Below are positions 1 to 64,000 of a stretch of 64,000 nucleotides of DNA, piece after piece. Source of the DNA: Ensifer sesbaniae (GTDB lineage: Bacteria > Pseudomonadota > Alphaproteobacteria > Rhizobiales > Rhizobiaceae). The position numbers and the translations under genes are program-made. Below the pieces are notes generated by a model. That model did no database searches, was not told the origin of the DNA, and saw only the letters and a program-made list of their open reading frames with translations. Location of the stretch: contig NZ_JABEKU010000001.1 in NCBI RefSeq assembly GCF_013283665.1, positions 310,001 through 374,000 of the forward strand, written 5' to 3'. Position 1 is the stretch's first letter, and each line of letters begins with the position of its first letter.

Positions 1-264
1 GATGCCGAGCACGATGCACCAGTAGAAGAGCGTGCGGACAAGGCCGATGAAGCCGCCGCCGGAGGAGCGCCGTGCGCTGCCGCGCTTGCCGGCTGCCTTC
101 TTCTTGCCGTTGCTCTTTTTGCTGCTGCCCGAAGATTTGCCGCGGGGCGCCTTGCGGCTGCTGGTCACGCGATCGCTGGCCTCGACGCGAAAATCGTCAT
201 CGTCGTCCTCGTCTCCGCCGAACGATGGCTCGATCCGCTGTCCTGACCTGCCGTTTGTTGCCAT
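1..264 (-). CDS. Probable class A penicillin-binding protein, N-terminus only
   Basis: Only the first 88 codons are inside the window and the gene runs off the left edge. The protein opens with an acidic run (residues about 15-22), then a Ser/Lys/Gly-rich basic stretch (about 35-70) and the beginning of a hydrophobic segment (about 75-88). A charged, low-complexity cytoplasmic tail leading into one membrane anchor is how rhizobial PBP1A-type transglycosylase/transpeptidases begin. No catalytic motif is visible, so the family call is recognition of the N-terminal style, not proof. The ATG at 264 has a GAGGGAC ribosome site upstream. It could be another membrane-anchored protein with a basic tail. 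Confidence 0.5.
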   Translation of the reverse strand, partial: MATNGRSGQRIEPSFGGDEDDDDDFRVEASDRVTSSRKAPRGKSSGSSKKSNGKKKAAGKRGSARRSSGGGFIGLVRTLFYWCIVLGI

Positions 265-524
265 GCCGTTTGGATTTGTCCCTCTGCCGTCCGCGGGGGC
301 CGCTTGGCTCAACCGCGACGGCGACTTCGATCTCGACGGCGGTACCGGCACTCTGCGCCCATCCGCCACGGCGACCGGGTGAACTTTAAATACGGCAATT
401 TAAGGGGGAGTTAAGAAGCGGATCGTGAAATACGCATGGTCTTCAACAACTTGCGTTCAGTCGGTGGGCCGGGTCGCAGTAGTGACGCGCGCCCATTGTG
501 TTGACGAGCCAAATATGGTCGCGG
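265..524. other. Intergenic stretch
   Basis: This region holds no convincing gene. It has an AT-rich patch at about 385-415 that could be a promoter for the leftward gene. The open frames crossing it use codons unlike the neighbouring genes. Confidence 0.4.
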
Positions 525-875
525 TTACTGGATCGAAGTACGCAGCGGCGTATCTTCGACCGCCACGCTCGATCCCGCAGCAGCGGGCGCGGTAAAGTCG
601 TAGAGCCATTGGCTGTAGGGAAGCCGAAGCAGGACCCGTTTGCCCAGATGGTTCGTCGCCACTTCCTCGCAATCCTTCGCGGGATAGGCCTGCCGGCCGC
701 ACATGGCACGTGGGCTGTCGACCAGGCGGTAGCCGTGCCCCTGATAAACGAGCGCCGTCATCGCCCTCAGTTTGAGGGAGCCAGGGGGCAGTACCACGAG
801 GCGCAGGCTGGCAACCCAGGTCGCGAGGATCAGGACGACGATGATTGCGGTGGGGATCTGGAGCAACAATTTCAT
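525..875 (-). CDS. Small membrane-anchored hypothetical protein
   Basis: This encodes 116 residues. An N-terminal hydrophobic segment (about residues 5-27) could be an uncleaved anchor or signal peptide. It is followed by a soluble part with two cysteines (about 58 and 68). I do not recognise the family. The ATG at 875 is preferred over the upstream start at 911 because AGGA lies 7-8 bases before it. The gene stands alone, with the AT-rich region of the small RNA upstream. Codon use is plausible but the gene is short, so it could still be spurious. Confidence 0.55.
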   Translation of the reverse strand: MKLLLQIPTAIIVVLILATWVASLRLVVLPPGSLKLRAMTALVYQGHGYRLVDSPRAMCGRQAYPAKDCEEVATNHLGKRVLLRLPYSQWLYDFTAPAAAGSSVAVEDTPLRTSIQ

Positions 876-1100
876 CTGAAATCCTGCAATTAATGAGAGT
901 AAAATATACATTTAGCTTATTGGTGGTCGTATATCTGAAAAGCTGAGGGAAAGTAAAAAGCCATCAAAGGTTGTAGTTTCCATCCGGTTACCGCGCCAAG
1001 CTTGGCTTTCGAGCATCGGTCTTTAGCGAGGGAATCCGCGACTCGGGCGCGGGTGAAGAGCTCAAGAGCGCGCCAAGCGCGCTCGCTTTCACGATTTTGT

Positions 1101-1150
1101 GCAATGCAAAAATAATGACTTGATTTTGCTGCAATGCATAATTATTATAT
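1101..1150 (+). promoter_or_regulatory. Promoter region of the small RNA, with a repeated GCAATGCA motif
   Basis: CTTGAT at 1119-1124 and TATTAT at 1143-1148, 18 bases apart, make a plausible -35/-10 pair that would start transcription near 1155. The octamer GCAATGCA occurs twice as a direct repeat, at 1101-1108 and 1131-1138, exactly 30 bp apart. The second copy lies between the two promoter elements. The spacing of nearly three helical turns suggests a bound regulator, which is inference. Confidence 0.5.
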
Positions 1151-1154
1151 GACT

Positions 1155-1270
1155 TATCGAAGCGCTGCACCTCCTCCCGCGGCGCCCGATGCGGATCGGT
1201 GACACTCCTCCTCCCAGTCGCCGATCAAGTTCGAGAGCCCCGTGTACCTCCTCCCACACGGGGCTCTTTT
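1155..1270 (+). ncRNA. Alpha-r14 (NfeR1-like) trans-acting small RNA with three anti-Shine-Dalgarno loops
   Basis: Three hairpins follow one another, and each exposes CCTCCTCCC in its loop (1170-1178, 1207-1215, 1247-1255). The first stem pairs 1162-1168 with 1179-1185 (one U-G). The second pairs 1194-1203 with 1217-1226 (one U-G). The third pairs 1234-1245 with 1256-1267 perfectly over 12 bp and runs into TTTT at 1267-1270, a Rho-independent terminator. Unpaired CCUCCUCCC motifs in successive loops are the hallmark of the alphaproteobacterial alpha-r14 family, whose Sinorhizobium member NfeR1 affects osmoadaptation and nodulation by pairing with ribosome sites of transporter mRNAs. The 5' end is estimated from the promoter. 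Confidence 0.85.
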
Positions 1271-1448
1271 CATGTCTCGAATGCAGTCGTGTTTCCCTGC
1301 ATGTCGCACCTGTGGTGCGCCGTTGGCGCCGCGGCGGGTTCTCGCGGGACGGCGTGGAGACGATTTGAGGAAACCGGCAGGCGGTGAATCCTGCTATGGC
1401 TTCGCCTTATTGTTGTGCTTGGCTATCGCACGACAAAGGAGGGTTGCC

Positions 1449-1937
1449 ATGAAGCTTCGATCCACCGTCCTCGCGCTCGTCGCATTCGCAGCGTTGAACG
1501 GCGAGACCCTGGCGCAAGAAGGCGTCGCCTATGTCGACGATCGCTCCGATGGGGCAACCCTCGTCCGCTCTCTCTATAACGCCATCAACCGCAAGGAATA
1601 TGCCCGCGCCTACGGCTATTTCGGCGAATCGAAGCCCGTCGGCGGCTTCAAGTCCTTCACCCGCGGCTATGATCGCACGGTGTCCGTCGAGGTAAAGATC
1701 GGCAAGGTGAAGACGGAAGCCGGTGCCGGCAGCATCTATTCCGCGGTCCCGGTTGCGGTGAAATCCATCGAGAAGCGCGCGCGGGTCCGGTTCTTCGCCG
1801 GCTGCTACGTGACGCGCATCATCAACCCCTCGCTGCAGGTGCCGCCCTTCACGCCCTACCAGATCGAGGCGGCGCGGCTTGAGGAAGTGAAGGGGCCGCT
1901 CGAGCAGGCGCTTCCGGCCGTCTGCAATGCGCCCTGA
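1449..1937 (+). CDS. Secreted hypothetical protein
   Basis: This encodes 162 residues with a signal peptide ending near AxA at about residues 20-22, so the mature protein is probably periplasmic. I do not recognise a named domain. The sequence around residues 40-60 (an aromatic-rich helix with YARAYGYF) resembles the start of NTF2-like or stress-associated periplasmic proteins, but this is weak. Two cysteines (about 118 and 159) could form a disulfide. The ATG at 1449 is chosen because AGGAGG lies 7 bases upstream and because the signal peptide begins there. It is a single-gene unit ending just before a convergent gene. Confidence 0.75.
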   Translation: MKLRSTVLALVAFAALNGETLAQEGVAYVDDRSDGATLVRSLYNAINRKEYARAYGYFGESKPVGGFKSFTRGYDRTVSVEVKIGKVKTEAGAGSIYSAVPVAVKSIEKRARVRFFAGCYVTRIINPSLQVPPFTPYQIEAARLEEVKGPLEQALPAVCNAP

Positions 1938-1961
1938 AGCACGGAAAGGCGTCCGTCCCCG

Positions 1962-2921
1962 CTAGGGAAGGTCGGTCCCTCCAGGGGGAGAGCGTTGTGC
2001 CACGAAGCGCGCCCGCTCGAAGACGAGGATCACTACCAACGCAAGGACGAAGGGGATGACCAGGTAGAGCAGGCGGAAAATCGCAAGGGCGGCGAGAACG
2101 TCGGCCGGATCCATCTCCGGCAGCGCGGCGATGAAGATCAGTTCGAGCACGCCGATCCCGCCCGGCGCATGCGAGAGCAGTGCGGCCGAGAACGAGGCGA
2201 GGAAGATGCCGAGGATGACGATATAGCCCGGGTTTCCGGTTTCCGGCAGCGCGAAATAGATGATCCCGGCAGCGCCGATCAGTTCCACGGGCCCGATCAC
2301 CAATTGCCGGACGACGATCTTCGGCTTTGGGTAGTGAAGCTGGAACCAGCGCGTCCGGAACGACGGAAGCCCGACGAGGCTGCCGATGACATAGAGCCCG
2401 ATGACGACGAGAATGAGCACGCCGGTCGTCAGCGACATTTCCACCGGCAGGAATTCAGCGAAGCGTTCGATGATGTCGGGCCGTATCAGCAGGACGATGG
2501 CGGAAAGCACCAGCGTGCCGAGCGTGAAGGTGAAGGAACAGAAGGCGACGAGTACGCCGACTTCACCCGGAGAAAGCCCCTTGGAGCGATAGGCCCGGTA
2601 GCGCACGACGGCGCCGGAAAAGACCGATGCACCGAGATTGTGTGAAAGCGCGTAGGTCGTGAACGAGCAGAGCGTGATGAACCAGATCGAAATGCGGTGA
2701 CCGAGATGGTCGAGCGCCAGTCGGTCGTAGGCCGCAAGCGCCGCATAGGCGACCAGCGTCGAGCCGATCGCCAACAGCCAGCTCTTGAATGAAATGGCGT
2801 TGAAGCTCGCGATGAACTCATCGAGCGAAAGGCCACGGAGTTCGTGATAAAGCGCATTCACCGAAAAAAGGATCGCGAGAAGGCCGACAACGGGCCAGAA
2901 ATAGGTCTGCAGCCTCTTCAT
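1962..2921 (-). CDS. YbhN/UPF0104-family integral membrane protein (flippase-like domain)
   Basis: This encodes 319 residues with about eight hydrophobic segments. It matches the family of lysylphosphatidylglycerol-synthase-like membrane domains (YbhN, UPF0104), some members of which move or modify lipids. Family landmarks seen are the Arg-rich RYRAYRSKGLS turn and the SHAPGGIGVLE loop near the C-terminal third. It lacks the soluble aminoacyl-transferase domain of full MprF, so lipid lysylation is not expected. The ATG at 2921 starts directly before the first membrane helix. Upstream in-frame codons add an implausible Arg/Pro tail. A CRP-type palindrome lies about 175-200 bp upstream. Confidence 0.8.
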   Translation of the reverse strand: MKRLQTYFWPVVGLLAILFSVNALYHELRGLSLDEFIASFNAISFKSWLLAIGSTLVAYAALAAYDRLALDHLGHRISIWFITLCSFTTYALSHNLGASVFSGAVVRYRAYRSKGLSPGEVGVLVAFCSFTFTLGTLVLSAIVLLIRPDIIERFAEFLPVEMSLTTGVLILVVIGLYVIGSLVGLPSFRTRWFQLHYPKPKIVVRQLVIGPVELIGAAGIIYFALPETGNPGYIVILGIFLASFSAALLSHAPGGIGVLELIFIAALPEMDPADVLAALAIFRLLYLVIPFVLALVVILVFERARFVAQRSPPGGTDLP

Positions 2922-3400
2922 ACCGCTGCCGCGATTGGTGTGAGGACGTGGGTAAGGCGCTCTGAGGACACTTCTGTTGCGGCTGCCGGAGTGGTTCTCC
3001 AAGCGGAGACATTCCGTCCTATGAGCCGTCTTGTCATAGCGTCACGCCCGCAGCGCGACGCTTCGGTCCTTACCCTTGCCAACGATCCGATTTCCCTTTT
3101 GTGATTTGTTTCACAAAAAGGAAGCACCTGAGACCCCTGAGGTCAAGGATTGAGGGTCTGCCGAAAACGGAGAAACCGCCCGGAAACGGTGAAGGGGAAA
3201 CGGTAAAACGCGGGCGGGACGGCGATCGAACAGCAACGCGTACGTGTCGGCAGGCGGATTGCTCGTGGGGGCTGCGTCATCACGGCTATGCACCCCATTG
3301 ACGAGGCCGCGACGGGGCGTTCCGCCGCGGCTTGGATCAAGAGGGTTGAGCGGGATGCAGGCGAAAATCCCGCGCATTTTGCGATCCCGCCCTGACCGTC
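2922..3400. other. Long intergenic region holding a CRP-type site
   Basis: This region of 479 bp lies between two leftward genes. The only clear structure is the palindrome at 3097-3118, listed separately. The open frames here are shadows or have atypical composition. Confidence 0.4.
3097..3118. promoter_or_regulatory. CRP/FNR-type palindrome
   Basis: TTTTGTGA and TCACAAAA form perfect 8-bp inverted arms separated by 6 bases. The core TGTGA-N6-TCACA is the canonical E. coli CRP recognition pattern. Its centre is about 187 bp upstream of the YbhN-like gene. Whether a CRP-like protein of this organism uses it is inference. Confidence 0.5.
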
Positions 3401-4789
3401 TCAGGCTGCCAGCGCGTCCAGGATGCGGATCCAGGAACGAATGCCCTTGTGGTAGGACTGCAGCTCGTACTTCTCGTTCGGCGAATGGATGCGGTCGTCG
3501 GAAAGGCCGAAGCCGACCAGCAGCGATTCCATGCCGAGCATCTTCTGGAAGTCGCCGACGATCGGGATCGAGCCACCCATGCCGATGATGACGGCCGGCT
3601 TCGGCCATTCGTCGGAAAGAGCCACCTTTGCCGTGTTGAGCAGCGGCGATTCGTAAGGCAGGTGGATGGCCGGCGAACCGCCATGGGCGTGGAACTCGAC
3701 CGAGCAATCGGCCGGAACCTTGGAGCGGACATAGCCGCGGAACGCCTCGCGGATCTTCTCCGGGTTCTGGTTGCCGACGAGGCGGAAGGAAACCTTCGCC
3801 GAAGCCTCTGCCGCAATCACCGTCTTGAAGCCTTCGCCGGTATAGCCGCCGGTGATGCCGTTGACTTCCGCCGTCGGGCGCGCCCAGGTCAGTTCCAGCA
3901 CCGAGCGGTTCTTCTCGCCCGACGGGATCGAGAGGCCGATTTCGCCGAGGAATTTCTCCGCCGTCTGGCCGAGTGTTTCCCAGGCAGCCTTGATCTCAGC
4001 CGGGGTTTCTTCGACGCCTTCATAGAAGCCGGGGAGTGTCACACGGCTGTTTTCGTCGTGAAGGCCGGCGAGAATGGACGTGAGGATGCGGATCGGGTTG
4101 GCGGCGGCACCGCCGAAGTAACCGGAATGCAGGTCGCGGTCGGCCGCCTTGATGATGACCTCTTCGCCGACGAGGCCGCGCAGGCCAGCCGAAATGGCCG
4201 GCGTCTCGCGGTCCCACATGCTGGTGTCGCAGACGAGCGCATAGTCGGCCTTGAGTTCGGCGGCATTGGCTTCGAGGAAGGGCTTCAGCGACGGCGAGCC
4301 GGATTCCTCTTCGCCCTCGAACAGAATGGTGACGCGGCAGGGCAGGCCGCCATGCACCTGCTTATAGGCGCGCACGGCTTCGACGAAGGTCAAGAGCTGG
4401 CCCTTGTCGTCAGCCGTGCCGCGGCCGGTGATGACCTTGCGGCCGGGTTCGATTTCCTTGATGCCCGGCTCGAAAGGATCCGTGTCCCAGAGATTGAGCG
4501 GGTCGACCGGCTGGACGTCGTAGTGACCATAGAACAGCACGTGCGGCGCATCCGGCCTGGCGCCATCGTGATGGGCAACGACCATCGGGTGGCCGGGGGT
4601 GTCGCGCACCGAGGCGGTGAAGCCAAGATTGTTGAGTTCCGCCACCAGCCATTCGGCTGCCCTGCGGCATTCCGCCTTGAAGGCCGGGTCGGTCGAGATC
4701 GACTTGATCCGAACGAGATCGAAAAGCCGGTCGAGGCTTTTCGGCAGGTTGGCGTCTGCGCGTTCGAGAACGGGGGTGATATCTGCCAT
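3401..4789 (-). CDS. M20-family dipeptidase (zinc metallopeptidase)
   Basis: This encodes 462 residues, the usual length for M20 dipeptidases of the carnosinase/DapE/ArgE superfamily. Metal and catalytic landmarks are visible: GHYDVQP with His89 and Asp91, then GRGTADDKG with bridging Asp127, then EGEEESGS with the Glu160/Glu161 pair. The central dimerisation domain (about 190-350) contains RDLHSGYFGG. It probably hydrolyses dipeptides or N-acyl amino acids in the cytoplasm. Two adjacent ATGs (4792 and 4789) share one AAGGA site, and the second is used here. A perfect palindrome upstream (4893-4918) shares CTCGATTTAAG with the region upstream of the MarR gene. Confidence 0.88.
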   Translation of the reverse strand: MADITPVLERADANLPKSLDRLFDLVRIKSISTDPAFKAECRRAAEWLVAELNNLGFTASVRDTPGHPMVVAHHDGARPDAPHVLFYGHYDVQPVDPLNLWDTDPFEPGIKEIEPGRKVITGRGTADDKGQLLTFVEAVRAYKQVHGGLPCRVTILFEGEEESGSPSLKPFLEANAAELKADYALVCDTSMWDRETPAISAGLRGLVGEEVIIKAADRDLHSGYFGGAAANPIRILTSILAGLHDENSRVTLPGFYEGVEETPAEIKAAWETLGQTAEKFLGEIGLSIPSGEKNRSVLELTWARPTAEVNGITGGYTGEGFKTVIAAEASAKVSFRLVGNQNPEKIREAFRGYVRSKVPADCSVEFHAHGGSPAIHLPYESPLLNTAKVALSDEWPKPAVIIGMGGSIPIVGDFQKMLGMESLLVGFGLSDDRIHSPNEKYELQSYHKGIRSWIRILDALAA

Positions 4790-4892
4790 CATGCATATCC
4801 TTGCTTCGTTTGGCCGGAACCTACTGCATGAATCGCCAAATCGGAATCGATTTGCGCACGAAATCACGCGAGCCACATTCTCCTGCATGATC

Positions 4893-4918
4893 TCCTTAAA
4901 TCGACCTCGATTTAAGGA
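4893..4918. promoter_or_regulatory. Perfect 12-bp inverted repeat, candidate MarR operator
   Basis: TCCTTAAATCGA and TCGATTTAAGGA are exact inverted arms around CC. They lie 104-129 bp upstream of the dipeptidase start. The half CTCGATTTAAG recurs exactly at 5651-5661 upstream of the MarR gene, so one regulator may bind both. This is inference from shared sequence. Confidence 0.45.
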
Positions 4919-4943
4919 CGAAGACATGCAGCAAATCAAAATT

Positions 4944-4987
4944 CTACAGCGACCTTTGCGCGTCTGATAAGACGCGCGGCGCTGTAG
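4944..4987. repeat. RIME-like rhizobial intergenic palindrome
   Basis: The outer arms CTACAGCG/CGCTGTAG and inner arms GCGCGTCT/AGACGCGC around GATA form a strong hairpin. I recognise this string as a very common intergenic element of Sinorhizobium genomes, of the RIME or similar mosaic class. The copy count cannot be tested from this window. Confidence 0.6.
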
Positions 4988-5125
4988 AGCGGCAGACCGG
5001 CGGGCATTCGACGCTGCGCCTTCAGGCGCGCAAAGTCACCGGGCGCGCGCGCTCTGGTTTAGAGCCTAAGGCCATTCTCTTTAAGCCAAATATTTTGATG
5101 GATCGATCAGGGACGGTGCGAGGCG

Positions 5126-5569
5126 TCAGGCGCGGCCGTCGCCGCGCGCCACGTTGGCAAGCGCCATGCGCATATATTCGAGCATCAACTCGCGCTCGAA
5201 GTTTCTGAGGCCGGAGAGCAGCGACTGGTCGGCGGCAAGGGCTGCTTCCTTGGCTGCCGCCTCCATCTCCTTCGCCCGCTCGGTCAGGAAGATCTGCTGC
5301 GAGCGCTTGTCCTGCGGATGCTTGCGGCGGATGATGAGCCCGTCGCGCTCCATGCGGGAGAGCGTGTTGGCCATCGTCGCCTGTTCGATGTCGAGGCGAT
5401 CAAGCAGTTGCTTCTGCGTCAGGCCCTCTTCGGCCCAAAGCTCCAGCAGAATGGGAAACTGTCCCGGCGCGAACCCGAGCTTCTGGCCGCGCTCGTGCAG
5501 GGCGCGCGAAAAGCTCTTCGCCAGCAGGCTGGCCAGATAGGTCGCAGATTCCATCCGATTGAAGGCCAT
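5126..5569 (-). CDS. MarR-family transcriptional regulator
   Basis: This encodes 147 residues, the standard MarR length. The winged helix-turn-helix is clear: LTQKQLLDRLDIEQATMANT (about residues 50-69) as helix pair and recognition helix, then RMERDGLIIRRKHPQDKRSQQIFLT as the wing (about 72-96). Helices at both ends would dimerise. Such proteins are usually ligand-released repressors. The ATG at 5569 is chosen, although its ribosome site (ATAGG) is weak. An imperfect palindrome at 5651-5673, some 80-105 bp upstream, could be an autoregulatory operator. Its target may include the adjacent dipeptidase, which carries a matching palindrome. Confidence 0.85.
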   Translation of the reverse strand: MAFNRMESATYLASLLAKSFSRALHERGQKLGFAPGQFPILLELWAEEGLTQKQLLDRLDIEQATMANTLSRMERDGLIIRRKHPQDKRSQQIFLTERAKEMEAAAKEAALAADQSLLSGLRNFERELMLEYMRMALANVARGDGRA

Positions 5570-5650
5570 GCCTATCGGTACGCCCGAAGCGCCATGAAGA
5601 CAAGTTACAATGCAGGCGATGAACCCTTCTGCGTGTCTCCTTCAAGCGAG

Positions 5651-5673
5651 CTCGATTTAAGCCTTGAATTGAG
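5651..5673. promoter_or_regulatory. Imperfect palindrome upstream of the MarR gene
   Basis: CTCGATTTAA and TTGAATTGAG are inverted arms (8 of 10 matching) around GCC. The left arm plus G equals the half-site in the dipeptidase promoter. This is a plausible MarR autoregulatory site. Confidence 0.4.
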
Positions 5674-5703
5674 CGGACTTGATCGCAGGCCGTGGCCGGA
5701 AAA

Positions 5704-5744
5704 CAAAAAACCGTCACGGCGCGGAGGCGGCGCCGTGACGGTTT
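5704..5744 (-). terminator. Rho-independent terminator for the leftward transcript
   Basis: AAACCGTCACGGCG (5708-5721) pairs with CGCCGTGACGGTTT (5731-5744), a 14-bp stem. Read leftward it is followed by a T-rich run. It would end transcription from the frameshifted membrane-protein gene. Confidence 0.65.
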
Positions 5745-5949
5745 CCTGAAAACGGGACAAAGGCCCGGAGAGGGGGATAAGGCCTTTGTCCTCATCTGGT
5801 GCGGGCGGGGGACAGGCCAATCACCAGAAGACGGCATCACTCGGTGCCGTTGGGTAAGATTTGAGGAGTCAAATGTGGCTTTTCAAGGATAGGCGGCACG
5901 AATCGGACATTACAAATACGTAACGTTTCCGTGAAAGCTCGCACGCCCC

Positions 5950-6335
5950 TCAGCGATCTGTCGAAGCCCGGTTTCGCAAGGCGAAAATGAGTTCCACAAG
6001 GCCGATCCCCATCGCAACCGTCATCGCCGTTTTTGCCATTTCGCCCGCCGTTTGATCCGGCGTAATGGACATGACGACAATGAAGGCACCGAAGAGCGCG
6101 GCGCGCGCCACGGCATACTCCACCTTCTGCCAAGTTGGCCAGGATGAACCGTCCCCTCGCCTGAAATGGGTATCGAGCCCGTCATCGCGAGCAGGTACAT
6201 CGGCGCGAAAGCCGTCTTGATGACGATCAGGAACGTCGGATCGGCCGACAGGAGCCACGAAATGAGGAAGCAAAAGCCGGCAAAGCTTGAAAGAAGAAGA
6301 TACTGTTGCAGGGCGTAACGCACGTCATGCGGCAT
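5950..6335 (-). pseudogene. Small membrane protein gene split by a frameshift
   Basis: Two overlapping frames together give one coherent membrane protein. The first frame starts at 6335 (MPHDVRYALQQ) behind a strong GAGGAGG site and contains two hydrophobic segments. It becomes Arg/Trp-rich nonsense after the GSIPISGEG region. The second frame continues with WPTWQKVEYAVARA and two more hydrophobic segments ending at 5950. The switch is near 6145-6165, where a single G appears missing in a GGGGACGG context. The intact product would be about 127 residues with about four helices. I do not recognise the family. A sequencing error is as likely as a real mutation. Confidence 0.6.
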
Positions 6336-6426
6336 GGCTGGCCTCCTCTTTGACAAGTGGAGATTGTAGTGTTCGGTGGGAAAACCGCAATGGACCTTTG
6401 CCTCACCCCGCGCTATCCATTTGCCC

Positions 6427-9400
6427 ATGAAAAACGGTGATCATCTCTTCCTCGTCGACGGCTCCGGATTCATCTTCCGGGCGTTCCACGCCATCCCGCC
6501 GCTCAATCGCAAATCCGACGGCCTGCCGGTCAATGCGGTATCGGGTTTCTGCAACATGTTGTGGAAGCTGCTCACCGATGCGCGCGACACGTCGGTCGGC
6601 GTTACGCCGACCCATTTCGCCGTCATCTTCGACTATTCCTCGAAGACGTTCCGCAACGCGCTTTACGATCAGTACAAGGCGAATCGGACTGCGCCACCGG
6701 AAGATCTCATTCCGCAGTTCGGCCTGATCCGCCATGCGACCCGTGCCTTCAACCTGCCCTGTATCGAGAAGGAAGGTTATGAGGCGGACGATCTGATCGC
6801 TACCTATGCGAGGCTCGCCGAGCAAGCCGGTGCCGATGTTACCATCATCTCGTCCGACAAGGATCTGATGCAGCTCGTCACCCCGAAAGTGTCGATGTAC
6901 GACAGCATGAAGGACAAGCAGATCTCGATCCCCGAGGTCATCGAAAAGTGGGGCGTGCCCCCGGAGAAGATGATCGATCTCCAGGCGATGACCGGTGATT
7001 CCACCGACAACGTCCCCGGCATTCCCGGGATCGGTCCAAAGACGGCGGCGCAGCTGCTGGAAGAATTCGGCGACCTCGATACGCTGCTTGCCCGCGCCGG
7101 CGAAATCAAGCAGGCCAAGCGCCGCGAAAACATCATCGCCAATGCCGATCTCGCGCGCCTGTCGCGCCAGCTCGTGGTGCTCAAGACAGATACGCCGCTC
7201 GATGTTCCGCTGGAAGAGCTGAGCCTGGAGCCGCAAAACGGGCCGAAGTTGATCGCCTTCCTCAAGGCGATGGAATTCAACACGCTGACGCGCCGCGTCG
7301 CCGCGGCGACGGGCACGGACGCAGACGCCGTCGAAGCTGCCAACGTGCCGGTCGAATGGGGTGCTGAGGCGCGGGGACCCGACCTTGACAAGGGCGAAGC
7401 GGTGGCCGTCAGCGAGGAGTCCGCCGCCAAGGCAGCAGTGCGGGGCGAGGCGGCCGAAGCGGCCGCTGTGCTGTCACGCGCCGGCGAACCGGCCGCGACC
7501 GATGCCACACCCCAGGCGCTGGCCGCGGCGCGCGCGGAAATCTTTGCCAAGGCGCCGTTTGACCACAGCGCCTATGTGACGATTCGCGATATCGCGGTTC
7601 TCGACCAGTGGATATCAGCCGCGCAGGAAGCGGGCGTCGTCGGTTTCGACACGGAAACGAACTCGCTTGATGCCATGCAGGCCGATCTTGTTGGCTTCTC
7701 GCTGGCGATCGCCGACCATCGGGCGGACCCGACGGGCACCGCCATCCGGGCGGCCTATGTGCCGTTGATCCACAAGACCGGTATCGGTGATCTCCTGGGC
7801 GGCGGGCTTGCCGAAAACCAGATCCCGGTTGGGGAAGCGCTGAGCCGCTTGAAGCGCCTGCTCGAAGACCCGTCGGTGCTCAAGGTCGCGCAGAACCTCA
7901 AATACGATTACCTGGTGATGAAGCGGCACGGCATCACCGTCGAGAGCTTCGACGACACGATGCTGATGTCCTATGTCGCCGATGCCGGCAACGGCACCCA
8001 TGGCATGGACTCGCTCTCCGAGCGCTGGCTGAACCACAAGCCGATCGCCTACAAGGACATTACCGGTACCGGTAAGTCGTCGCTGACCTTCGACTTCGTC
8101 GATATCGACAAGGCAACGGCCTACGCGGCCGAGGATGCGGACGTCACGCTGAGGCTCTGGCACGTCCTGAAGGCGCGGCTGGCCGCCAAGGGGCTGACGC
8201 GCGTCTATGAGCGTCTGGAGCGACCTCTGGTTGCGGTGCTCGCACGCATGGAGGACCGCGGCATCACCATCGATCGCCAGATCCTGTCACGGCTTTCGGG
8301 CGAACTGGCGCAAGGGGCGGCAGCGCTGGAGGACGAGATCTACAAGCTCGCCGGCGAAACCTTCACCATCGGTTCGCCGAAGCAGTTGGGCGATATCCTG
8401 TTCGGCAAGATGGGCTTTGCCGGCGGGTCGAAGACCAAGACCGGGCAATGGTCGACCTCGGCCCAGGTGCTGGAAGACCTGGCCGCCGAAGGGCATGAAT
8501 TGCCGCGCAAGATCGTCGACTGGCGGCAGCTGACCAAGCTCAAATCCACCTATACCGACGCGCTGCCGGGCTTTGTCCATCCGGAGACGAAGCGCGTGCA
8601 CACGTCCTATGCGCTTGCCGCGACGACGACGGGACGGCTGTCCTCCTCAGACCCGAACCTACAGAACATTCCGGTGCGCACCGCCGAAGGCCGCAAGATC
8701 CGCACCGCCTTCATCGCAACGCCAGGTCACAAGCTCGTCTCCGCCGACTACAGCCAGATCGAACTGCGCGTGCTCGCCCATGTCGCCGACATTCCGCAGC
8801 TCCGCCAGGCCTTCGCCGACGGTGTCGACATCCATGCGATGACGGCATCGGAAATGTTCGGCGTTCCGGTCGAGGGCATGCCGGGTGAGATCCGCCGGCG
8901 CGCCAAAGCGATCAACTTCGGCATCATCTACGGCATCTCGGCCTTCGGCCTCGCCAACCAGCTGTCGATCGAACGCTCAGAGGCGAGCGATTACATCAAG
9001 CGCTATTTCGAGCGCTTCCCCGGCATTCGCGACTACATGGAAGGCACCAAGGCCTTTGCCCGCGAACACGGATACGTCGAGACCATCTTCGGCCGCCGCG
9101 CGCATTATCCGGACATCCGCTCGTCGATCCCGTCGCATCGCGCCTTCAACGAACGCGCCGCGATCAACGCGCCGATCCAGGGCTCGGCCGCCGACATCAT
9201 CCGCCGCGCCATGGTGAAGATGGAGCCGGCATTGGCCGAGGCGAAGCTCTCGGCCCGCATGCTGCTGCAGGTGCACGACGAACTGATCTTCGAGGTCGAG
9301 GACGCCGAGGTCGAACGGACCATTCCGATCGTCGTCTCGGTAATGGAAAACGCCGCCATGCCGGCGCTCGACATGAAGGTGCCGCTCAAGGTCGACGCAC

Positions 9401-9432
9401 GGGCCGCGACCAACTGGGACGAGGCGCACTAA
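6427..9432 (+). CDS. polA: DNA polymerase I
   Basis: This encodes 1001 residues in three domains. The 5'-3' nuclease is at about 6-290. The 3'-5' exonuclease (about 385-590) has FDTETNSLD near 407 and YAAEDADVTLRLW. The family A polymerase (about 600-1001) has TGRLSSSDPNLQNIP, motif A SADYSQIELR with the metal Asp near 774, motif B RRRAKAINFGIIYG, and motif C LQVHDELIFEV with Asp near 950. All catalytic residues of both polymerase and proofreading sites appear present. An Ala/Glu-rich linker of about 80 residues (about 300-380) separates the nuclease from the exonuclease. It repairs gaps and removes Okazaki primers. The ATG at 6427 has no strong ribosome site, but it begins the conserved DHLFLVDGSGF start. 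Confidence 0.97.
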   Translation: MKNGDHLFLVDGSGFIFRAFHAIPPLNRKSDGLPVNAVSGFCNMLWKLLTDARDTSVGVTPTHFAVIFDYSSKTFRNALYDQYKANRTAPPEDLIPQFGLIRHATRAFNLPCIEKEGYEADDLIATYARLAEQAGADVTIISSDKDLMQLVTPKVSMYDSMKDKQISIPEVIEKWGVPPEKMIDLQAMTGDSTDNVPGIPGIGPKTAAQLLEEFGDLDTLLARAGEIKQAKRRENIIANADLARLSRQLVVLKTDTPLDVPLEELSLEPQNGPKLIAFLKAMEFNTLTRRVAAATGTDADAVEAANVPVEWGAEARGPDLDKGEAVAVSEESAAKAAVRGEAAEAAAVLSRAGEPAATDATPQALAAARAEIFAKAPFDHSAYVTIRDIAVLDQWISAAQEAGVVGFDTETNSLDAMQADLVGFSLAIADHRADPTGTAIRAAYVPLIHKTGIGDLLGGGLAENQIPVGEALSRLKRLLEDPSVLKVAQNLKYDYLVMKRHGITVESFDDTMLMSYVADAGNGTHGMDSLSERWLNHKPIAYKDITGTGKSSLTFDFVDIDKATAYAAEDADVTLRLWHVLKARLAAKGLTRVYERLERPLVAVLARMEDRGITIDRQILSRLSGELAQGAAALEDEIYKLAGETFTIGSPKQLGDILFGKMGFAGGSKTKTGQWSTSAQVLEDLAAEGHELPRKIVDWRQLTKLKSTYTDALPGFVHPETKRVHTSYALAATTTGRLSSSDPNLQNIPVRTAEGRKIRTAFIATPGHKLVSADYSQIELRVLAHVADIPQLRQAFADGVDIHAMTASEMFGVPVEGMPGEIRRRAKAINFGIIYGISAFGLANQLSIERSEASDYIKRYFERFPGIRDYMEGTKAFAREHGYVETIFGRRAHYPDIRSSIPSHRAFNERAAINAPIQGSAADIIRRAMVKMEPALAEAKLSARMLLQVHDELIFEVEDAEVERTIPIVVSVMENAAMPALDMKVPLKVDARAATNWDEAH

Positions 9433-9476
9433 TCCGTCGGCCCAGTGCCGGGTTTTCTGAGGGAATTCTCTCAGGA

Positions 9477-9545
9477 AGCATCAAAAATCGCCTGCGATGA
9501 TTCTTGCAGTGCCCGAGGGCATTTGATGCTTTCGGGCGCCTTTCC
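9477..9545 (+). terminator. Possible terminator after polA
   Basis: AGCATCAAA (9477-9485) pairs with TTTGATGCT (9522-9530), enclosing smaller palindromes. It is followed by a short pyrimidine-rich stretch rather than a clean T run. Confidence 0.3.
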
Positions 9546-9670
9546 ATCAGGATGATAGAAAGCGCCGGCCGTCGCAGCCGGAACGATTGCCGGCGCGTTC
9601 AACTCCTCATAGGCAGCGGTTGGGAAGGGGCTTGAAGCCCCATCCGAAACGGCTGCAATCGGAGGAGATC

Positions 9671-10525
9671 ATGGCGCCGAAGACCTTCATTCTTGTCCTG
9701 TCCTGCGACGACAAACCCGGCATTGTCGCGGCCGTCACCACCGAGCTCGCCGGCCTCGGCGCCAATATCGCCGAGAGCAACCAGTTCTGGGACGTCAAGA
9801 CCAACAGCTTCTTCATGCGCATCGCCTTTCAGGTTGCGGCGAGCGTTCAGGCAACCGATGTCGAGCGGGCGTTGGCCCCGGCCGTCGAGCGTTTCCAGAT
9901 GCGGACGGTCCTGGCGGACGCCACGGTGAGGCCGAAGATCCTCGTGCTCGTCTCCAGGTTCGACCATGCGCTCCTGCACCTGCTCTACCAGATCCGTGTC
10001 GGCTGGCTGAACGCGGAAGTCGTCGCCATCGTCTCCAACCACGAGGACAGCCGACGCACGGCGGAAGCCGAAGGTTTGCCTTATCACTGTTGGCCGGTAT
10101 CGAAGGACAACAAGGCCGAGCAGGAGGAGAGACTCTTGCGCCTCGTCCAGGAGACTGGCGCCGATCTCGTCATCCTCGCCCGCTACATGCAGGTCTTCTC
10201 GGACAATCTGTCGAAGCGACTCTACGGCAAGGCGATCAACATCCACCATTCCTTCCTGCCGAGCTTCAAGGGCGCCAGGCCCTATCATCAGGCGCATGAG
10301 CGTGGGGTGAAGCTGATCGGTGCGACGGCGCATTACATCACGCCCGACCTCGACGAAGGGCCGATCATCGAGCAGGAAACCGAGCGTGTCAGCCATGCGC
10401 TGACGGCCGAGGGCTTCGTCGCCACCGGCCGCGACATCGAAAGCCGCGTGCTCGCGCGTGCCGTCAGGCTGCACCTGGAACGGCGCGTTATGCTCAACGG
10501 TCACAAGACCGTGGTGTTCAGCTAA
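9671..10525 (+). CDS. purU: Formyltetrahydrofolate deformylase
   Basis: This encodes 284 residues. PurU hydrolyses 10-formyl-tetrahydrofolate to formate and tetrahydrofolate, balancing one-carbon pools. An N-terminal ACT domain (about 5-85, LSCDDKPGIVAAVTTEL) precedes the formyltransferase-like domain (about 88-275). That domain has the conserved INIHHSFLPSFKGARPYHQA segment near 190 and the TPDLDEGPIIEQE Asp loop near 220-235. The ATG at 9671 is set by GGAGGAG 5 bases upstream and by the conserved start. The gene is monocistronic and convergent with the efflux repressor gene. Confidence 0.95.
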   Translation: MAPKTFILVLSCDDKPGIVAAVTTELAGLGANIAESNQFWDVKTNSFFMRIAFQVAASVQATDVERALAPAVERFQMRTVLADATVRPKILVLVSRFDHALLHLLYQIRVGWLNAEVVAIVSNHEDSRRTAEAEGLPYHCWPVSKDNKAEQEERLLRLVQETGADLVILARYMQVFSDNLSKRLYGKAINIHHSFLPSFKGARPYHQAHERGVKLIGATAHYITPDLDEGPIIEQETERVSHALTAEGFVATGRDIESRVLARAVRLHLERRVMLNGHKTVVFS

Positions 10526-10549
10526 ACAGCATCGTTTGGTGCCGATATG

Positions 10550-10573
10550 GCCGGTGCCCGAACGGGCGCCGGC
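10550..10573. terminator. Hairpin between convergent purU and the TetR gene
   Basis: GCCGGTGCCCG and CGGGCGCCGGC form an 11-bp stem with one G-U pair and a minimal loop. It lacks a T run, so it is a weak terminator candidate for either strand. Confidence 0.35.
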
Positions 10574-10582
10574 TCAAGGCCG

Positions 10583-11227
10583 TTATGGGCGTGCGGCAAC
10601 CGCGGTCGCCGTGACGGCCGGCGCGCGGAAGCTGGCAAAGAGCCGGCTCAAGCCTTCGCGTCCCTCGGCGATCAGATCGAAGCGGCGGCCGAAGAGCAGC
10701 CACTCGGTACAGAGCCCGAGCATCATCCAGTGCAGCGTTCTGGTCGCCGAGGCCGGCGTCCAGGTCTCGTGCATCTGCCCCTTGGCGAGGGCGCGGGAGA
10801 AAGCGAGTTCCAGCAGGATGTTGTGGCGGTCGTCGAGTTCCTTTTGCCGGGCAAGCACCTCGCCCAGATCGCCGTCGTAATTGGTGCGCAGCATGATTGT
10901 GAGAATGCGCTGGCGCTGTTCGTCGGCGGCGAGAGCGTCCAGCCAGTCGCCCATGGCGCCTTCGAGGATGGAAAGAGTATCGGCCGCCTCCGCTTCGATT
11001 TCGCGGGCGATCATGTCTTCCTGCGGCAGGGGCACGGCATCGTGCAGCGCGAGGAACAGGTCCGTCTTGTTGGCGAAGTGCCAGTAGATGGCACCGCGCG
11101 TCACGCCCGCAGCCCTGGCGATTTCTTCGAGCGTCGTGTTCGAGACGCCCTTTTCGTAGAAGACCCGCTCGGCGGCGCAGAGGATCTTCTGCCGGGTTAC
11201 TTCTGCGTCGGCTTTTGTTCGGCGCAT
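10583..11227 (-). CDS. smeR: TetR/AcrR-family repressor of the adjacent RND efflux genes
   Basis: This encodes 214 residues. The helix-turn-helix is typical of AcrR/TtgR repressors (about 10-57: TTLEEIARAAGVTRGAIYWHF), followed by an all-helical ligand-binding domain. It lies directly after smeB on the same strand, the order I know from the Sinorhizobium smeA-smeB-smeR locus, where SmeR represses the pump. The name is given on that basis. GGAGG 6 bases before the ATG at 11227 fixes the start. A hairpin in the 61-bp gap after smeB probably lowers its expression relative to the pump. The likely operator is the AcrR-like palindrome at 15766-15789. Confidence 0.85.
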   Translation of the reverse strand: MRRTKADAEVTRQKILCAAERVFYEKGVSNTTLEEIARAAGVTRGAIYWHFANKTDLFLALHDAVPLPQEDMIAREIEAEAADTLSILEGAMGDWLDALAADEQRQRILTIMLRTNYDGDLGEVLARQKELDDRHNILLELAFSRALAKGQMHETWTPASATRTLHWMMLGLCTEWLLFGRRFDLIAEGREGLSRLFASFRAPAVTATAVAARP

Positions 11228-11243
11228 TCATTCCTCCTCGTCA

Positions 11244-11278
11244 GGCGGCCCGCCGACAGTGATGTGCGGCGGGCCGTC
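11244..11278 (-). terminator. Intra-operon hairpin between smeB and smeR
   Basis: A stem of about 12 bp has GGCCCGCCG (11247-11255) and CGGCGGGCC (11267-11275) at its core. It sits just after the smeB stop and before the smeR ribosome site. There is no T run, so it may attenuate or protect the mRNA 3' end rather than terminate fully. Confidence 0.45.
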
Positions 11279-11288
11279 TGTTGTCATG

Positions 11289-14200
11289 TTATTCGGCGGG
11301 CGTCAGGTTTTCTGCGGCTGCCGGTGTGTTTTCCACCTTCTTTCGTCCGAAAATCTTCGTGACGAACACGAAGAAGACCGGAACGAAGAAGATGGCCAGC
11401 ACCGTTGCCGAGATCATCCCGCCCATGACGCCCGTGCCGATGGCGCGCTGGCTGCCGGAGCTGGCGCCCGTGGCGATCGCCAGCGGCAGAACGCCGAGCG
11501 TGAAGGCCAGCGACGTCATCAGGATCGGTCGGAAGCGAAGATGTGCTGCCTCCAGCGTCGCGTCGATCAGCGACTTGCCCTGCTCGCGCAGTTCCTTGGC
11601 GAACTCGATGATCAGGATCGCGTTCTTCGCCGAAAGGCCGATGATCGCGATCAGGCCCACCTTAAAGTACACGTCGTTCGGCATGTCACGCATGGTGACC
11701 GCCAGCACGGCGCCGATGACGCCAAGCGGAACGACCATGATCACCGCAACCGGGATCGACCAGCTCTCGTAGAGCGCCGCAAGGCACAGGAACACGAGGA
11801 GGCACGACAGCGCGATCAAGAGAGGCGCCTGGGTGCCGGACTGGATTTCCTGCAGCGACTGCCCTGTCCATTCGTAGCCGAAGCCAGCCGGAAGCTGCCC
11901 GGCGAGACGCTGCATCTCGGCGATCGCATCACCGGACGAGTAGCCGGGCGCCGCCTCGCCGCTGATACGGACCGAGGGATAGCCGTTGTAGCCGATCGTC
12001 TGCGTCGACGCCTTGACCCATTCCACCGTCGCGAAGGCCGACAGCGGCACCATGCCGCCATTGGCATTGCGGACGTTCAGGTTCAGCAGGTCGGCGGTCT
12101 GCATGCGCTGACCTTCGTCCGCCTGCACCGTCACCCGCTGCATGCGCCCGGCATTGGGGAAGTCGTTGACATAGGACGAGCCGAGGTTGGTCGAGATCGT
12201 CGAGTTGATGTCGGCGAAGGTCACACCGAAGGTGTTGGCCTTCTCGCGGTCGATGTTGACGCTGACCTGGGCCGCATCCGGCATGCCCTCGAAGCGGACG
12301 CCCGAGAGCACCTTGCTCTCCGCCGCCATGCCGAGAAGCTGGTCGCGGGCCTGCGACAATGCCGCCTGGCCGAGACCGCCGCGGTCCTGCAGACGGAACG
12401 AGAAGCCGCCCGTGGTGCCGAGGCCCTGGATCGCCGGCGGCGACAGCGCGAAGCTGATCGCGTCCTTGATCTGGCTCATCGCCATCGTCGCACGCATGGC
12501 GATCGACTGCGCGGCGTTGTTGGCGTCCCGTTCTTTCCAGTCCTTGAGCGTCACGAAGGCGAGCGCTGCGTTCTGGCCGGTGCCGAAGAAGGAGAAGCCG
12601 TTGATCGCGATGATGCGTTCGACGGCCGGTTCCTGGCCGAAGATCTTCTCGGCCTGCTCCACCACCTCGGTCGTGCGGTTGCCCGTCGCTTCCGACGGCA
12701 GCTGCATCATGACGATCACGAAGCCCTGGTCTTCGTCCGGGAGGAACGACGACGGCAGCTTCATGAACAGCCAGCCGAGGCCGGCGAGCACGGCGACATA
12801 GACGATCATGTAGCGACCGGTCCGGTGCACCAGGCGCTTCACGATGCCGCTATAGCCGTGCGAGGTCTTGTCGAAGCTGCGGTTGAACCAGCCGAAGAAG
12901 CCGCGCTTGGCATGGTGGTGGCCCTTCGGCACCTGCTTCAGGAAGCTCGCGCAGAGTGCCGGGGTCAGCGACAGCGCAAGAAGCGCCGAGAACAGGATCG
13001 AGACGACCATCGTCAGCGAGAACTGGCGATAGATCACGCCGACCGCACCCGGGAAGAAGGCCATCGGAATGAACACGGAGGCGAGTACCAGCGTGATGCC
13101 GATGACCGCGCCGGTGATCTGCCTCATTGCCTTGCGGGTCGCTTCCTTCGGTGTCAGCCCTTCCTCGGACATGATGCGCTCGACGTTTTCGACGACGATG
13201 ATCGCATCGTCGACGAGGATACCGATCGCCAGCACCATGCCGAACATGGTCAGAACGTTGATCGAGAAGCCCATCGCCAGCATAACGGCGCAGGTGCCGA
13301 GCAGGGCGACCGGTACGACGAGCGTCGGGATGATGGTGTAGCGGATGTTCTGCAGGAACAGGAACATCACGATGAATACCAGTGCCACCGCTTCGACGAG
13401 CGTCGAAAGCACTTTCTCGATCGAAACGGCGACGAAGGGCGAGGTGTCGTAGGGAACCGAATATTCGAGGCCCTGCGGGAAGAACTTCGCCAGTTCGTCC
13501 ATGCGCGCCTTGATCGCCGCGGAGGTCGACATGGCGTTGCCGCTCGGCGAGAGCTGGACGGCGATCGCCGCCGAGGGCTTGCCGTTCAGCCGCGTCGAGA
13601 AGGCGTAGCTTTCGCCGCCGATCTCGATGCGGGCGACGTCGCGCAGGCGAACGGACGAACCGTCCGGATTGGCGCGGAGCACGATCGCGCCGAACTCTTC
13701 GGCGCTCTCCAACTGGCCCTTGACGACGACGGGCGCGCTGATCTGCTGGGTGATCGGGTTCGGCTGGGCGCCGATCGAGCCGGAGGCGATCTGGGCGTTC
13801 TGCGCCGTGATCGCAGCCGTCACGTCGGCGGCCGTCAGGTTGAGGCCCAGCATCTTGTCCGGGTCGAGCCAGACGCGCATCGAGCGCTCGGTGGCGAAGA
13901 GCTGCGCACGGCCGACGCCGGGCACGCGCTGGATTTCGCTCAGAACGTTGCGGCTCAGATAGTCGCCGAGACCGATGGCATCCATCGAGCCGTCGGTCGA
14001 AGTCAGGGCCACGATCATCAGAAAGCCGGAGCCGGCCTCATCGACCTGGACGCCCTGGCGCTTGACCGAATCGGGCAGGCGCGGCTCGACGCGGCGAACG
14101 CGGTTCTGGATGTCGACCGCCGCCTGTCCCGGATCGGTGCCGGGCGCGAAAGTGGCGCTGATTTCGACCGAACCGGAGGCGCTCGAGGTCGATTCGAAGT

Positions 14201-14429
14201 AGAGCAGGCCTTCGACGCCGTTCAGCTCATCTTCGATCAGTCGGGTGACGCTCTGATAGGTGTCCTGCGACGAAGCGCCGGGGTAGCTCGTGTTGATGGA
14301 GATCTGCGGCGGCGCGACGTCGGGATATTGCGATACCGGCAGAAGCGGGATCGCAATGACGCCGGCGACCATGATGAAGATCGCCACCACCCAGGCAAAA
14401 ATAGGCCTGTCGATGAAAAAACTAGGCAT
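11289..14429 (-). CDS. smeB: RND multidrug efflux pump inner-membrane subunit (HAE1 family)
   Basis: This encodes 1046 residues, the usual AcrB/MexB length. It is a proton-driven trimeric exporter working with the adaptor SmeA and a TolC-like outer-membrane channel not encoded here. It begins MPSFFIDRPIFAWV, typical of HAE1 pumps. TM4 carries GILVDDAIIVVENVERI with the paired Asp of the proton relay. TM10 carries SAKNAILIIEFAKE with the conserved Lys. Two large periplasmic loops follow TM1 and TM7. The ATG at 14429 is preferred to a TTG one codon upstream. The start lies 9 bases after the smeA stop, indicating co-transcription. Confidence 0.95.
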   Translation of the reverse strand: MPSFFIDRPIFAWVVAIFIMVAGVIAIPLLPVSQYPDVAPPQISINTSYPGASSQDTYQSVTRLIEDELNGVEGLLYFESTSSASGSVEISATFAPGTDPGQAAVDIQNRVRRVEPRLPDSVKRQGVQVDEAGSGFLMIVALTSTDGSMDAIGLGDYLSRNVLSEIQRVPGVGRAQLFATERSMRVWLDPDKMLGLNLTAADVTAAITAQNAQIASGSIGAQPNPITQQISAPVVVKGQLESAEEFGAIVLRANPDGSSVRLRDVARIEIGGESYAFSTRLNGKPSAAIAVQLSPSGNAMSTSAAIKARMDELAKFFPQGLEYSVPYDTSPFVAVSIEKVLSTLVEAVALVFIVMFLFLQNIRYTIIPTLVVPVALLGTCAVMLAMGFSINVLTMFGMVLAIGILVDDAIIVVENVERIMSEEGLTPKEATRKAMRQITGAVIGITLVLASVFIPMAFFPGAVGVIYRQFSLTMVVSILFSALLALSLTPALCASFLKQVPKGHHHAKRGFFGWFNRSFDKTSHGYSGIVKRLVHRTGRYMIVYVAVLAGLGWLFMKLPSSFLPDEDQGFVIVMMQLPSEATGNRTTEVVEQAEKIFGQEPAVERIIAINGFSFFGTGQNAALAFVTLKDWKERDANNAAQSIAMRATMAMSQIKDAISFALSPPAIQGLGTTGGFSFRLQDRGGLGQAALSQARDQLLGMAAESKVLSGVRFEGMPDAAQVSVNIDREKANTFGVTFADINSTISTNLGSSYVNDFPNAGRMQRVTVQADEGQRMQTADLLNLNVRNANGGMVPLSAFATVEWVKASTQTIGYNGYPSVRISGEAAPGYSSGDAIAEMQRLAGQLPAGFGYEWTGQSLQEIQSGTQAPLLIALSCLLVFLCLAALYESWSIPVAVIMVVPLGVIGAVLAVTMRDMPNDVYFKVGLIAIIGLSAKNAILIIEFAKELREQGKSLIDATLEAAHLRFRPILMTSLAFTLGVLPLAIATGASSGSQRAIGTGVMGGMISATVLAIFFVPVFFVFVTKIFGRKKVENTPAAAENLTPAE

Positions 14430-14438
14430 CAATCAAAC

Positions 14439-15662
14439 TCACTTTGTAACTTCGGCCGGCTTCTCGTCGGCAGATGCCGTCGTCTGCGCCGCTTGCGCCA
14501 CAGGCTTGGCCTCCGGGTTCCAGTCCGTCGGCTCGACCGGTGCGCCGGGGCCGATCTTCTGGAAGCCTTCGACGATGACCTTCTCGCCGGCCTTGAGGCC
14601 GGCGGTCACCTGCCAGCGGGTGCCGATCGTGCGGCCGAGCGTCACGTTGCGGAACTCGACCTTGTTGTCGGCGCCTACGACATAGACCTGCGACTGGCCG
14701 GCATTGTTGCGCTGAACGGCCTGCTGCGGAACGGTGATCGCGTCCTTCTCGACGCCCTGCTGCACCAGCACGCGGACATACATGCCCGGAAGCAGGTCGT
14801 TGTCCGGGTTCGGGAATTCGCCGCGCAGGGTCACCTGGCCGGTCGTCGCATCGACGGCCGCTTCGGAGAACAGGAGCTTGCCCTTGTGCTCGTAGGCCGT
14901 GCCGTCGTCGAGCACGAGCTGCACTTCGGCTTCTTCGCCGTCGCCGCTCATCATCTTGCCGTCCTCGAGCGCCTTGCGCAGGCGAATGAGGTCGGTCGCC
15001 GACTGGGTGAAGTCGGCATAGAGCGGATCGAGCTGTTGGATTGTCGCGAGATTTTCCGAGCCATTGGTGCTGACGAGGGCGCCTTCGGTGATCAGCGCGC
15101 GGCCGATGCGGCCGCTGATCGGCGCCGTCACGTCGGCATATTGCAGGTCGAGCTTGGCTGCCGCGAGGCCGGCCTCGGCGATCGCGACATCGGCGTCGGC
15201 GGTTGCGAGCAGGGCGGCCGCGTCGTCGAACTGCTGCGCGGCGACGACATTCGCCTTCTTGAGCTGCTCCTGGCGGTCGGCCTTCTGCTGCGCCTGGACG
15301 CGGATGGAATGGGCGCGCCGCAGCGTTGCCTCGGCCTTTTCGACCTGCACGCGGAAGGGAGCCGGATCGATGCGGTAGAGCACGTCACCCGCATTGACCT
15401 TGGAGCCCTGCTGGAAGACGCGCTCGACGACGATGCCGGAGACGCGCGGGCGGACCTCTGCGACCCGGGTCGCGGCGATGCGGCCGGGCAACTCGTTGGT
15501 GATCGGCAGCGTTTCGGCCTTGGTCGTGAAGACTGCGACGGCGGACGGTGGGAATGCGGCAGCGCCCTGTTGTGCTTCCTCTTTCTGGCAGCCGGAAAGA
15601 AGAATCACAGTTGCCAAGGCGGCGGCCAGTGTCGGTCGGTTCATGCGCATAGCGATGTCCAT
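14439..15662 (-). CDS. smeA: RND efflux periplasmic adaptor lipoprotein
   Basis: This encodes 407 residues. It is a membrane-fusion protein linking the SmeB pump to an outer-membrane channel. A lipobox LLSGC at about residues 20-24 predicts signal peptidase II cleavage and a lipid anchor in the inner membrane. Then come the barrel-sandwich strand ending GRIAATRVAEVRPRVSG, a Lys/Gln-rich alpha hairpin (about 105-165), a second half-lipoyl segment (DVTAPISGRIGRA) and beta-barrel domains. A Pro/Ala-rich tail ends the protein. Three nearby ATGs (15662, 15650, 15644) are possible starts and the first is taken. It is the first gene of smeA-smeB-smeR. Confidence 0.92.
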   Translation of the reverse strand: MDIAMRMNRPTLAAALATVILLSGCQKEEAQQGAAAFPPSAVAVFTTKAETLPITNELPGRIAATRVAEVRPRVSGIVVERVFQQGSKVNAGDVLYRIDPAPFRVQVEKAEATLRRAHSIRVQAQQKADRQEQLKKANVVAAQQFDDAAALLATADADVAIAEAGLAAAKLDLQYADVTAPISGRIGRALITEGALVSTNGSENLATIQQLDPLYADFTQSATDLIRLRKALEDGKMMSGDGEEAEVQLVLDDGTAYEHKGKLLFSEAAVDATTGQVTLRGEFPNPDNDLLPGMYVRVLVQQGVEKDAITVPQQAVQRNNAGQSQVYVVGADNKVEFRNVTLGRTIGTRWQVTAGLKAGEKVIVEGFQKIGPGAPVEPTDWNPEAKPVAQAAQTTASADEKPAEVTK

Positions 15663-15765
15663 ATTCGGTGACCGCAGGCAACGGATGCATCTCGCAAGGT
15701 GCCCGTGCGGTCCGGAAGTGAAGGGGAGCGGAACCGGTATCAGGTTCGGCAAATACCGGAAAGCT

Positions 15766-15789
15766 AATATACAAACACAAATGTATGTT
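15766..15789. promoter_or_regulatory. AcrR-like operator upstream of smeA
   Basis: The reverse complement, AACATACATTTGTGTTTG followed by TATATT, matches the known E. coli AcrR operator in about 19 of 24 positions, including 13 consecutive bases. It lies about 104 bp before the smeA start, where a repressor would block initiation. The likely binder is the TetR-family protein encoded at the operon end. Confidence 0.75.
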
Positions 15790-15831
15790 AATTCGCGTTG
15801 CAGTGCAACAGCGTGATACGGGGCGTCGGGT

Positions 15832-15876
15832 CAAAAAATAATGCAGCCGCCACAGGGGGTTAGTCCTGTGGCGGCT
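15832..15876 (-). terminator. Terminator of the leftward sugar-transport operon
   Basis: AGCCGCCACAGG (15845-15856) pairs with CCTGTGGCGGCT (15865-15876). Read leftward, the stem is followed by GCATTA and a run of T. It separates the ABC operon from the smeA promoter. Confidence 0.8.
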
Positions 15877-15918
15877 AATTTTCACGCAGCTGTGATGGGG
15901 CGCCGGCCCCAAGATGGA

Positions 15919-16920
15919 TCAGGCGAGAACGCGGTCGTCGTCGCCGAAACGATGCATGCTGCCGACCATCGGCGTCGCATAGACGATGTCGTCAGGTGCG
16001 TAGCGATGCTCGCCGAAGAGGCGGACGGTGATGGTGCCGGCCTGTTCGGAATCGACGTAGACGATCGTGTCGGCGCCGAGGTGTTCGACGTGGATCACCT
16101 TGCCCTTCCAGTCGCCGCTCTCGCGCGAAAGCGCCATGTGCTCGGGCCGGATGCCGATCGTCTTGGCGCCGGCGTCGCCGAGCCGCGCGCCCTCGATGAA
16201 GTTCATCTGCGGCGAGCCGATAAAGCCGGCGACGAAGACGTTGGCGGGGCGGTTGTAGAGATCCATCGGCGAGCCGATCTGCTCGATCTTGCCGGCGTTC
16301 AAGACGACGATCTTGTCGGCGAGCGTCATCGCCTCCACCTGGTCGTGGGTCACGTAGATCATCGTTGCCTTCAGGCTGCGATGCAGCCTTGCGATCTCGA
16401 GACGGGTGTTGACGCGCAGTGCCGCGTCGAGGTTGGAAAGCGGCTCGTCGAACAGGAAGAGCTTCGGTTCGCGCACGATCGCGCGGCCGATTGCCACGCG
16501 CTGCCGTTGGCCGCCCGACAGCTCGGCCGGGCGCCGGGCGAGATAGGGCTCCAGCGACAGCATGCCGGCCGCCTTGTTGACCTTCTTGTCGATCTCAGCC
16601 TTCGGGGCGCCCGCCTGCTTCAGGCCGAGCCCCATATTGTCCTTCACCGTCAGGTGCGGATAGAGCGCATAGGACTGAAACACCATGGCGATGCCGCGTT
16701 TGGCCGGCGCCACGTGTCCGACTTCGGCGCCGTCGATCTGCACGCTGCCAGAGGTCGCGTCTTCGAGGCCGGCGATGGTGCGCAGCAAGGTCGACTTGCC
16801 GCAGCCGGACGGGCCGACGAAGATGACGAACTCGCCGTCCTTTACCTCGAGGTCGATGCCCTTCAGAACCTCATGGCTACCATAGGCCTTGCGGATGGAT
16901 TTGAGTTGAAGCGATCCCAC
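15919..16920 (-). CDS. Sugar ABC transporter ATP-binding protein (MalK/UgpC type)
   Basis: This encodes 333 residues. It is the ATPase that powers the adjacent sugar importer from the cytoplasmic face. Visible are Walker A GPSGCGKS (36-43), Q-loop [13 protein letters not shown] (about 80-92), signature LSGGQRQRV (about 134-142), Walker B LFLFDEP (about 154-160) and the switch His in [11 protein letters not shown]. The C-terminal TOBE-like regulatory domain includes GIRPEHM. The start is a GTG at 16920 with AAGGGGG 7 bases upstream. It is the last gene of the leftward operon, only 12 bp after the oxidoreductase gene. Confidence 0.92.
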
Positions 16921-16932
16921 CTGGTTGCCCCC

Positions 16933-17997
16933 TTAGAGTTTGACTGGTCTGCCGGTACGTACGCTTTCATCTGCGGCGAGGCAGATGCGCAGCGATTGGA
17001 CGGCGTCGTTCATGTGACGGTCGAGGTCGATGTCTTCGCGAATGGCCTTCAGGACATAGGCCTGCTCGCGGTCGCAGAGTTCCTGGTGGCCGGGCTCGCC
17101 GTCCATCTTCAGGTCCTCGTCAGCCCTGAGGAACCGCCCGTCCGGGCCGGTTTCGGCGCTGTGCAGGCGGATGACCGCCGTCTTGGTATGCGTGTCGATA
17201 TCGTCGGACTTCGCGTTCGGATCCATCACGATCGACACCGATCCCTTCGGCGACATCACGTCCTTCACGAAGAAGGCCGTCTCCGAGATCATCGGCCCCC
17301 AGCCGGCTTCGTACCAGCCGGTCGAACCATCCTCGAAGATCACCTGCAAGTGGCCGTAGTTGTACATATCCGGCGCGATCTCGTTGGAAAGGCGCAGGCC
17401 CATGCCACGCACTTCCACCGGCTTGGCGTCGGTGATCTGGCACATGACGTCGACATAGTGCACGCCGCAATCGACGATCGGCGGCGTCGTCTGCATCAGC
17501 GACTTGTGGGTTTCCCAGGTCGGGCCGCTCGACTGCTGGTTCAGGTTCATGCGGAAGACATAGGGACCGCCGAGCTTGCGGGCTTCGGCAATCAGCCGGA
17601 TCCACGAGGGGTGATGGCGAAGGATGTAGCCGATCACCAGTTTCCGCCCGTGCTTCTTCGCAGCCGCGACGACGCGTTCGGCATCGGCGACGGTAGTTGC
17701 AAGCGGCTTCTCGACGAAGACGTCGGCGCCCGCCTCGAAGGCCATGACCGCAAAATCGGCATGGCTGTCGGAATAGGTACAGATCGAGCAGAGATCCGGC
17801 TTCAGCTCGGCAAGCGCCGTCTTGAAATTCGGATGGATCTCATAGCCGCGGAGCTCCTCCGGCAGCGGCACCTTCGAGCGGTTGACGAGGCCGACGATCT
17901 CGAAGCCGGGATTGTTGTGATAGGCGAGCGCGTGGCTGCGCCCCATGTTGCCGAGTCCCGCGACGAGGACCCGGATCGGTTTGCTGCTTGCGCTCAC
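16933..17997 (-). CDS. Gfo/Idh/MocA-family sugar oxidoreductase
   Basis: This encodes 354 residues. The N-terminal Rossmann fold has VAGLGNMGRSHA at about 12-23 for NAD(P) binding. Family landmarks are the FVEKPLATTVADAERV region (EKP, near 95) and the active-site DCGVHYVDVM His segment near 180. It presumably oxidises, reduces or eliminates on an imported sugar or its lactone. The exact substrate cannot be read from sequence. The GTG start at 17997 overlaps the permease stop by 4 bases, so translation is coupled. Location inside the ABC operon ties it to processing of the transported compound. Confidence 0.85.
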   Translation of the reverse strand: MSASSKPIRVLVAGLGNMGRSHALAYHNNPGFEIVGLVNRSKVPLPEELRGYEIHPNFKTALAELKPDLCSICTYSDSHADFAVMAFEAGADVFVEKPLATTVADAERVVAAAKKHGRKLVIGYILRHHPSWIRLIAEARKLGGPYVFRMNLNQQSSGPTWETHKSLMQTTPPIVDCGVHYVDVMCQITDAKPVEVRGMGLRLSNEIAPDMYNYGHLQVIFEDGSTGWYEAGWGPMISETAFFVKDVMSPKGSVSIVMDPNAKSDDIDTHTKTAVIRLHSAETGPDGRFLRADEDLKMDGEPGHQELCDREQAYVLKAIREDIDLDRHMNDAVQSLRICLAADESVRTGRPVKL

Positions 17998-18833
17998 TTG
18001 ACTGCTCCTGCCGTGATGCCGCGGATCAGTTGCCGCGAGAAGATGACGTAGAGAACGAGGACCGGAAGGATGGCGAGCGAGAGCGCCGCCAGCACCGCGT
18101 TCCAGTTGGTGACGAACTGGCCGATGAAGATCTGCGAGCCGAGCGTTACGGTCTTGGTTGCTTCCGCCGGCGCGAGGATCAACGGGAACCAGAGGTCGTT
18201 CCAGATCGGGATCATGGTGAAGACTGCAACCGTCGCCATGGCCGGTCGCACCAGCGGCAGCACCAGGCGGAAGAAGATCGCATATTCCGACAGTCCGTCG
18301 ATGCGTCCGGCGTTCTTGAGGTCATCCGAAACCGTTCGCATGAACTCCGAGAGAATGAAGATCGCCAGCGGCAGGCCTTGCGCCGTATAGACCAGGATCA
18401 GCGCCGTCAGCGTGTTGACTAGGTTGGCGGCGACCATGCCCTGGAGAATGGCGACGGTGCCGAGACGGATCGGGATCATGATGCCGATCGCGAGATAGAG
18501 ACCCATCACCGTGTTGCCGCGGAAGCGATACTCCGACAGTGCGAAGGCGGCCATCGCGCCGAAGAGCAGCACCAGCGCGATCGAAACGATCGTGACGATG
18601 AAGCTGTTCTGGAAATAGGTGGCGAAATCCCCCTGGCCGAGGACGGTTTCATATCCGATCAGACTGAAGGTCTGCGGTGTCGGGATCATCAACGGCGCCC
18701 GGAAGATCGCGTTGCGATCCTTGAACGAGTTGACGATCGTCAGGAACACCGGGAACAGCGACACGAGCGTATAGGCGATCAGCGCCACATGCACGAAGCC
18801 GGTGCGGAAGATGGAATTGCGTGCTTTCGACAT
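17994..18833 (-). CDS. Carbohydrate ABC transporter permease (MalG type)
   Basis: This encodes 279 residues with six predicted membrane segments. The cytoplasmic EAA loop that docks with the ATPase reads NAGRIDGLSEYAIFFRLVLP at about 190-210. Proteins of this class pair with a MalF-type partner to form the sugar channel. The neighbouring upstream gene encodes that partner 11 bp away. Substrate cannot be inferred from the permease itself. Its operon with murQ and opposite nagA points to an amino sugar or a short oligosaccharide. Confidence 0.9.
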   Translation of the reverse strand: MSKARNSIFRTGFVHVALIAYTLVSLFPVFLTIVNSFKDRNAIFRAPLMIPTPQTFSLIGYETVLGQGDFATYFQNSFIVTIVSIALVLLFGAMAAFALSEYRFRGNTVMGLYLAIGIMIPIRLGTVAILQGMVAANLVNTLTALILVYTAQGLPLAIFILSEFMRTVSDDLKNAGRIDGLSEYAIFFRLVLPLVRPAMATVAVFTMIPIWNDLWFPLILAPAEATKTVTLGSQIFIGQFVTNWNAVLAALSLAILPVLVLYVIFSRQLIRGITAGAVK

Positions 18834-18844
18834 CGCCGATCTCC

Positions 18845-19795
18845 TCAGAACTGGTAGCGGCGCATGCGGCGCTGGATGACGAAGAGGTAGAGCGAGACGC
18901 CGGCGAGAATGATCAGGAACATCACCGTGGCGATCGTCGCGCCCATGGAGCGGTCACCGAGCTGGAGCTGGAAACCGAAGAAGGTGCGGTAGAGCAGTGT
19001 GCCGAGGATGTCGGTCGACCCATCGGGGCCGGCAAGTGCACCCTGGACCGTGTAGATCAGGTCGAAGGCGTTGAAGTTGCCGACGAAGGTCAGGATCGAG
19101 ATGATGCCGATGGCCGGCAGGATCAGCGGCAGCTTGATCTTCCAGAACTGGCTCCAGCCGGTGACGCCGTCGCATTCGGCCGCTTCGATCACCTCATCGG
19201 GGATGTTGAGCAGGGCCGCGTAAATCAGCATCATCGGAATGCCGACATACTGCCAGACCGAGATCAGCGACACGGCGATGAGCGCCGAACCGGGCTTGCC
19301 GAGCCAAGGCGCAAACAGCGTCTTCAGGCCGACGAGATCGAGCATCCCGGGCGCCACGCCCCAGATCGGCGACAGGATCAGCTTCCAGATGAAGCCGACG
19401 ATGACGAAGGACAAGAGCGTCGGCAGGAAGATTGCCGTGCGGTAGAAGGTGACGAAGCGCAGCTTCGGGATTGACAGCATCGCGGCGAGCGCGACACCGA
19501 TCGGGTTCTGTACGCACATGTGGATGATGAAGAAGATGACATTGTTCTTCAGCGCGTTCCAGAAGTCGTGGGCCCAGCGCTCGTCGCCGAACAATGTCTG
19601 GAAGTTGGCGAGCCCGACGAAGGCCGGCTGGCCGTCCACCGTGTTGAACAGCGACAGTCGCAGCGTTTCGATCAGCGGCAGGATCATGACCGCCGAGTAG
19701 ATCAGGAAGGCCGGCAGCAGGAAAACGAGGATGTGCCAGCGCTTCGGCCGCCTTGCGGTCGGCTGTCCGTCTTGCACTGAAAGAGCGTCACTCAT
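18845..19795 (-). CDS. Carbohydrate ABC transporter permease (MalF type)
   Basis: This encodes 316 residues. A polar N-terminus of about 25 residues precedes six membrane segments beginning HILVFLLPAFLIYSAVMILP. The EAA loop AAECDGVTGWSQFWKIKLPL lies near 220-240. It forms the transport channel with the MalG-type protein encoded next. The ATG at 19795 is chosen because the upstream in-frame part is Arg/Gly-rich and lacks membrane character. It is separated from the binding-protein gene by 357 bp containing stable hairpins, a layout that usually gives more binding protein than channel. Confidence 0.88.
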   Translation of the reverse strand: MSDALSVQDGQPTARRPKRWHILVFLLPAFLIYSAVMILPLIETLRLSLFNTVDGQPAFVGLANFQTLFGDERWAHDFWNALKNNVIFFIIHMCVQNPIGVALAAMLSIPKLRFVTFYRTAIFLPTLLSFVIVGFIWKLILSPIWGVAPGMLDLVGLKTLFAPWLGKPGSALIAVSLISVWQYVGIPMMLIYAALLNIPDEVIEAAECDGVTGWSQFWKIKLPLILPAIGIISILTFVGNFNAFDLIYTVQGALAGPDGSTDILGTLLYRTFFGFQLQLGDRSMGATIATVMFLIILAGVSLYLFVIQRRMRRYQF

Positions 19796-19945
19796 TGGTC
19801 CATCCGTTTCTAGAAGACCGGTCCCCAGACAATCACGATGCGCACCGACGCCACACGGCCGGTCTCGCCGTGTGCCATCTGCCCGTTTGGGCTTCATGAC
19901 GAAGGTTAAGTCTATCGCGTTCTTTTGCAAACGACTGCGTCGGTG

Positions 19946-19965
19946 GCCTCCCAGAAGGGAGGCCT
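19946..19965. repeat. Perfect hairpin in the ABC operon spacer
   Basis: GGCCTCCC and GGGAGGCC are exact inverted arms with an AGAA loop. There is no T run on either side. Confidence 0.45.
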
Positions 19966-20113
19966 GTGACGCTGCGGCTGGGGGAGTGCCTCATGCGGCA
20001 TGCCGCCCCGCCCGGCCTTGCTGCAAATGTCCCAAGGACAAACATGCAGCCTTCGAAGTGCTACGGCGGCCATTCTGCGTCCGGAAGGACACGGGGGCGG
20101 GCCGTAGGGCCGA

Positions 20114-20133
20114 CCCTCCCCCGAAGGGGAGGG
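20114..20133 (-). terminator. Hairpin just downstream of the sugar-binding protein gene
   Basis: CCCTCCCC and GGGGAGGG form an 8-bp stem with a CGAA loop, 20 bp after the stop codon at 20153. It resembles transcript-stabilising hairpins found after solute-binding-protein genes. It lacks a T run. Confidence 0.5.
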
Positions 20134-20152
20134 AACCTGTTGCGCTTACATC

Positions 20153-21412
20153 TTACTTCGCCGGCTTGTACCAGCCGTCGAGGCCCTTCTGCAGCTTCTC
20201 GGCAGCAACCTCCGGCGTATCCGTGCCGTTGATCACGTTGGCCGATTCAACCCAGGTTTCGTTCTCCAGGTTCGGCGTGCCGCGCGACAGGATCTGGTAG
20301 GTCGAGCGGATCGTCGGCTTGCACTTTTCGCGCCAGGAGACGAATTCCTGAGCGAGCGGATCGGCCATCTTCACCGGGGTCGAGTTCAGGCTGAAGAAAC
20401 CCGGGAGCGCATTGGCGTAGATCTCGGCGAACTCCGGCGAAGCGACCCAGGTCAGGAAAGTCTTGGCCTGTTCCGCATGGGCGCTCTTGGCATTGAGGCC
20501 GATGCCGATGTCGTTGTGGTCCGAGATGTAGCAGGTGTCGCCGGCGTTTTTGACCGGCGGCGGGAAGGCGCCCATCTTGAACTGTGCCTGGGTGTTGAAC
20601 AGGCCGATCTCCCAGGAGCCGGCCGGATAGATTGCGGCACGGCCAAGCGTGAACAGGTTCTGGCTGTCCGGATAGGTCTGGGCTTCGAAACCGTCGCCGA
20701 GATAGTCCTTCCACTTGGCAAGGACGCGGTAGGGCTCGACCCACGGCTCGTCGGTCAGCTTCTGTTCGCCCTTGATGAGGGCAGTACGGCCCTCTTCACC
20801 CTTCCAATAGGTCGGGCCGATGTTCTGGTAGCCCATGGTTGCGGCTTCCCAGAGGTCCTTGGTGCCCATCGCCATCGGAATGTAGTTGCCGTCGGCCTTG
20901 ATCTTGTCGAGTGCGGCGAAGAATTCGGCTTCCGTCGTCGGGATCTGGATGCCGAGCTGGTCGAAGGCGTCCTTGTTGTAGATGAAGCCGTGGATGACCG
21001 AAGCCATCGGCACGCAGAAGGTCGTCTTGCCATCGTCGGTGGTCCAGGCGGACTTGGCGACAGGCGAGAAGTTCTCCATGCCCGGCAGCGCGGTCAGGTC
21101 GGTGAGGTGCTTCTTGTTGAAGAGCTCGAGCGAGGCGTCGAACGGGCGGCAGGTGATGAGATCACCTACAGAGCCGGCGTCGAGCTTGGCGTTCAGCGCC
21201 GCGTTGTATTCGGTCGGCGCCGTCGGGGCGAACTTGATCTTGATGCCCGGGTTCTTCGCTTCGAAGACCGGGATCAGCTTTTCCTGCCAGATTGCCAGGT
21301 CGTCGTTGCGCCAGCTTTCGATCGTCAGCGTCACGTCCTCGGCGTGCGCCAGGCCGGCCGTGCCGAGAATGCTCGAAGCGAGCAGCAGGCCTTTGATTGT
21401 TGTACGGGTCAT
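20153..21412 (-). CDS. Extracellular sugar-binding protein of an ABC importer
   Basis: This encodes 419 residues. A typical signal peptide (about 1-24, ending AHA) exports it to the periplasm. The mature part is a type 1 (MalE-like) solute-binding protein, with TLTIESWRNDD at the mature start and TFLTWVASPEFAEIYANALPGFF in the second lobe. It captures the substrate for the two permeases encoded downstream. The ATG at 21412 has a GGGAGAA site. It follows murQ by 57 bp. The substrate is likely an amino sugar or its oligomer, inferred from murQ, nagA and the kinase genes around it. Confidence 0.9.
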   Translation of the reverse strand: MTRTTIKGLLLASSILGTAGLAHAEDVTLTIESWRNDDLAIWQEKLIPVFEAKNPGIKIKFAPTAPTEYNAALNAKLDAGSVGDLITCRPFDASLELFNKKHLTDLTALPGMENFSPVAKSAWTTDDGKTTFCVPMASVIHGFIYNKDAFDQLGIQIPTTEAEFFAALDKIKADGNYIPMAMGTKDLWEAATMGYQNIGPTYWKGEEGRTALIKGEQKLTDEPWVEPYRVLAKWKDYLGDGFEAQTYPDSQNLFTLGRAAIYPAGSWEIGLFNTQAQFKMGAFPPPVKNAGDTCYISDHNDIGIGLNAKSAHAEQAKTFLTWVASPEFAEIYANALPGFFSLNSTPVKMADPLAQEFVSWREKCKPTIRSTYQILSRGTPNLENETWVESANVINGTDTPEVAAEKLQKGLDGWYKPAK

Positions 21413-21469
21413 GCAGGTTCTCCCTTTTTATAGGCGCCGCTTTGGCGCGGTTCAGATCCCAGAGTTCAT

Positions 21470-22366
21470 TCAGGCCGAGACGATGTCGATCGCCCGGCGC
21501 AGGTTCTGTTTGGCCTCTTTCAGCGCGGCGTCGGCAGCCGCCACGTCCTTCGCGCCCGCGGCGAGAAGGATCGCGACCTTGACCGAACCTGAGGCCATGT
21601 TGATCAGCCGGCCGGCCTCGGCGGCGCTGACGCCGGTAATGTCGGTGACGATGCGGATGGCGCGGCCGTGCAGCTTGATATTGTCGGCGCGCAGGTTGAC
21701 CATATGGCCGTCGAGCACGTGGCCGAGATGGATGCCGACCAGCGTCGAGAACATGTTGAAGGCGATCTTCTGTGCCGTGCCGGCGCCCATGCGGGTCGAG
21801 CCGGAGACCACTTCCGGCGGCGTTTGCAGGAGGATCGAGACGTCGGCATCCCTAAAGAGCGCAGCACCCGGATTGTTCGCGACGGCGATCACCTTCGCGC
21901 CGAGCTTGCGGGCCTCGTCGGCGGCGGCAAGCGCATAAGGGGTGGAGCCGCTGGCGGAAACGGAAACGAGACAGTCGCCCGCACCGATGCCGGCCTTCCG
22001 CACATCCTCGCGGGCGAGGTCCATATCGTCTTCATAGCCGCCGGCAAGATTACTGAGGCTGGCAGCACCGCCGGCAAGCAGGATGACGATCTGCTCCTGG
22101 GCAATGCCGTAGGTGCCGGGCAGCTCGAGCGCATCGGCCATTGCCATCAGGCCGGAACTGCCGGCGCCGGCATAGGCGAGGCGGTGGCCCGCAGAAAGCG
22201 CTTCGGCGGCGATGGAGGCGGCGGCAGAGATCGACTCGATGGCCGCATCGACGCTCTTGGCGGCCGCCTGTTGGCCGGATGCGAGCAGCCGCAGCGCCAG
22301 CGCCGGATGCATGAGATCCAGGCCCTTGGCGTTGTCGTGACGCTCTTCGGTCTTTGCTGGCGGCAT
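21470..22366 (-). CDS. murQ: N-acetylmuramic acid 6-phosphate etherase
   Basis: This encodes 298 residues. MurQ removes the lactyl ether from MurNAc-6-phosphate, giving GlcNAc-6-phosphate and D-lactate, and so links cell-wall sugar recovery to NagA. The SIS fold is seen from about 45, with AYAGAGSSGLMAMADALELP as the sugar-phosphate site and SVSASGSTPYA near 135-145. The etherase-type segment STRMGAGTAQKIAFNM is near 190-205. A C-terminal helical tail ends the protein. A sibling SIS enzyme is possible. AGAGGAGA precedes the ATG at 22366. It is the first gene of the leftward operon, with a 19-bp operator copy 29 bp upstream. Confidence 0.82.
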   Translation of the reverse strand: MPPAKTEERHDNAKGLDLMHPALALRLLASGQQAAAKSVDAAIESISAAASIAAEALSAGHRLAYAGAGSSGLMAMADALELPGTYGIAQEQIVILLAGGAASLSNLAGGYEDDMDLAREDVRKAGIGAGDCLVSVSASGSTPYALAAADEARKLGAKVIAVANNPGAALFRDADVSILLQTPPEVVSGSTRMGAGTAQKIAFNMFSTLVGIHLGHVLDGHMVNLRADNIKLHGRAIRIVTDITGVSAAEAGRLINMASGSVKVAILLAAGAKDVAAADAALKEAKQNLRRAIDIVSA

Positions 22367-22394
22367 GGGTCGTGTCTCCTCTCGGTTGAAATTA

Positions 22395-22413
22395 ATGCCA
22401 AAAAAATACCAAT
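22395..22413 (-). promoter_or_regulatory. Left copy of the 19-bp amino-sugar operator
   Basis: Read leftward it is ATTGGTATTTTTTTGGCAT, identical to the right copy at 22526-22544 except for one base. It lies 29 bp before the murQ start. The likely binder is the GntR-family protein encoded at 23447. Confidence 0.65.
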
Positions 22414-22525
22414 TGTCCAGCAGAATTTAACTTTTGACGCCTGAAAAAACTGCGTGTCTAAATTAGTGCTTAAATTTCAATGTATTGCGACGAAATCGAA
22501 AGCGCCGACGGATTCGGACTTGGTT

Positions 22526-22544
22526 ATTGGTATTTTTTTGGTAT
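22526..22544 (+). promoter_or_regulatory. Right copy of the 19-bp amino-sugar operator
   Basis: ATTGGTATTTTTTTGGTAT contains TTGGTAT twice, 11 bp apart, as a direct repeat rather than a palindrome. It ends 21 bp before the kinase ATG, so binding would block initiation. Confidence 0.65.
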
Positions 22545-22565
22545 CCTCATTGGGCGGAGGTGCTC

Positions 22566-23450
22566 ATGACAAATTACCTGATTGGAATCGATGGTGGCGG
22601 GACGAGCTGCCGGGCGGCCGTGGCAACGGCGGATGGGCGCATTCTCGGGCGCGGCAAGGCCGGCGCCGCCAACATCCTGACCGACCCGGAGACTGCGCTC
22701 GCCAATATTGGCGAAGCCGCGCGCGCTGCATTTGAAGAGGCCGGCCTCGATCCTGAGGGCATTGCCACCGCGAAGGCGATCGTCGGTGTGGCCGGACATA
22801 ATGTCGGCGACGCCGTGCATTACGTGAAGCGTCGTCTGCCCTTCGCTGCCGCGGACATTGAATCGGACGGTTTGATCGCGCTGCAGGGTGCGCTCGGCAA
22901 CCAGGACGGCGCGGTCGCCATCCTCGGCACCGGCACCATCTATATCCTGCGCCAGGGCGAAGCCGTCAGCTATATCGGCGGCTGGGGCTTCACCATCGGC
23001 GATCACGGCAGCGGCGCGCGCATCGGGCATGCCCTTCTGCAGGAGAGCCTGCTCGCCTTCGACAATATCCACGAGGCCTCCGCCATCACGGACGGCGTCA
23101 TGGCTGAATTCAACAACGACCCGCGCGATGTCGTCGATTTCGCCCGCCTTGCCAAGCCGGGCGAGTTCGGCCGCTATGCGCCGCGGGTCTTCGAAGGCGC
23201 TGCCGCCGGCGACCCCGTTGCCGTGCGGCTCCTGAAAGCCGCAGCGGTCACCGTGGATGAGGCGCTCGACGTGGTTGTTGCCAGGGGATGCGAGCGGCTG
23301 TGCCTGCTCGGCGGACTGGCTCCGCTCTATCGTCCCTGGCTTGCCGAACGGCATCGGGCGCTGCTCGTCGAGGCGGAAGCGGACGCGTTGACCGGCGCGG
23401 TCGCACTTGCCGCCCAGCGCTTCGGGTCAAAGGCGAGGGCAGGCGCATGA
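22566..23450 (+). CDS. N-acetylglucosamine kinase-like protein (BadF/BadG/BcrA/BcrD ATPase family)
   Basis: This encodes 294 residues. It begins NYLIGIDGGGTSCRA, the first phosphate loop of the actin-like ATPase fold used by eukaryote-type GlcNAc/glucosamine kinases. The second phosphate motif GAVAILGTGTIY is near 117-128, and GGWGFTIGDHGSGARIG (about 139-155) is the sugar/adenosine region. It probably phosphorylates GlcNAc, glucosamine or MurNAc after import. GGAGG 7 bases before the ATG at 22566 fixes the start. It heads the rightward operon, overlapping the GntR gene by 4 bases. Confidence 0.85.
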   Translation: MTNYLIGIDGGGTSCRAAVATADGRILGRGKAGAANILTDPETALANIGEAARAAFEEAGLDPEGIATAKAIVGVAGHNVGDAVHYVKRRLPFAAADIESDGLIALQGALGNQDGAVAILGTGTIYILRQGEAVSYIGGWGFTIGDHGSGARIGHALLQESLLAFDNIHEASAITDGVMAEFNNDPRDVVDFARLAKPGEFGRYAPRVFEGAAAGDPVAVRLLKAAAVTVDEALDVVVARGCERLCLLGGLAPLYRPWLAERHRALLVEAEADALTGAVALAAQRFGSKARAGA

Positions 23451-24211
23451 CGCATCAGCTCGCATCCATTCTGCCGCTCGATGCCCTGCAGTCCGGAGGG
23501 GCGGGGCCGCTCTATCTCAAGCTTCGGCAGTCGCTCGAAGAGGCGATCCAGTCGGGCAAGCTCAATCACGGTGACGCCTTGCCGCCGGAACGCGACCTCG
23601 CCGACTATGCCAACATCAGCCGTGTGACCGTGCGCAAGGCGGTGGACGATCTGGTGCGCGACGGACTGTTGGTGCGTCGCCACGGTTCCGGCACCTTCGT
23701 CGTCAAGCCGGTATCGAAGGTGCAGCAGTCGCTGTCGCGGCTGACCTCTTTCACCGAGGACATGGCGCGCCGCGGGCTCAATACCCATGCGCGCTGGCTG
23801 GAGCGCGGCCTGTTCCATCCTTCGCCGGACGAGATGATGGCGCTGGGCCTGCCGGCCGATGCCTTGGTCGCCCGCCTCGGGCGCCTGCGCATTGCCGACG
23901 ACATGCCGCTCGCAATCGAGCGTGCCAGCATCTCGGCCGAGTTCCTGCCGGATCCGCAGGCCGTCACCTCGTCGCTCTATTCCGCGCTCGACAAGACGCG
24001 CTCGCGTCCGGTTCGGGCCGTTCAGCGCATCTCCGCCTGCAACATCAAGGACCCGGATGCCTCGATGCTCGGCGTTGCCGTCGGCTCGGCCGGCCTTTCC
24101 ATCGAACGCGTCTCCTATCTCGCATCGGGACGTGTCGTCGAATTCACCCGCTCGCTCTACCGGGGCGATGCCTATGATTTTGTCGCGGAACTGACGCTTT
24201 CGGAATCCTAG
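23447..24211 (+). CDS. GntR/HutC-family regulator of amino-sugar catabolism
   Basis: This encodes 254 residues. The winged helix DNA-binding domain (about 20-88) has PLYLKLRQSLEEAI, LPPERDLADYANISRVTVRKA and LVRRHGSGTFV. It is followed by a UTRA ligand-binding domain (about 95-250) characteristic of HutC-type members such as NagR/DasR, which sense amino-sugar phosphates. The ATG at 23447 overlaps the kinase stop (ATGA). Its position in the operon and the mirrored 19-bp motifs in the divergent control region make it the likely repressor of both arms. The ligand is inferred to be GlcNAc-6-P or GlcN-6-P. Confidence 0.9.
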   Translation: MTHQLASILPLDALQSGGAGPLYLKLRQSLEEAIQSGKLNHGDALPPERDLADYANISRVTVRKAVDDLVRDGLLVRRHGSGTFVVKPVSKVQQSLSRLTSFTEDMARRGLNTHARWLERGLFHPSPDEMMALGLPADALVARLGRLRIADDMPLAIERASISAEFLPDPQAVTSSLYSALDKTRSRPVRAVQRISACNIKDPDASMLGVAVGSAGLSIERVSYLASGRVVEFTRSLYRGDAYDFVAELTLSES

Positions 24212-24239
24212 AGCGACCGCCCGCAGAAAGGAATTGACC

Positions 24240-25262
24240 ATGCAGACCAACATGCGCCGAGAAATCGACGAGATCCCCGAGGCCGCCCAGCGCCTGCTGG
24301 AGCGCTCGGCCGATCAACTCAAGGCCGCCGGGGCCGCGTTGCGCGCCAAGGATCCGGCCTTTCTGGTAACGATCGCCCGCGGCTCTTCCGACCACGCGGC
24401 GCTCTTCCTCAAATATGCGATCGAACTGCAGGCCGGTCGGCCGGTCGCCTCGCTCGGCCCGTCGCTCGCCTCGATCTACGGCGCCAAGCTGAAGCTCGGC
24501 AGTGCAGCGGCAATCGCGATTTCGCAATCGGGCAAGAGCCCCGACATCGTCGCCATGGCTCAGGCCGCGACCGACGCCGGCGCCGTCTCGATTGCGCTCA
24601 CCAACACGCTGCCCTCGCCAATCTCCGAGGCCTGCACCCATCCGCTCGACATCCTGGCTGGCCCCGAGATCGCGGTTGCCGCGACCAAGTCCTACGTCAA
24701 CTCGATCGTCGCCGGCCTCGCCGTGCTCGGCGAATGGACCGGTGACGCTGCGCTTAAGCGGGCGGTTGCTGACCTGCCGAACCAGTTTGCCAAGGCGGTG
24801 AAGCTCGATTGGCAGGCCTTCGCCGACGATCTCGGCGAGGCGGAGTCGCTCTACGTGCTCGGCCGCGGGCCGGCGCTGGCGATTGCCAGCGAGGCGGCGC
24901 TGAAGTTCAAGGAAACCTCCGGCATGCACGCCGAAGCCTATTCCGCGGCGGAAGTGCTGCACGGACCGGTGGCGCTCGTCGGCGCCAAGTTCCCGGTCTT
25001 GACGCTCGCAGCCCGCGACGCGGCGGAAACCTCGGTCGCCGGCATCGCCGACGGTATGGCGGAAAAAGGCGCAGTGGTTCATGTTACTTCGAGCCGTGCG
25101 GCCAAGGCCAAGCGCCTGCCGTTCGTCGAGACGGGCCATCCGATCACGGACGCGCTGACCTTGATCCTGCCGTTCTACGGCTTCGTGGAAGCCTGGTCGC
25201 GCTCGCGTGGTCTCAACCCCGATGCGCCGGCAAGCCTCAAGAAGGTAACGGAGACGAGATGA
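24240..25262 (+). CDS. SIS-domain glucosamine-6-phosphate deaminase/isomerase-like protein
   Basis: This encodes 340 residues with two SIS domains (about 30-165 and 190-325) and no glutaminase domain. It resembles the isomerase half of GlmS. In alphaproteobacterial nag clusters such proteins (NagB-II) replace the classical NagB and deaminate GlcN-6-P to fructose-6-P. Landmarks are TIARGSSDHAA near 44, AISQSGKSPDI near 97 and the second-domain GRGPALAIASEAALKFKETS near 210. The ATG at 24240 with AAGGAA upstream is preferred to a TTG two codons earlier. It overlaps nagA by 4 bases. Confidence 0.88.
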   Translation: MQTNMRREIDEIPEAAQRLLERSADQLKAAGAALRAKDPAFLVTIARGSSDHAALFLKYAIELQAGRPVASLGPSLASIYGAKLKLGSAAAIAISQSGKSPDIVAMAQAATDAGAVSIALTNTLPSPISEACTHPLDILAGPEIAVAATKSYVNSIVAGLAVLGEWTGDAALKRAVADLPNQFAKAVKLDWQAFADDLGEAESLYVLGRGPALAIASEAALKFKETSGMHAEAYSAAEVLHGPVALVGAKFPVLTLAARDAAETSVAGIADGMAEKGAVVHVTSSRAAKAKRLPFVETGHPITDALTLILPFYGFVEAWSRSRGLNPDAPASLKKVTETR

Positions 25263-26419
25263 GCGAGAGGAAGGCATTCACCGGCGCCCGCCTGTTCGAC
25301 GGCGTTGAATGGCACGACGGCTGTGCCCTCGTGATCGAGGCCGGCCGCGTCAAGGCGATCGTGGCATCGGCCGACGTTCCTGCCGATGCCGAAAGGATCG
25401 ATGCGCATGGCATGCTGCTCGTGCCGGGCTTCATCGACCTGCAGGTCAATGGCGGCGGCGGCGCGCTTCTCAATGAGGAGCCCAGCGTCGAGGGCATCCG
25501 GCAGATCTGTTCGGCGCATGCCAAGTTCGGCACCACAGCACTGCTGCCGACACTGATCACCGATACGCGTGAAGTCAGAAGCGCCACCATCCACGCCGGC
25601 CTACAGGCCAAGGCCGCACATGTGCCCGGTTTCCTCGGCCTGCATCTCGAAGGCCCGCATCTCTCGGTCGCGCGCAAGGGCGCTCATGATCCGAAACTGA
25701 TCCGTCCGATGGACGACGCCGATCTCGCGGAAATGCTCGATTGCGCGAAAGCGCTCGGCGTCTTGATGGTAACGGTGGCGCCGGAAAACGCCACCAAAGA
25801 GCAGGTGCGGGCGCTGGCCGATGCCGGTGTCGTCGTCAGCCTCGGCCACACCGATGTCGGCTACGAGACGGCCGTTGCCTATGCAAAAGCAGGCGCCAGG
25901 ACGGTGACCCACCTCTTCAACGCCATGAGCGGTCTCGGTCATCGCGAACCGGGCGTGGTCGGCGCCGCGCTTGCCACCGGGACGCTGCATGCGGGCCTCA
26001 TCGCCGACGGTTACCATGTCGAGCCGGCCTCGATGGGCGTGGCGCTTCGCGCCAAGACCGGTCCGGGCCAGATCTTCCTCGTCACCGATGCGATGTCGCC
26101 GATCGGCACCGACATGACCAGCTTCCAGCTGAACGGCCGCGAGATCTTGCGCGAGGGCGGCCGGCTGACGCTTGCGGACGGCACGCTCGCCGGCGCCGAC
26201 ATCGACATGCTCTCCTCGGTCCGCTTCGTGCACGAGAAGCTCGGCCTGCCGGTGGAGGAAGCCTTGCGCATGGCCTCCGCCTATCCGGCCGATGCCATGG
26301 GGCTTGCCACTCACAAAGGACGGCTGAAGCCCGGCGCGGATGCGGATTTCGTGCTGCTGACGCCGGAGCTCGGCATGGGCTCCACCTGGATTGGCGGCGT
26401 TCAGGTCTACGCCGCCTGA
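25259..26419 (+). CDS. nagA: N-acetylglucosamine-6-phosphate deacetylase
   Basis: This encodes 386 residues, the standard NagA length. It converts GlcNAc-6-P to GlcN-6-P and acetate in the cytoplasm. It has the amidohydrolase fold with PGFIDLQVNGGGG near 60 and metal Glu in LGLHLEGPHLS near 130. VSLGHTDVGYE and VTHLFNAMSGLGHREPG are near 195-230, and the catalytic Asp is in FLVTDAMSPIGT near 278. The first HxH pair is replaced by QVNG, as usual in NagA. The ATG at 25259 overlaps the preceding stop. It ends the operon with a strong terminator 21 bp downstream. Confidence 0.95.
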   Translation: MSERKAFTGARLFDGVEWHDGCALVIEAGRVKAIVASADVPADAERIDAHGMLLVPGFIDLQVNGGGGALLNEEPSVEGIRQICSAHAKFGTTALLPTLITDTREVRSATIHAGLQAKAAHVPGFLGLHLEGPHLSVARKGAHDPKLIRPMDDADLAEMLDCAKALGVLMVTVAPENATKEQVRALADAGVVVSLGHTDVGYETAVAYAKAGARTVTHLFNAMSGLGHREPGVVGAALATGTLHAGLIADGYHVEPASMGVALRAKTGPGQIFLVTDAMSPIGTDMTSFQLNGREILREGGRLTLADGTLAGADIDMLSSVRFVHEKLGLPVEEALRMASAYPADAMGLATHKGRLKPGADADFVLLTPELGMGSTWIGGVQVYAA

Positions 26420-26439
26420 TCGTCGCCGTCAGGCATAAA

Positions 26440-26473
26440 CCCCGGACAGCGCAAAGCCTGTCCGGGGCTTTTT
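26440..26473 (+). terminator. Rho-independent terminator of the nag operon
   Basis: CCCCGGACAG (26440-26449) pairs with CTGTCCGGGG (26458-26467), followed by CTTTTT. It may also serve the convergent cutC transcript. Confidence 0.88.
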
Positions 26474-26493
26474 CATTTCGGGTGACATTTGTC

Positions 26494-27219
26494 TCAGCGC
26501 GCCGAAAGCCTCGCCTTCATCGCCCGGACCGTTTCCATATCGGTGCGCCGCCGATCGGCCGAGACGAAGCCCATCTCGACCAGCCGCCGATCCTGAGCCG
26601 GATCACGAATGGAGCAGGAGGAATGCACCTCGCTGACGGTCAGCCGGTCGAGAAGACCATCGACCGTATCGAGCGTGACGCCGGACCCCGGCATGATCGA
26701 CAGCCTGCCCTTGGCGAGACCGACGATTTCGGCCAGCCGCTCGGTTGCCTGCGGCGCGCTCTTGGCGCCGCCGGAGGTCAGGATGCGCTCGAAGCCGAGT
26801 TCGACCGCCACCTCCATCGCCTCGGCAAAATCCGGCACCAGATCGAAGGCGCGGTGCAGCGTCATGCCGAGGCCGGCTGCGTGGCCGGTGAGCTTGATGA
26901 GCATTGAGGCATCGAGGCGGCCGTCGGCAAGCGAGGCGCCGAGCACGACGCCCGCCAGACCGGCGGCCCGCGCCGCATCGATATCCCGGCGCATGACGTC
27001 GAGATCTGCGGCGGAGAACACGAAATCGCCGGGGCGGGGGCGGATCATCGCGTAAACGGGCACCGGTGGCGGACCGGCCAGCGCCATCAGTCCAGGATTG
27101 GGCGTCAGGCCGCCGACGGAAAGCCCCGCGCAGAGCTCGATGCGGTCGGCACCGCCCTCGATGGCCGCATTCAGCCCGTCGGCATCATCGACGCAGACTT
27201 CGAGCTTGATGCCGTTCAT
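26494..27219 (-). CDS. cutC: CutC family protein
   Basis: This encodes 241 residues. CutC proteins are TIM barrels once linked to copper tolerance in E. coli, but their biochemical role is unsettled. Typical motifs are LEVCVDDADGLNAAIEGGAD, RIELCAGLSVGGLTPN, the MIRPRPGDFVF strand near 58-68 and ERILTSGGAKSA near 145. The ATG at 27219 has AGAGGAAAGG upstream and overlaps the ROK kinase stop by 4 bases. Its translational coupling to a sugar kinase and an amidase suggests a role in sugar metabolism here rather than in copper handling, which is inference. Confidence 0.88.
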   Translation of the reverse strand: MNGIKLEVCVDDADGLNAAIEGGADRIELCAGLSVGGLTPNPGLMALAGPPPVPVYAMIRPRPGDFVFSAADLDVMRRDIDAARAAGLAGVVLGASLADGRLDASMLIKLTGHAAGLGMTLHRAFDLVPDFAEAMEVAVELGFERILTSGGAKSAPQATERLAEIVGLAKGRLSIMPGSGVTLDTVDGLLDRLTVSEVHSSCSIRDPAQDRRLVEMGFVSADRRRTDMETVRAMKARLSAR

Positions 27220-28127
27220 GCCCTTTCCTCTCCCAGTCCGAGCAGTGCCGCGCCGATCAGGCCGGGCTCGACCCGGCACTCGCCCCGCACCACCAGCGGC
27301 CGGTCGAATTGCCTCAGAATCCGGCTACGAACCGCTCCGTCGATTTCAGCAAGCAATTCCTCCGAATTGGAAAGGCCGCCGCCGACCGGCACGATCGTCG
27401 CACCGGTGATGTTGATGACGAGCGCCAGCGGCGAGCTGACGAGATCGACGAGAAGCTCGACCGTACGCTTCGCCTCGGCGTCGCCCGCCCGCCAGGCCTC
27501 GATGATCTCATGGCTCGAAAGCGTCTTGCCATGCGCGGTCTGGTGCAGCCGCTCCAGCCCGCGCGCCCCGCCGATGGTATCGACGCAGCGCTTCTGGCCG
27601 CAACCGCAGTCATAGGCCGGAATGGCGATCGGCGGATAACCGGCCTGCGCCGCGATCGCCGGGCCGTGTCCCCATTCGCCGGCAAAGCCGCCATCCGCAT
27701 TGATCAGCCGGCCGTCGATCACCAGGCCGCCGCCGACCCCGGTGCCGAGGATGGCGCCAAAGACGATACGATGCCCACGCCCGGCGCCGGCGCCGGCCTC
27801 GGCAAGCGCGAAACAGTCGGCGTCATTGGCGATCTTCACCGGCAGATGCAGCGCCGCTTCCAGCTCGGCAACCAGTTCACGCCCGTCGATGCAGGGGATG
27901 TTGGCACATTTGATCCGCCGCGTCTCCGGATCGATGACGCCGGTGATCGAGATCGCCACGCAGGCGGGATGCCCGCCGGCCTCGTCGAGCACCGATTCGA
28001 GCACCTGCACGAACTGGCGGAAGTTGTTGAGCGGTGTCGTCCGTCGCGGCAACGGGAAGATCCGATCGCGCGAATGGACGATCGCGCCCTTGATCGCCGA
28101 ACCACCGATATCGAAACAGACGATCAT
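27216..28127 (-). CDS. ROK-family sugar kinase (N-acetylglucosamine or N-acetylmannosamine kinase-like)
   Basis: This encodes 303 residues. The N-terminal phosphate loop is VCFDIGGSAIKGA. ILGTGVGGGLVIDG lies near 127-140, with the sugar-binding GGFAGEWGHGP region near 145-157. The ROK zinc cluster CGCGQKRCVDTIGG is near 172-185. It lacks the N-terminal helix-turn-helix of ROK repressors, so it is an enzyme. ROK kinases with this EWGH pattern phosphorylate GlcNAc, ManNAc or glucose. It overlaps both neighbours by 4 bases. A second kinase of a different fold at 22566 means the cluster may handle two sugars. Confidence 0.9.
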   Translation of the reverse strand: MIVCFDIGGSAIKGAIVHSRDRIFPLPRRTTPLNNFRQFVQVLESVLDEAGGHPACVAISITGVIDPETRRIKCANIPCIDGRELVAELEAALHLPVKIANDADCFALAEAGAGAGRGHRIVFGAILGTGVGGGLVIDGRLINADGGFAGEWGHGPAIAAQAGYPPIAIPAYDCGCGQKRCVDTIGGARGLERLHQTAHGKTLSSHEIIEAWRAGDAEAKRTVELLVDLVSSPLALVINITGATIVPVGGGLSNSEELLAEIDGAVRSRILRQFDRPLVVRGECRVEPGLIGAALLGLGEERA

Positions 28128-29485
28128 GCCTCACCCCGGATGATCGCTTCGGCTGAAAGCGCGACCGAAAGCAGCCTGTCGTCCTGGTGATGCGGGGCTG
28201 CAAGCTGGAAGCCGACGGGCATTTCCGCCGCACCGGTACCGCAGGGAATGGAGATGCCGCAGAAATCCAGGAAATTGCCGATCGACGTGTTGCGGAGCGT
28301 CTTGGCATTGGTCTTGAAGAACAGCTCGTCGTCCTCGATCAGCGGCGCGATCGGCGGCGCCACATGCGGCAGCGTCGGATGGGCGATGAGCTCGTTCGGC
28401 TTCAGGCCATCGACCGTCTCGTGGATCAGCTGGTCGCGCGCGTCGAGCAGGGCGATATAGTCGGGCATGGTGATCTTTTCGCCGAGCCGGGTGCGGGCAA
28501 CGACGCGCGGGTCCATGGCATTGGCTTCGGGACCGGCAAGTCGCTCGCGGTGAAGTGCGTAGGCTTCCGCCGTCACCAGGGCGCCATGGCGTGCCATCAG
28601 CCCGAATATCGCCGAAAAGGCCGGGAAGGCGCGGCGGGTGACGGCAACACCGGCTCTTTCGAGCCGCCGGATGGCATCCTCGAAAGCCTCTATGACTTCT
28701 GTCTCGGCATCGTCGAAGACCACCGTTTCCGGGATCACCAGCGAGACACCGGAGAGGTCGGCACGGCGCACCGTCGGCGCCGTCAGCCCATGCATGGCGG
28801 CGTCGACCCAGACCGCATCCTGAACCGTATGGCAAAGCGGCCCAAGCGAATCCAGGCTTTCGGCCAGAGGATAGACGCCCTTCATCGCGTAGCGGCCGCG
28901 TGTCGCCTTGTAGCCGACGATGCCGGTCATCGCCGCGGGAATGCGGATGGAGCCACCGGTGTCGGTACCGATGGCCGCCGGCACCAGCCCGGCCGCGACC
29001 GCGACTGCAGAGCCTGACGACGAGCCGCCGGGAATGCGTTCGACGTCCGTGGCCGCTGGGTTCCTCGGCGTGCCGTAATGCGGGTTGATGCCAAGGCCCG
29101 AAAAGGCGAACTCGCTCATATTGGTGCGGCCGACGCTGACCATGCCGGCGGCGGCGATGGCGGCGACGACCGGAGCGTCGCTCCTTGCCGGGGCGCTTGT
29201 CTGCAACACCGTCGAGCCGGCGGTCGTGACGCTGCCGGCCATGTCGAACAAGTCCTTCCACGCAACCGGCAGGCCGTCGAGCAGCCCGAGGGAACGTCCC
29301 GCCCTGAGGCGTTTCGAGGCGGCGTCCGCATCGCGCGTCGCGCGCTCAGTCGTCAGTTCGACGAAGATGGCATAGTCGCCATGCGCGTCTATGGCCGCAT
29401 AGGTTTCCTTGGCGAGGTCGACGGGGTCCAGCTTGCCGCCCTGAACGAGCACGGAAAGGCTGGCGAGTGTCTTCTGTTCTGTCAT
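28124..29485 (-). CDS. Amidase signature-family hydrolase
   Basis: This encodes 453 residues. The Ser-Ser-Lys triad of the amidase signature family is present: VAWKDLFD (Lys near 76), PGGSSSGSAVAVAAG (Ser near 153) and GTDTGGSIRIPA (nucleophile Ser near 176). Members hydrolyse simple amides, including aryl or acetyl amides. The natural substrate is unknown. GGAGG lies 6 bases before the ATG at 29485. It is the first gene of the amidase-ROK kinase-cutC operon. With a sugar kinase next, an N-acyl amino-sugar substrate is imaginable, but this is speculation. Confidence 0.88.
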   Translation of the reverse strand: MTEQKTLASLSVLVQGGKLDPVDLAKETYAAIDAHGDYAIFVELTTERATRDADAASKRLRAGRSLGLLDGLPVAWKDLFDMAGSVTTAGSTVLQTSAPARSDAPVVAAIAAAGMVSVGRTNMSEFAFSGLGINPHYGTPRNPAATDVERIPGGSSSGSAVAVAAGLVPAAIGTDTGGSIRIPAAMTGIVGYKATRGRYAMKGVYPLAESLDSLGPLCHTVQDAVWVDAAMHGLTAPTVRRADLSGVSLVIPETVVFDDAETEVIEAFEDAIRRLERAGVAVTRRAFPAFSAIFGLMARHGALVTAEAYALHRERLAGPEANAMDPRVVARTRLGEKITMPDYIALLDARDQLIHETVDGLKPNELIAHPTLPHVAPPIAPLIEDDELFFKTNAKTLRNTSIGNFLDFCGISIPCGTGAAEMPVGFQLAAPHHQDDRLLSVALSAEAIIRGEA

Positions 29486-29691
29486 GTCATCCTCCGCGTA
29501 CCGCCGTTATTGCCTGCCACGGGCAATCGCACTTATCCCCTAGCATATCGTCGCCCTTGGCGTTTTCCATGCTCCACATAGGCGAGACCGATGAATCTTG
29601 CATAAAGACCATGCGCAGGCCGGGCACGCCTTGTCGGCCGCAACGCCTCTGCCTACATGCCTCATCGAACCTTGGCCGACATTGGAGAGCG

Positions 29692-30432
29692 ATGATGATA
29701 TTGGATGCGGCACGGCTTGCGCTCGCCAATCTGCTTGCGCCCGAGACGAGGTCGGTTTTCTGGAAGGTGCTGGGCCTGACGATCCTGGCGCTCGTGGCGC
29801 TCTGGTTTGCCCTGCGCGAACTGTTTACCTGGCTGGCGCTGCCGTGGATCGATACGCTGATGCCGGGCACGCCCGTCTGGGCCGGCTGGCTGACGTTCGT
29901 TCTCGGCATCTTTGCAAGCCTCGGGCTGGCGCTCGCGCTTGCTCTGCTGCTCGCGCCCGTCACCGCGCTGATTGCCGGCTTCTTCCTCGACGACGTTGCC
30001 GAGGTGATCGAGAAGCGGGACTATCCGAACGAGCCCAAGGGCCAGCCTTTGCCGCTCGGCGAGGCGATCGCCGGCTCGGTGAAGTTCCTCGGCGTCGTCA
30101 TCCTCGGCAACCTGGTGGCACTCTTCCTGCTGCTCGTTCCGGGCGTCAATCTGGTCGCCTTCTTTCTGGTCAACGGCTACCTGCTCGGACGCGAATTCTT
30201 CGAGTTCGCGGCGATGCGCCACCGTGCGCCGGCGGAGGCCCGGCTCTTCCGCGAGAAGCACCGCTCCACCGTGTTCCTCGCCGGCCTTCTGCTTGCGGCC
30301 TTTCTGGCGGTGCCGGTCGTCAACCTGCTGACGCCGCTCTTTGCCGCCGGTCTGATGGTGCATCTCCACAAGCGGCTTTCGGCAAAGGACCCCGGATTTT
30401 CGCTGTCGGGCGGTGCTGCGGCGAAGGCCTGA
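29692..30432 (+). CDS. EI24/CysZ-like integral membrane protein
   Basis: This encodes 246 residues with about five hydrophobic segments. The large cytoplasmic loop FFLDDVAEVIEKRDYPNEPKG in the middle is characteristic of the EI24 domain family, to which the sulfate permease CysZ belongs. CysZ itself supports cysteine synthesis, but no cysteine genes are adjacent, so the substrate is uncertain. Two ATGs (29692 and 29695) share GGAGAG. The gene is followed at 100 bp by slyX on the same strand. Confidence 0.8.
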   Translation: MMILDAARLALANLLAPETRSVFWKVLGLTILALVALWFALRELFTWLALPWIDTLMPGTPVWAGWLTFVLGIFASLGLALALALLLAPVTALIAGFFLDDVAEVIEKRDYPNEPKGQPLPLGEAIAGSVKFLGVVILGNLVALFLLLVPGVNLVAFFLVNGYLLGREFFEFAAMRHRAPAEARLFREKHRSTVFLAGLLLAAFLAVPVVNLLTPLFAAGLMVHLHKRLSAKDPGFSLSGGAAAKA

Positions 30433-30531
30433 GACGCTGTTGCTTGACATCATGCCGGCTGTGGCCAATCTGCCGGCAAAATCCCATTGTGCTGCGCGCA
30501 GGCCGGCGCATGGCAGGACGGAGTGATACAG

Positions 30532-30741
30532 ATGAACAAGACGGACGAACGGATCACCCATCTCGAAGAAACGGTCGCCCATCAGGCCAAGACCATCGAG
30601 GAGCTTTCCGATCAGCTCGCCGAGCAATGGAAGGTGGTGGAGCAGACGCGCGCCAAGCTCGACCGGCTGACCGAGCGCTTCCTGACGCTGGAGGAGCAAT
30701 CGCTCGACGCGCCGGCGATCACACGGCCGCCGCACTATTGA
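30532..30741 (+). CDS. slyX: SlyX family coiled-coil protein
   Basis: This encodes 69 residues. It is nearly all one heptad-patterned helix (about 4-50: ERITHLEETVAHQAKTIEEL and onward), ending in the short Pro-rich tail ITRPPHY that marks SlyX. The function of SlyX is unknown. GGAG lies 8 bases before the ATG at 30532. A bidirectional terminator follows. Confidence 0.9.
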   Translation: MNKTDERITHLEETVAHQAKTIEELSDQLAEQWKVVEQTRAKLDRLTERFLTLEEQSLDAPAITRPPHY

Positions 30742-30767
30742 GCGCAGCCGCAAAAGCCGGAGCAAAC

Positions 30768-30808
30768 AAAAAGGGCCGCCGGTCCAAACGAACCGGCGGC
30801 CTTTTTCG
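30768..30808. terminator. Bidirectional terminator between slyX and the BMP gene
   Basis: GGCCGCCGGT (30774-30783) pairs with ACCGGCGGCC (30792-30801). It is flanked by AAAAA on the left and TTTTT on the right, so it can stop both converging transcripts. Confidence 0.88.
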
Positions 30809-30825
30809 TTACCTAAGCGCTGCAC

Positions 30826-31818
30826 TTAGTAGGGGCAGGACTCGTCGCTCATGTAGTCGTGAACTTCGACCTTGCCGGCAATGATTTCGGCTTTCACCTT
30901 TTCCACCGCGTCGAGCATCTCGGGCGTGATCAGCGCCTTGTTGTTGTCGTCGAGCGCATAGCCGACGCCGTCTTCCTTGAGGCCGAGGTTGGAAATGCCG
31001 AATTCGAACTTGTCGTCCTTGGCCGCCTTGAAGGCTTCATAGACGGCGACGTCGACGCGCTTCAGCATCGAGGTCAGGACCTTGCCCGGCTGCAGGCCGT
31101 TCTGGTTGGAGTCGACGCCGATGCCAAGCTTGCCAGCATCCGCTGCTGCCTGCAGAACGCCGACGCCGGTGCCGCCGGCAGCGTGGTAGACGACATCCGC
31201 GCCCTGGTCGATCTGCGACTTGGCGATTTCGCCACCCTTGACCGGGTCGTTCCAGGCGTCCGGCGTCGTGCCGGTGTAGGCTTCGAGAACCTTGACGTCA
31301 GCGCCGGTCGACTTGGCGCCGCCGACGTAACCGCAGGCGAACTTGTGGATCAGCGGAACGTCCATGCCGCCGACGAAGCTGACCGTCTTCGACTTGGAAG
31401 CGAGACCGGCGAGAACGCCGACGAGGTAGGAGCCTTCCTGTTCCTTGAAGACGACCGATTTGACGTTCGGCTTCTCGACGACCATGTCGATGATCGCGAA
31501 CTTGGTGTTCGGATATTCAGGGGCGATCTTCTCGAGCGAAGCTGCCCAGTTGAAGCCGGCCATGACGATCGGGCTGTTGCCGTCGCTGGCAAAGCGGCGC
31601 AGCGCCTGCTCGCGCTGGGCGTCGTTGGCGATTTCGAACTCGCGGTATTCGACACCCGATTCCGTCTTGAACTTCTCGGCGCCGTTATAGGCAGCCTCGT
31701 TGAAGGATTTGTCGAACTTGCCGCCGAGATCGTAGATGATCGCCGGCTTGATGTCGGCGGCCAATGCCGTGGCGGACATCATCGAAAAGGCAAAGAGACC
31801 GAGAATTGTTTTTTTCAT
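30826..31818 (-). CDS. BMP-family (Med/TmpC) ABC transporter substrate-binding protein
   Basis: This encodes 330 residues. The signal peptide is about 1-21 (ending LAA), without a lipobox Cys. The mature protein has the BMP/PnrA fold: KPAIIYDLGGKFDKSFNEAA at the start, GSYLVGVLAGL near 130, SFVGGMDVPLIHKF near 148, and VYHAAGGTGVGVLQAA near 210. Known family members bind nucleosides or related purines. No permease or ATPase gene is adjacent, so it is an orphan here. A 380-bp upstream region could encode a long leader with a C/G-rich hairpin. Confidence 0.9.
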   Translation of the reverse strand: MKKTILGLFAFSMMSATALAADIKPAIIYDLGGKFDKSFNEAAYNGAEKFKTESGVEYREFEIANDAQREQALRRFASDGNSPIVMAGFNWAASLEKIAPEYPNTKFAIIDMVVEKPNVKSVVFKEQEGSYLVGVLAGLASKSKTVSFVGGMDVPLIHKFACGYVGGAKSTGADVKVLEAYTGTTPDAWNDPVKGGEIAKSQIDQGADVVYHAAGGTGVGVLQAAADAGKLGIGVDSNQNGLQPGKVLTSMLKRVDVAVYEAFKAAKDDKFEFGISNLGLKEDGVGYALDDNNKALITPEMLDAVEKVKAEIIAGKVEVHDYMSDESCPY

Positions 31819-32202
31819 CGTGCAGCCCTGTTGTCGCTATTGATCTTATTGGGTCCTCCCGCCGGCTCCCTGACGGAAGCCTGTCTGCGGAACCCACCCC
31901 CTTCTCCTTGGGGCTAGGGTGGCGCATCCTTGCACGGCCACGGCAAAAAAACACTCAAAATTTTTCAGATGGTAAAAATTGAAGCCACAGATGCCGCTGC
32001 CCGTAAGGCACCGGTTCTGTTGCGCTTTTGAGGACGCGGGCAAGTGTGCGCGCCCATCCGGCGCGGCCTGAGGGTTGTGGGCATCCCTCTTGCGTTCGAG
32101 ATGCCCAGAGCGGTGCCGAGGTGTCGAGCGGAATGAGGAAATGTGTGCTTGTTTATTTGCCCGCATGCCGCTCTGGCCGAAACGAAGCGATCATCTTGTC
32201 GT
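31819..32202. other. Upstream region of the BMP gene
   Basis: This region of 384 bp has no gene. An AT-rich segment at about 31944-31985 is the likely promoter zone for the leftward BMP gene. A potential hairpin (about 31890-31914, CCCACCC against GGGTGG) would lie in its leader. No known riboswitch is recognisable. Confidence 0.4.
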
Positions 32203-32856
32203 CTAGTGGCCGATGGGGCAGCTCACCCCGGTGCCGCGCAGGCCGCAATAGCCGTTCGGGTTCTTCGCCAGATATTGCTGATGATAGTCTTCGGCGAAGT
32301 AGAACGGGCCAGCCTTGCCGATCTCCGTGGTGATCCTGCCGCCATGGTTGGAGTGCTTCAGCGCCGACTGAAAGGCCGTGCGCGCAGCTTTGGCCTCCGC
32401 CAACTGCTCATCGTCATAGGTATAGATCGCCGAGCGGTAGGTGGTGCCGATATCGTTGCCCTGGCGCATGCCCTGGGTCGGATCGTGCTCCTCGAAGAAG
32501 GTCTTGAGCAGAGTCGCAAGCGGAACCTTCGCGGGATCATAGACGACCAGCACCACCTCGGCATGGCCGGTGAGCCCGGTGGTCGTCTCCTGATAGGTCG
32601 GGTTCCGCGTCAGCCCGCCGGCATAACCGACGGCCGTGACATAGACGCCGGGAATGTTCCAGAACAGTCGCTCTGCGCCCCAGAAGCAGCCCATGCCGAG
32701 CAGGATCTTCTTCGTGCCGTCGGGGTAGGGGCCCTTCAGCGGCCGGCCGGAAACGAAATGCGTCTCGGCCGTCGGGATCGCCTCATCGCGACCCGGCAGC
32801 GCCGTCTGCGCATCCGGCATGATCATCTTCTTGTGGAACATGTCGATCAGGAACAT
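32203..32856 (-). CDS. msrA: Peptide methionine sulfoxide reductase A
   Basis: This encodes 217 residues. It reduces methionine-S-sulfoxide in proteins using thioredoxin. The catalytic motif [11 protein letters not shown] has its Cys at about 57. Family segments [18 protein letters not shown] and [12 protein letters not shown] follow. The tail has a second Cys pair ([17 protein letters not shown]) that can resolve the disulfide. Roughly 45 extra residues precede the core, as in the long MsrA of many proteobacteria. AAGGAG 7 bases before the ATG at 32856 fixes the start. Confidence 0.95.
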
Positions 32857-32899
32857 CAGCCTACTCCTTTCGTCGGTGCGGAGGTGAGTCCCGCGAAAA

Positions 32900-33217
32900 T
32901 CAGGCGGCGAAGCGGCCGGCCGCCGGCCGTTTCTTGTATCCGACCATCCACAGAACGAGGGCGAGCAGTGCCAGCACGGCGAAGGCCGGCTGCATCAGCA
33001 CCCAATGCAGGGTCAAATGCCAGATCGTCGGCGCCGTATCGGAACGCTGCGCGAACTGGATCCAGCTCGCCGTATCGGCGCCAAGCGCCTCCAGATCGTC
33101 GCCGAGCGAAGTCATGACCAGCTGCGATGCGGCGACCGACTGGATCGCATCGACGGCGCCCGCAAGTACGGCGGCAAACAACACGACGGCGCTCGCCAGT
33201 CTCAGTAGAAACCGCAT
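32900..33217 (-). CDS. Small two-helix membrane protein, hypothetical
   Basis: This encodes 105 residues. One hydrophobic segment is at about 4-24, another at about 72-92, and a basic tail (YKKRPAAGR) would lie in the cytoplasm. The region between would be periplasmic. I do not recognise the family. AAAGGGAA precedes the ATG at 33217. It lies 43 bp upstream of msrA on the same strand and may be transcribed with it. Confidence 0.75.
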
Positions 33218-33600
33218 CGATCTAAATTCCCTTTCGTCACATCGGCTGGCGCGCTGTCATGGTCAGGCGCGGCGCCCGGCGGCATCTTCCTCGATCGCAC
33301 GGGACTCGGACAAGGCCCGGCGGCGAAATTATGCGGTAATCTGAACACTGGCCGATGCGGCATCTGGACCTGCCCGGGAGCGTGATGCTCGTCCCGGCAC
33401 AAGAGATAAGCGTGCCGCCCGGCATGCACAATGGGGACGACGGGTCGCTCGTTTCACAAGATGTCAACAATCTGTCAGAAAGCAGTTGATCCCAGGCAAA
33501 TCATCGGTATATAGACGCGCGTCCGCCGGTTCACGCCGGCTGGCACCGAAGGGCCTCGCCCTTCCCATCCAGCCGGATTGACCGTCGGCTGCTGACGGAT
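33218..33600. other. Intergenic region upstream of tRNA-Ser
   Basis: This region of 383 bp has no gene. It contains the tRNA promoter (33486-33513) and small hairpins in the presumed tRNA leader, for example CCGGTTCACGCCGG near 33525-33540. Confidence 0.45.
33486..33513 (+). promoter_or_regulatory. Sigma-70-type promoter for tRNA-Ser
   Basis: TTGATC (33486-33491) and TATATA (33508-33513) are 16 bases apart. Transcription would begin near 33520 and give a leader of about 80 bases before the mature tRNA. Confidence 0.6.
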
Positions 33601-33690
33601 GGACAGGTGGCCGAGTGGTTGAAGGCGCACGCCTGGAACGCGTGTATACGTGAAAGCGTATCGAGGGTTCGAATCCCTCTCTGTCCGCCA
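33601..33690 (+). tRNA. tRNA-Ser(GGA)
   Basis: The 90-base gene includes the encoded CCA. The acceptor arms GGACAGG and TCTGTCC pair with one G-U. The anticodon arm CACGC-CTGGAAC-GCGTG gives anticodon GGA, reading UCC and UCU. The long variable arm (TATACGTGAAAGCGTA) is typical of serine tRNAs. The T arm GAGGG-TTCGAAT-CCCTC is canonical. Confidence 0.97.
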
Positions 33691-33991
33691 TTTCTCCCCA
33701 TTATTTCGGATGCCACCCAGCGCGATCCTGCGGCGATCTGTGTCTTGCGCCGCCCGCATCGTCAAACGTCGCCGGCGCTTTCTTCTTGCGACCGTCGATG
33801 CTCGCCTGGCTTGAGAGGCTCCTCCGCCGACTGACGATCCGTTCTCCGCCATTTGTTGACGACTGCGCGGTACCGCGCGTCTTCTTTGGTACGGATCGCC
33901 GTTGGAGCTCGGCGGGATTTGTTTGTTCGGCATGACCGCGGCATTGAGCCCGGTGCCGAGGAGATCTGGTCGCGATCTGGGGACAGGCAGC
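33691..33991. other. Intergenic stretch after tRNA-Ser
   Basis: This region of 301 bp has no gene, integrase, attachment-site duplication or clear terminator. Confidence 0.4.
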
Positions 33992-34627
33992 ATGAGCATC
34001 GCAAGCGCGCGTTTCTGGGACCGGACGGCGCGGCGATACGCCAAGGGAGCGATCGCGGACCCGGCTGGATATGAGCGCACGCTCGACCGCACCCGCGCCC
34101 TGCTTCTGCCCGATGACCGCGTGCTGGAGCTCGGTTGCGGCACGGGGACAACGGCGTTTCGCCTCGCCGGCGATGTGCGGGAGTATCTTGCGACCGATTT
34201 TTCCGCCGCGATGATCGCAATTGCGAGCGAGAGGTACGGCGCCGACCTGGTGCCGAACCTCGCCTTCCGCACGGCGACGGCCGAAATGCTCGCCGCCGAG
34301 CGCGTGCAATATGATGCGGTTCTGGGCTTCAACTATCTCCATCTCGTGCGCGACCTCTCAGGCACGCTTGGCAACATCCACGCCCTGCTTGCCTCGAGGG
34401 GACTCTTCATCTCCAAGGCGCCCTGTGTCGGGGAGATGAACCCGCTGATCCGTTTGGTATTGTTGCCGGCGATGCGGGCACTCGGAAAGGCGCCCTATGC
34501 CGCAACTTTCGACTTGATCGAGTTGAGCCAAGAGATGACGGCCGCCGGTTTCGAGATTCTGGACATTGAAAACCACGCGACGAAGGGCAATGACAATCGT
34601 CCCTATATCGTCGCCCGCAAGCGGTGA
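33992..34627 (+). CDS. Class I SAM-dependent methyltransferase
   Basis: This encodes 211 residues. The SAM-binding motif I reads VLELGCGTGTTAFRLA at about 44-59. The acidic end of strand 2 follows in LATDFSAAMI, and motif IV is YDAVLGFNYLHLV near 110. The substrate is not identifiable. The alpha insertion and C-terminal strand (ILDIENHATKGNDNRPYIVA) suggest a UbiE/ubiquinone-like small-molecule methyltransferase. The ATG at 33992 is taken because the extra upstream residues have no family similarity. The gene is alone between tRNA-Ser and a convergent gene. Confidence 0.85.
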   Translation: MSIASARFWDRTARRYAKGAIADPAGYERTLDRTRALLLPDDRVLELGCGTGTTAFRLAGDVREYLATDFSAAMIAIASERYGADLVPNLAFRTATAEMLAAERVQYDAVLGFNYLHLVRDLSGTLGNIHALLASRGLFISKAPCVGEMNPLIRLVLLPAMRALGKAPYAATFDLIELSQEMTAAGFEILDIENHATKGNDNRPYIVARKR

Positions 34628-34676
34628 GGCGGGCCGCGGCGGTGCGGTTGGCCCGCCTCGGCCAATCTCAACAGAT

Positions 34677-35492
34677 CTAAACAGACTCGGCCGGCTCGGC
34701 CCCATGCGCCGCATGCAACAGGCCCAGGAACGTCTTCGCTTGCGGGATCGCGGTCGAGCCGATCACGGTCACCGCGATACCCGGTGTCCATGAATTCATG
34801 ACCGCCGCACCGGAAAACTCCTTGAGCCGGCTAAGGGTGATTTCCTCATGGCGCTGCGGTACGCCGAGGCGCTCGAGTTGCCGCTGAACCGTACCCATCA
34901 TCGTGCCTGTCAACATCGCGGCCTTGGGCCAGATGACCGCTTCGCCGTCCCAGAAGACGAGATTCCAGATCGTTGCTTCGCTGAGGCGTCCATGCCGGTC
35001 AATGAAGGCGGCGTCGTCGAAGCCGTCGCGCACGGCCTGATGCAGATAGTAGGTTTTTCCGGATTCGCCGACATGCTTGAAATTGGCAAGCGGCCGCTCA
35101 TGTTCCACCACCGCGAGCCGCAGCGGCCCGGTAGGGCCATCCGAAGGGGCCGCCGTGCGCACCATGACCGCGGGCTCGACATCCATGCTGTCGGGTGTGA
35201 ATTCGCCGTGCGGCGAAAAGACCGTGACCGTCAGCGACTGGTCCGCTGGACCGGCGCCGATCGCCTGTCTGATGTGAACGCGCAGATCCTCGTCGGGCAA
35301 TGCGCGGCCGAAGAAGGCGAGCGAGGCGTCGTTGAGGCGCTTCAGATGCAGGTCCAGGCCTCTGATCTTGCGATCCCGAACCTGGATCGCGGTGAAGTGT
35401 GCGAAGCCGGCAAAGGCCAAGGGGATAAGGTCGGCGGCTTTGGCCAGGTGGCCGTTGAGCGCCGCTGGATAGAAGCTGGTTTCGCTCGTCAT
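34677..35492 (-). CDS. Class IV aminotransferase family protein
   Basis: This encodes 271 residues. It is a fold-type IV PLP enzyme, the family of branched-chain aminotransferase and aminodeoxychorismate lyase. Landmarks are RDRKIRGLDLHLKRLNDA near 43-60, the expected PLP Lys in ANFKHVGESGKTYYL near 140, and GRLSEATIWNLVFWDG near 172. The specific reaction is unknown. AGGAGC lies 7 bases before the ATG at 35492. It diverges from a MerR-family gene, and its promoter has the 19-bp spacer typical of MerR-controlled promoters, so it is probably that regulator's target. Confidence 0.8.
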   Translation of the reverse strand: MTSETSFYPAALNGHLAKAADLIPLAFAGFAHFTAIQVRDRKIRGLDLHLKRLNDASLAFFGRALPDEDLRVHIRQAIGAGPADQSLTVTVFSPHGEFTPDSMDVEPAVMVRTAAPSDGPTGPLRLAVVEHERPLANFKHVGESGKTYYLHQAVRDGFDDAAFIDRHGRLSEATIWNLVFWDGEAVIWPKAAMLTGTMMGTVQRQLERLGVPQRHEEITLSRLKEFSGAAVMNSWTPGIAVTVIGSTAIPQAKTFLGLLHAAHGAEPAESV

Positions 35493-35531
35493 GTTCTTGC
35501 TCCTGGTGTGTTCACATGAAGGAGCCAATAG

Positions 35532-35562
35532 GTTTAAGGTCTGACAGCGCTGTCAGGGTCAA
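35532..35562 (-). promoter_or_regulatory. MerR-type promoter/operator
   Basis: Read leftward: TTGACC (35562-35557), a 19-base spacer, then TTAAAC (35537-35532). The spacer contains the perfect 16-bp palindrome CTGACAGCGCTGTCAG (35541-35556). A 19-bp spacer carrying a palindrome is the signature of promoters distorted and activated by MerR-family proteins. Confidence 0.7.
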
Positions 35563-35583
35563 GGGCGCGGCGAAGGGAACGGA

Positions 35584-35937
35584 ATGAAAATAGGCGAGCT
35601 GTCGAAACGCACCGGCGTCAGCATCAGGATGCTGCGTTACTACGAGGCTGAAGGGCTCTTGAAGCCAGAGCGCACGAGAAACGGCTATCGCGATTATGAT
35701 CTGGCGGAGGTGAGAACCGTCGAGCGTATCAAGCTCCTGGGTGCCGGCGGCATGACCCTTGCGACGATCCTGCAGTTCCTGCCCTGCGTGCGCGGCGAAG
35801 GTCCGATCTTTGAACCCTGCGACGAACTGCGCCTTACCCTGCGCCAACAGATTCGCCTCGTGGAAGAGAAGACGCAAAAGCTGGCACAGAGCCGCAGCGT
35901 GCTGGAGACTTTTCTGCAGGAGATAGGCGAGCGCTGA
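35584..35937 (+). CDS. MerR-family transcriptional regulator
   Basis: This encodes 117 residues. The winged helix begins MKIGELSKRTGVSIRMLRYY, with ERTRNGYRDYDLAEVRTVERI as wing and second helix. The C-terminal half is a long dimerisation helix (about 80-115). Two Cys (about 69 and 80) are present but not in a metal-sensor pattern I recognise, so an organic effector is more likely. It faces the class IV aminotransferase gene across the palindromic 19-bp-spacer promoter and probably controls it. Confidence 0.88.
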   Translation: MKIGELSKRTGVSIRMLRYYEAEGLLKPERTRNGYRDYDLAEVRTVERIKLLGAGGMTLATILQFLPCVRGEGPIFEPCDELRLTLRQQIRLVEEKTQKLAQSRSVLETFLQEIGER

Positions 35938-36104
35938 TCTTCTGCCGGGGGCGAGCCCGCGTTTTGCGGGGGCCGTTGCGGGCCTCATCAGCGCTTACGC
36001 GACGGGATTGCGACCAAACCCGTTCTGGCCGCCATCCAGAAGTCAGGGGCGCGCGAAGGCGTGTGACGAATTGGCCCTGAGCCTGTCGGGCCGAACTTCA
36101 ATAG

Positions 36105-36120
36105 TTAGCTGTTGCGCTAA
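36105..36120. promoter_or_regulatory. TTAGC-N6-GCTAA palindrome upstream of the ArsR gene
   Basis: Inverted arms TTAGC and GCTAA lie 26 bp before the ArsR ATG. A further ACTTAGCC lies just before the start. It is a candidate autoregulatory operator, though the arms are short. Confidence 0.35.
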
Positions 36121-36145
36121 GTGTCTGGCCGTGATACTTAGCCTT

Positions 36146-36478
36146 ATGGAACAGTATTCAGAACGATTGGACGTGATCTTTCAGGCGCTCGCCGATCCGA
36201 CCCGGCGCGCCGTGCTGGCGCGGCTTGGCGGTGGCCCGGCGAGCATCAGCGATCTCGCCAGACCCTTCGACATGGCCCTGCCGTCCTTCATGAAGCACAT
36301 CCACTTCCTGGAAGGCAGCGGCCTGATCCGCACGCACAAGCAAGGCCGGGTGCGCACCTGCGCCATCGAGAAGGCGCAGTTCGCCGTGGTCGAGACCTGG
36401 CTCTCCGCGCAGCGCGCACTGTGGGAAGGCCGTGCCGACCGGCTGGAAAAATTCGTCACTGAACGCGAGGAGGAATGA
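36146..36478 (+). CDS. ArsR-family helix-turn-helix regulator
   Basis: This encodes 110 residues. The winged helix is clear: IFQALADPTRRAVLARLGGG, then ISDLARPFDMALPSFMKHIHFLEGSGLI and the wing THKQGRVRTCAIEK. No metal-binding CxC motif is present. This subgroup (the SdpR/YczG-like regulators paired with AHSA1 proteins) usually controls the adjacent AHSA1 gene. The ATG at 36146 is where family similarity begins. No good ribosome site precedes it, so it may be translated from a short leader. It is followed after 1 base by the AHSA1 gene. Confidence 0.88.
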   Translation: MEQYSERLDVIFQALADPTRRAVLARLGGGPASISDLARPFDMALPSFMKHIHFLEGSGLIRTHKQGRVRTCAIEKAQFAVVETWLSAQRALWEGRADRLEKFVTEREEE

Positions 36479-36479
36479 C

Positions 36480-36974
36480 ATGACCCGCTCCCCAGATCCC
36501 GATCTCGACCTGACGATGGCGCGCATCATCAAGGCGCCTCGTTCCACGGTCTGGCGCGCCTGGACCGACCGCAAACGTCTCGAGCAATGGTGGGTCCCGG
36601 CGCCGGCACGATGCAAGGTGATCGACATGGACCTGAAGTTCGGCGGCAGCTTCGTGACCCAGATCAGCGAAGGCGGCGGCGATTTCGTTCCGCATATCAA
36701 TGCGTGCTTCCTCGCGGTGGACGAACTCTCTCGCATCGTCTTCACGGACACGCTGGTCGCTGGCTGGCGGCCGGCGGAAAATGCCTTCATGACGGCCATC
36801 ATCACGCTCAGCGATCATCCGGCCGGAACACAATATGCCGCCCACGTGATGCACCGGAGCAAGGCCGATCGCGACATGCACGAGGAGATGGGCTTCTACG
36901 ACGGCTGGGGAACGGTGGCGGCGCAGCTGGCCCGCCTCGTCGAGCAGCAGACACTGGATCATGATTTCTCATGA
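36480..36974 (+). CDS. SRPBCC/AHSA1-domain protein
   Basis: This encodes 164 residues. The START-like AHSA1 fold is indicated by ARIIKAPRSTVWRAWTDRKRLEQWW near 14-38, the GGSFVTQI strand and the C-terminal helix MHEEMGFYDGWGTVAAQLARLVE. Such proteins bind hydrophobic ligands or act as chaperone-like factors. The ligand is unknown. The gene is coupled to the ArsR gene, with GAGGAGG before the ATG at 36480. The regulator-AHSA1 pairing is widespread in proteobacteria. Confidence 0.88.
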   Translation: MTRSPDPDLDLTMARIIKAPRSTVWRAWTDRKRLEQWWVPAPARCKVIDMDLKFGGSFVTQISEGGGDFVPHINACFLAVDELSRIVFTDTLVAGWRPAENAFMTAIITLSDHPAGTQYAAHVMHRSKADRDMHEEMGFYDGWGTVAAQLARLVEQQTLDHDFS

Positions 36975-37106
36975 CAATGCCGAGCAGGTCGTGGTGCGCA
37001 GACGCGGCGCTCGCGCGCTGCCTGACAAGGCTGGGGCCTGCCTCAAGGGTGAGGTCAAGGGACATCTTTCTCGAATGCCGGCAGCCGCCGGACCGGTCGG
37101 CTGAAT

Positions 37107-37138
37107 GCCTCCCGAAGCGGGCAATCGCTCCGGGAGGC
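37107..37138. terminator. Hairpin between convergent AHSA1 and exporter genes
   Basis: GCCTCCCG (37107-37114) pairs with CGGGAGGC (37131-37138), with a smaller AGCG/CGCT stem inside. There is no T run. It is a candidate terminator for either strand. Confidence 0.4.
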
Positions 37139-37147
37139 ACGGTGCAG

Positions 37148-38344
37148 CTATTGCCTTTCGCGTCGGTTCAGGAGCGCCAGCGCCAGCAGCGTGACCGTCG
37201 CCATGACCAGGCAATAGCCGACGAGCGGCCAGGCCGTATCACCGCTGAGAAGCAGCACGGCGCCGGTGCCGACGAGGGCGACGATCAGGCTTTGGATGCA
37301 GAAGTAGAGCGCCACCGCCGTTCCGGCGATCGCATCGAAGGCCTTCAGCGCACCGTTCGCGGTCACCGAGGCGGTCATGACGATGCCGACGGCGATCACC
37401 CACATGGGCAGCACGAAGCTTGCGAACGAAGGTGTGGTGAGGACTTCGCCAACGGCAAGCAGGAGCCCGCCGGACATCAGCACCGCCATGCCGCGCACGA
37501 GGCATCCCGGGATCCCGTAACGAGCGACGAAGCCCTTGGCGAAGCGCGTGGTCAGGATCATCACCCCTGCCGCACTCGCAAAGGCCAGGCTAAAGCCGAA
37601 CTGCGAATAGCTGGCGCGGTCGATCAGCAGGCGCGGCGCGGTCGAGAAGAATACGAAGAACGCGCCCATCGCCGTGCTGAAGCCGAGCGTATAGGTCCAG
37701 AACGCGCCGCTTCTGAGAACAGGCGCGAAGCTGGGCTTCCCGTTGCCGGAGGGGGCGGGCCGGGTTTCCGACCAGCGCGGTAGCGCCTGTCCGAGCGCCG
37801 CAAGGCCGAGCACGCCGAGCGTCAGGAAGATCGCCTGCCAGCCGAAGGCACCCGATATCAGCGCGCCGGCAATCGGTCCGAACGCCGGAACGAAGGAGAG
37901 CATGGCGCTGACGAGGCCGTAGATGGTGACGCCGTCCGGACGGGCGCCATAGACATCCCGCACCGTCGCAAAAGTCGCGACCAGCGCCGCCGAGGCGCCC
38001 GCCGCTTGCACGAGCCGGAGTGTCACGAAGACCGGGGCCGAGGTGGTGACAGCAAGCAGCAATGACGTCAGTGCAAACAAAGTCGCGCCACCGAGAAGCA
38101 CCGGACGGCGGCCGAAGCGGTCGGAAAGCGGGCCGAAGAGAACCTGTCCCAAGCCAAGCATGAGCATGTAGAGGCTGAGCGTCAGTTGGACGATTTCCGG
38201 CGATGTGCCGAGAATGCGAGGCATCTGAGGCACGACGGGCAGGTAGATGTCCATGGCGAGTGACGCCAGGATATCGAAGGGCGCCATCAGCAGCAGCGCC
38301 GCCGGCAGCCTATGGGACCAGGTGGGTGAGTTATGATCGGGCAT
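37148..38344 (-). CDS. Bcr/CflA-type MFS drug exporter
   Basis: This encodes 398 residues with twelve predicted membrane segments. The family signature LDIYLPVVPQMP-like segment appears as MDIYLPVVPQMPRILGTSPE near 30-50. MFS motif A is GPLSDRFGRRPVLLGG near 70-85. Bcr/CflA transporters export bicyclomycin, chloramphenicol or small metabolites by proton antiport. The ATG at 38344 is preferred to a TTG six codons upstream. It is monocistronic. Confidence 0.9.
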   Translation of the reverse strand: MPDHNSPTWSHRLPAALLLMAPFDILASLAMDIYLPVVPQMPRILGTSPEIVQLTLSLYMLMLGLGQVLFGPLSDRFGRRPVLLGGATLFALTSLLLAVTTSAPVFVTLRLVQAAGASAALVATFATVRDVYGARPDGVTIYGLVSAMLSFVPAFGPIAGALISGAFGWQAIFLTLGVLGLAALGQALPRWSETRPAPSGNGKPSFAPVLRSGAFWTYTLGFSTAMGAFFVFFSTAPRLLIDRASYSQFGFSLAFASAAGVMILTTRFAKGFVARYGIPGCLVRGMAVLMSGGLLLAVGEVLTTPSFASFVLPMWVIAVGIVMTASVTANGALKAFDAIAGTAVALYFCIQSLIVALVGTGAVLLLSGDTAWPLVGYCLVMATVTLLALALLNRRERQ

Positions 38345-38646
38345 GATGAAACATCCGCGCAAATGGGTAACATTCGGCGGCGATCTGCCACTTCATCAAA
38401 TCCTGGGAGTATGAGCCGACAGACGCCGCAACAACTTTCTCAAACCGTTGTTGCGGCTTATCGGGTTGCTGACTCGTCGGTCCTCATGCGGTCATCCGGA
38501 ATGTTGCTCGTCGATCAAACGTCCACCTATTTAGCATCTGGGCCAGATCTCAACAACCCGGCCGCGCATCACCCGAAAGCCCTGGCCCTCGGTCCCATTT
38601 CCAACTTCCGTTTGTCTTGGGTGTGAAAAGAAAATTGGCTTTCGAC
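38345..38646. other. Intergenic stretch
   Basis: This region of 302 bp has no gene or clear regulatory structure beyond presumed promoter sequence for the leftward exporter. Confidence 0.4.
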
Positions 38647-38919
38647 TTAGTCTGTCGCGCCCGGCTTCACGGTCAGCCGGTTCTCGACGCTGGCAACACC
38701 GGCCACCGATGCTGCCGCATCGCCGGCGCAGATGACGTCCGCCTCACTTGCCACCACTCCGGTAAGCACCACGATGTCGCCGAGTGCGATGACGGAGACT
38801 GTGCTGGTGTCGATCATCGTCGCATAGCCGATAAAACGCAGCACCTTGTCGGCGAGCGCGTCATCCGTGAGATGCGGATCGTCGTCCCTATGGGCGTAAA
38901 TGGGCTTCTCTGGCGGCAT
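38647..38919 (-). CDS. BON-domain protein
   Basis: This encodes 90 residues. A BON domain (about 20-85) has the pattern ALADKVLRFIG, the VIALGDIVVLTGVVASEAD strand-turn-strand and VAGVASVENRLTV. BON domains bind phospholipid or protein surfaces and occur in osmotically induced proteins. There is no signal peptide, so this one appears cytoplasmic. GAGGAA lies 8 bases before the ATG at 38919. Confidence 0.85.
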   Translation of the reverse strand: MPPEKPIYAHRDDDPHLTDDALADKVLRFIGYATMIDTSTVSVIALGDIVVLTGVVASEADVICAGDAAASVAGVASVENRLTVKPGATD

Positions 38920-39050
38920 GGTACGTTCCTCATGCTCTTCCCGAACGCCTGCCGTGTGCGAAGGTTCCCTTTAAGGCGCGCGGCCGTCGCGCGCTTGCGA
39001 TCGTGGAGTGAACCCGGCTATTGCTGGCTGTCCCATCCCAAGGCCCTTGC

Positions 39051-39995
39051 ATGTCCGACATTTTCCAGAACGTCCTGCCCATCTTCATTCTGATCTTTGC
39101 CGGCTGGCTCTTGGTTCGGTCAGGCTATCTGAAACCGACTGTCGGCGAGGCGCTCGGGGACTTCGTTTTTCGCGTCGCGGTTCCCATTCTGCTGTTCCGC
39201 ACGATTGCCGAGGCCGATTTCAAGGACGGTTCGCCGTGGCCGCTCTGGGTCGCCTATTTCTCCGGCGTCGCGGTGACCTGGACGGTCGGACATCTGGCGG
39301 CAATGCTCATTTTCGGCCGCGACGCGCGCATGGGCGTATTGGCCGGCGTTTCCTCGGCATTCGCCAATACCGTGTTCATCGGTCTGCCGCTGGTCTCGCG
39401 CATCGTCGGCGAGGAGGGCATTGTCGCGATTTCGATCCTGCTGTCCGTCCACCTGCCTGTGATGATGATCGCCGGCACGCTGCTGATGGAGCGTGCCGAG
39501 CGCCGCACGAGCGGCAAGCCAGGGCAAGATCCGTTGCAGCTTCTCGCCGGCGTCGGCCGCAATCTGCTGCGCAACCCGCTGGTCATCGGGCTTGCTTGCG
39601 GCGCTGCCTTTCATCTCGTCGGCCAACCGCTCGGCGGACCGGTGAAGACCGTCGTCGACCAGCTTGCCTCGATGGCGGCACCGGCGGCGCTGGTCTCGAT
39701 CGGCATGGCGCTTGACAAATACGGCCTTGCCGGCAATCTCGGCCTTGCCTCCTTTACGAGTGTTCTGAAGCTCCTCATCATGCCGGGGGTCGTCTTCACC
39801 AGTTGCCACCTGCTTGGCCTCAACGACAACTGGACGACGGCGCTGGTGCTGACATCGGCGGTTCCGACAGGCGTAAACGCCTGGCTGATCGCCAACCATT
39901 TCAACGTCGGCCACGCGCTCGCCTCCTCGACGATCACATTGACGACCGCGCTCGGCGTCGTCAGCGTTTCGGTCTGGGCCTATCTGCTGGTGTAA
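39051..39995 (+). CDS. AEC-family (auxin efflux carrier-like) transporter
   Basis: This encodes 314 residues with about ten hydrophobic segments. The N-terminal half has NVLPIFILIFAGWLLVRSGYL. The family hallmark AFANTVFIGLPLV lies near 98-110, with its C-terminal counterpart TSAVPTGVNAWLIA near 270-283. Bacterial AEC proteins export organic acids such as malate or malonate or amino-acid-like compounds. The substrate is unknown here. The ATG at 39051 begins the conserved sequence. Confidence 0.88.
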   Translation: MSDIFQNVLPIFILIFAGWLLVRSGYLKPTVGEALGDFVFRVAVPILLFRTIAEADFKDGSPWPLWVAYFSGVAVTWTVGHLAAMLIFGRDARMGVLAGVSSAFANTVFIGLPLVSRIVGEEGIVAISILLSVHLPVMMIAGTLLMERAERRTSGKPGQDPLQLLAGVGRNLLRNPLVIGLACGAAFHLVGQPLGGPVKTVVDQLASMAAPAALVSIGMALDKYGLAGNLGLASFTSVLKLLIMPGVVFTSCHLLGLNDNWTTALVLTSAVPTGVNAWLIANHFNVGHALASSTITLTTALGVVSVSVWAYLLV

Positions 39996-40083
39996 CTGCT
40001 TAGGAAGTTCGGGAGCGTGTTTCCTCGGGAGGAATGAAATCTCCTCTTCCGCTTGCATGGGCGTCGCCGTGCCTTGCACACGC

Positions 40084-40115
40084 AAAAAGGCCCGGCGCGC
40101 GCGCCGGGCCTTTTT
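40084..40115. terminator. Bidirectional terminator between the AEC gene and cycM
   Basis: A 22-bp perfect palindrome (40089-40110, GGCCCGGCGC and complement) is flanked by AAAAA and TTTTT. It can stop both converging transcripts. Confidence 0.85.
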
Positions 40116-40140
40116 ACGGGGCTGTTTCCAGCCGCTGAGC

Positions 40141-40773
40141 TTATTGCGCCGGTGCCGGCTGGCCTTCGGCAGGCTTGGATTCCGTGGCCGGAGCGACCTG
40201 GCCTTCGGCCGCGCCGCCAGCAGCATCCGGCAGCGGAGCCGGAGAATCGGCCTGCTCGCGCAGCCAGGCGATCAGGTTGGCGCGCTCATCCGGCTTCTTG
40301 AGGCCGGCGAAACCCATGGCAGTGCCCGGAACATGCTTCTTCGGGGCTTCGATGAAGAAGCTGAGGTGGTCGTAGTCCCAGTTGACCTTGCCACCTTCGG
40401 AGAAGGTCTTCATGCCGGCCGAGTAGCTGAAGCCCTCATGCGAGGCGACCGGACGGTTGACGACGCCCCAAAGGTTCGGCCCGACCTTGTTCGGACCGCC
40501 CTTCTCGGCGGTGTGACAGCTTGCGCACTTCTTGAATACGGCAGCACCGGCAGATGCATCGGCCTTGAGGAGCAGCGGCTTGATATCGACTTCGGCTGCT
40601 TCGCCGCCACCGCCGGCACCGGCTTCAGCCGTGCCTTCCTCGGCGACGATCGTGAAGCCTTCCTTCTCGGGAGCTTCGGAATGGAAAATGCCTTCCGATG
40701 CAATGGACACGGACATCAGAACGAAGACCGTCCCCAGAAAGGCACCCACGCCCATGTTCACATATGAATTCAT
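40141..40773 (-). CDS. cycM: Membrane-anchored c-type cytochrome CycM
   Basis: This encodes 210 residues. An uncleaved N-terminal anchor (about 6-27) precedes a Gly/Ala/Glu-rich linker and a class I cytochrome c domain (about 72-180). That domain has the haem motif CASCH near 93-97 and the axial Met in [11 protein letters not shown] near 163. A Pro/Ala-rich tail follows. CycM passes electrons from the bc1 complex to the aa3 terminal oxidase in rhizobia. AAAGGGAG precedes the ATG at 40773. It is divergent from kdsB. Confidence 0.9.
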
Positions 40774-40929
40774 CTGCAAACGCTCCCTTTGCCACCGGCG
40801 CAAACAAAAACCCGGCCTATCTTGAAATCGCGCGGAACCTATGTCTTTTGGCTCTGCGTTGCAACAGTGATTATCGGCCCCTAACTGAGACTTATTGACA
40901 CTTTCAGCGGGGTTTTTGAAGGCCAGATC

Positions 40930-41688
40930 ATGAATCGCGAAAATTCAGGTAAAGCCATCGTGCTCATTCCGGCGCGCATGGCCTCGACACGCCTGCCCGG
41001 AAAGCCGCTCGCCGACATTTGCGGCCTGCCGATGATCGTTCAGGTTGCCACGCGTGCCCGGGAAGCGGACGTCGGCCGGGTCGTCGTCGCCGTCGACGAT
41101 CAGCAGGTCTTCGACGTGGTGCGCGCGGCCGGCTTTGAAGCGATGATGACCCGCATCGACCACCAGTCCGGTTCCGACCGGATCTACGAGGCGCTGCTGA
41201 AGGCCGACCCGGATGGCGAAGCCGAGATCGTCATCAACGTGCAAGGCGATCTGCCGACGGTCGAGCCCGCATCGATCCGCGCGGCGTTGAACCCGCTTGA
41301 AAATGCCGGCACCGATATCGCGACGTTGACGGTGCCAATCACCGAAGAGGGCGAAAAGACCAACCCGAACATCGTCAAGGTCGTCGGCTCGCCGCTTAGC
41401 GAATCGCGAATGCGCGCGCTCTATTTTACCCGCGCGACCGCGCCCTATGGACAGGGCCCGCTTTATCATCACATCGGCCTCTATGCCTATCGCCGCCAGG
41501 CGCTGGAGCGCTTCGTCGCGCTTCAGCCCTCCACCTTGGAGCGCCGCGAATCGCTCGAGCAGCTACGCGCGCTCGAAGCCGGCATGCGCATCGATGTCGA
41601 GATCGTCGATTCGGTTCCGCTCGGCGTCGACACGCCGGTGGAGCTGGAAAAAGCCCGCCGTATCCTTTCCGCCCACCAATCCGAATAA
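40930..41688 (+). CDS. kdsB: 3-deoxy-manno-octulosonate cytidylyltransferase
   Basis: This encodes 252 residues. It activates Kdo with CTP to CMP-Kdo for the lipopolysaccharide inner core. The nucleotide site is [20 protein letters not shown] at about 13-32. Kdo-site landmarks are [11 protein letters not shown] near 80 and [11 protein letters not shown] near 102. The late segment [14 protein letters not shown] is also typical. The ATG at 40930 starts the family sequence. pheA follows 19 bp later on the same strand, so the two are probably co-transcribed. Confidence 0.95.
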
Positions 41689-41707
41689 GCCTGAGAAGGA
41701 AGCTACC

Positions 41708-42562
41708 GTGACCGTCAAGACCAACAGGATTTCCTTCCAGGGCGACTACGGCGCCAATTCCGACATGGCCTGCCGCGACATGTTCCCGTCGATGGAGCCG
41801 TTGCCCTGCCAGACCTTCGAGGATGCCTTCGTCGCAGTCGAGAACGGTGATGCCGACCTCGCGATGATCCCGATCGAGAACACGATCGCCGGCCGCGTCG
41901 CCGACATCCATCACCTCTTGCCGGAATCGCGGCTGCACATCGTCGGCGAATATTTCATGCCGATCCGCTTCCAGCTGATGGTGCTGCCTAGCGTGACGCG
42001 GGATGAAATCCGTACGGTGCACAGCCACATCCACGCGCTCGGCCAGTGCCGCAAGATCGTGCGCGCCAATGGCTGGAAGCCGGTTGTCGCCGGCGACACG
42101 GCCGGTGCGGCAAAGCTCGTCTCCGAAAAGGGCGACCGTTCGATGGCGGCGCTTGCGCCGCGGCTTGCCGCCGACCTCTATGGCCTCGAGATCATCGCCG
42201 AGAACGTCGAGGATACCGAAAGCAACGTCACCCGCTTCGTCGTGCTTTCCCGGCAGGAACAGCACATCGCCCGCAGCAGCGACGACGAGCTGATCATCAC
42301 CACCTTCGTCTTCAATGTCCGCAACATTCCCGCCGCACTCTACAAGGCGATGGGCGGTTTCGCGACCAATGGCATCAACATGACGAAACTCGAGAGCTAT
42401 CAGCTCGGGGGCAAGTTCGTGGCCACGCAGTTCTATGCCGACATCGAAGGGCATCCGGATGATATCGGCGTGCGTCACGCCATGGATGAGCTTCGCTTCT
42501 TCTCCGAGAAGGTGCGCATCCTCGGCACCTACAAGGCGCATCCGATGCGCGGCGTTCTCTGA
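41708..42562 (+). CDS. pheA: Prephenate dehydratase
   Basis: This encodes 284 residues. It converts prephenate to phenylpyruvate in phenylalanine synthesis. The catalytic domain (about 5-185) has ISFQGDYGANSDMA, MIPIENTIAGRVADIH and the catalytic-loop ESNVTRFVVL near 180. An ACT domain (about 195-275) with GGFATNGINMTKLESY gives phenylalanine feedback. There is no chorismate mutase domain, so it is the monofunctional type. The start is a GTG at 41708 with AAGGAAG upstream. No in-frame ATG fits the family start. Confidence 0.95.
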   Translation: MTVKTNRISFQGDYGANSDMACRDMFPSMEPLPCQTFEDAFVAVENGDADLAMIPIENTIAGRVADIHHLLPESRLHIVGEYFMPIRFQLMVLPSVTRDEIRTVHSHIHALGQCRKIVRANGWKPVVAGDTAGAAKLVSEKGDRSMAALAPRLAADLYGLEIIAENVEDTESNVTRFVVLSRQEQHIARSSDDELIITTFVFNVRNIPAALYKAMGGFATNGINMTKLESYQLGGKFVATQFYADIEGHPDDIGVRHAMDELRFFSEKVRILGTYKAHPMRGVL

Positions 42563-43007
42563 GCCAAGCCGTTCCACCGGTTCAAGAAACCTCTGAAGTG
42601 GGGGTACGCGTCAGACGAGTGCCCTCGCTCGTTCTGTGGCCCGAAGAGAGCATGGCGGCTCATCGGCGCCTCTCCTCGTGCCTCGGTGCGACCGGCGAAC
42701 GAGGTCTGGAAATGCCTCATTTCTGACCAGTTATCGCCTATGTTTGGCCCTGCCGCCGCATTTAGCGCCTTCCTGACTGCAGGCCGGCTAACGATTTCTG
42801 CTAAATTTGTGATTGCTTGCGGCAGGTGATTTTCGCCCGGATTTCCGGTGCGAATCATTGGCTTCGCGATCTCATTGCCGCTGACGAATGCGGCAAATAT
42901 TCGTTAACCGGCTACGCGTCTGGCGCATGCCTAACTTGCAATCGCGGCGGTACACAAAATTTAGGCAAATGCCTATCTGACGTCCGTTCAAGTAAGGAGT
43001 GTAAAAG
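42563..43007. other. Long region upstream of the DUF1127 gene
   Basis: This region of 445 bp has no convincing gene. Near its right end TAGGCA and TGCCTA form a perfect palindrome around AA (42962-42975), about 33 bp before the DUF1127 ATG. A second TGCCTA occurs near 42927. This could be an operator overlapping the promoter. Confidence 0.4.
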
Positions 43008-43145
43008 ATGAAGATCCGTCAGAAGATCATGGAATATGCGAAGACCCGCCGTGCGATCCGCGAGCTGAATGCTCTCGACGACCATGCACTGAGCGATATC
43101 GGTCTGTCCCGTTCGCAGATCCACGCCGCCGTCTACGGCCGCTAA
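43008..43145 (+). CDS. DUF1127 micro-protein
   Basis: This encodes 45 residues. It is Arg/Lys-rich with the DUF1127 core RRAIRELNALDDHALSDIGL, followed by SRSQIHAAVYGR. Short DUF1127 proteins are common in alphaproteobacteria. Some bind RNA and influence sRNA turnover or phosphate and carbon physiology. AAGGAG lies 8 bases before the ATG. Its own promoter region carries a palindrome (42962-42975). A large nested hairpin follows the stop codon. Confidence 0.9.
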   Translation: MKIRQKIMEYAKTRRAIRELNALDDHALSDIGLSRSQIHAAVYGR

Positions 43146-43156
43146 TCCGTACCATT

Positions 43157-43245
43157 CGCGCATCCCGCCGCACTTCAAAAATGCTGCAGCCACCCTTGCA
43201 CATCTCGCGAGATGTCCGGCGCTGCAGCGGTCGGCGGGATGCGCG
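43157..43245. repeat. Nested inverted-repeat structure downstream of the DUF1127 gene
   Basis: Outer arms CGCGCATCCCGCCG (43157-43170) and CGGCGGGATGCGCG (43232-43245) are exact over 14 bp. Inside, GCTGCAGC occurs at 43183-43190 and 43221-43228 and can pair with itself. At the centre ACATCTCG/CGAGATGT (43200-43215) is a perfect 16-bp palindrome. Folded together they give one long interrupted hairpin. It could be a terminator, a processed 3'-UTR RNA or a mobile repeat. Confidence 0.6.
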
Positions 43246-43260
43246 CCGCTGCCTTCCCCG

Positions 43261-43629
43261 TCACGAATCGTAGAGGCAGACGCGCAGCCGGTGACCGTCC
43301 GGATCGAGCGCGACGAAAGTCGGACCGAAATCCATCTCGGTCAATTCCTGAGCAATCTGCAGCCCTTCCGCTTTCCATTTGTCGTAATGCGCGCGCATCG
43401 CGCCCTCGTCCTCCACCATGAAAGCCAGTTCCGATCGATGGCCAGATGCCGTCGGCTCCGGCGCGACCGTGTGTTCGGCCCAAAGCCCGAGCGTGAAGCC
43501 GCCGGGGAGTTCGAAGGACGAAAAGGTCTGGTAGGCGACGCGCGGTTCTTGTTCGAGGATCTTGCGATAGAACTCGACGCTTGCCAGCGGGTCCTTGACA
43601 TAAAGTACGATGAGATTTGCCTTGGCCAT
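43261..43629 (-). CDS. VOC-family (glyoxalase/bleomycin-resistance fold) protein
   Basis: This encodes 122 residues, a single vicinal-oxygen-chelate unit with two beta-alpha-beta-beta-beta modules: LIVLYVKDPLASVEFYRKIL at the start and MDFGPTFVALDPDGHRLRVCL at the end. Metal-ligand candidates are His64 and the C-terminal region, but the full set is not obvious. A ligand-binding role without metal is possible. It lies 76 bp downstream of a WYL-domain regulator gene on the same strand, a frequent pairing. Confidence 0.85.
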   Translation of the reverse strand: MAKANLIVLYVKDPLASVEFYRKILEQEPRVAYQTFSSFELPGGFTLGLWAEHTVAPEPTASGHRSELAFMVEDEGAMRAHYDKWKAEGLQIAQELTEMDFGPTFVALDPDGHRLRVCLYDS

Positions 43630-43705
43630 GCTCTGCCTCCTTGTTGCGGGAGTTGCAGGCTAGGGTCGGCCGCTGCCAACTTATGTCAGTATCGTGCAGC
43701 GCGCA

Positions 43706-44413
43706 TCAGGAGCCGATCGTCCGTCGGTTCGAGGCGGCAATATTCTGGCTGGCACGCCAGTCCTTCATCAGCACCTGGCGGCGGCGGGGGTAGCGTGCCT
43801 CGGTGACCGTCATCCGGCGCATGCGGTCGGCGCGGAAGTGTCGGAAGTCCAGGCGGAGTTCACACCAGGCCATGACCATGCGGACATTTTCGAAGAAGCC
43901 GAGCGCAAAAGGCCAGATCGTCCGCTCCGTTTCGCTGCCATCGTTGTCGACGTAGCTGAGTTCCACCTTGCGTTCGTTGCGGATCGCCCGCCTGAGCGCG
44001 GCGATGTCGACGCCGTTGGTGGCCGGCGGGCTCGGCCCGACGAGCAGGGTGGAACTGTCCAGCTCGTCGCGAAGCTCGGCCGGAAGCACCGCGGCGATCT
44101 TGGCGAGCGCGTTCGCTGCGGCACCCGCGAGGTCGTCGTCGGTGCGCTTGGAGACCCAGCGCGATCCGAGCACCAGTGCCTCGATTTCCTCCGCCGAGAA
44201 CATCATCGGCGGCAGCATGAAGCCGGGTTTCAGCACATATCCGAGCCCCGGCTCGCCCTCGATATGGGCGCCCTGGGCCTGCAGGCTTGCGATGTCGCGA
44301 TAGAGCGTTCTGAGGCTGACGCCGGTTTCCTCCGCCAGCTTCTGGCCGCTCACCGGCTGGCGGTAGCGCCTCAGCACCTGCAGAAGATCGAGCAACCGTT
44401 CGGAGCGGGACAA
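43706..44413 (-). CDS. YafY-type HTH and WYL-domain regulator
   Basis: This encodes 235 residues. The N-terminal HTH (about 1-60) has RSERLLDLLQVLRRYRQPVS and GVSLRTLYRDIASLQAQGA. A WYL-type ligand domain follows (about 130-210) with ERTIWPFALGFFENVRMVMAWCEL. WYL regulators respond to nucleotides or small molecules and often control adjacent VOC-fold genes, as here. The start is a TTG at 44413 supported by AGGAGG 8 bases upstream. No in-frame ATG gives a complete HTH. Confidence 0.88.
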   Translation of the reverse strand: MSRSERLLDLLQVLRRYRQPVSGQKLAEETGVSLRTLYRDIASLQAQGAHIEGEPGLGYVLKPGFMLPPMMFSAEEIEALVLGSRWVSKRTDDDLAGAAANALAKIAAVLPAELRDELDSSTLLVGPSPPATNGVDIAALRRAIRNERKVELSYVDNDGSETERTIWPFALGFFENVRMVMAWCELRLDFRHFRADRMRRMTVTEARYPRRRQVLMKDWRASQNIAASNRRTIGS

Positions 44414-44445
44414 GCCGAGCGCCTCCTATCGCCATCCTGACGCCA

Positions 44446-45426
44446 TCACGCCCGCTCGCCCCAGGCGAGCCAGTCGCGCATCAACTGATGCGCAATCGCA
44501 CCCTTCGGCGGCGGAATATGCTCGTCGCCGGTATCGGCAACGCCGGTCGAGCGTTCGAGCATCGCGATCGTTTCCTCGCGGGTGAACCAGCGCACGTCCT
44601 CCAGCTCCTGCTCGTCCCGCTTGATGACGGTCGATTTCGCCTCGGCATAGCAGCCGATCATCAACGTGTGCGGCATCGGCCAGGGCTGCGAGGCATGGTA
44701 GCGCACCCGGCCGATATGGATGCCGGATTCCTCGTGCGTTTCGCGCCGCACCGCGTTTTCGATCGTCTCGCCGGGCTCGACGAAGCCGGCGAGGCAGGAA
44801 TACATGCCCGGCGCGAAATGCGGGCTGCGGCCGAGCAGGCAGAGATCGCGTTCGAGGTCGATCGTCATCATGATGACGACCGGGTCCGTCCGCGGGAAGA
44901 CCATATGGCCGCAGGCGGTGCAGACCCGGCGGTAACCGCCGGCCTTGCCTTCCATCGGGCCGGCGCAGCGGCCGCAGAAGCGGTTGTTGGCGTTCCAGGT
45001 AATCAGGCTCGAGGCCTGCGCGAACTGCCCGAGCAATTCCTCCGGCAGCATCTGCTGGCGGTAGAGCGTGCGGCCGTCGGCAATCTTGAAGGGCTCGCCG
45101 ATCGTCTCTTCGGTGAGGCCGGTCGACACCGCAAGCCGTGGCTCGCCGTTCGGCAGGTAGCCGAGCAGGATCGTCTCGTCGAGCACCGGCTCGAGCCCTT
45201 CGAGTTCGTAAGGGGCGAACAGCGGATCGATGATCTTCTCGTCGTGCTTGACGATCAGCTTCGGTCCCGAGAAGGCCAGGAAATGGGCGCCCGGGTGCTT
45301 GAGCGCCACTTCGACGCAATCGTCGGCGCGGTGCTCGGACTGGCGGTCCAGGTGGTTTTCGGAAAAGGCGACGAGGGTGCTTGGCTCCGGATGTGGGCTA
45401 CGAAGGTCAAAGATCGATTTCGTCAT
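44446..45426 (-). CDS. nudC: NADH pyrophosphatase / NAD-cap decapping hydrolase
   Basis: This encodes 326 residues. It hydrolyses NAD(H) to NMN(H) and AMP and removes NAD caps from RNA. It has an N-terminal domain and then a zinc ribbon FCGRC...CTACG (about 156-180). The Nudix box GFVEPGETIENAVRRETHEE is near 230-250, with the NudC-specific SQPWPMPHTLM near 266. The ATG at 45426 lies 2 bases after the HIT gene stop, so the HIT and nudC genes form an operon. Confidence 0.93.
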   Translation of the reverse strand: MTKSIFDLRSPHPEPSTLVAFSENHLDRQSEHRADDCVEVALKHPGAHFLAFSGPKLIVKHDEKIIDPLFAPYELEGLEPVLDETILLGYLPNGEPRLAVSTGLTEETIGEPFKIADGRTLYRQQMLPEELLGQFAQASSLITWNANNRFCGRCAGPMEGKAGGYRRVCTACGHMVFPRTDPVVIMMTIDLERDLCLLGRSPHFAPGMYSCLAGFVEPGETIENAVRRETHEESGIHIGRVRYHASQPWPMPHTLMIGCYAEAKSTVIKRDEQELEDVRWFTREETIAMLERSTGVADTGDEHIPPPKGAIAHQLMRDWLAWGERA

Positions 45427-45428
45427 GT

Positions 45429-45878
45429 TCAGAGGTTTTCCAGAATGCGCGCTGCGAAGGCCTGATGTTCTTTCTCGTCCCACGGCTCCGACTTGCCGAA
45501 GCCCCAGACTGGCCCCGGCCAGTTCGGGTCGCCGTCGTTGCGGGCAATGATATGCACATGTAGCTGCCGGACGATATTGCCCAAGGCGCCGATATTGATC
45601 TTTTCGGCGCCGGTGACCTTCTTGAGGGCGGTTGCCGCCGTCGTCGTCTCGAAGGTCAGCATCGTCTGGTCGAGCGGGGTCAGGTCGAAAATTTCCGAAA
45701 TGCCTTCACGCTGCGGAATGAGCACGAGCCAGGGCCAGCGGCGGTCGTTCATCAGCCGCATCTGGCAAAGGCCGATCGAGGCGATCGGGATGCCGTCGCG
45801 TTCGAGCCGGTCGTCAAGGGTGAAGGTCGCCAACGCATTCTCCTCGGGCAAACACAACGGATTCGCCTTGTTTTGCAT
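45429..45878 (-). CDS. HIT-domain protein
   Basis: This encodes 149 residues. The histidine-triad fold is recognisable by MNDRRWPWLVLIPQREGISE and the C-terminal QLHVHIIARNDGDPNWPGPV. The classical HxHxH pattern reads QxHxH here, so the first of the three is Gln while the catalytic central His remains. HIT proteins hydrolyse or transfer nucleotides. Being coupled to nudC suggests a role in nucleotide clean-up. The ATG at 45878 has a weak ribosome site. The protein is divergent from the SRP RNA gene. Confidence 0.85.
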   Translation of the reverse strand: MQNKANPLCLPEENALATFTLDDRLERDGIPIASIGLCQMRLMNDRRWPWLVLIPQREGISEIFDLTPLDQTMLTFETTTAATALKKVTGAEKINIGALGNIVRQLHVHIIARNDGDPNWPGPVWGFGKSEPWDEKEHQAFAARILENL

Positions 45879-45907
45879 ATCGATATCAGTTTTTTGATGG
45901 CTTGGCT

Positions 45908-45935
45908 TGCATTTGCTTTCGATATTGCCGATATG
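45908..45935 (+). promoter_or_regulatory. Promoter of the SRP RNA gene
   Basis: TTGCAT (45908-45913) and GATATG (45930-45935) are 16 bases apart. Initiation about 7 bases later coincides with the first base of the RNA stem at 45942. Confidence 0.5.
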
Positions 45936-45939
45936 GAAG

Positions 45940-46040
45940 CCGGGAGGTTGGTGGTGGACGAGCCACTCGCCAACCGGGTCAGGTCCGGAAGGAAGCAGCC
46001 CTAACGAGCCCCGGCACGGGTCATCGTGCCAGCCTCCCAC
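45940..46040 (+). ncRNA. ffs: Small signal recognition particle RNA (4.5S)
   Basis: The invariant domain IV core GGTCAGGTCCGGAAGGAAGC (from 45977) with CAGCCCTAA following is unmistakable and is where Ffh binds. The terminal stem pairs GGGAGG (45942-45947) with CCTCCC (46033-46038), giving about 97 bases. With Ffh it targets membrane proteins to the Sec translocon. dnaX begins 46 bases further on, the usual order in rhizobia. Confidence 0.97.
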
Positions 46041-46085
46041 CTTTTCCGTCCTGTCGGGACAAGAGTTCGAACAGCGGCAGGGTCG

Positions 46086-47954
46086 ATGAGCGACGACACG
46101 TCCATTTCATCCGTTGAGAAACCGGCCGCCTACCGTGTTCTGGCGCGCAAGTACCGCCCCAAGGATTTCTCCGACCTGATGGTCGGCCAGGAGCCGATGG
46201 TGCGCACGCTCACCAACGCTTTTGAAACGGGGCGCATCGCGCAGGCCTACATGCTGACCGGGGTGCGCGGGGTCGGCAAGACCACCACCGCCCGCATCCT
46301 CGCCCGCGCGCTGAACTACAAGACATCGGACACCGACAGGCCGACGATCGACCTGCGTGTGCCGGGCGAGCATTGCCAGGCGATCATGGACGGCCGCCAT
46401 GTCGACGTCATCGAAATGGACGCCGCCTCGCACACCGGTATCGATGACATCAGAGAGATCATCGAGCAGGTGCGCTACCGCCCGGTTTCGGCGCGCTACA
46501 AGGTCTACATCATCGACGAAGTGCACATGCTCTCAACCCAGGCCTTCAACGGCCTGTTGAAGACACTCGAAGAGCCGCCGGAGCATGTGAAGTTCATCTT
46601 CGCCACCACCGAAATCCGAAAAGTCCCGATCACGGTCCTGTCGCGCTGCCAGCGCTTCGACCTGCGCCGCATCAGCGCCTCCGATCTCGTCGGCCTGTTT
46701 TCGACGATCCTCGGCAAGGAAGGCGTTTCCTTCGATCCCGAGGCGCTCGCGATGGTGGCGCGTGCCGCCGAGGGCTCGGCGCGCGACGGCCTGTCGCTGC
46801 TCGACCAGGCGATTGCGCACGGCGGCGGCGCGGTCGAGGTCGAGACCGTGCGCTCCATGCTCGGCCTAGCCGATCGCGCCCGTATCGTCGATCTCTTCGA
46901 CCATATCGTCAAAGGCGACGCTGCTGCGGCGCTTCAGGAATTCACCGCACAGTATGAGGCCGGCGCCAATCCGACGGTCGTGCTGACCGACCTTGCCGAT
47001 TTCACCCACCTCGTGACGCGCATGAAATACGTGCCGGATGCGGTCAACGATCAGTCGCTGAGCGAGATCGAACGCACCCGCGGCGCCGTCTTCGCCGAAA
47101 GCGTCGCCGTTACGGCGCTCTCGCGCATCTGGCAGATGCTTCTGAAGGGCATCCCGGAAGCCGAAAGTTCGTCGCGCCCGGCGGGTGCGGCCGAAATGGT
47201 GCTGATCCGGTTGGCGCATGCCGCACATCTGCCGGCGCCGGAAGAGGCTGCGCGGCGTCTGCTCGAGCTTTCCGGTGGCGAAGGCGGCGGTGCCCGCCCG
47301 GGACCGGCCGGCGGCAGTGGCGGCGGAGCGCAGGCCTCGGCCTCAGGCCCGGTTTCGGCGCAGGCCAGCCAGGCGATGCCGGCGCAGCGCCCGACGAGCA
47401 ATGGCGCGACGATGCTGCGCGCCGTGCCGGATGCGGCATCTGAGCCGATCACGGTCGGCCGTATCGAGGAACGGCCGATGGCCGTTGCGGCCGCCAAGCC
47501 CCAGCCGTCGGTGCCGGTCAATTCGATCGCGGATATCGCCGAGCTTTGTGCCAAGAACCGCGACATCAAGCTGAAGACGCTGGTGCGCGGCTTCCTGCGG
47601 CTCGTGCATATCGAGCCCGGTCGTCTCGACGTCAACGTCTCCGACGACGCGCCGAAGACGCTGCTCGGCGAGGTGGCCGTCAAGCTCAAGGAATGGACCG
47701 GCATCCATTGGATCGTCAGCTACAGCCGCGAGCCGGGCGAGCCGACGTTGATCGAGGCCGAGCAGCGGGCGCAGGAGCAGCGCGTCAACGACGCGCGCCA
47801 GGATCCGGACGTTGCCGCAATTCTTGCCCGGTTCCCGGGCGCAAAGATCACCGACGTGCGCATTCGCACGGTCGAGGAAGAGGCCGAGAGCGTTGCTCCG
47901 GCGACAGCCGAATCCGCCGATGGCGATATCGTCCCTGGCGACGACATCGAATAG
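46086..47954 (+). CDS. dnaX: DNA polymerase III subunits gamma and tau
   Basis: This encodes 622 residues. It is the clamp-loader ATPase that also tethers the replicase. AAA+ landmarks are GVRGVGKTTTARILARALN (Walker A near 57-65), KVYIIDEVHMLSTQAFN (Walker B near 140), LLKTLEEPPEHVKFIFATTE and SRCQRFDL (sensor and Arg-finger region). The region where E. coli DnaX has a four-Cys zinc module reads ALNYKTSDTDRPTID and retains a single Cys, so zinc binding is lost. I believe this is common in rhizobia. The Gly/Ala-rich domain IV (about 400-480) precedes a C-terminal tau-like domain. No slippery A-rich frameshift site is seen. Confidence 0.95.
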   Translation: MSDDTSISSVEKPAAYRVLARKYRPKDFSDLMVGQEPMVRTLTNAFETGRIAQAYMLTGVRGVGKTTTARILARALNYKTSDTDRPTIDLRVPGEHCQAIMDGRHVDVIEMDAASHTGIDDIREIIEQVRYRPVSARYKVYIIDEVHMLSTQAFNGLLKTLEEPPEHVKFIFATTEIRKVPITVLSRCQRFDLRRISASDLVGLFSTILGKEGVSFDPEALAMVARAAEGSARDGLSLLDQAIAHGGGAVEVETVRSMLGLADRARIVDLFDHIVKGDAAAALQEFTAQYEAGANPTVVLTDLADFTHLVTRMKYVPDAVNDQSLSEIERTRGAVFAESVAVTALSRIWQMLLKGIPEAESSSRPAGAAEMVLIRLAHAAHLPAPEEAARRLLELSGGEGGGARPGPAGGSGGGAQASASGPVSAQASQAMPAQRPTSNGATMLRAVPDAASEPITVGRIEERPMAVAAAKPQPSVPVNSIADIAELCAKNRDIKLKTLVRGFLRLVHIEPGRLDVNVSDDAPKTLLGEVAVKLKEWTGIHWIVSYSREPGEPTLIEAEQRAQEQRVNDARQDPDVAAILARFPGAKITDVRIRTVEEEAESVAPATAESADGDIVPGDDIE

Positions 47955-47993
47955 TCCCGTCTGCGAGTAGAAACAGAACAACAGGAGACGACG

Positions 47994-48317
47994 ATGCGCG
48001 ACATCATGGGGATGATGGGCAAGGTCAAGGAAATGCAGGCCAAGATGGAGAAGATGCAGGCGGAGATCGCCGCAATCGAAGTCGACGGCACTTCCGGCGG
48101 TGGTCTGGTGACCGTTCGCCTCGACGGCAAGGGCACCCTCAAGAGCCTGAAGATCGACCCCTCGCTCTTCAAGGAAGATGATGTCGAGATCCTCGAAGAC
48201 CTGGTCGTTGCCGCCCACAAGGACGCCAAGGACAAGGCCGAAGCCCTCCAGGCGGAAAAGACCCGCGAGCTGACCGCCGGCCTACCGATCCCGCCCGGCA
48301 TGAAGCTGCCGTTCTGA
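47994..48317 (+). CDS. ybaB: YbaB/EbfC nucleoid-associated protein
   Basis: This encodes 107 residues. It is the typical small dimeric DNA-binding protein: the N-terminal Met/Gln-rich coiled coil [20 protein letters not shown], the central [16 protein letters not shown] hairpin and the C-terminal tail [11 protein letters not shown]. It follows dnaX by 39 bp behind CAGGAG. In many bacteria recR comes next. Here a lipase-like gene on the other strand intervenes. Confidence 0.95.
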
Positions 48318-48381
48318 TCGATTCCAACGGCTTCGAGCGGGATGCGGGAAGAAAACCGCACTCACTTTTTCCTCGTCCCGT

Positions 48382-50208
48382 TCATGGATCAGGGCTCGGC
48401 GGAGTGTCCGGTCGTGGCGGGTTCGCGCCGCGCGGATTGGTATCCATGCTGGCGGTAATCCTGAGGTCCACCTTCTGGCTCGATGCCGGCGGGATCGGAC
48501 GCCGGTCGAGTTCGGCGCCGAGCGCTGCGAGCTTCCGGGTGAGTTCATCAAGCGCCACGCGATCGGCCTTCGAGACTCCGACGAGGCCGGTCGGATCGTA
48601 TTCGGTAAGGATCGCCGGATAGTCGATCCTGTGCTCCGTCGCCGGCTCCATGTAGCGATTGGAGAGCTTGCGCAACTGCTCGGCGAGCGTCGGCAGCATC
48701 GTCATCGCCCGGCGCCATCGGTGTTCGTTGAAGTCGAAATTCGTCAGCACCACGGCGCCTGCCTTGTCGCCGAGCCTGCTCAAGAAATTCACCGTCTCCG
48801 CATTCATGTCGAGGTTGAGACCGCCTTCCTTGGCGTCATCGAGCCTCACTTCGACGATCCGTTCGCTGTAGCCATGCAACTGGCTTTGCAACGTGTCCTG
48901 CCAGTTACGGGCCGTGTCGAGGATCGCGCCGACGAAAGCGAAGAGCCCCTCGATCGGATAGACCGGCGTTGCCTTGCCCTCGGCGGTCCGCCGCGGCAGG
49001 TGAACGCGGCTGCCGCCCGAACCATCCTCGTCCTCTCCGTGGCGCCTCGCATCGTAGCTGGTGAGCGAGATGCCGAAGGTCGGCCGACCGGGCAGCAGTC
49101 CGTCGAACATGTGGATCGGAAAGTTGCTGGTGATGCCACCATCCGAGAACAGGCAGCGGATATGGGTCGACGGGTCGCGCCGGGTGGCCGCCCGGAGCGA
49201 ATAGTCGAAGCGATGGAGCGGCACGGCGCGGATCAACCCTGGGAAGCTGAGGCTCATGCGGGCGATGATCGCCACCGGCAGCTTGCTTGCCGGCGGCAAT
49301 TGGTAGAAATCCCGCGTTCCGTCCGCGGCGGCGATGTCCCGGGGTTTGCTCTCCTTGATGAGGTAGCTCATCACGGACGGGGGAAACAGCTTCTCGAATT
49401 CCGACCTACGGTAATTGTGCACCCGATCGCCGAAGGGCAGTTCATAAGGGCGGCGCGAGGAGAGGTCGGTCGTGACGCTCTTCAGCGTGATGTCGTAGCG
49501 TTCGAGGTCGCCAATGGTCAGAGGTCGGGCTTCCCCGTCCGGCCGCACGGAGCCGGCAATCGCTTCGATCCGTTCGGTGATCCAGTTGGTGAAGGCCGGC
49601 TTGTCGCTGCCCGGTTGCGTCAGGCCACTGCAGAGGCCGAAGTCATTGGCCGGCAGCACGACGGCGACCGCGCGATAGAGTTGGTAGGCGAGCTGTGCGA
49701 TCGCGCCGATGAGCGCGATGAGCACCCCGAGAATGCCGAGCGCGAGGTTGGCGGCTGCGACGCCTGCGACGAATAGCGCGAGACCGGGAAGGACGGCGAG
49801 CAGCAGCGACAGATGAAACACCTTGACAGCCTCGAGGGCCACGGCCGCTGCCTTGCTCCGTTTCGTCCGTACCATCGCCATGCCGATGTGAAACAGCGGC
49901 GCAGTTTCCGGCGACGGCTGGAAGAAGGTGGGGAGGTTGGCGGCAAGCTCCGCCGGCATCGCATCGATGAGCGCGAAGCCGGCGTTCTTTTCCTCGGGCG
50001 CGGCCGCGCTCTGGCGCCGGTATTCGGCGGCGGCCGTCATGACAGCGGCGATGGCGCCGGCGGACGTGCCGCCGATATGCATGAAGCGATAGCGCGTCGC
50101 GAGCTCAGTGATCGCGCGGGGAAAGACGACTCCTGATGTGATGCCACCTTTCATGATCAGGTCGCATTCATCGCTCGGCGCGGCATAGCGGAAAGGCGTA
50201 TCGGTCAT
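48382..50208 (-). CDS. Patatin-like phospholipase-domain protein
   Basis: This encodes 608 residues. The patatin core is split. The oxyanion loop MKGGITSGVVFPRAI (near 19-33) and nucleophile GTSAG (near 46-50) are at the N-terminus. The catalytic Asp lies in the SDGGI segment near 350. Between them lies a hydrophobic pair of helices (about 125-180) that would anchor the enzyme in the membrane. Family enzymes cleave phospholipid acyl chains, sometimes as toxins or defence effectors. The biological role is unknown here. GGAGG lies before the second ATG (50208), which is preferred to 50220. It stands between ybaB and recR on the opposite strand. Confidence 0.8.
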   Translation of the reverse strand: MTDTPFRYAAPSDECDLIMKGGITSGVVFPRAITELATRYRFMHIGGTSAGAIAAVMTAAAEYRRQSAAAPEEKNAGFALIDAMPAELAANLPTFFQPSPETAPLFHIGMAMVRTKRSKAAAVALEAVKVFHLSLLLAVLPGLALFVAGVAAANLALGILGVLIALIGAIAQLAYQLYRAVAVVLPANDFGLCSGLTQPGSDKPAFTNWITERIEAIAGSVRPDGEARPLTIGDLERYDITLKSVTTDLSSRRPYELPFGDRVHNYRRSEFEKLFPPSVMSYLIKESKPRDIAAADGTRDFYQLPPASKLPVAIIARMSLSFPGLIRAVPLHRFDYSLRAATRRDPSTHIRCLFSDGGITSNFPIHMFDGLLPGRPTFGISLTSYDARRHGEDEDGSGGSRVHLPRRTAEGKATPVYPIEGLFAFVGAILDTARNWQDTLQSQLHGYSERIVEVRLDDAKEGGLNLDMNAETVNFLSRLGDKAGAVVLTNFDFNEHRWRRAMTMLPTLAEQLRKLSNRYMEPATEHRIDYPAILTEYDPTGLVGVSKADRVALDELTRKLAALGAELDRRPIPPASSQKVDLRITASMDTNPRGANPPRPDTPPSPDP

Positions 50209-50459
50209 CGTAGCCTCCATCTGCTGCCATCAACAATAGATTGTACCAGGCCCGAGTGCACGCCGATTCGTGGTTTCTGACCCGCCGACCGAAAGAGGGC
50301 ACTGGCCTTGCGTCCCTTCCTCAAAGGGCCGCCTGGCCGTGCGTCTGCACGAGCGCGGCAACGATCGCCGGTGATCGCTGCACGCTGGGGCTGCTGGCAT
50401 CGCATCACCACACTGCGAAGACGATTCCGTTCGCACGCGATATGAGCTAAAAGCGCGGC

Positions 50460-51065
50460 ATGGCAAAACGAGTCACCGGCCCCGAAATCGAAAAACTGAT
50501 CCAGCTGCTGGCAAAGGTCCCGGGGCTCGGGCCGCGTTCGGCCCGGCGCGCCGCCCTCCATCTCGTCAAGAAGAAGGACCAGTTGCTGGGCCCGCTCGCC
50601 GATGCGATGGGCGAGGCGCACCGCAAGGTCCGGATCTGCTCCTGCTGCGGCAATGTCGATACGATCGATCCCTGCACCGTCTGCTCCGACGAGCGTCGCG
50701 ACCGGTCGGTAATCATCGTCGTCGAGGACGTGTCCGATCTCTGGGCACTGGAACGTGCGGGGGCGATGAATGCCGCCTACCATGTGCTCGGCGGCACGCT
50801 TTCGCCGCTCGACGGCGTCGGCCCTGACGATCTCAACATCAAGGGGCTCGTTCAGCGCGTCGCCAATGGCGGCGTTCGCGAACTGATCATCGCCGTCAAT
50901 GCGACGGTCGAGGGTCAGACCACGGCGCACTACATCACCGACCAGCTCGAGGGCATGGAAGTGAAGATCACCCGGCTCGCCCATGGCGTACCTGTCGGCG
51001 GCGAGCTCGATTATCTCGACGAAGGCACGCTGGCGGCAGCACTTCGCGCCCGCACGTCGATCTGA
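50460..51065 (+). CDS. recR: Recombination mediator RecR
   Basis: This encodes 201 residues, the usual length. It has the HhH region [17 protein letters not shown] near 19-35, the zinc finger [16 protein letters not shown] near 56-71 and the Toprim domain (about 80-175) with [15 protein letters not shown]. RecR acts with RecO and RecF to load RecA at gaps. The ATG at 50460 starts the family sequence. The lytic transglycosylase gene follows 10 bases later. Confidence 0.97.
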
Positions 51066-51075
51066 AGGGATGCAG

Positions 51076-52545
51076 ATGCGTTTGGAATCTCTTGTTCGCT
51101 CACTTTTTGCCAGTCGTGCACGAGCCGCCACCCCCCTCTGCCCTGCCGGGCATCTCCTCCACAGGGGGGGAGATCAGGTTGGAGCGAGCGCTCAATTCGA
51201 CAACGTGGGTTCCACAGACGCGAGTCTTCCCGCAAACCAAAGCGGTTGCCGTCCGTCAATCTCCCCCCTTGTGGGGGAGATGCCCGGCAGGGCAGAGGGG
51301 GGTAAGCGCCCCGCGCGCCTCGTCGCGGCCGTCGCCGCGTTCCTTGCCCTTTGCCTTCCCGCTCACGCCGTCACCAAGGCGGATGTTGAAGCTCAATTCC
51401 GCACCTGGCTGCAGAACGACCTCTGGCCGGAAGCGAAGCAGGCAGGCATTTCCGCCGGCTCGTTCAAGGCGGCGTTTTCCGAGGTGAAGCTCAATTGGGA
51501 TCTGCCGGATCTGGCGCCGCCCGGTTTTCCGAAGCCGAAGGAGCAGAAGCAGAGCCAAGCGGAGTTCTCCTCGCCCGGCAGCTACTTTTCGGAAAAGCGC
51601 CTGCAGGGTCTCGCGGCGACCGGCCGCAGCCTTGCCTCCACCCATGCCTCGACCCTGAAGAAGATCGAGCGCACCTATGGCGTCCCGGCCTCGGTGGTCG
51701 TGGCGATCTGGGGCCGCGAATCCGGCTTCGGTCGTGCCAAGATCCCCTATCCGGTCGTCGATGTCTTGGCGACCAAGGCCTTCATGTCGACGCGGCCCGA
51801 CCTCTTCCGGCGTGAACTGATCGCGGCGCTGCATATTCTCGATAGCGGCGACGTCGACGAGGCCGCAATGCGCGGCTCCTGGGCCGGCGCCATGGGCCAG
51901 CCGCAGTTCATGCCGTCGAGCTTCCTGCAATATGCCGTCGATTTCGACGGCGACGGTCGCCGCGACATCTGGAATTCGGTGCCGGACAGCCTGGCCTCGA
52001 TCGCCAACTATCTCGTCAAGAAGGGCTGGCAGCGCGGCCGGGACTGGGGTTTTGAAGTGTCGATCCCCGAAGCCGTTTCCTGCGCGCAGGAAGGGCCGGA
52101 CCTTGCCCGGCCGATCTCGGACTGGGCCGACAAGGGCATCACGCGGATCTCCGGCAAGGGGTTCCCGTCGCACGAGCTTTCGGCATCCTCGATGATGCTG
52201 GTGCCGGCAGGCCGGCACGGGCCGGAATTCATCGTCACGCCGAACTTCTACGTGCTCAAGGAGTACAACAACTCCGACCTCTACGCGCTGTTCATCGGCA
52301 ACCTCGCCGACCGCATAGCCACCGGCGGCGGAGCCTTCCGTGGCAATTGGGGCGACGTCGGCAACATGCTGCGCTCGGACGTTCTCGCCATGCAGAAGGC
52401 GCTCGTTGCCAAGGGATATGATGTCGGCAAGGTCGACGGTCTTCCCGGCTACAAGACCCGTCGTTCGCTCGGCGACTGGCAGGCGAAGAGCGGCCTTGCC
52501 GCGACCTGCTTCCCCGATGCTTCGCTGAAGTCGAAGCTGCGCTAA
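51076..52545 (+). CDS. Lytic murein transglycosylase (MltB/SltB type), with a repeat in its 5' end
   Basis: The full frame from 51076 gives 489 residues. The catalytic domain (SLT_2, about 150-400 in this numbering) has VVVAIWGRESGFGRAK, with the catalytic Glu in GRES, and AMRGSWAGAMGQPQFMPSS. A C-terminal peptidoglycan-binding domain (RSDVLAMQKALVAKGYDVGK) follows. It cleaves the glycan chain in the periplasm. A 172-bp palindromic repeat (51131-51302) lies between the first codons and the hydrophobic signal core RLVAAVAAFLALCLPAHA. The real start may be ATG 51280, inside the repeat, which would give 421 residues and a normal signal peptide. Confidence 0.88.
   Translation: MRLESLVRSLFASRARAATPLCPAGHLLHRGGDQVGASAQFDNVGSTDASLPANQSGCRPSISPLVGEMPGRAEGGKRPARLVAAVAAFLALCLPAHAVTKADVEAQFRTWLQNDLWPEAKQAGISAGSFKAAFSEVKLNWDLPDLAPPGFPKPKEQKQSQAEFSSPGSYFSEKRLQGLAATGRSLASTHASTLKKIERTYGVPASVVVAIWGRESGFGRAKIPYPVVDVLATKAFMSTRPDLFRRELIAALHILDSGDVDEAAMRGSWAGAMGQPQFMPSSFLQYAVDFDGDGRRDIWNSVPDSLASIANYLVKKGWQRGRDWGFEVSIPEAVSCAQEGPDLARPISDWADKGITRISGKGFPSHELSASSMMLVPAGRHGPEFIVTPNFYVLKEYNNSDLYALFIGNLADRIATGGGAFRGNWGDVGNMLRSDVLAMQKALVAKGYDVGKVDGLPGYKTRRSLGDWQAKSGLAATCFPDASLKSKLR
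51131..51302. repeat. RIME-like palindromic repeat inside the transglycosylase gene
   Basis: Left arm CCCCCCTCTGCCCTGCCGGG (from 51131) continues through ATCTCC. The right arm ends GGCAGGGCAGAGGGGGG at 51302 and is its near-exact inverse over about 30 bp. Each arm folds again on its CTCCCCC/GGGGGAG core. I recognise this as a common intergenic repeat of rhizobial genomes. Here it remains open in frame and sits in the 5' part of a gene. Confidence 0.75.
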
Positions 52546-52576
52546 GTCATTCCAGCCGCGGAACTGCCGCCGACAC

Positions 52577-52610
52577 GAAAGAGGCCCTGCGTCGCAAGGC
52601 CTCTTTCTCT
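52577..52610. terminator. Terminator between convergent transglycosylase and exporter genes
   Basis: GAAAGAGGCC (52577-52586) pairs with GGCCTCTTTC (52598-52607), giving A-rich and T-rich flanks within the stem on both strands. Confidence 0.65.
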
Positions 52611-52648
52611 TGTCTCCGTCGATCTCGTTGCAGGCGCTGGCGAACCTG

Positions 52649-54283
52649 TCAGTGCATATCGACATTGACCTGGCGCTTGTAGCGCTCGTAGTGGGTCGGC
52701 ACGATTGTCTGGCGCTCGATCATCCGGTGAACCCGCGGTGGTGCCGCGCCGCTGTGCAGCGCCGTCAGCTTGTCGCCGACGGCGGCGTCGGCCTGGGTGC
52801 GGCGCTGGTTGTGGCGCACATATTCGACCCAGGTCGGCACGTGGTAGGTCTCGGTCCAGGTGGTCGGGTTTTCGAGGTCGCGCATCAGCGCCCAATGTCC
52901 CGCGCCGTCACGGATGCGGATACGCCGGCGTTCCGCCATGGTCGTCAGGAATTCCGGGATGTCGTCATCGGCAATCTCGTAGTCGATCATGATGACGATC
53001 GGGCCGCTGCGCGGCTTCAGATCCAGCTCGAGCGGCGGCTCCATGAAGCGGTTGAGTGGATCGAGGTTCAGCGAAGTGAATTCCGGTAACGGCAGCCGGA
53101 AGCCGACCACGACGCCAGCGAACATCAGCAGGCAGGAGCCCATCAGCGCGTTGGCGGCGCCGTATTGTTCGGCGGTCGTGCCCCAGAGCCAGCTGCCGCC
53201 GGCAATGCCGCCGAAGGTCATCGTCTGGTAGAGCGACAGTGCCCGGCCGACGACCCAGCGCGGCGTCGAAAGCTGCACGGTGGTGTTGAAGAGCGACAGC
53301 GCCAGCACCCAGCAGGCACCGGAGACGAGCAGCACGAGACAGCTCAGCCACGCATAGGTGCTGATCGCCGTGATCACGGCGCTGGCGGCAAAACCGGTGA
53401 AGGCGATGCGTACGATCGCTTCGCTCGTGAGCTTCTCTCGCAGGCGCGCGCTGAGCAGCGCCCCGCCGATCGCGCCGAGGCCGAAGGCGCCGAGCATCAG
53501 GCCGTAGGTGAACGGCCCGCCTTGAACGAGGTCGCGAGCGACGAGCGGCAGGAGTGCGAGGATCGCGCTTGCCGACAGGCCGAAGAGGAAGCCGCGCAGC
53601 AGCACCTTGCCGATGTTGGGCGACATGGCGACATAGCGCAGGCCCGCGGATATGGCGCGGCCCAGCGTCTCGCGCGGCAGGGTGTTGGCCGGTACCTCCC
53701 GTCGCCAGCGCAGCAGCGCGAAAAGGATCGCGAAATAGCTGAGCGTGTTGGCGAAGAAGGCGGCCGCAGCACCGGCCGCGGCGACGATCGCGCCACCGAT
53801 GGCGGGGCCGACGCTGCGGGTGATGTTGAAGCCCATGCTGTTCAGCGCCACGGCCGCCGGCAGATCGTCACGCGGGACCATGTCGCCGACCGAGGCCTGC
53901 CAGGATGGGTTGTTGAGCGCCGTGCCGCAGCCGATGAGGAAGGTGAAGAGCAAAAGCAGCCAGGGCGTGATCAGCCCGACATAGGCACAGATCGTCAGGA
54001 GCGCCGAGACGAACAGCATGAAACATTGCGCCACCAGCATGATCCGCCGCCGATCGAAATTGTCGGCAAGCGCGCCCGAGACGAGCGAGAAGAGCATGAT
54101 CGGCAGCGAGGTCGATGCCTGCACCAGCGCCACCATGTTCGCCGATGAGGAGATCGAGGTCATCAGCCAGGCGGCGCCGACCGATTGGATGAGGCCGCCG
54201 AAGTTGGATGCGAGGCTCGCAATCCAGATTGCGCGGAAGATGTCGTGCTTGAAGGGTGCAAGCGGCGAAATACGGTGGGGCAC
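52649..54283 (-). CDS. MFS exporter of the EntS/DUF894 type with a C-terminal soluble domain
   Basis: This encodes 544 residues. Twelve predicted membrane segments (about 15-400) include the family's GALADNFDRRRIML motif A near 70-84 and the NNPSWQASVGDMVPRDDLPAAVALNS segment near 125-150. It is MFS_3, the EntS/tetracycline-type group exporting siderophores or drugs. About 120 extra C-terminal residues with PIVIMIDYEIADDDIPEFL resemble an antibiotic-biosynthesis-monooxygenase-like ferredoxin fold. The GTG start at 54283 is used, as no in-frame ATG fits. The gene diverges from the rimP operon. Confidence 0.82.
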   Translation of the reverse strand: MPHRISPLAPFKHDIFRAIWIASLASNFGGLIQSVGAAWLMTSISSSANMVALVQASTSLPIMLFSLVSGALADNFDRRRIMLVAQCFMLFVSALLTICAYVGLITPWLLLLFTFLIGCGTALNNPSWQASVGDMVPRDDLPAAVALNSMGFNITRSVGPAIGGAIVAAAGAAAAFFANTLSYFAILFALLRWRREVPANTLPRETLGRAISAGLRYVAMSPNIGKVLLRGFLFGLSASAILALLPLVARDLVQGGPFTYGLMLGAFGLGAIGGALLSARLREKLTSEAIVRIAFTGFAASAVITAISTYAWLSCLVLLVSGACWVLALSLFNTTVQLSTPRWVVGRALSLYQTMTFGGIAGGSWLWGTTAEQYGAANALMGSCLLMFAGVVVGFRLPLPEFTSLNLDPLNRFMEPPLELDLKPRSGPIVIMIDYEIADDDIPEFLTTMAERRRIRIRDGAGHWALMRDLENPTTWTETYHVPTWVEYVRHNQRRTQADAAVGDKLTALHSGAAPPRVHRMIERQTIVPTHYERYKRQVNVDMH

Positions 54284-54439
54284 CTCGTCGTCTCTCTTGT
54301 CCTTGATTGTCGTCTCGAAGCAGTTCGATTCCTGTTATAGGCCGGAGGACGCGAAGTGCCACCCGCTGAAACTGACCTTGTTGTCGACGATCTTTGGCTG
54401 CGCGCGGATCGAGGCATTTGGAACCGACGGCCCAACGCC

Positions 54440-54468
54440 TTGCAATTTGCGGCGATGAAGCGTATATG
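54440..54468 (+). promoter_or_regulatory. Promoter of the rimP-nusA operon
   Basis: TTGCAA (54440-54445) and TATATG (54463-54468) are 17 bases apart, close to the sigma-70 consensus. Transcription would start near 54475, about 20 bases before the terminator hairpin. Confidence 0.6.
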
Positions 54469-54494
54469 AGCCTCAAATTCTTGATCGGTAGATG

Positions 54495-54526
54495 AAGAGT
54501 GGGCCCGTCAGGACCCGCTCTTTTTT
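54495..54526 (+). terminator. Leader terminator (attenuator) upstream of rimP
   Basis: AAGAGTGGG (54495-54503) pairs with CCCGCTCTT (54514-54522) with one U-G, followed by a run of T to 54526. No rightward gene precedes it, so it can only act on the rimP operon's own leader transcript. Confidence 0.75.
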
Positions 54527-54555
54527 ATTAGCCGGTCCGATGAGGAGATGATCGT

Positions 54556-55176
54556 TTGTCCGATACGACAACGGCTGAAAATGCAAATGAACCGCGCCTG
54601 ATTACCGAAACCGGTCTCGACCAGCGCATTGCCGATATCATCGAGCCGGTCATCGTGCCGATGGGCTACCGCCTGGTGCGCGTGCGCATGTCCGGCCAGA
54701 ACGGGCTGACGCTGCAGATCATGGCCGAGCGCAACGACGGCACCATGACCGTCGAGGACTGCGAAGAGATCTCCAAGGCCATTTCGCCGGTGCTCGATGT
54801 GGAAGATCCGATCGACAAGGCGTATCATCTCGAAGTGTCGTCGCCGGGCATCGACCGCCCGATGGTGCGCAAGTCCGACTTCTTCCGCTGGCAGGGTCAC
54901 CTGTTGAAATGCGAGACGTCGGTTCTGGTCGATGGCCGCAAGCGGTTCCGCGGCAAGATCGTTTCCGTCGACGACGATGGTTTCCGGCTCGAGCGCGACC
55001 AGCCCGCGTACGGCGAGGAACCTGTCGTCGTCATCCCGTTCACCACGCTTTCCGAAGCGCGGCTGATCCTGACCGACGATCTGATCCGCGATGCGCTGAC
55101 GGCCGACAAGAAGGCGAAGGCTGCGCGCGCCGCGAACGAGAATTTCGAAGACGAAGATTCACCTATTGAGGAATAA
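54556..55176 (+). CDS. rimP: Ribosome maturation factor RimP
   Basis: This encodes 206 residues. RimP helps assemble the 30S subunit. The N-terminal domain has [21 protein letters not shown] near 20-40 and the family signature [13 protein letters not shown] near 93-105. The C-terminal SH3-like domain follows, with [14 protein letters not shown]. The acidic tail is typical of rhizobia. The start is a TTG at 54556 giving SDTTTAEN next, with GAGGAG about 9 bases upstream. No ATG fits in this frame before the conserved region. It is the first gene of the operon. Confidence 0.93.
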
Positions 55177-55222
55177 GTCGGGCGGAGCGTGAAGCCCCCT
55201 GCAACCCAAACGGAGACAAGAC

Positions 55223-56842
55223 ATGGCAGTCAGTGCTAACCGGCTCGAGCTTCTGCAGATCGCGGATGCCGTCGCGCGTGAAAAGGTGATCGACCGCGAG
55301 ATCGTTCTGGCCGCAATGGCCGATGCGATCCAGAAGGCCGCCCGCTCGCGCTATGGGTCGGAATCGAACATCCGCGCCGACATCAACTCGAAGACCGGTG
55401 AAATCCGCCTGCAGCGACTCCTGGAAGTCGTCGAGAAGGCTGACGACTATTCCACTCAGATTCCGCTCGAGCTTGCTCGCGATCGCAATCCGGATGCCAA
55501 GCTCGGCGATTTCATCGCCGATCCGCTGCCGCCGATGGACTTCGGCCGTATCGCCGCCCAGTCGGCCAAGCAGGTCATCGTGCAGAAGGTCCGTGAAGCC
55601 GAGCGTGATCGCCAGTACGACGAGTTCAAGGATCGCGTCGGCGAAATCGTCAACGGCACGGTCAAGCGCGTCGAATACGGCAACGTCATCGTCGACCTCG
55701 GTCGTGGCGAAGGCATCATCCGCCGCGACGAGATGATCCCGCGCGAAAATATGCGCTACGGCGACCGCGTCCGCGCCTTCGTCTACGACGTTCGCCGCGA
55801 GCAGCGCGGCCCGCAGATCTTCCTGTCACGTACCCATCCGCAGTTCATGGTGAAGCTCTTCACCATGGAAGTGCCCGAGATCTACGACGGCATCATCCAG
55901 ATCAAGTCGGTTGCCCGTGATCCGGGTTCGCGCGCCAAGATCGCGGTGGTCTCGAACGACTCGTCGATCGACCCGGTCGGCGCCTGCGTCGGTATGCGCG
56001 GCTCGCGCGTTCAGGCGGTCGTCGGCGAACTGCAGGGCGAAAAGATCGACATCATTCCGTGGTCGCAGGATCCGGCGTCGTTCATCGTCAATGCGCTGCA
56101 GCCGGCGGAAGTGGCCAAGGTCGTTCTCGACGAAGATGCCGAGCGCATCGAAGTGGTCGTTCCGGACGAGCAGCTTTCGCTCGCCATCGGCCGTCGCGGC
56201 CAGAACGTTCGCCTCGCGTCGCAGCTGACCGGCTGGGACATCGACATCCTCACCGAGCAGGAAGAGAGCGAGCGTCGCCAGAAGGAATTCACCGAGCGCA
56301 CCAACCTCTTCATGGAAGCGCTCGACGTTGACGAAATGGTCGGCCAGGTTCTGGCTTCCGAAGGCTTTGCCGCCGTCGAGGAGCTTGCCTATGTCGATCT
56401 CGACGAAATCTCGTCGATCGACGGCTTCGACGAGGAGACCGCAACCGAAATCCAGACCCGTGCGCGCGAGTACCTCGACAAGCTCGAAGCGGAAATGGAT
56501 GCCAAGCGCAGGGAGCTCGGCGTTGCCGACGAACTGCGCTCGATCGACGGCCTGACGAGCCAGATGCTCGTTGCGCTGGGCGAGGAAGGCATCAAGACGA
56601 TCGAGGACTTTGCCGGTTGCGCCGCCGACGATCTCGTCGGCTGGAGCGAGCGCAAGGACGGCGAGACCAAGCGCTTCGAGGGCACTTTCTCGAAGTTCGA
56701 CGTTTCGCGCGCCGAGGCCGAAGCCATGATCGTTCAGGCCCGTCTGGCGGCCGGCTGGATCACGGAAGAGGATCTGGCAAGCGATGAGGCCGAAGGCGAA
56801 GAGCCGATCGACGTTGCCGAAGGCGCCGAGCAGGACGCCTAA
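55223..56842 (+). CDS. nusA: Transcription elongation/antitermination factor NusA
   Basis: This encodes 539 residues. The N-terminal RNA-polymerase-binding domain (about 1-130) is followed by S1 (about 135-200, [22 protein letters not shown]). KH1 and KH2 (about 230-345) have [21 protein letters not shown] and [16 protein letters not shown]. Two C-terminal helix-hairpin repeats rich in acidic residues follow. NusA modulates pausing and termination at hairpins, so the terminator in its own operon leader suggests feedback control. It begins 46 bp after rimP with its own ribosome site. Confidence 0.97.
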
Positions 56843-56847
56843 GGACG

Positions 56848-57540
56848 ATGATCGCCTCTGATGATGCCGACGCCCTGCCCTCGGATAGGGGGCCGAAGGA
56901 TCGGAACGGCAGCACGCGGACCTGCATCGTCACCCGTGAAAGCGGTTCGCCCGACGAACTGATCCGCTTCGTTGCCGGGCCCGACGGTCGCGTCGTTCCC
57001 GATCTGAAGCGGCAGCTTCCGGGACGCGGCTGCTGGGTGAAGGCCGAGCGGGCGCTCGTCGAAAAGGCGGTGGCGAAGAAGTTCTTCGCCCGCGCCCTGA
57101 AGGCGGACGTCAAGGCCGACGCGACGCTTGCCGACGAGGTCGACCGGCTGCTCGCCGAGCAGTTGGCCGGCATGATGAACATGGCGCGCAAGGCCGCCCA
57201 GTTCATCTCCGGCGCGACGAAGACGGAGCAGGCCGTGCGCGGACTTGCGGCGCTTGCCGTGTTCCATGCGGCCGATGCTGCGGCCGACGGCGTGCGCAAG
57301 ATAGACCAGGCCCGCAAGGCGATGAGCTTCGTGGCCGACGACGAAACAGAAATACCTTCGTTCCGTCCCTTCACCGGGGCGGAAATGGAGGGCCTTTTGG
57401 GAAGTAATGCTTTTATCCATGCCGCAGCGCTTGCAGGGCAGGCGGGTGAGGGTGTAGTGAAGCGCGCAATCATGCTCGAAAAGTACCGAGGATCCGTCCC
57501 GGTCCGGGCCGAAGGCGGCGCTGGCAAGCCACAGCAATGA
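56848..57540 (+). CDS. YlxR-family RNA-binding protein fused to an L7Ae-like domain
   Basis: This encodes 230 residues. The N-terminal YlxR/DUF448 domain (about 20-95) has the signature STRTCIVTRESGSPDELIRF and PGRGCWVKAERALVEKA. A C-terminal segment (about 105-160, MNMARKAAQFISGATKTEQA) resembles the YlxQ/L7Ae-like proteins that are separate genes in firmicutes. The position between nusA and infB is conserved across bacteria. YlxR has been linked to RNase P and to nucleoid functions, and its exact role is unsettled. The gene starts 5 bases after the nusA stop. Confidence 0.9.
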   Translation: MIASDDADALPSDRGPKDRNGSTRTCIVTRESGSPDELIRFVAGPDGRVVPDLKRQLPGRGCWVKAERALVEKAVAKKFFARALKADVKADATLADEVDRLLAEQLAGMMNMARKAAQFISGATKTEQAVRGLAALAVFHAADAAADGVRKIDQARKAMSFVADDETEIPSFRPFTGAEMEGLLGSNAFIHAAALAGQAGEGVVKRAIMLEKYRGSVPVRAEGGAGKPQQ

Positions 57541-57645
57541 CGCGCGTCACCGGCGAGTGCCGGCATCGCGGGTATTGTTTGAGACAAATTGGAAGACGGG
57601 GTCGGGTGATACGCATCCGGGCCTGATCGCTAGGAACGGAACGGA

Positions 57646-60333
57646 ATGACCGACGACAAAGACGACAAGACCATCAGCGTAGCAGGCAAGAAGACGCTGA
57701 CCCTGAAGCCCCATGGGGTTCAGCAGGGAACGGTGCGTCAGGACATGGGCCGCGGCCGCACCAAAGCGGTCGTGGTCGAGACCAGAAAGCGCCCGACTTC
57801 TTTCAATCGGCACAAGGACGAGCGCCCGATCACGCCCGTGAGCGCGGCTCCTGCCGCACGTCCGGCAGAGCAGCGCCCTCAGCAGCCGCAGCCTTCGGGC
57901 CGTCCGGCGCCGCAGCCGCAGGCACATCAGCCGCGCCAGGAGCAGAACCGCCCGCGCGTCGGCGTCGTCCTGAACGATCTCTCCGCCGGTGAGATGGAGG
58001 CCCGTCGTCGCGCCCTGGCCGAAGCCCAGATCCGCGATGCCGAGGAAGCCAAGCGCCGCGCCGAGGACGAAGCCCGCCGCAAGCGCGAGGAAGAAGAACG
58101 GATCCTTCGCGAGAAGGAAGAGGCCGAGCGCCGCGCCGCCGAAGAAGCTGCGCGCGCCGTTGCCGAGAAGCCAGCCGAACCGGTCGCGGAGCGCCCGGCT
58201 GCTGCCGCGGTCGCGGCACCGGCGCCCGCCGCCGAGCGTCGCCCCGACAATCGTCCGCAATCGCCGCGTCCGGCACCGGCTGCCGCACCGCAGGCACCTG
58301 CGGGCGTTGCCGCCCGTGGTCGCCGCAGCGATGACGAAGACGATGATCGCGGCTCGCGCAGCAATGCCGGCCCGGCGCGCGGCAAGGTCGTGCGTCCTGA
58401 ACCGGCCAAGGTTCCGGCCCGCCCGAAGGGCGACGACGGCCGCCGCCAGGGCAAGCTGACGCTGACGGCTGCGGTCGACGAGGACGGCGGCCAGCGCAGC
58501 CGTTCGCTGTCGGCCATGCGTCGCCGCCAGGAGAAGTTCAAGCGCAGCCAGATGCAGGAGACCCGCGAGAAGATCTCGCGCGAAGTCATCCTGCCGGAGA
58601 CCATCACCATTCAGGAACTGTCGCAGCGCATGTCCGAACGCGCCGTCGACGTCATCAAGTACCTGATGAAGGAAGGTCAGATGATGAAGCCCGGCGATCT
58701 GATCGACGCCGATATGGCAGAACTCATCGCCGGTGAATTCGGCCACACGGTCAAGCGCGTTTCGGAATCCGACGTCGAAGAGGGCATCTTCAACGTTTCG
58801 GATGCGGAAGAGGAGATGCTGCCGCGTCCGCCGATCGTTACGATCATGGGTCACGTCGACCACGGCAAGACCTCGCTGCTCGATGCGATCCGCCATGCCA
58901 ACGTGGTGGCCGGCGAAGCCGGTGGCATCACCCAGCACATCGGCGCCTACCAGGTCGAGCAGAACGGCAACAAGATCACCTTCATCGACACCCCCGGCCA
59001 CGCGGCGTTCACCGCCATGCGTGCCCGCGGTGCCCAGGCGACCGATATCGCGATCCTGGTGGTTGCCGCTGACGACAGCGTGATGCCGCAGACGATCGAA
59101 TCGATCAACCATGCCAAGGCGGCTGGCGTTCCGATCATCGTGGCGATCAACAAGATCGACAAGCCGACGGCGAATGCGCAGAAGGTTCGCACCGAACTGC
59201 TGCAGCACGAAGTCTTCGTCGAATCCATGGGCGGTGAAGTTCTCGACGTGGAAGTGTCCGCGAAGAACGGCACCAACCTCGACAAGCTCCTGGAAGCGAT
59301 CCTGCTTCAGGCCGAAATTCTCGACCTCAAGGCCAATCCGAACCGGACGGCCGAAGGTACGGTGGTCGAAGCCGAGCTTGATCGTGGCCGCGGTGCGGTT
59401 GCGACCGTCCTCGTCCAGAAGGGCACGCTGAAGCCCGGCCAGATCATCGTTGCCGGTGATCAGTGGGGCCGTGTGCGCGCGCTCGTCAATGACAAGGGCG
59501 AACACGTCAAGGAAGCTGGTCCGTCGATGCCGGTCGAGGTTCTCGGCCTTTCGGGCACGCCGGCTGCCGGTGACAAGTTCGCCGTCGTCGAAAACGAAGG
59601 CCGCGCCCGCGAGATCTCCGAATACCGCCAGCGGCTTGCCCGCGAGAAGGCGGTTGCTCGCCAGTCCGGCTCGCGCGGTTCGCTCGAGCAGATGATGAGC
59701 CAGCTCCAGACCTCTGGTCTGAAGGAGTTCCCGCTGGTCATCAAGGGCGACGTGCAGGGTTCGATCGAAGCGATCGCCGGTGCTCTCGAAAAGCTCGGAA
59801 CCGACGAAGTGCGTGCGCGCATCGTGCATTCGGGTGCCGGTGGTATCACCGAGTCCGACATCTCGCTCGCCGAAGCGTCGGATGCCGCGATCATCGGCTT
59901 CAACGTCCGCGCCAACGCGCAGGCCCGTTCGGCCGCCGAGCGTGCCGGCATCGAGATCCGCTACTACAACATCATCTACGATCTGGTGGATGACGTGAAG
60001 GCGGCGATGTCGGGTCTGCTCTCGCCGGAGCGTCGCGAAACCTTCCTCGGCAACGCCGAGATCCTGGAGGTGTTCAACATCACCAAGGTCGGCAAGGTCG
60101 CGGGCTGCCGCGTCACCGAAGGCAAGGTCGAGCGTGGCGTCGGCGTCCGTCTGGTTCGCGACAACGTCGTTATCCACGAAGGCAAGCTCAAGACCCTCAA
60201 GCGCTTCAAGGACGAGGTCTCGGAAGTCAACGTCGGTCAGGAATGCGGCATGGCCTTCGAGAACTACGAAGACATCCGCGCCGGCGATACGATCGAGTGC
60301 TTCCGCGTCGAGCACATCACGCGGACGCTTTAA
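57646..60333 (+). CDS. infB: Translation initiation factor IF-2
   Basis: This encodes 895 residues. A long basic, low-complexity N-terminus contains an Arg/Glu-rich coiled coil (about 110-180) and a Pro/Ala-rich stretch (about 180-250). The IF2 N domain is near 315-370. The GTPase domain has [15 protein letters not shown] (G1 near 402-416), [12 protein letters not shown] (G3) and NKIDKP (G4). Domains II-IV follow and end [12 protein letters not shown]-2 places fMet-tRNA on the ribosome. Internal starts giving shorter isoforms are possible but not evident. A terminator hairpin follows the stop codon. Confidence 0.97.
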
Positions 60334-60355
60334 GATCCGTCCGATTAGAGATTAT

Positions 60356-60393
60356 GCGGGCGCCGGGTTATCCTTCGGCGCTCGCATTTTTTT
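60356..60393 (+). terminator. Rho-independent terminator between infB and rbfA
   Basis: GCGGGCGCCG (60356-60365) pairs with CGGCGCTCGC (60376-60385) with one G-U, followed by ATTTTTTT. Partial read-through would lower rbfA and truB relative to infB. Confidence 0.8.
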
Positions 60394-60405
60394 GAGGTAC
60401 CGTCC

Positions 60406-60813
60406 ATGAGCAAAGCCACATCCTCTGCCCCCTCCCAGCGCATGCTGCGCGTCGGTGAACAGGTGCGTGCCGCCATTACCCAGGTTCTGCAACGTGGCGA
60501 GGTCCGCGATCCCGTGATCGAAAAGACCGTCATCGCGATCTCGGAAGTGCGCATGTCGCCCGACCTGAAGATCGCCACGGCCTATGTCACGCCGCTCGGC
60601 GTGCCCAATCATGCCGAAGTCATCGAGGCGCTCAACCGCAATGCCAAGTACATTCGCGGCCGCCTCGGCCCGCAGCTTCGGCAGATGAAATACATGCCCG
60701 ACGTTCGTTTCCGCGACGATACGAGCTTCGACAACTACAAGAAGATCGACGCCCTCCTGCGCTCGCCGGAAGTCAGCCGCGATCTCGACCAGACCAGCGA
60801 AGACGAAGAATAG
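60406..60813 (+). CDS. rbfA: Ribosome-binding factor A
   Basis: This encodes 135 residues, with the KH-like fold of Rbf[21 protein letters not shown] is near 11-30, and [18 protein letters not shown] is near 47-64. [19 protein letters not shown] and [19 protein letters not shown] come later. It acts in late 30S maturation and cold adaptation. The ATG at 60406 follows the terminator by 12 bases, with GAGGT as ribosome site inside the short gap. truB follows 8 bases after the stop. Confidence 0.96.
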
Positions 60814-60821
60814 TAGATTTC

Positions 60822-61757
60822 ATGTCCAAACCGCGTAAGCCCAAGGGCCGCCCGATTTCGGGCTGGCTGATCCTCGACAAGCCGCTCGACTTCGGCTCCA
60901 CCGAAGCCGTCTCGAAGATCAAGTGGCTGTTCAAGGCCCAGAAGGCCGGCCATGCCGGCACGCTCGACCCGTTGGCCTCCGGCATGCTGCCGATCGCGCT
61001 CGGTGATGCGACGAAGACCGTCCCCTACGTGATGGACGGACGCAAGATCTACGAATTCACCGTTGCCTGGGGCGAGGAACGCTCGACCGACGATCTCGAA
61101 GGCGAGGTCACGCACTCGTCGAGCGAACGGCCGAACGAAGAGGCGATCCGCGCGCTGCTGCCGAAGTATACCGGCGTCATCAGCCAGGTGCCGCCGCAAT
61201 TCTCGGCGATCAAGATCGACGGCGAGCGCGCCTACGATCTCGCCCGCGACGGCGAGACGGTCGAGATCCCGGCCCGCGAGGTCGAGGTACACCGCCTGAC
61301 GCTCCTGGGGGCCACCCCCAATCTCGCGCATTTCGAAATCGAATGCGGCAAGGGCACCTATGTGCGCTCGCTCGCCCGCGACATGGGGCGCGACCTCGGC
61401 TGTTTCGGCCATATCGCCTCGTTGCGCCGCACCTTCGTCGCGCCGTTTGGCGAAGAGGATATGGTGCCGCTCGCCGATCTGGTGGCGCTGGAAAAAATCG
61501 AGAGCGACGAGGACCGCCTTGCTGCGCTCGACGCGTATCTGATCGAAACCGGCGAAGCGCTTTCCAACCTGCCGCATGTCGCCGTCAACGACGATCAGGC
61601 GCATCGCCTGAGAATGGGCAACCCGATCATTCTGCGCGGCCGCGATGCCCCGCTTGCGACGCCTGAAGCCTATGCGACGGCACGCGGCAAGCTGGTTGCC
61701 ATCGGCGAGATCGCCGAGGGCGAGTTCCGGCCGAAGCGTGTTTTCGCCACCGGCTAA
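60822..61757 (+). CDS. truB: tRNA pseudouridine-55 synthase
   Basis: This encodes 311 residues. TruB makes pseudouridine 55 in the T loop of tRNAs. The catalytic Asp is in [19 protein letters not shown] near 45-63. [20 protein letters not shown] near 123-142 and [15 protein letters not shown] near 175-189 are typical. The C-terminal part resembles a small PUA-like region. It is the last recognisable gene of the rimP operon. Only weak hairpin potential follows, and rpsO is not found downstream within the window. Confidence 0.96.
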
Positions 61758-61942
61758 ACGCCCGGAAGCGTTTGCCTTTGCCCCATCCTTGACGCATGAT
61801 CCCCGGCATGGGCTTCTAATCCATCCGAGGTGATTCCGTTTCCTTGCCGTGCTCCAGACCCGAATGGCGATCACGCCGCCTTCGACAGCGTCCGCCGAAC
61901 GCGGCTGTGCCCGCTGGCTCGCAATGAAGACGGACGGCTGAG

Positions 61943-63652
61943 GTGACGGGCGTGTCGGAAGAAGGAAAACGAAGGACGGCGAATGGCCTGTCGGCGATCG
62001 TCGATCTCCTTCGTCATCGCCTGACCCGGCCTTTCAGCTTTTACCTGACGTCGCTGCTCCTGGTAGCCATCGTTCCGGCCTTCATTTTTTCGCTCGTGGT
62101 GCTGAAGCGCAGCGTCGATCAGCAGGAGCAGGTGATCACGGCGCTGCTGCAGGCCTCGACCGGGTCGGTCACCCGTATCGTCGAGCGTGACATCGAAGGC
62201 ATGCTGACCACGCTGAAGGTGCTGTCGACATCACAAGAAATCGAAGACGGCAACATGGAGGCCTTCTACGGCAGGGCCTCGACCGCGCTTGCCGAGACGG
62301 ATTCCTACCTGATCGTCATAGATCGCAAGCACAACCAGTTGCTCAACACGCGCGTGCCTTTCGGCGCACAGCTCAACAAGGCCTCGGATCCGGACTCCGT
62401 CGAGCGCGCCTTCACCAACAGTGGTGCGCCACTCGTCTCCAACGTCTTCTTCGGCCAGACCGCGGGAAAATGGGTGTTCAACGTTTACCTGCCGGCGAAG
62501 TTGTCGACCGGCGAGGAATATGTGCTGACGTTGACGCAAAACGCCGAGAACATGGCCAAGGCCGTTAACCGCGATACGCTCTCCCCCGGCTGGAATGCGG
62601 CGCTGGTCGATAGCGCGGGCAAGGTCATCATCTCGTCGGACGCAGCCGTGAAGGCCGGCGAACCGTTCTTCCTCGACACGGTGCCGGCGATCAGCATTGG
62701 CGTCAGCAATATCAAGGAAAACGGCACGGAATATCGCGTCGCGACCGAGTTCTCCGTCGTCACCGGATGGCGGATCATTGCCTGGGCACCGAGCGCAACC
62801 GTCGATGCGCCGGCCGTCTGGTCGTTTCTCTGGCTGTCGCTCGGCGGCATCATTTTCGCCGGCATCGCGATCGCCGGCTCGCTGGCGATCGCGCGGCTGT
62901 TGTCGCAGGGCGTCAAGCTGGTGGCGCAGGATGCGCGCCGTCTCGGCGCCGGCGAGCGGATCGAATCCCGGCCGCACATGATATCCGAGGTCGAGCAGGT
63001 CTCGACGGCGCTGGCACGCGCCGCCGCGGCGCGCAGCAAGGCGGAAAACGAGATCCGCTTCCTCATGCGCGAAGTGGCCCACCGCTCGAAGAACCAGTTG
63101 ACCGTCATCCAGTCCATGCTGAACCAATCGGTCTATTCGGCCGAGAGTGCCGCCGACTTCGCCGAATCCTTCCGCAAGCGTATTGCCGGGCTTGCGCGCT
63201 CGACGGACCTGATGATTGCAAATGCGGCGCAAGGCGTCGATTTCCGCGAGCTCGCCCAGAACCAATTGCAGCCGTTCACGCCCGACGATCCGAAACGCCT
63301 GATCCTTTCCGGCCCCGCCCTGAGGCTCGACACGCAGATCTCCCAGACGCTCGGCATGGCCCTGCACGAACTTGCGACGAATGCCACCAAATACGGTGCG
63401 CTTGCCAACACCACCGGGGTCGTCAAGCTGAGCTGGTCGCTGGAGGACGACGGCATTGCCATTCGCTGGCGGGAGGAGGGCGCGGATCTCGCGGGCAAGC
63501 CTTTGGATCCGGTCCGCAAGGGCTTCGGGACCTTGGTATTGGAGCGCATGCTCGGCATGGCGCTGAACGCCGCCCTGGAGCGGATAATGCATGCCGACGG
63601 CATTGAGTGGCGGATCACCATTCCCCGCGACGAGAAGGAAGAAGAGGCATGA
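61943..63652 (+). CDS. Membrane sensor histidine kinase (HWE/HisKA_2 type)
   Basis: This encodes 569 residues. TM1 is at about 31-54. A periplasmic Cache-like sensor (about 60-285) follows, then TM2 (about 292-315) and a HAMP-like linker. The H box FLMREVAHRSKNQLTVIQSM is near 373-392. The N box ALHELATNATKYGALA lies near 475, and the late GFGTLVLERML completes an HWE/HisKA_2 ATPase. Such kinases in rhizobia often feed the PhyR general-stress pathway or single-domain receivers. The partner is not visible here. The start is GTG 61943, but GTG 61952 has the better-spaced GAGGTG and may be correct. Confidence 0.88.
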   Translation: MTGVSEEGKRRTANGLSAIVDLLRHRLTRPFSFYLTSLLLVAIVPAFIFSLVVLKRSVDQQEQVITALLQASTGSVTRIVERDIEGMLTTLKVLSTSQEIEDGNMEAFYGRASTALAETDSYLIVIDRKHNQLLNTRVPFGAQLNKASDPDSVERAFTNSGAPLVSNVFFGQTAGKWVFNVYLPAKLSTGEEYVLTLTQNAENMAKAVNRDTLSPGWNAALVDSAGKVIISSDAAVKAGEPFFLDTVPAISIGVSNIKENGTEYRVATEFSVVTGWRIIAWAPSATVDAPAVWSFLWLSLGGIIFAGIAIAGSLAIARLLSQGVKLVAQDARRLGAGERIESRPHMISEVEQVSTALARAAAARSKAENEIRFLMREVAHRSKNQLTVIQSMLNQSVYSAESAADFAESFRKRIAGLARSTDLMIANAAQGVDFRELAQNQLQPFTPDDPKRLILSGPALRLDTQISQTLGMALHELATNATKYGALANTTGVVKLSWSLEDDGIAIRWREEGADLAGKPLDPVRKGFGTLVLERMLGMALNAALERIMHADGIEWRITIPRDEKEEEA

Positions 63653-63677
63653 AGGCAAACGGAGGAGAGCGCTCGCG

Positions 63678-64000
63678 ATGAAACCGTCTTTCGGTCGTCT
63701 GTTGGTGCTGGCCGTAATCCCGGTGCTCCTCCTGTCAACGGGTGGGCCGGCGCGCGGTATAGAAATCGCTTGCACCGTCGCGGACCCGACCGGGACGCCG
63801 CTCAACATCCGCGACGCGCCGAACGGTCGGGTCGTGATGACGTTGTCGAACGGAACGAGGGTGAAGAGGACCGGAGAGCGCAATCTCGGAGGCAAGCGCT
63901 GGTCTCTGGTCGCCAACGAGGCCGGCGCGCTTGGCTGGGCTTTCTCCGCCTATCTCGATTGCGTTTCGGTCAATCGCGACCCGCAGAAATCCGCACCGAT
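63678..64000 (+). CDS. Secreted SH3-domain protein, truncated by the window edge
   Basis: The first 107 codons are present. A signal peptide (about 1-27, hydrophobic core LLVLAVIPVLLLS) precedes a bacterial SH3-like domain (about 30-95: PTGTPLNIRDAPNGRVVMTL, then GLGWAF-like LGWAFSAYLDC). Two Cys (about 32 and 95) may form a disulfide. Periplasmic SH3 domains bind peptidoglycan or proteins. It lies 25 bp after the histidine kinase gene, so it may be co-transcribed and could modulate the sensor, which is inference. Confidence 0.8.
   Translation, partial: MKPSFGRLLVLAVIPVLLLSTGGPARGIEIACTVADPTGTPLNIRDAPNGRVVMTLSNGTRVKRTGERNLGGKRWSLVANEAGALGWAFSAYLDCVSVNRDPQKSAP

Follow-up and report, generated by a model that had tools for sequence, protein, structure and literature searches.

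The locus near the start of this DNA, from a root-nodule-type bacterium, raises the question of what governs a small RNA gene whose promoter carries an exactly repeated motif. The window, meaning the whole 64,000-nucleotide stretch analysed here, encodes an αr14 ("cuckoo") small RNA at 1152-1271 on the forward strand, in agreement with the family named by the first-pass annotation of the sequence: the RF02344 covariance model is matched over its full length (1-123) at 105.7 bits, against a gathering score of 58.8. The RNA and its core promoter comprise the following features.

1155..1271, + strand: αr14/cuckoo-type small RNA (RF02344; Rfam match 1152-1271; 5' end at about 1155, estimated from the -10 element)
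1155..1191, + strand: hairpin 1, inner stem 1162-1185, loop CCUCCUCCC at 1170-1178
1194..1226, + strand: hairpin 2, loop CCUCCUCCC at 1207-1215
1233..1271, + strand: hairpin 3 (1233-1268 in the fold), loop CCUCCUCCC at 1247-1255, U-rich 3' side
1120..1125, + strand: -35 element TTGATT
1143..1148, + strand: -10 element TATTAT, after a 17-bp spacer

The segment 1155-1272 folds at -55.9 kcal/mol (z -7.2), as well as which none of 200 shuffles folds, and leaves the loop motif unpaired in all three hairpins. At the DNA level CCTCCTCCC occurs at 1170-1178, 1207-1215 and 1247-1255 on the forward strand, and its sole further copy in the 64 kb lies at 63471-63479 on the reverse strand; these four matches compare with 0.63 expected, and 0 of 100 shuffles reach four. 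Motif search and fold together bear out the three hairpins with identical loops described earlier, and the stems show the covariation for which a check had been proposed: when the window RNA is aligned with 28 sequences from the same chromosomal slot (n=29), RNAalifold predicts 27 pairs, 14 of which show one or more double changes that preserve pairing, and none of the three loop motifs varies. Transcription as a discrete, Hfq-independent RNA is a further hallmark of the αr14 family. Hairpin 3, whose U-rich 3' side ends in CTCTTTTC, is presumed to be the intrinsic terminator; a simple terminator scan did not call it because its 10-nt loop is longer than the 3-8 nt permitted by that scan.

The core promoter, TTGATT-N17-TATTAT, agrees with the general sigma-70 consensus at 9 of 12 positions and differs from the literal αr14 consensus CTTAGAC-N17-CTATAT, the sigma-70 promoter reported for NfeR1 homologues (PMC10746234; papers are cited here by accession, each from part of its text). 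Separate from these elements, as the first-pass annotation held, is the repeat GCAATGCA at 1101-1108 and 1131-1138, whose two copies are spaced exactly 30 bp apart. Spacing and copy number stand as described, but the repeat is more than an octamer: one base further 5', both copies read TGCAATGCA (1100-1108 and 1130-1138), and they form two operator-like palindromes of the form TGC-RNY-GCA, one on each side of the -35 element and the second inside the -35/-10 spacer. Since TGCAATGCA with at most one mismatch is not enriched across the 64-kb window (13 found, 13.9 expected), the exact-octamer view was dropped and the literal repeat replaced by a degenerate palindrome; what stands out is that a single promoter holds two exact TGCAATGCA copies, each set in AT-rich arms. 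Other candidates weighed for the repeat were boxes of the FixK-like, Fur-like and quorum-sensing types.

Conservation of the octamer pair in orthologues fails for the literal sequence, which occurs twice in the window genome only (1 of 16 genus genomes), and holds for the degenerate palindrome pair, found in all 16. The genus-wide form is TGC-RRY-GCA with both arms fixed, spaced at 29-31 bp in 15 genomes and at 32 bp in the sixteenth (L045). Pairs of TGCRRYGCA 29-31 bp apart in the 16 genomes are confined to αr14 and two other loci, one upstream of a pcs-like gene (six genomes) and one elsewhere (three genomes), and a reversed control pattern gives one match. An anchored form of the pattern, too strict to serve as a count, has seven matches among 297 genomes of the family: five fall in the genus, all at this αr14 locus, and the others are L083, where an Rfam scan found no αr14, and L084.

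Fit of the palindromes to the PhaR/AniA operator

PhaR (AniA) of Sinorhizobium meliloti binds WNWD2NYGCRNYGCRNH2WNW (PMC12542648), a consensus that both window 21-mers match, in a comparison by eye, at 21 of 21 positions. The two predicted operators are as follows.

1094..1114, no strand assigned: predicted PhaR/AniA operator 1, core TGCAATGCA at 1100-1108, immediately 5' of the -35 element, 28.9 bits
1124..1144, no strand assigned: predicted PhaR/AniA operator 2, core TGCAATGCA at 1130-1138, in the -35/-10 spacer, 27.2 bits

The scores come from a position weight matrix built from 24 of the EMSA-positive S. meliloti sites of the same study, with four exoH sites and two mirror-image entries excluded (PMC12542648). 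Left out one at a time, the known sites score 12.2-27.9 bits, compared with 28.9 and 27.2 for the window sites; the third-best site in the 64-kb window reaches 12.0 bits, and, at a threshold of 16 bits, 20 Markov shuffles yield 0.15 sites per 64 kb. The arrangement also has a precedent in phaP1 and phaP2 of S. meliloti, where two PhaR palindromes flank the -35 element and either is sufficient for binding in vitro (PMC12542648). As a positive control, 30 phasin loci of the genus were scored, of which 16 carry two sites of at least 16 bits, 12 carry one and two (L142, L143) carry none; both window-genome loci in this count, L134 and L150, have two such sites each, the count excluding that genome's third phasin-type match, on C4. 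All 16 genus genomes have a phaR gene; that of the window genome (G000:C1:3508804) encodes a 192-aa protein with PF07879 and PF05233 and lies divergent from a gene presumed to be thiolase-like. The published motif also occurs at seven genes that PhaR activates rather than represses, and guaB, one site of this type, showed no binding (PMC12542648).

The palindrome pair upstream of the pcs-like gene was considered as a co-regulated site and set aside. This pair (L074 near 1501-1539; G000:C1:1903924), found in 6 of 16 genomes with its halves 30 bp apart, precedes a gene that matches CDP-OH_P_transf (Pfam) and is taken to be phosphatidylcholine-synthase-like; no site of 8 bits or more is detected in L074 by the PhaR matrix, and the pair was therefore treated as a chance occurrence.

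On the preferred reading, PhaR probably represses the window small RNA until polyhydroxybutyrate (PHB) titrates the repressor away. PhaR is known to repress phasins and to be titrated by PHB (PMC12542648).

The chromosomal slot and the owner of the published site

Two genes flank the small RNA and anchor the comparison of its chromosomal slot.

1449..1937, + strand: conserved hypothetical gene, 162 aa, no Pfam match; downstream synteny anchor, found by tblastn in 15 of 15 genus loci
1..264, - strand: 5' end of the upstream divergent gene, presumably encoding a penicillin-binding protein, as judged from the complete gene in L187; synteny anchor, found by tblastn in 14 of 15 genus loci

In all 15 other genus genomes an αr14 copy adjoins the 162-aa gene. 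With the 162-aa protein, rather than the RNA, as bait, an orthologue search returned 79 loci, and αr14 occupies the slot in 28 of these: 10 in the window clade (most labelled Ensifer; this set overlaps the 16 genus genomes, several genomes being common to both), 17 in the Sinorhizobium clade and one in Pararhizobium antarcticum. Rfam confirmed αr14 in the six submitted, the rest being recognised by the three loop motifs and alignment. All 28 have a PhaR site of at least 14 bits within 200 nt upstream of the first loop; the background, counted over the 79 loci with the sequence 5' of αr14 set aside, is 12 sites at 14 bits or more, five of them at 19 or more, in 648 kb. In an alignment of 29 promoters, conservation 5' of the core promoter is concentrated mainly in a TGC..tGCA core; the -35 and -10 elements and operator 2 vary between clades. 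Operator 2 is confined to the window clade, where it reaches at least 14 bits in 5 of the 10 loci, and is absent from Sinorhizobium-clade orthologues.

Other elements were seen around the slot. PhaR-type sites of 14.6-26.9 bits lie 5' of the 162-aa gene in Mesorhizobium-like and related records that have no αr14 at this place (L218, L229, L230, L234 and L242-L244). An αr7 small RNA, a relative of S. meliloti SmelC023 (at 201679), is encoded at 5705-5852 on the reverse strand (RF02342, 136.4 bits), 4.4 kb from the αr14 copy and near a MarR-family gene at 5126-5569; this neighbourhood of αr14 and αr7 is kept in the loci tested from S. meliloti, S. medicae, S. fredii, two Ensifer sp. and Pararhizobium antarcticum.

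In S. meliloti (L187, strain 4H41) the orthologue carries the PhaR site CAATGCTGCAATGCAACATTC about 50 nt before the predicted αr14 start, αr14 being placed by Rfam at 2782-2900 of L187. The same site is listed in Table 3 of PMC12542648, as entry 207016-207036, credited to SMc02855/SMc02856 at distances of 184 and 176 nt from the start sites of these genes, and the table also names a penicillin-binding protein gene at this locus. The site could accordingly serve the flanking protein genes, either that of the penicillin-binding protein or, in S. meliloti, the gene 3' of the small RNA, with the RNA a mere neighbour. The published entry under SMc02856 and SMc02855 speaks for this reading, as do 7 of 51 αr14-less loci in which a PhaR-type site lies no more than 1.8 kb 5' of the 162-aa gene. 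Nevertheless, it is considered improbable: the published site, at 176-184 nt from the gene starts, is marked as not evaluated by EMSA (PMC12542648), and PhaR sites accompany αr14 copies in other gene neighbourhoods as well. Moreover, in the window, L172, L173 and L180 the distance from the first loop to the 162-aa gene is only 274-302 bp; the gene intervening in S. meliloti is therefore missing there, yet site and small RNA remain. If PhaR controls the small RNA, as preferred here, a published PhaR site would be reassigned from two protein genes to the RNA.

Other αr14 copies and their inputs

A survey of the family covered 100 loci (L001-L053, L078-L124), in which 67 copies remained after requiring three CCTCCTCC and at least 200 nt of upstream sequence and dropping duplicates. 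A PhaR site of at least 14 bits lies within 260 nt of 39 of these copies (0.7 expected from shuffles), a VtlR/LsrB-type box, GCAT-N3-TG-N3-T, is present at 20 (2.0 expected), and six have both. Within the genus (35 copies) the corresponding numbers are 27 with a PhaR site, nine with the box, one with both and none with neither; outside it (32 copies) they are 12, 11, five and 14.

The PhaR sites track the presence of phaR. Among phaR-bearing genomes outside the genus, 24 of 44 αr14 copies score at least 14 bits, in 16 of 19 genomes (450-nt reach, one copy per locus, tandem partners and loci L087, L093, L102, L107 and L108 excluded; nine of the 44, three of them with a site, fall below the αr14 family cut-off, weak matches being counted only where listed). 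The remaining 20 copies have no PhaR site within 450 nt and three of the 19 genomes have none; two of these 20, L098 and L112, are linked to a phasin gene and have two PhaR sites further upstream. As a negative control, two genera without phaR were taken (nine genomes, 0 of 9 with PF07879), of which seven genomes carry αr14, with 29 matches in total, three below the cut-off and two of those three without CCTCC in the first loop. None of the 29 copies has a PhaR site (best 13.3 bits), and 10 of them keep an LsrB-type box. The contrast of 24/44 with 0/29 gives a Fisher p of 2.7e-7 with relatedness ignored and, since the phaR-less αr14 genomes come from two genera only, does not represent 73 independent cases.

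Several copies occur in settings of their own. In two genera αr14 lies shortly 3' of a phasin gene (Phasin_2), and two PhaR sites spaced 19-20 bp apart stand upstream; the phasin-linked copy at L112 scored 63.1 bits in one scan and was unlisted in a later, filtered one. At L250 and L251 αr14 stands directly 3' of the phasin gene and the PhaR site pair 5' of it, and RNA and granule protein are presumed to share one transcript. Four loci with αr14 behind a small DUF1127-type ORF comprise three with PhaR sites and one, from a phaR-less genome, without; copies 3' of such an ORF have PhaR sites at L253, L254, L255 and L029 and none at L252 (phaR-less G031). The DUF1127 type was read from the results for the L254 ORF, and the small ORFs at the remaining such loci are presumed to be of the same type. 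Upstream of NfeR1, a SmelC398-type copy carries a PhaR-type site, ATATTGCACTGCACAAATC, of 18.8-20.9 bits in 13 of the 13 distinct genus copies listed (L001, L006, L007, L009 and L012-L020), so that PhaR probably controls a further αr14 copy in each genome.

The window genome contains four αr14 copies: the window copy (C1:311152), a tandem pair on the reverse strand (C1:1856841-1857251) and one on C2. Of the tandem pair, the downstream copy has TGCA-N6-GCAT (TGCACAGATCGCAT) and TGC-N11-GCA, the boxes published for LsrB and NtrC at S. meliloti NfeR1 (PMC10746234), and is therefore taken as the NfeR1 orthologue. The likeness to NfeR1 noted in the first-pass annotation is thus one of family; the window copy is a paralogue rather than an orthologue, sitting at another locus without LsrB-type and NtrC boxes.

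LsrB activates NfeR1 and NtrC represses it (PMC10746234), and the window palindromes might themselves be LsrB/VtlR sites that place this copy under redox or symbiosis signals. That LsrB is a known activator of NfeR1, that the VtlR-type box GCAT-N3-TG-N3-T accompanies 20 of 67 αr14 copies, and that 7 of the 28 orthologues of the window copy have such a box overlapping their palindrome are all in keeping with this reading. It is judged quite improbable, however, because neither GCAT-N3-TG-N3-T nor TGCA-N6-GCAT is present on either strand of the window promoter, and because conservation across clades falls on the TGC-N3-GCA core rather than on GCAT-N3-TG. Furthermore, the NfeR1-type copies with an LsrB-type box (L001, L009, L011, L014) have no PhaR site, and phaR-less genomes lack PhaR-type sites yet keep that box at 10 of 29 copies. 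The NtrC box TGC-N11-GCA is likewise absent within 200 nt of the window copy and present in three of four NfeR1-type copies examined. In the seven orthologues with the overlap, LsrB may share or own the site. The overlapping arrangement (GCATNNCTGCNNTGCA) was seen at L050, L086, L088, L099, L104 and L105, and at L184, L186, L192-L194, L196 and L212; at such promoters activator and repressor could compete for a single site. A further box, GCATGGCTGGCCT at 6332-6344 on the forward strand, has the same 13 bases as the LsrB-type box before αr14 copy L025, the pattern occurring at chance frequency in the window.

Whether the window copy is functional at all may be asked, since, according to a review, northern blots under the conditions tested gave reliable detection of just one of the six S. 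meliloti copies (PMC7143759). A silent duplicate whose promoter and hairpins are functionless leftovers is nevertheless very improbable given the compensatory stem changes and invariant loops over 29 sequences, and the retention of the operator core while the remaining promoter diverged. Least probable of all is the salt or general stress regulator that the first-pass annotation suggested for the repeat: another copy, NfeR1, does rise on salt shock (PMC10746234), but the NfeR1 promoter elements are absent from the window promoter, and the repeat matches at every position the characterised operator of a different regulator, the PHB-binding repressor PhaR/AniA.

A proposed carbon-storage circuit and its relation to known systems

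PhaR control of the window copy would operate as follows. When the cell holds little PHB, PhaR would occupy the palindromes on both sides of the -35 element and block RNA polymerase; under carbon excess, PHB granules would form and titrate PhaR, and the small RNA would be made together with the phasins. Its three CCUCCUCCC loops would then base-pair with Shine-Dalgarno regions rich in purines and so keep a set of mRNAs from being translated, as the loops of NfeR1 are reported to silence mRNAs (PMC10746234). We infer PhaR binding, repression and the targets of the window copy by joining, from sequence, the PhaR half of this scheme to the silencing half taken from NfeR1. The mRNA targets may be largely common to the other αr14 copies. 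With loops shared and promoters differing, it would chiefly be the timing of synthesis that distinguishes the paralogues, the PhaR copies being made with carbon storage and the NfeR1-like copies under LsrB and NtrC.

If correct, the window small RNA would report on carbon storage rather than salt stress, and the existence of several copies with identical loops per genome would be explained as the same output coupled to different inputs. A vague "stress regulator" would give way to one that has a name and can be tested, and carbon storage would be linked to a large family of anti-Shine-Dalgarno RNAs, most of which are uncharacterised.

Feedback onto phaR itself is a lead only. By a crude duplex score, pairing of the phaR leader with the αr14 loops ranges from -14.1 to -20.9 kcal/mol across all 16 genus genomes (L155-L170), beyond the 5th percentile (-13.7) of greedy window ORFs (n=42), although 8.8% of composition shuffles pair as well as the leader of the window genome. 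These values hint at mutual repression of phaR and the αr14 RNA through the phaR Shine-Dalgarno region. Phasin leaders are poorer candidates, with 28 of 30 reaching only -7.1 to -9.4 kcal/mol and two loci unmatched by motif, and the phaZ leader of the window genome (-7.5 kcal/mol) is no unusually good pairing partner. PhaZ protein does not follow phaZ promoter activity (PMC12542648), and the αr14 RNA is a candidate for post-transcriptional effects of this kind in the PhaR study. A broader model, which is possible but rather doubtful, would make the αr14/cuckoo RNAs a family-wide output arm of PHB sensing, with standalone, phasin-linked and DUF1127-linked copies under PhaR and the RNA silencing phaR via its purine-rich leader, a double-negative loop like that of NtrC and NfeR1.

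In the openly available main texts searched, no report of a PhaR input to αr14 was found, though one may exist elsewhere. The words sRNA, SmelC and NfeR1 are absent from the main text of PMC12542648, in which MmgR is one small RNA named, and neither sRNA nor SMc02855 appears in the main text of PMC5596199. The PhaR site of the SmelC398-type copy was likewise not found in the literature searched.

Among known systems, NfeR1 (SmelC397) of S. meliloti resembles the window RNA most directly, as an αr14 RNA of about 120 nt with three hairpins and the same loop motif, but it differs in locus and promoter, the window copy having two PhaR-type operators in place of LsrB and NtrC boxes. The SmelC398-type copy is likewise an αr14 RNA with one predicted PhaR site upstream, read from the sequence of L001 as lying over the -35 element; it differs in having a single operator, another locus and a longer transcript (217 nt in the S. 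meliloti account). The Cuckoo RNAs and RFM SmelA075 share repeated hairpins with CCUCCUCCC loops (PMC3927594) and represent other copies, loci and inputs, SmelA075 being strongly detected after a shift to 40 °C (PMC2873474). On the side of the regulator, mmgR of S. meliloti is a small RNA gene repressed by PhaR/AniA, with binding demonstrated by EMSA (PMC12542648); it encodes, however, a different RNA (SmelC689) that affects phasin levels and has a single site 13 nt from its start. The phaP1 and phaP2 promoters share with the window promoter the two PhaR palindromes flanking the -35 element, at spacings of 18 and 28 bp by the Table 3 coordinates of PMC12542648 against 30 bp in the window, but they drive granule proteins, whereas the window promoter drives a small RNA. 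The RNA itself thus belongs to a known kind, and the proposed PhaR input would be the new element.
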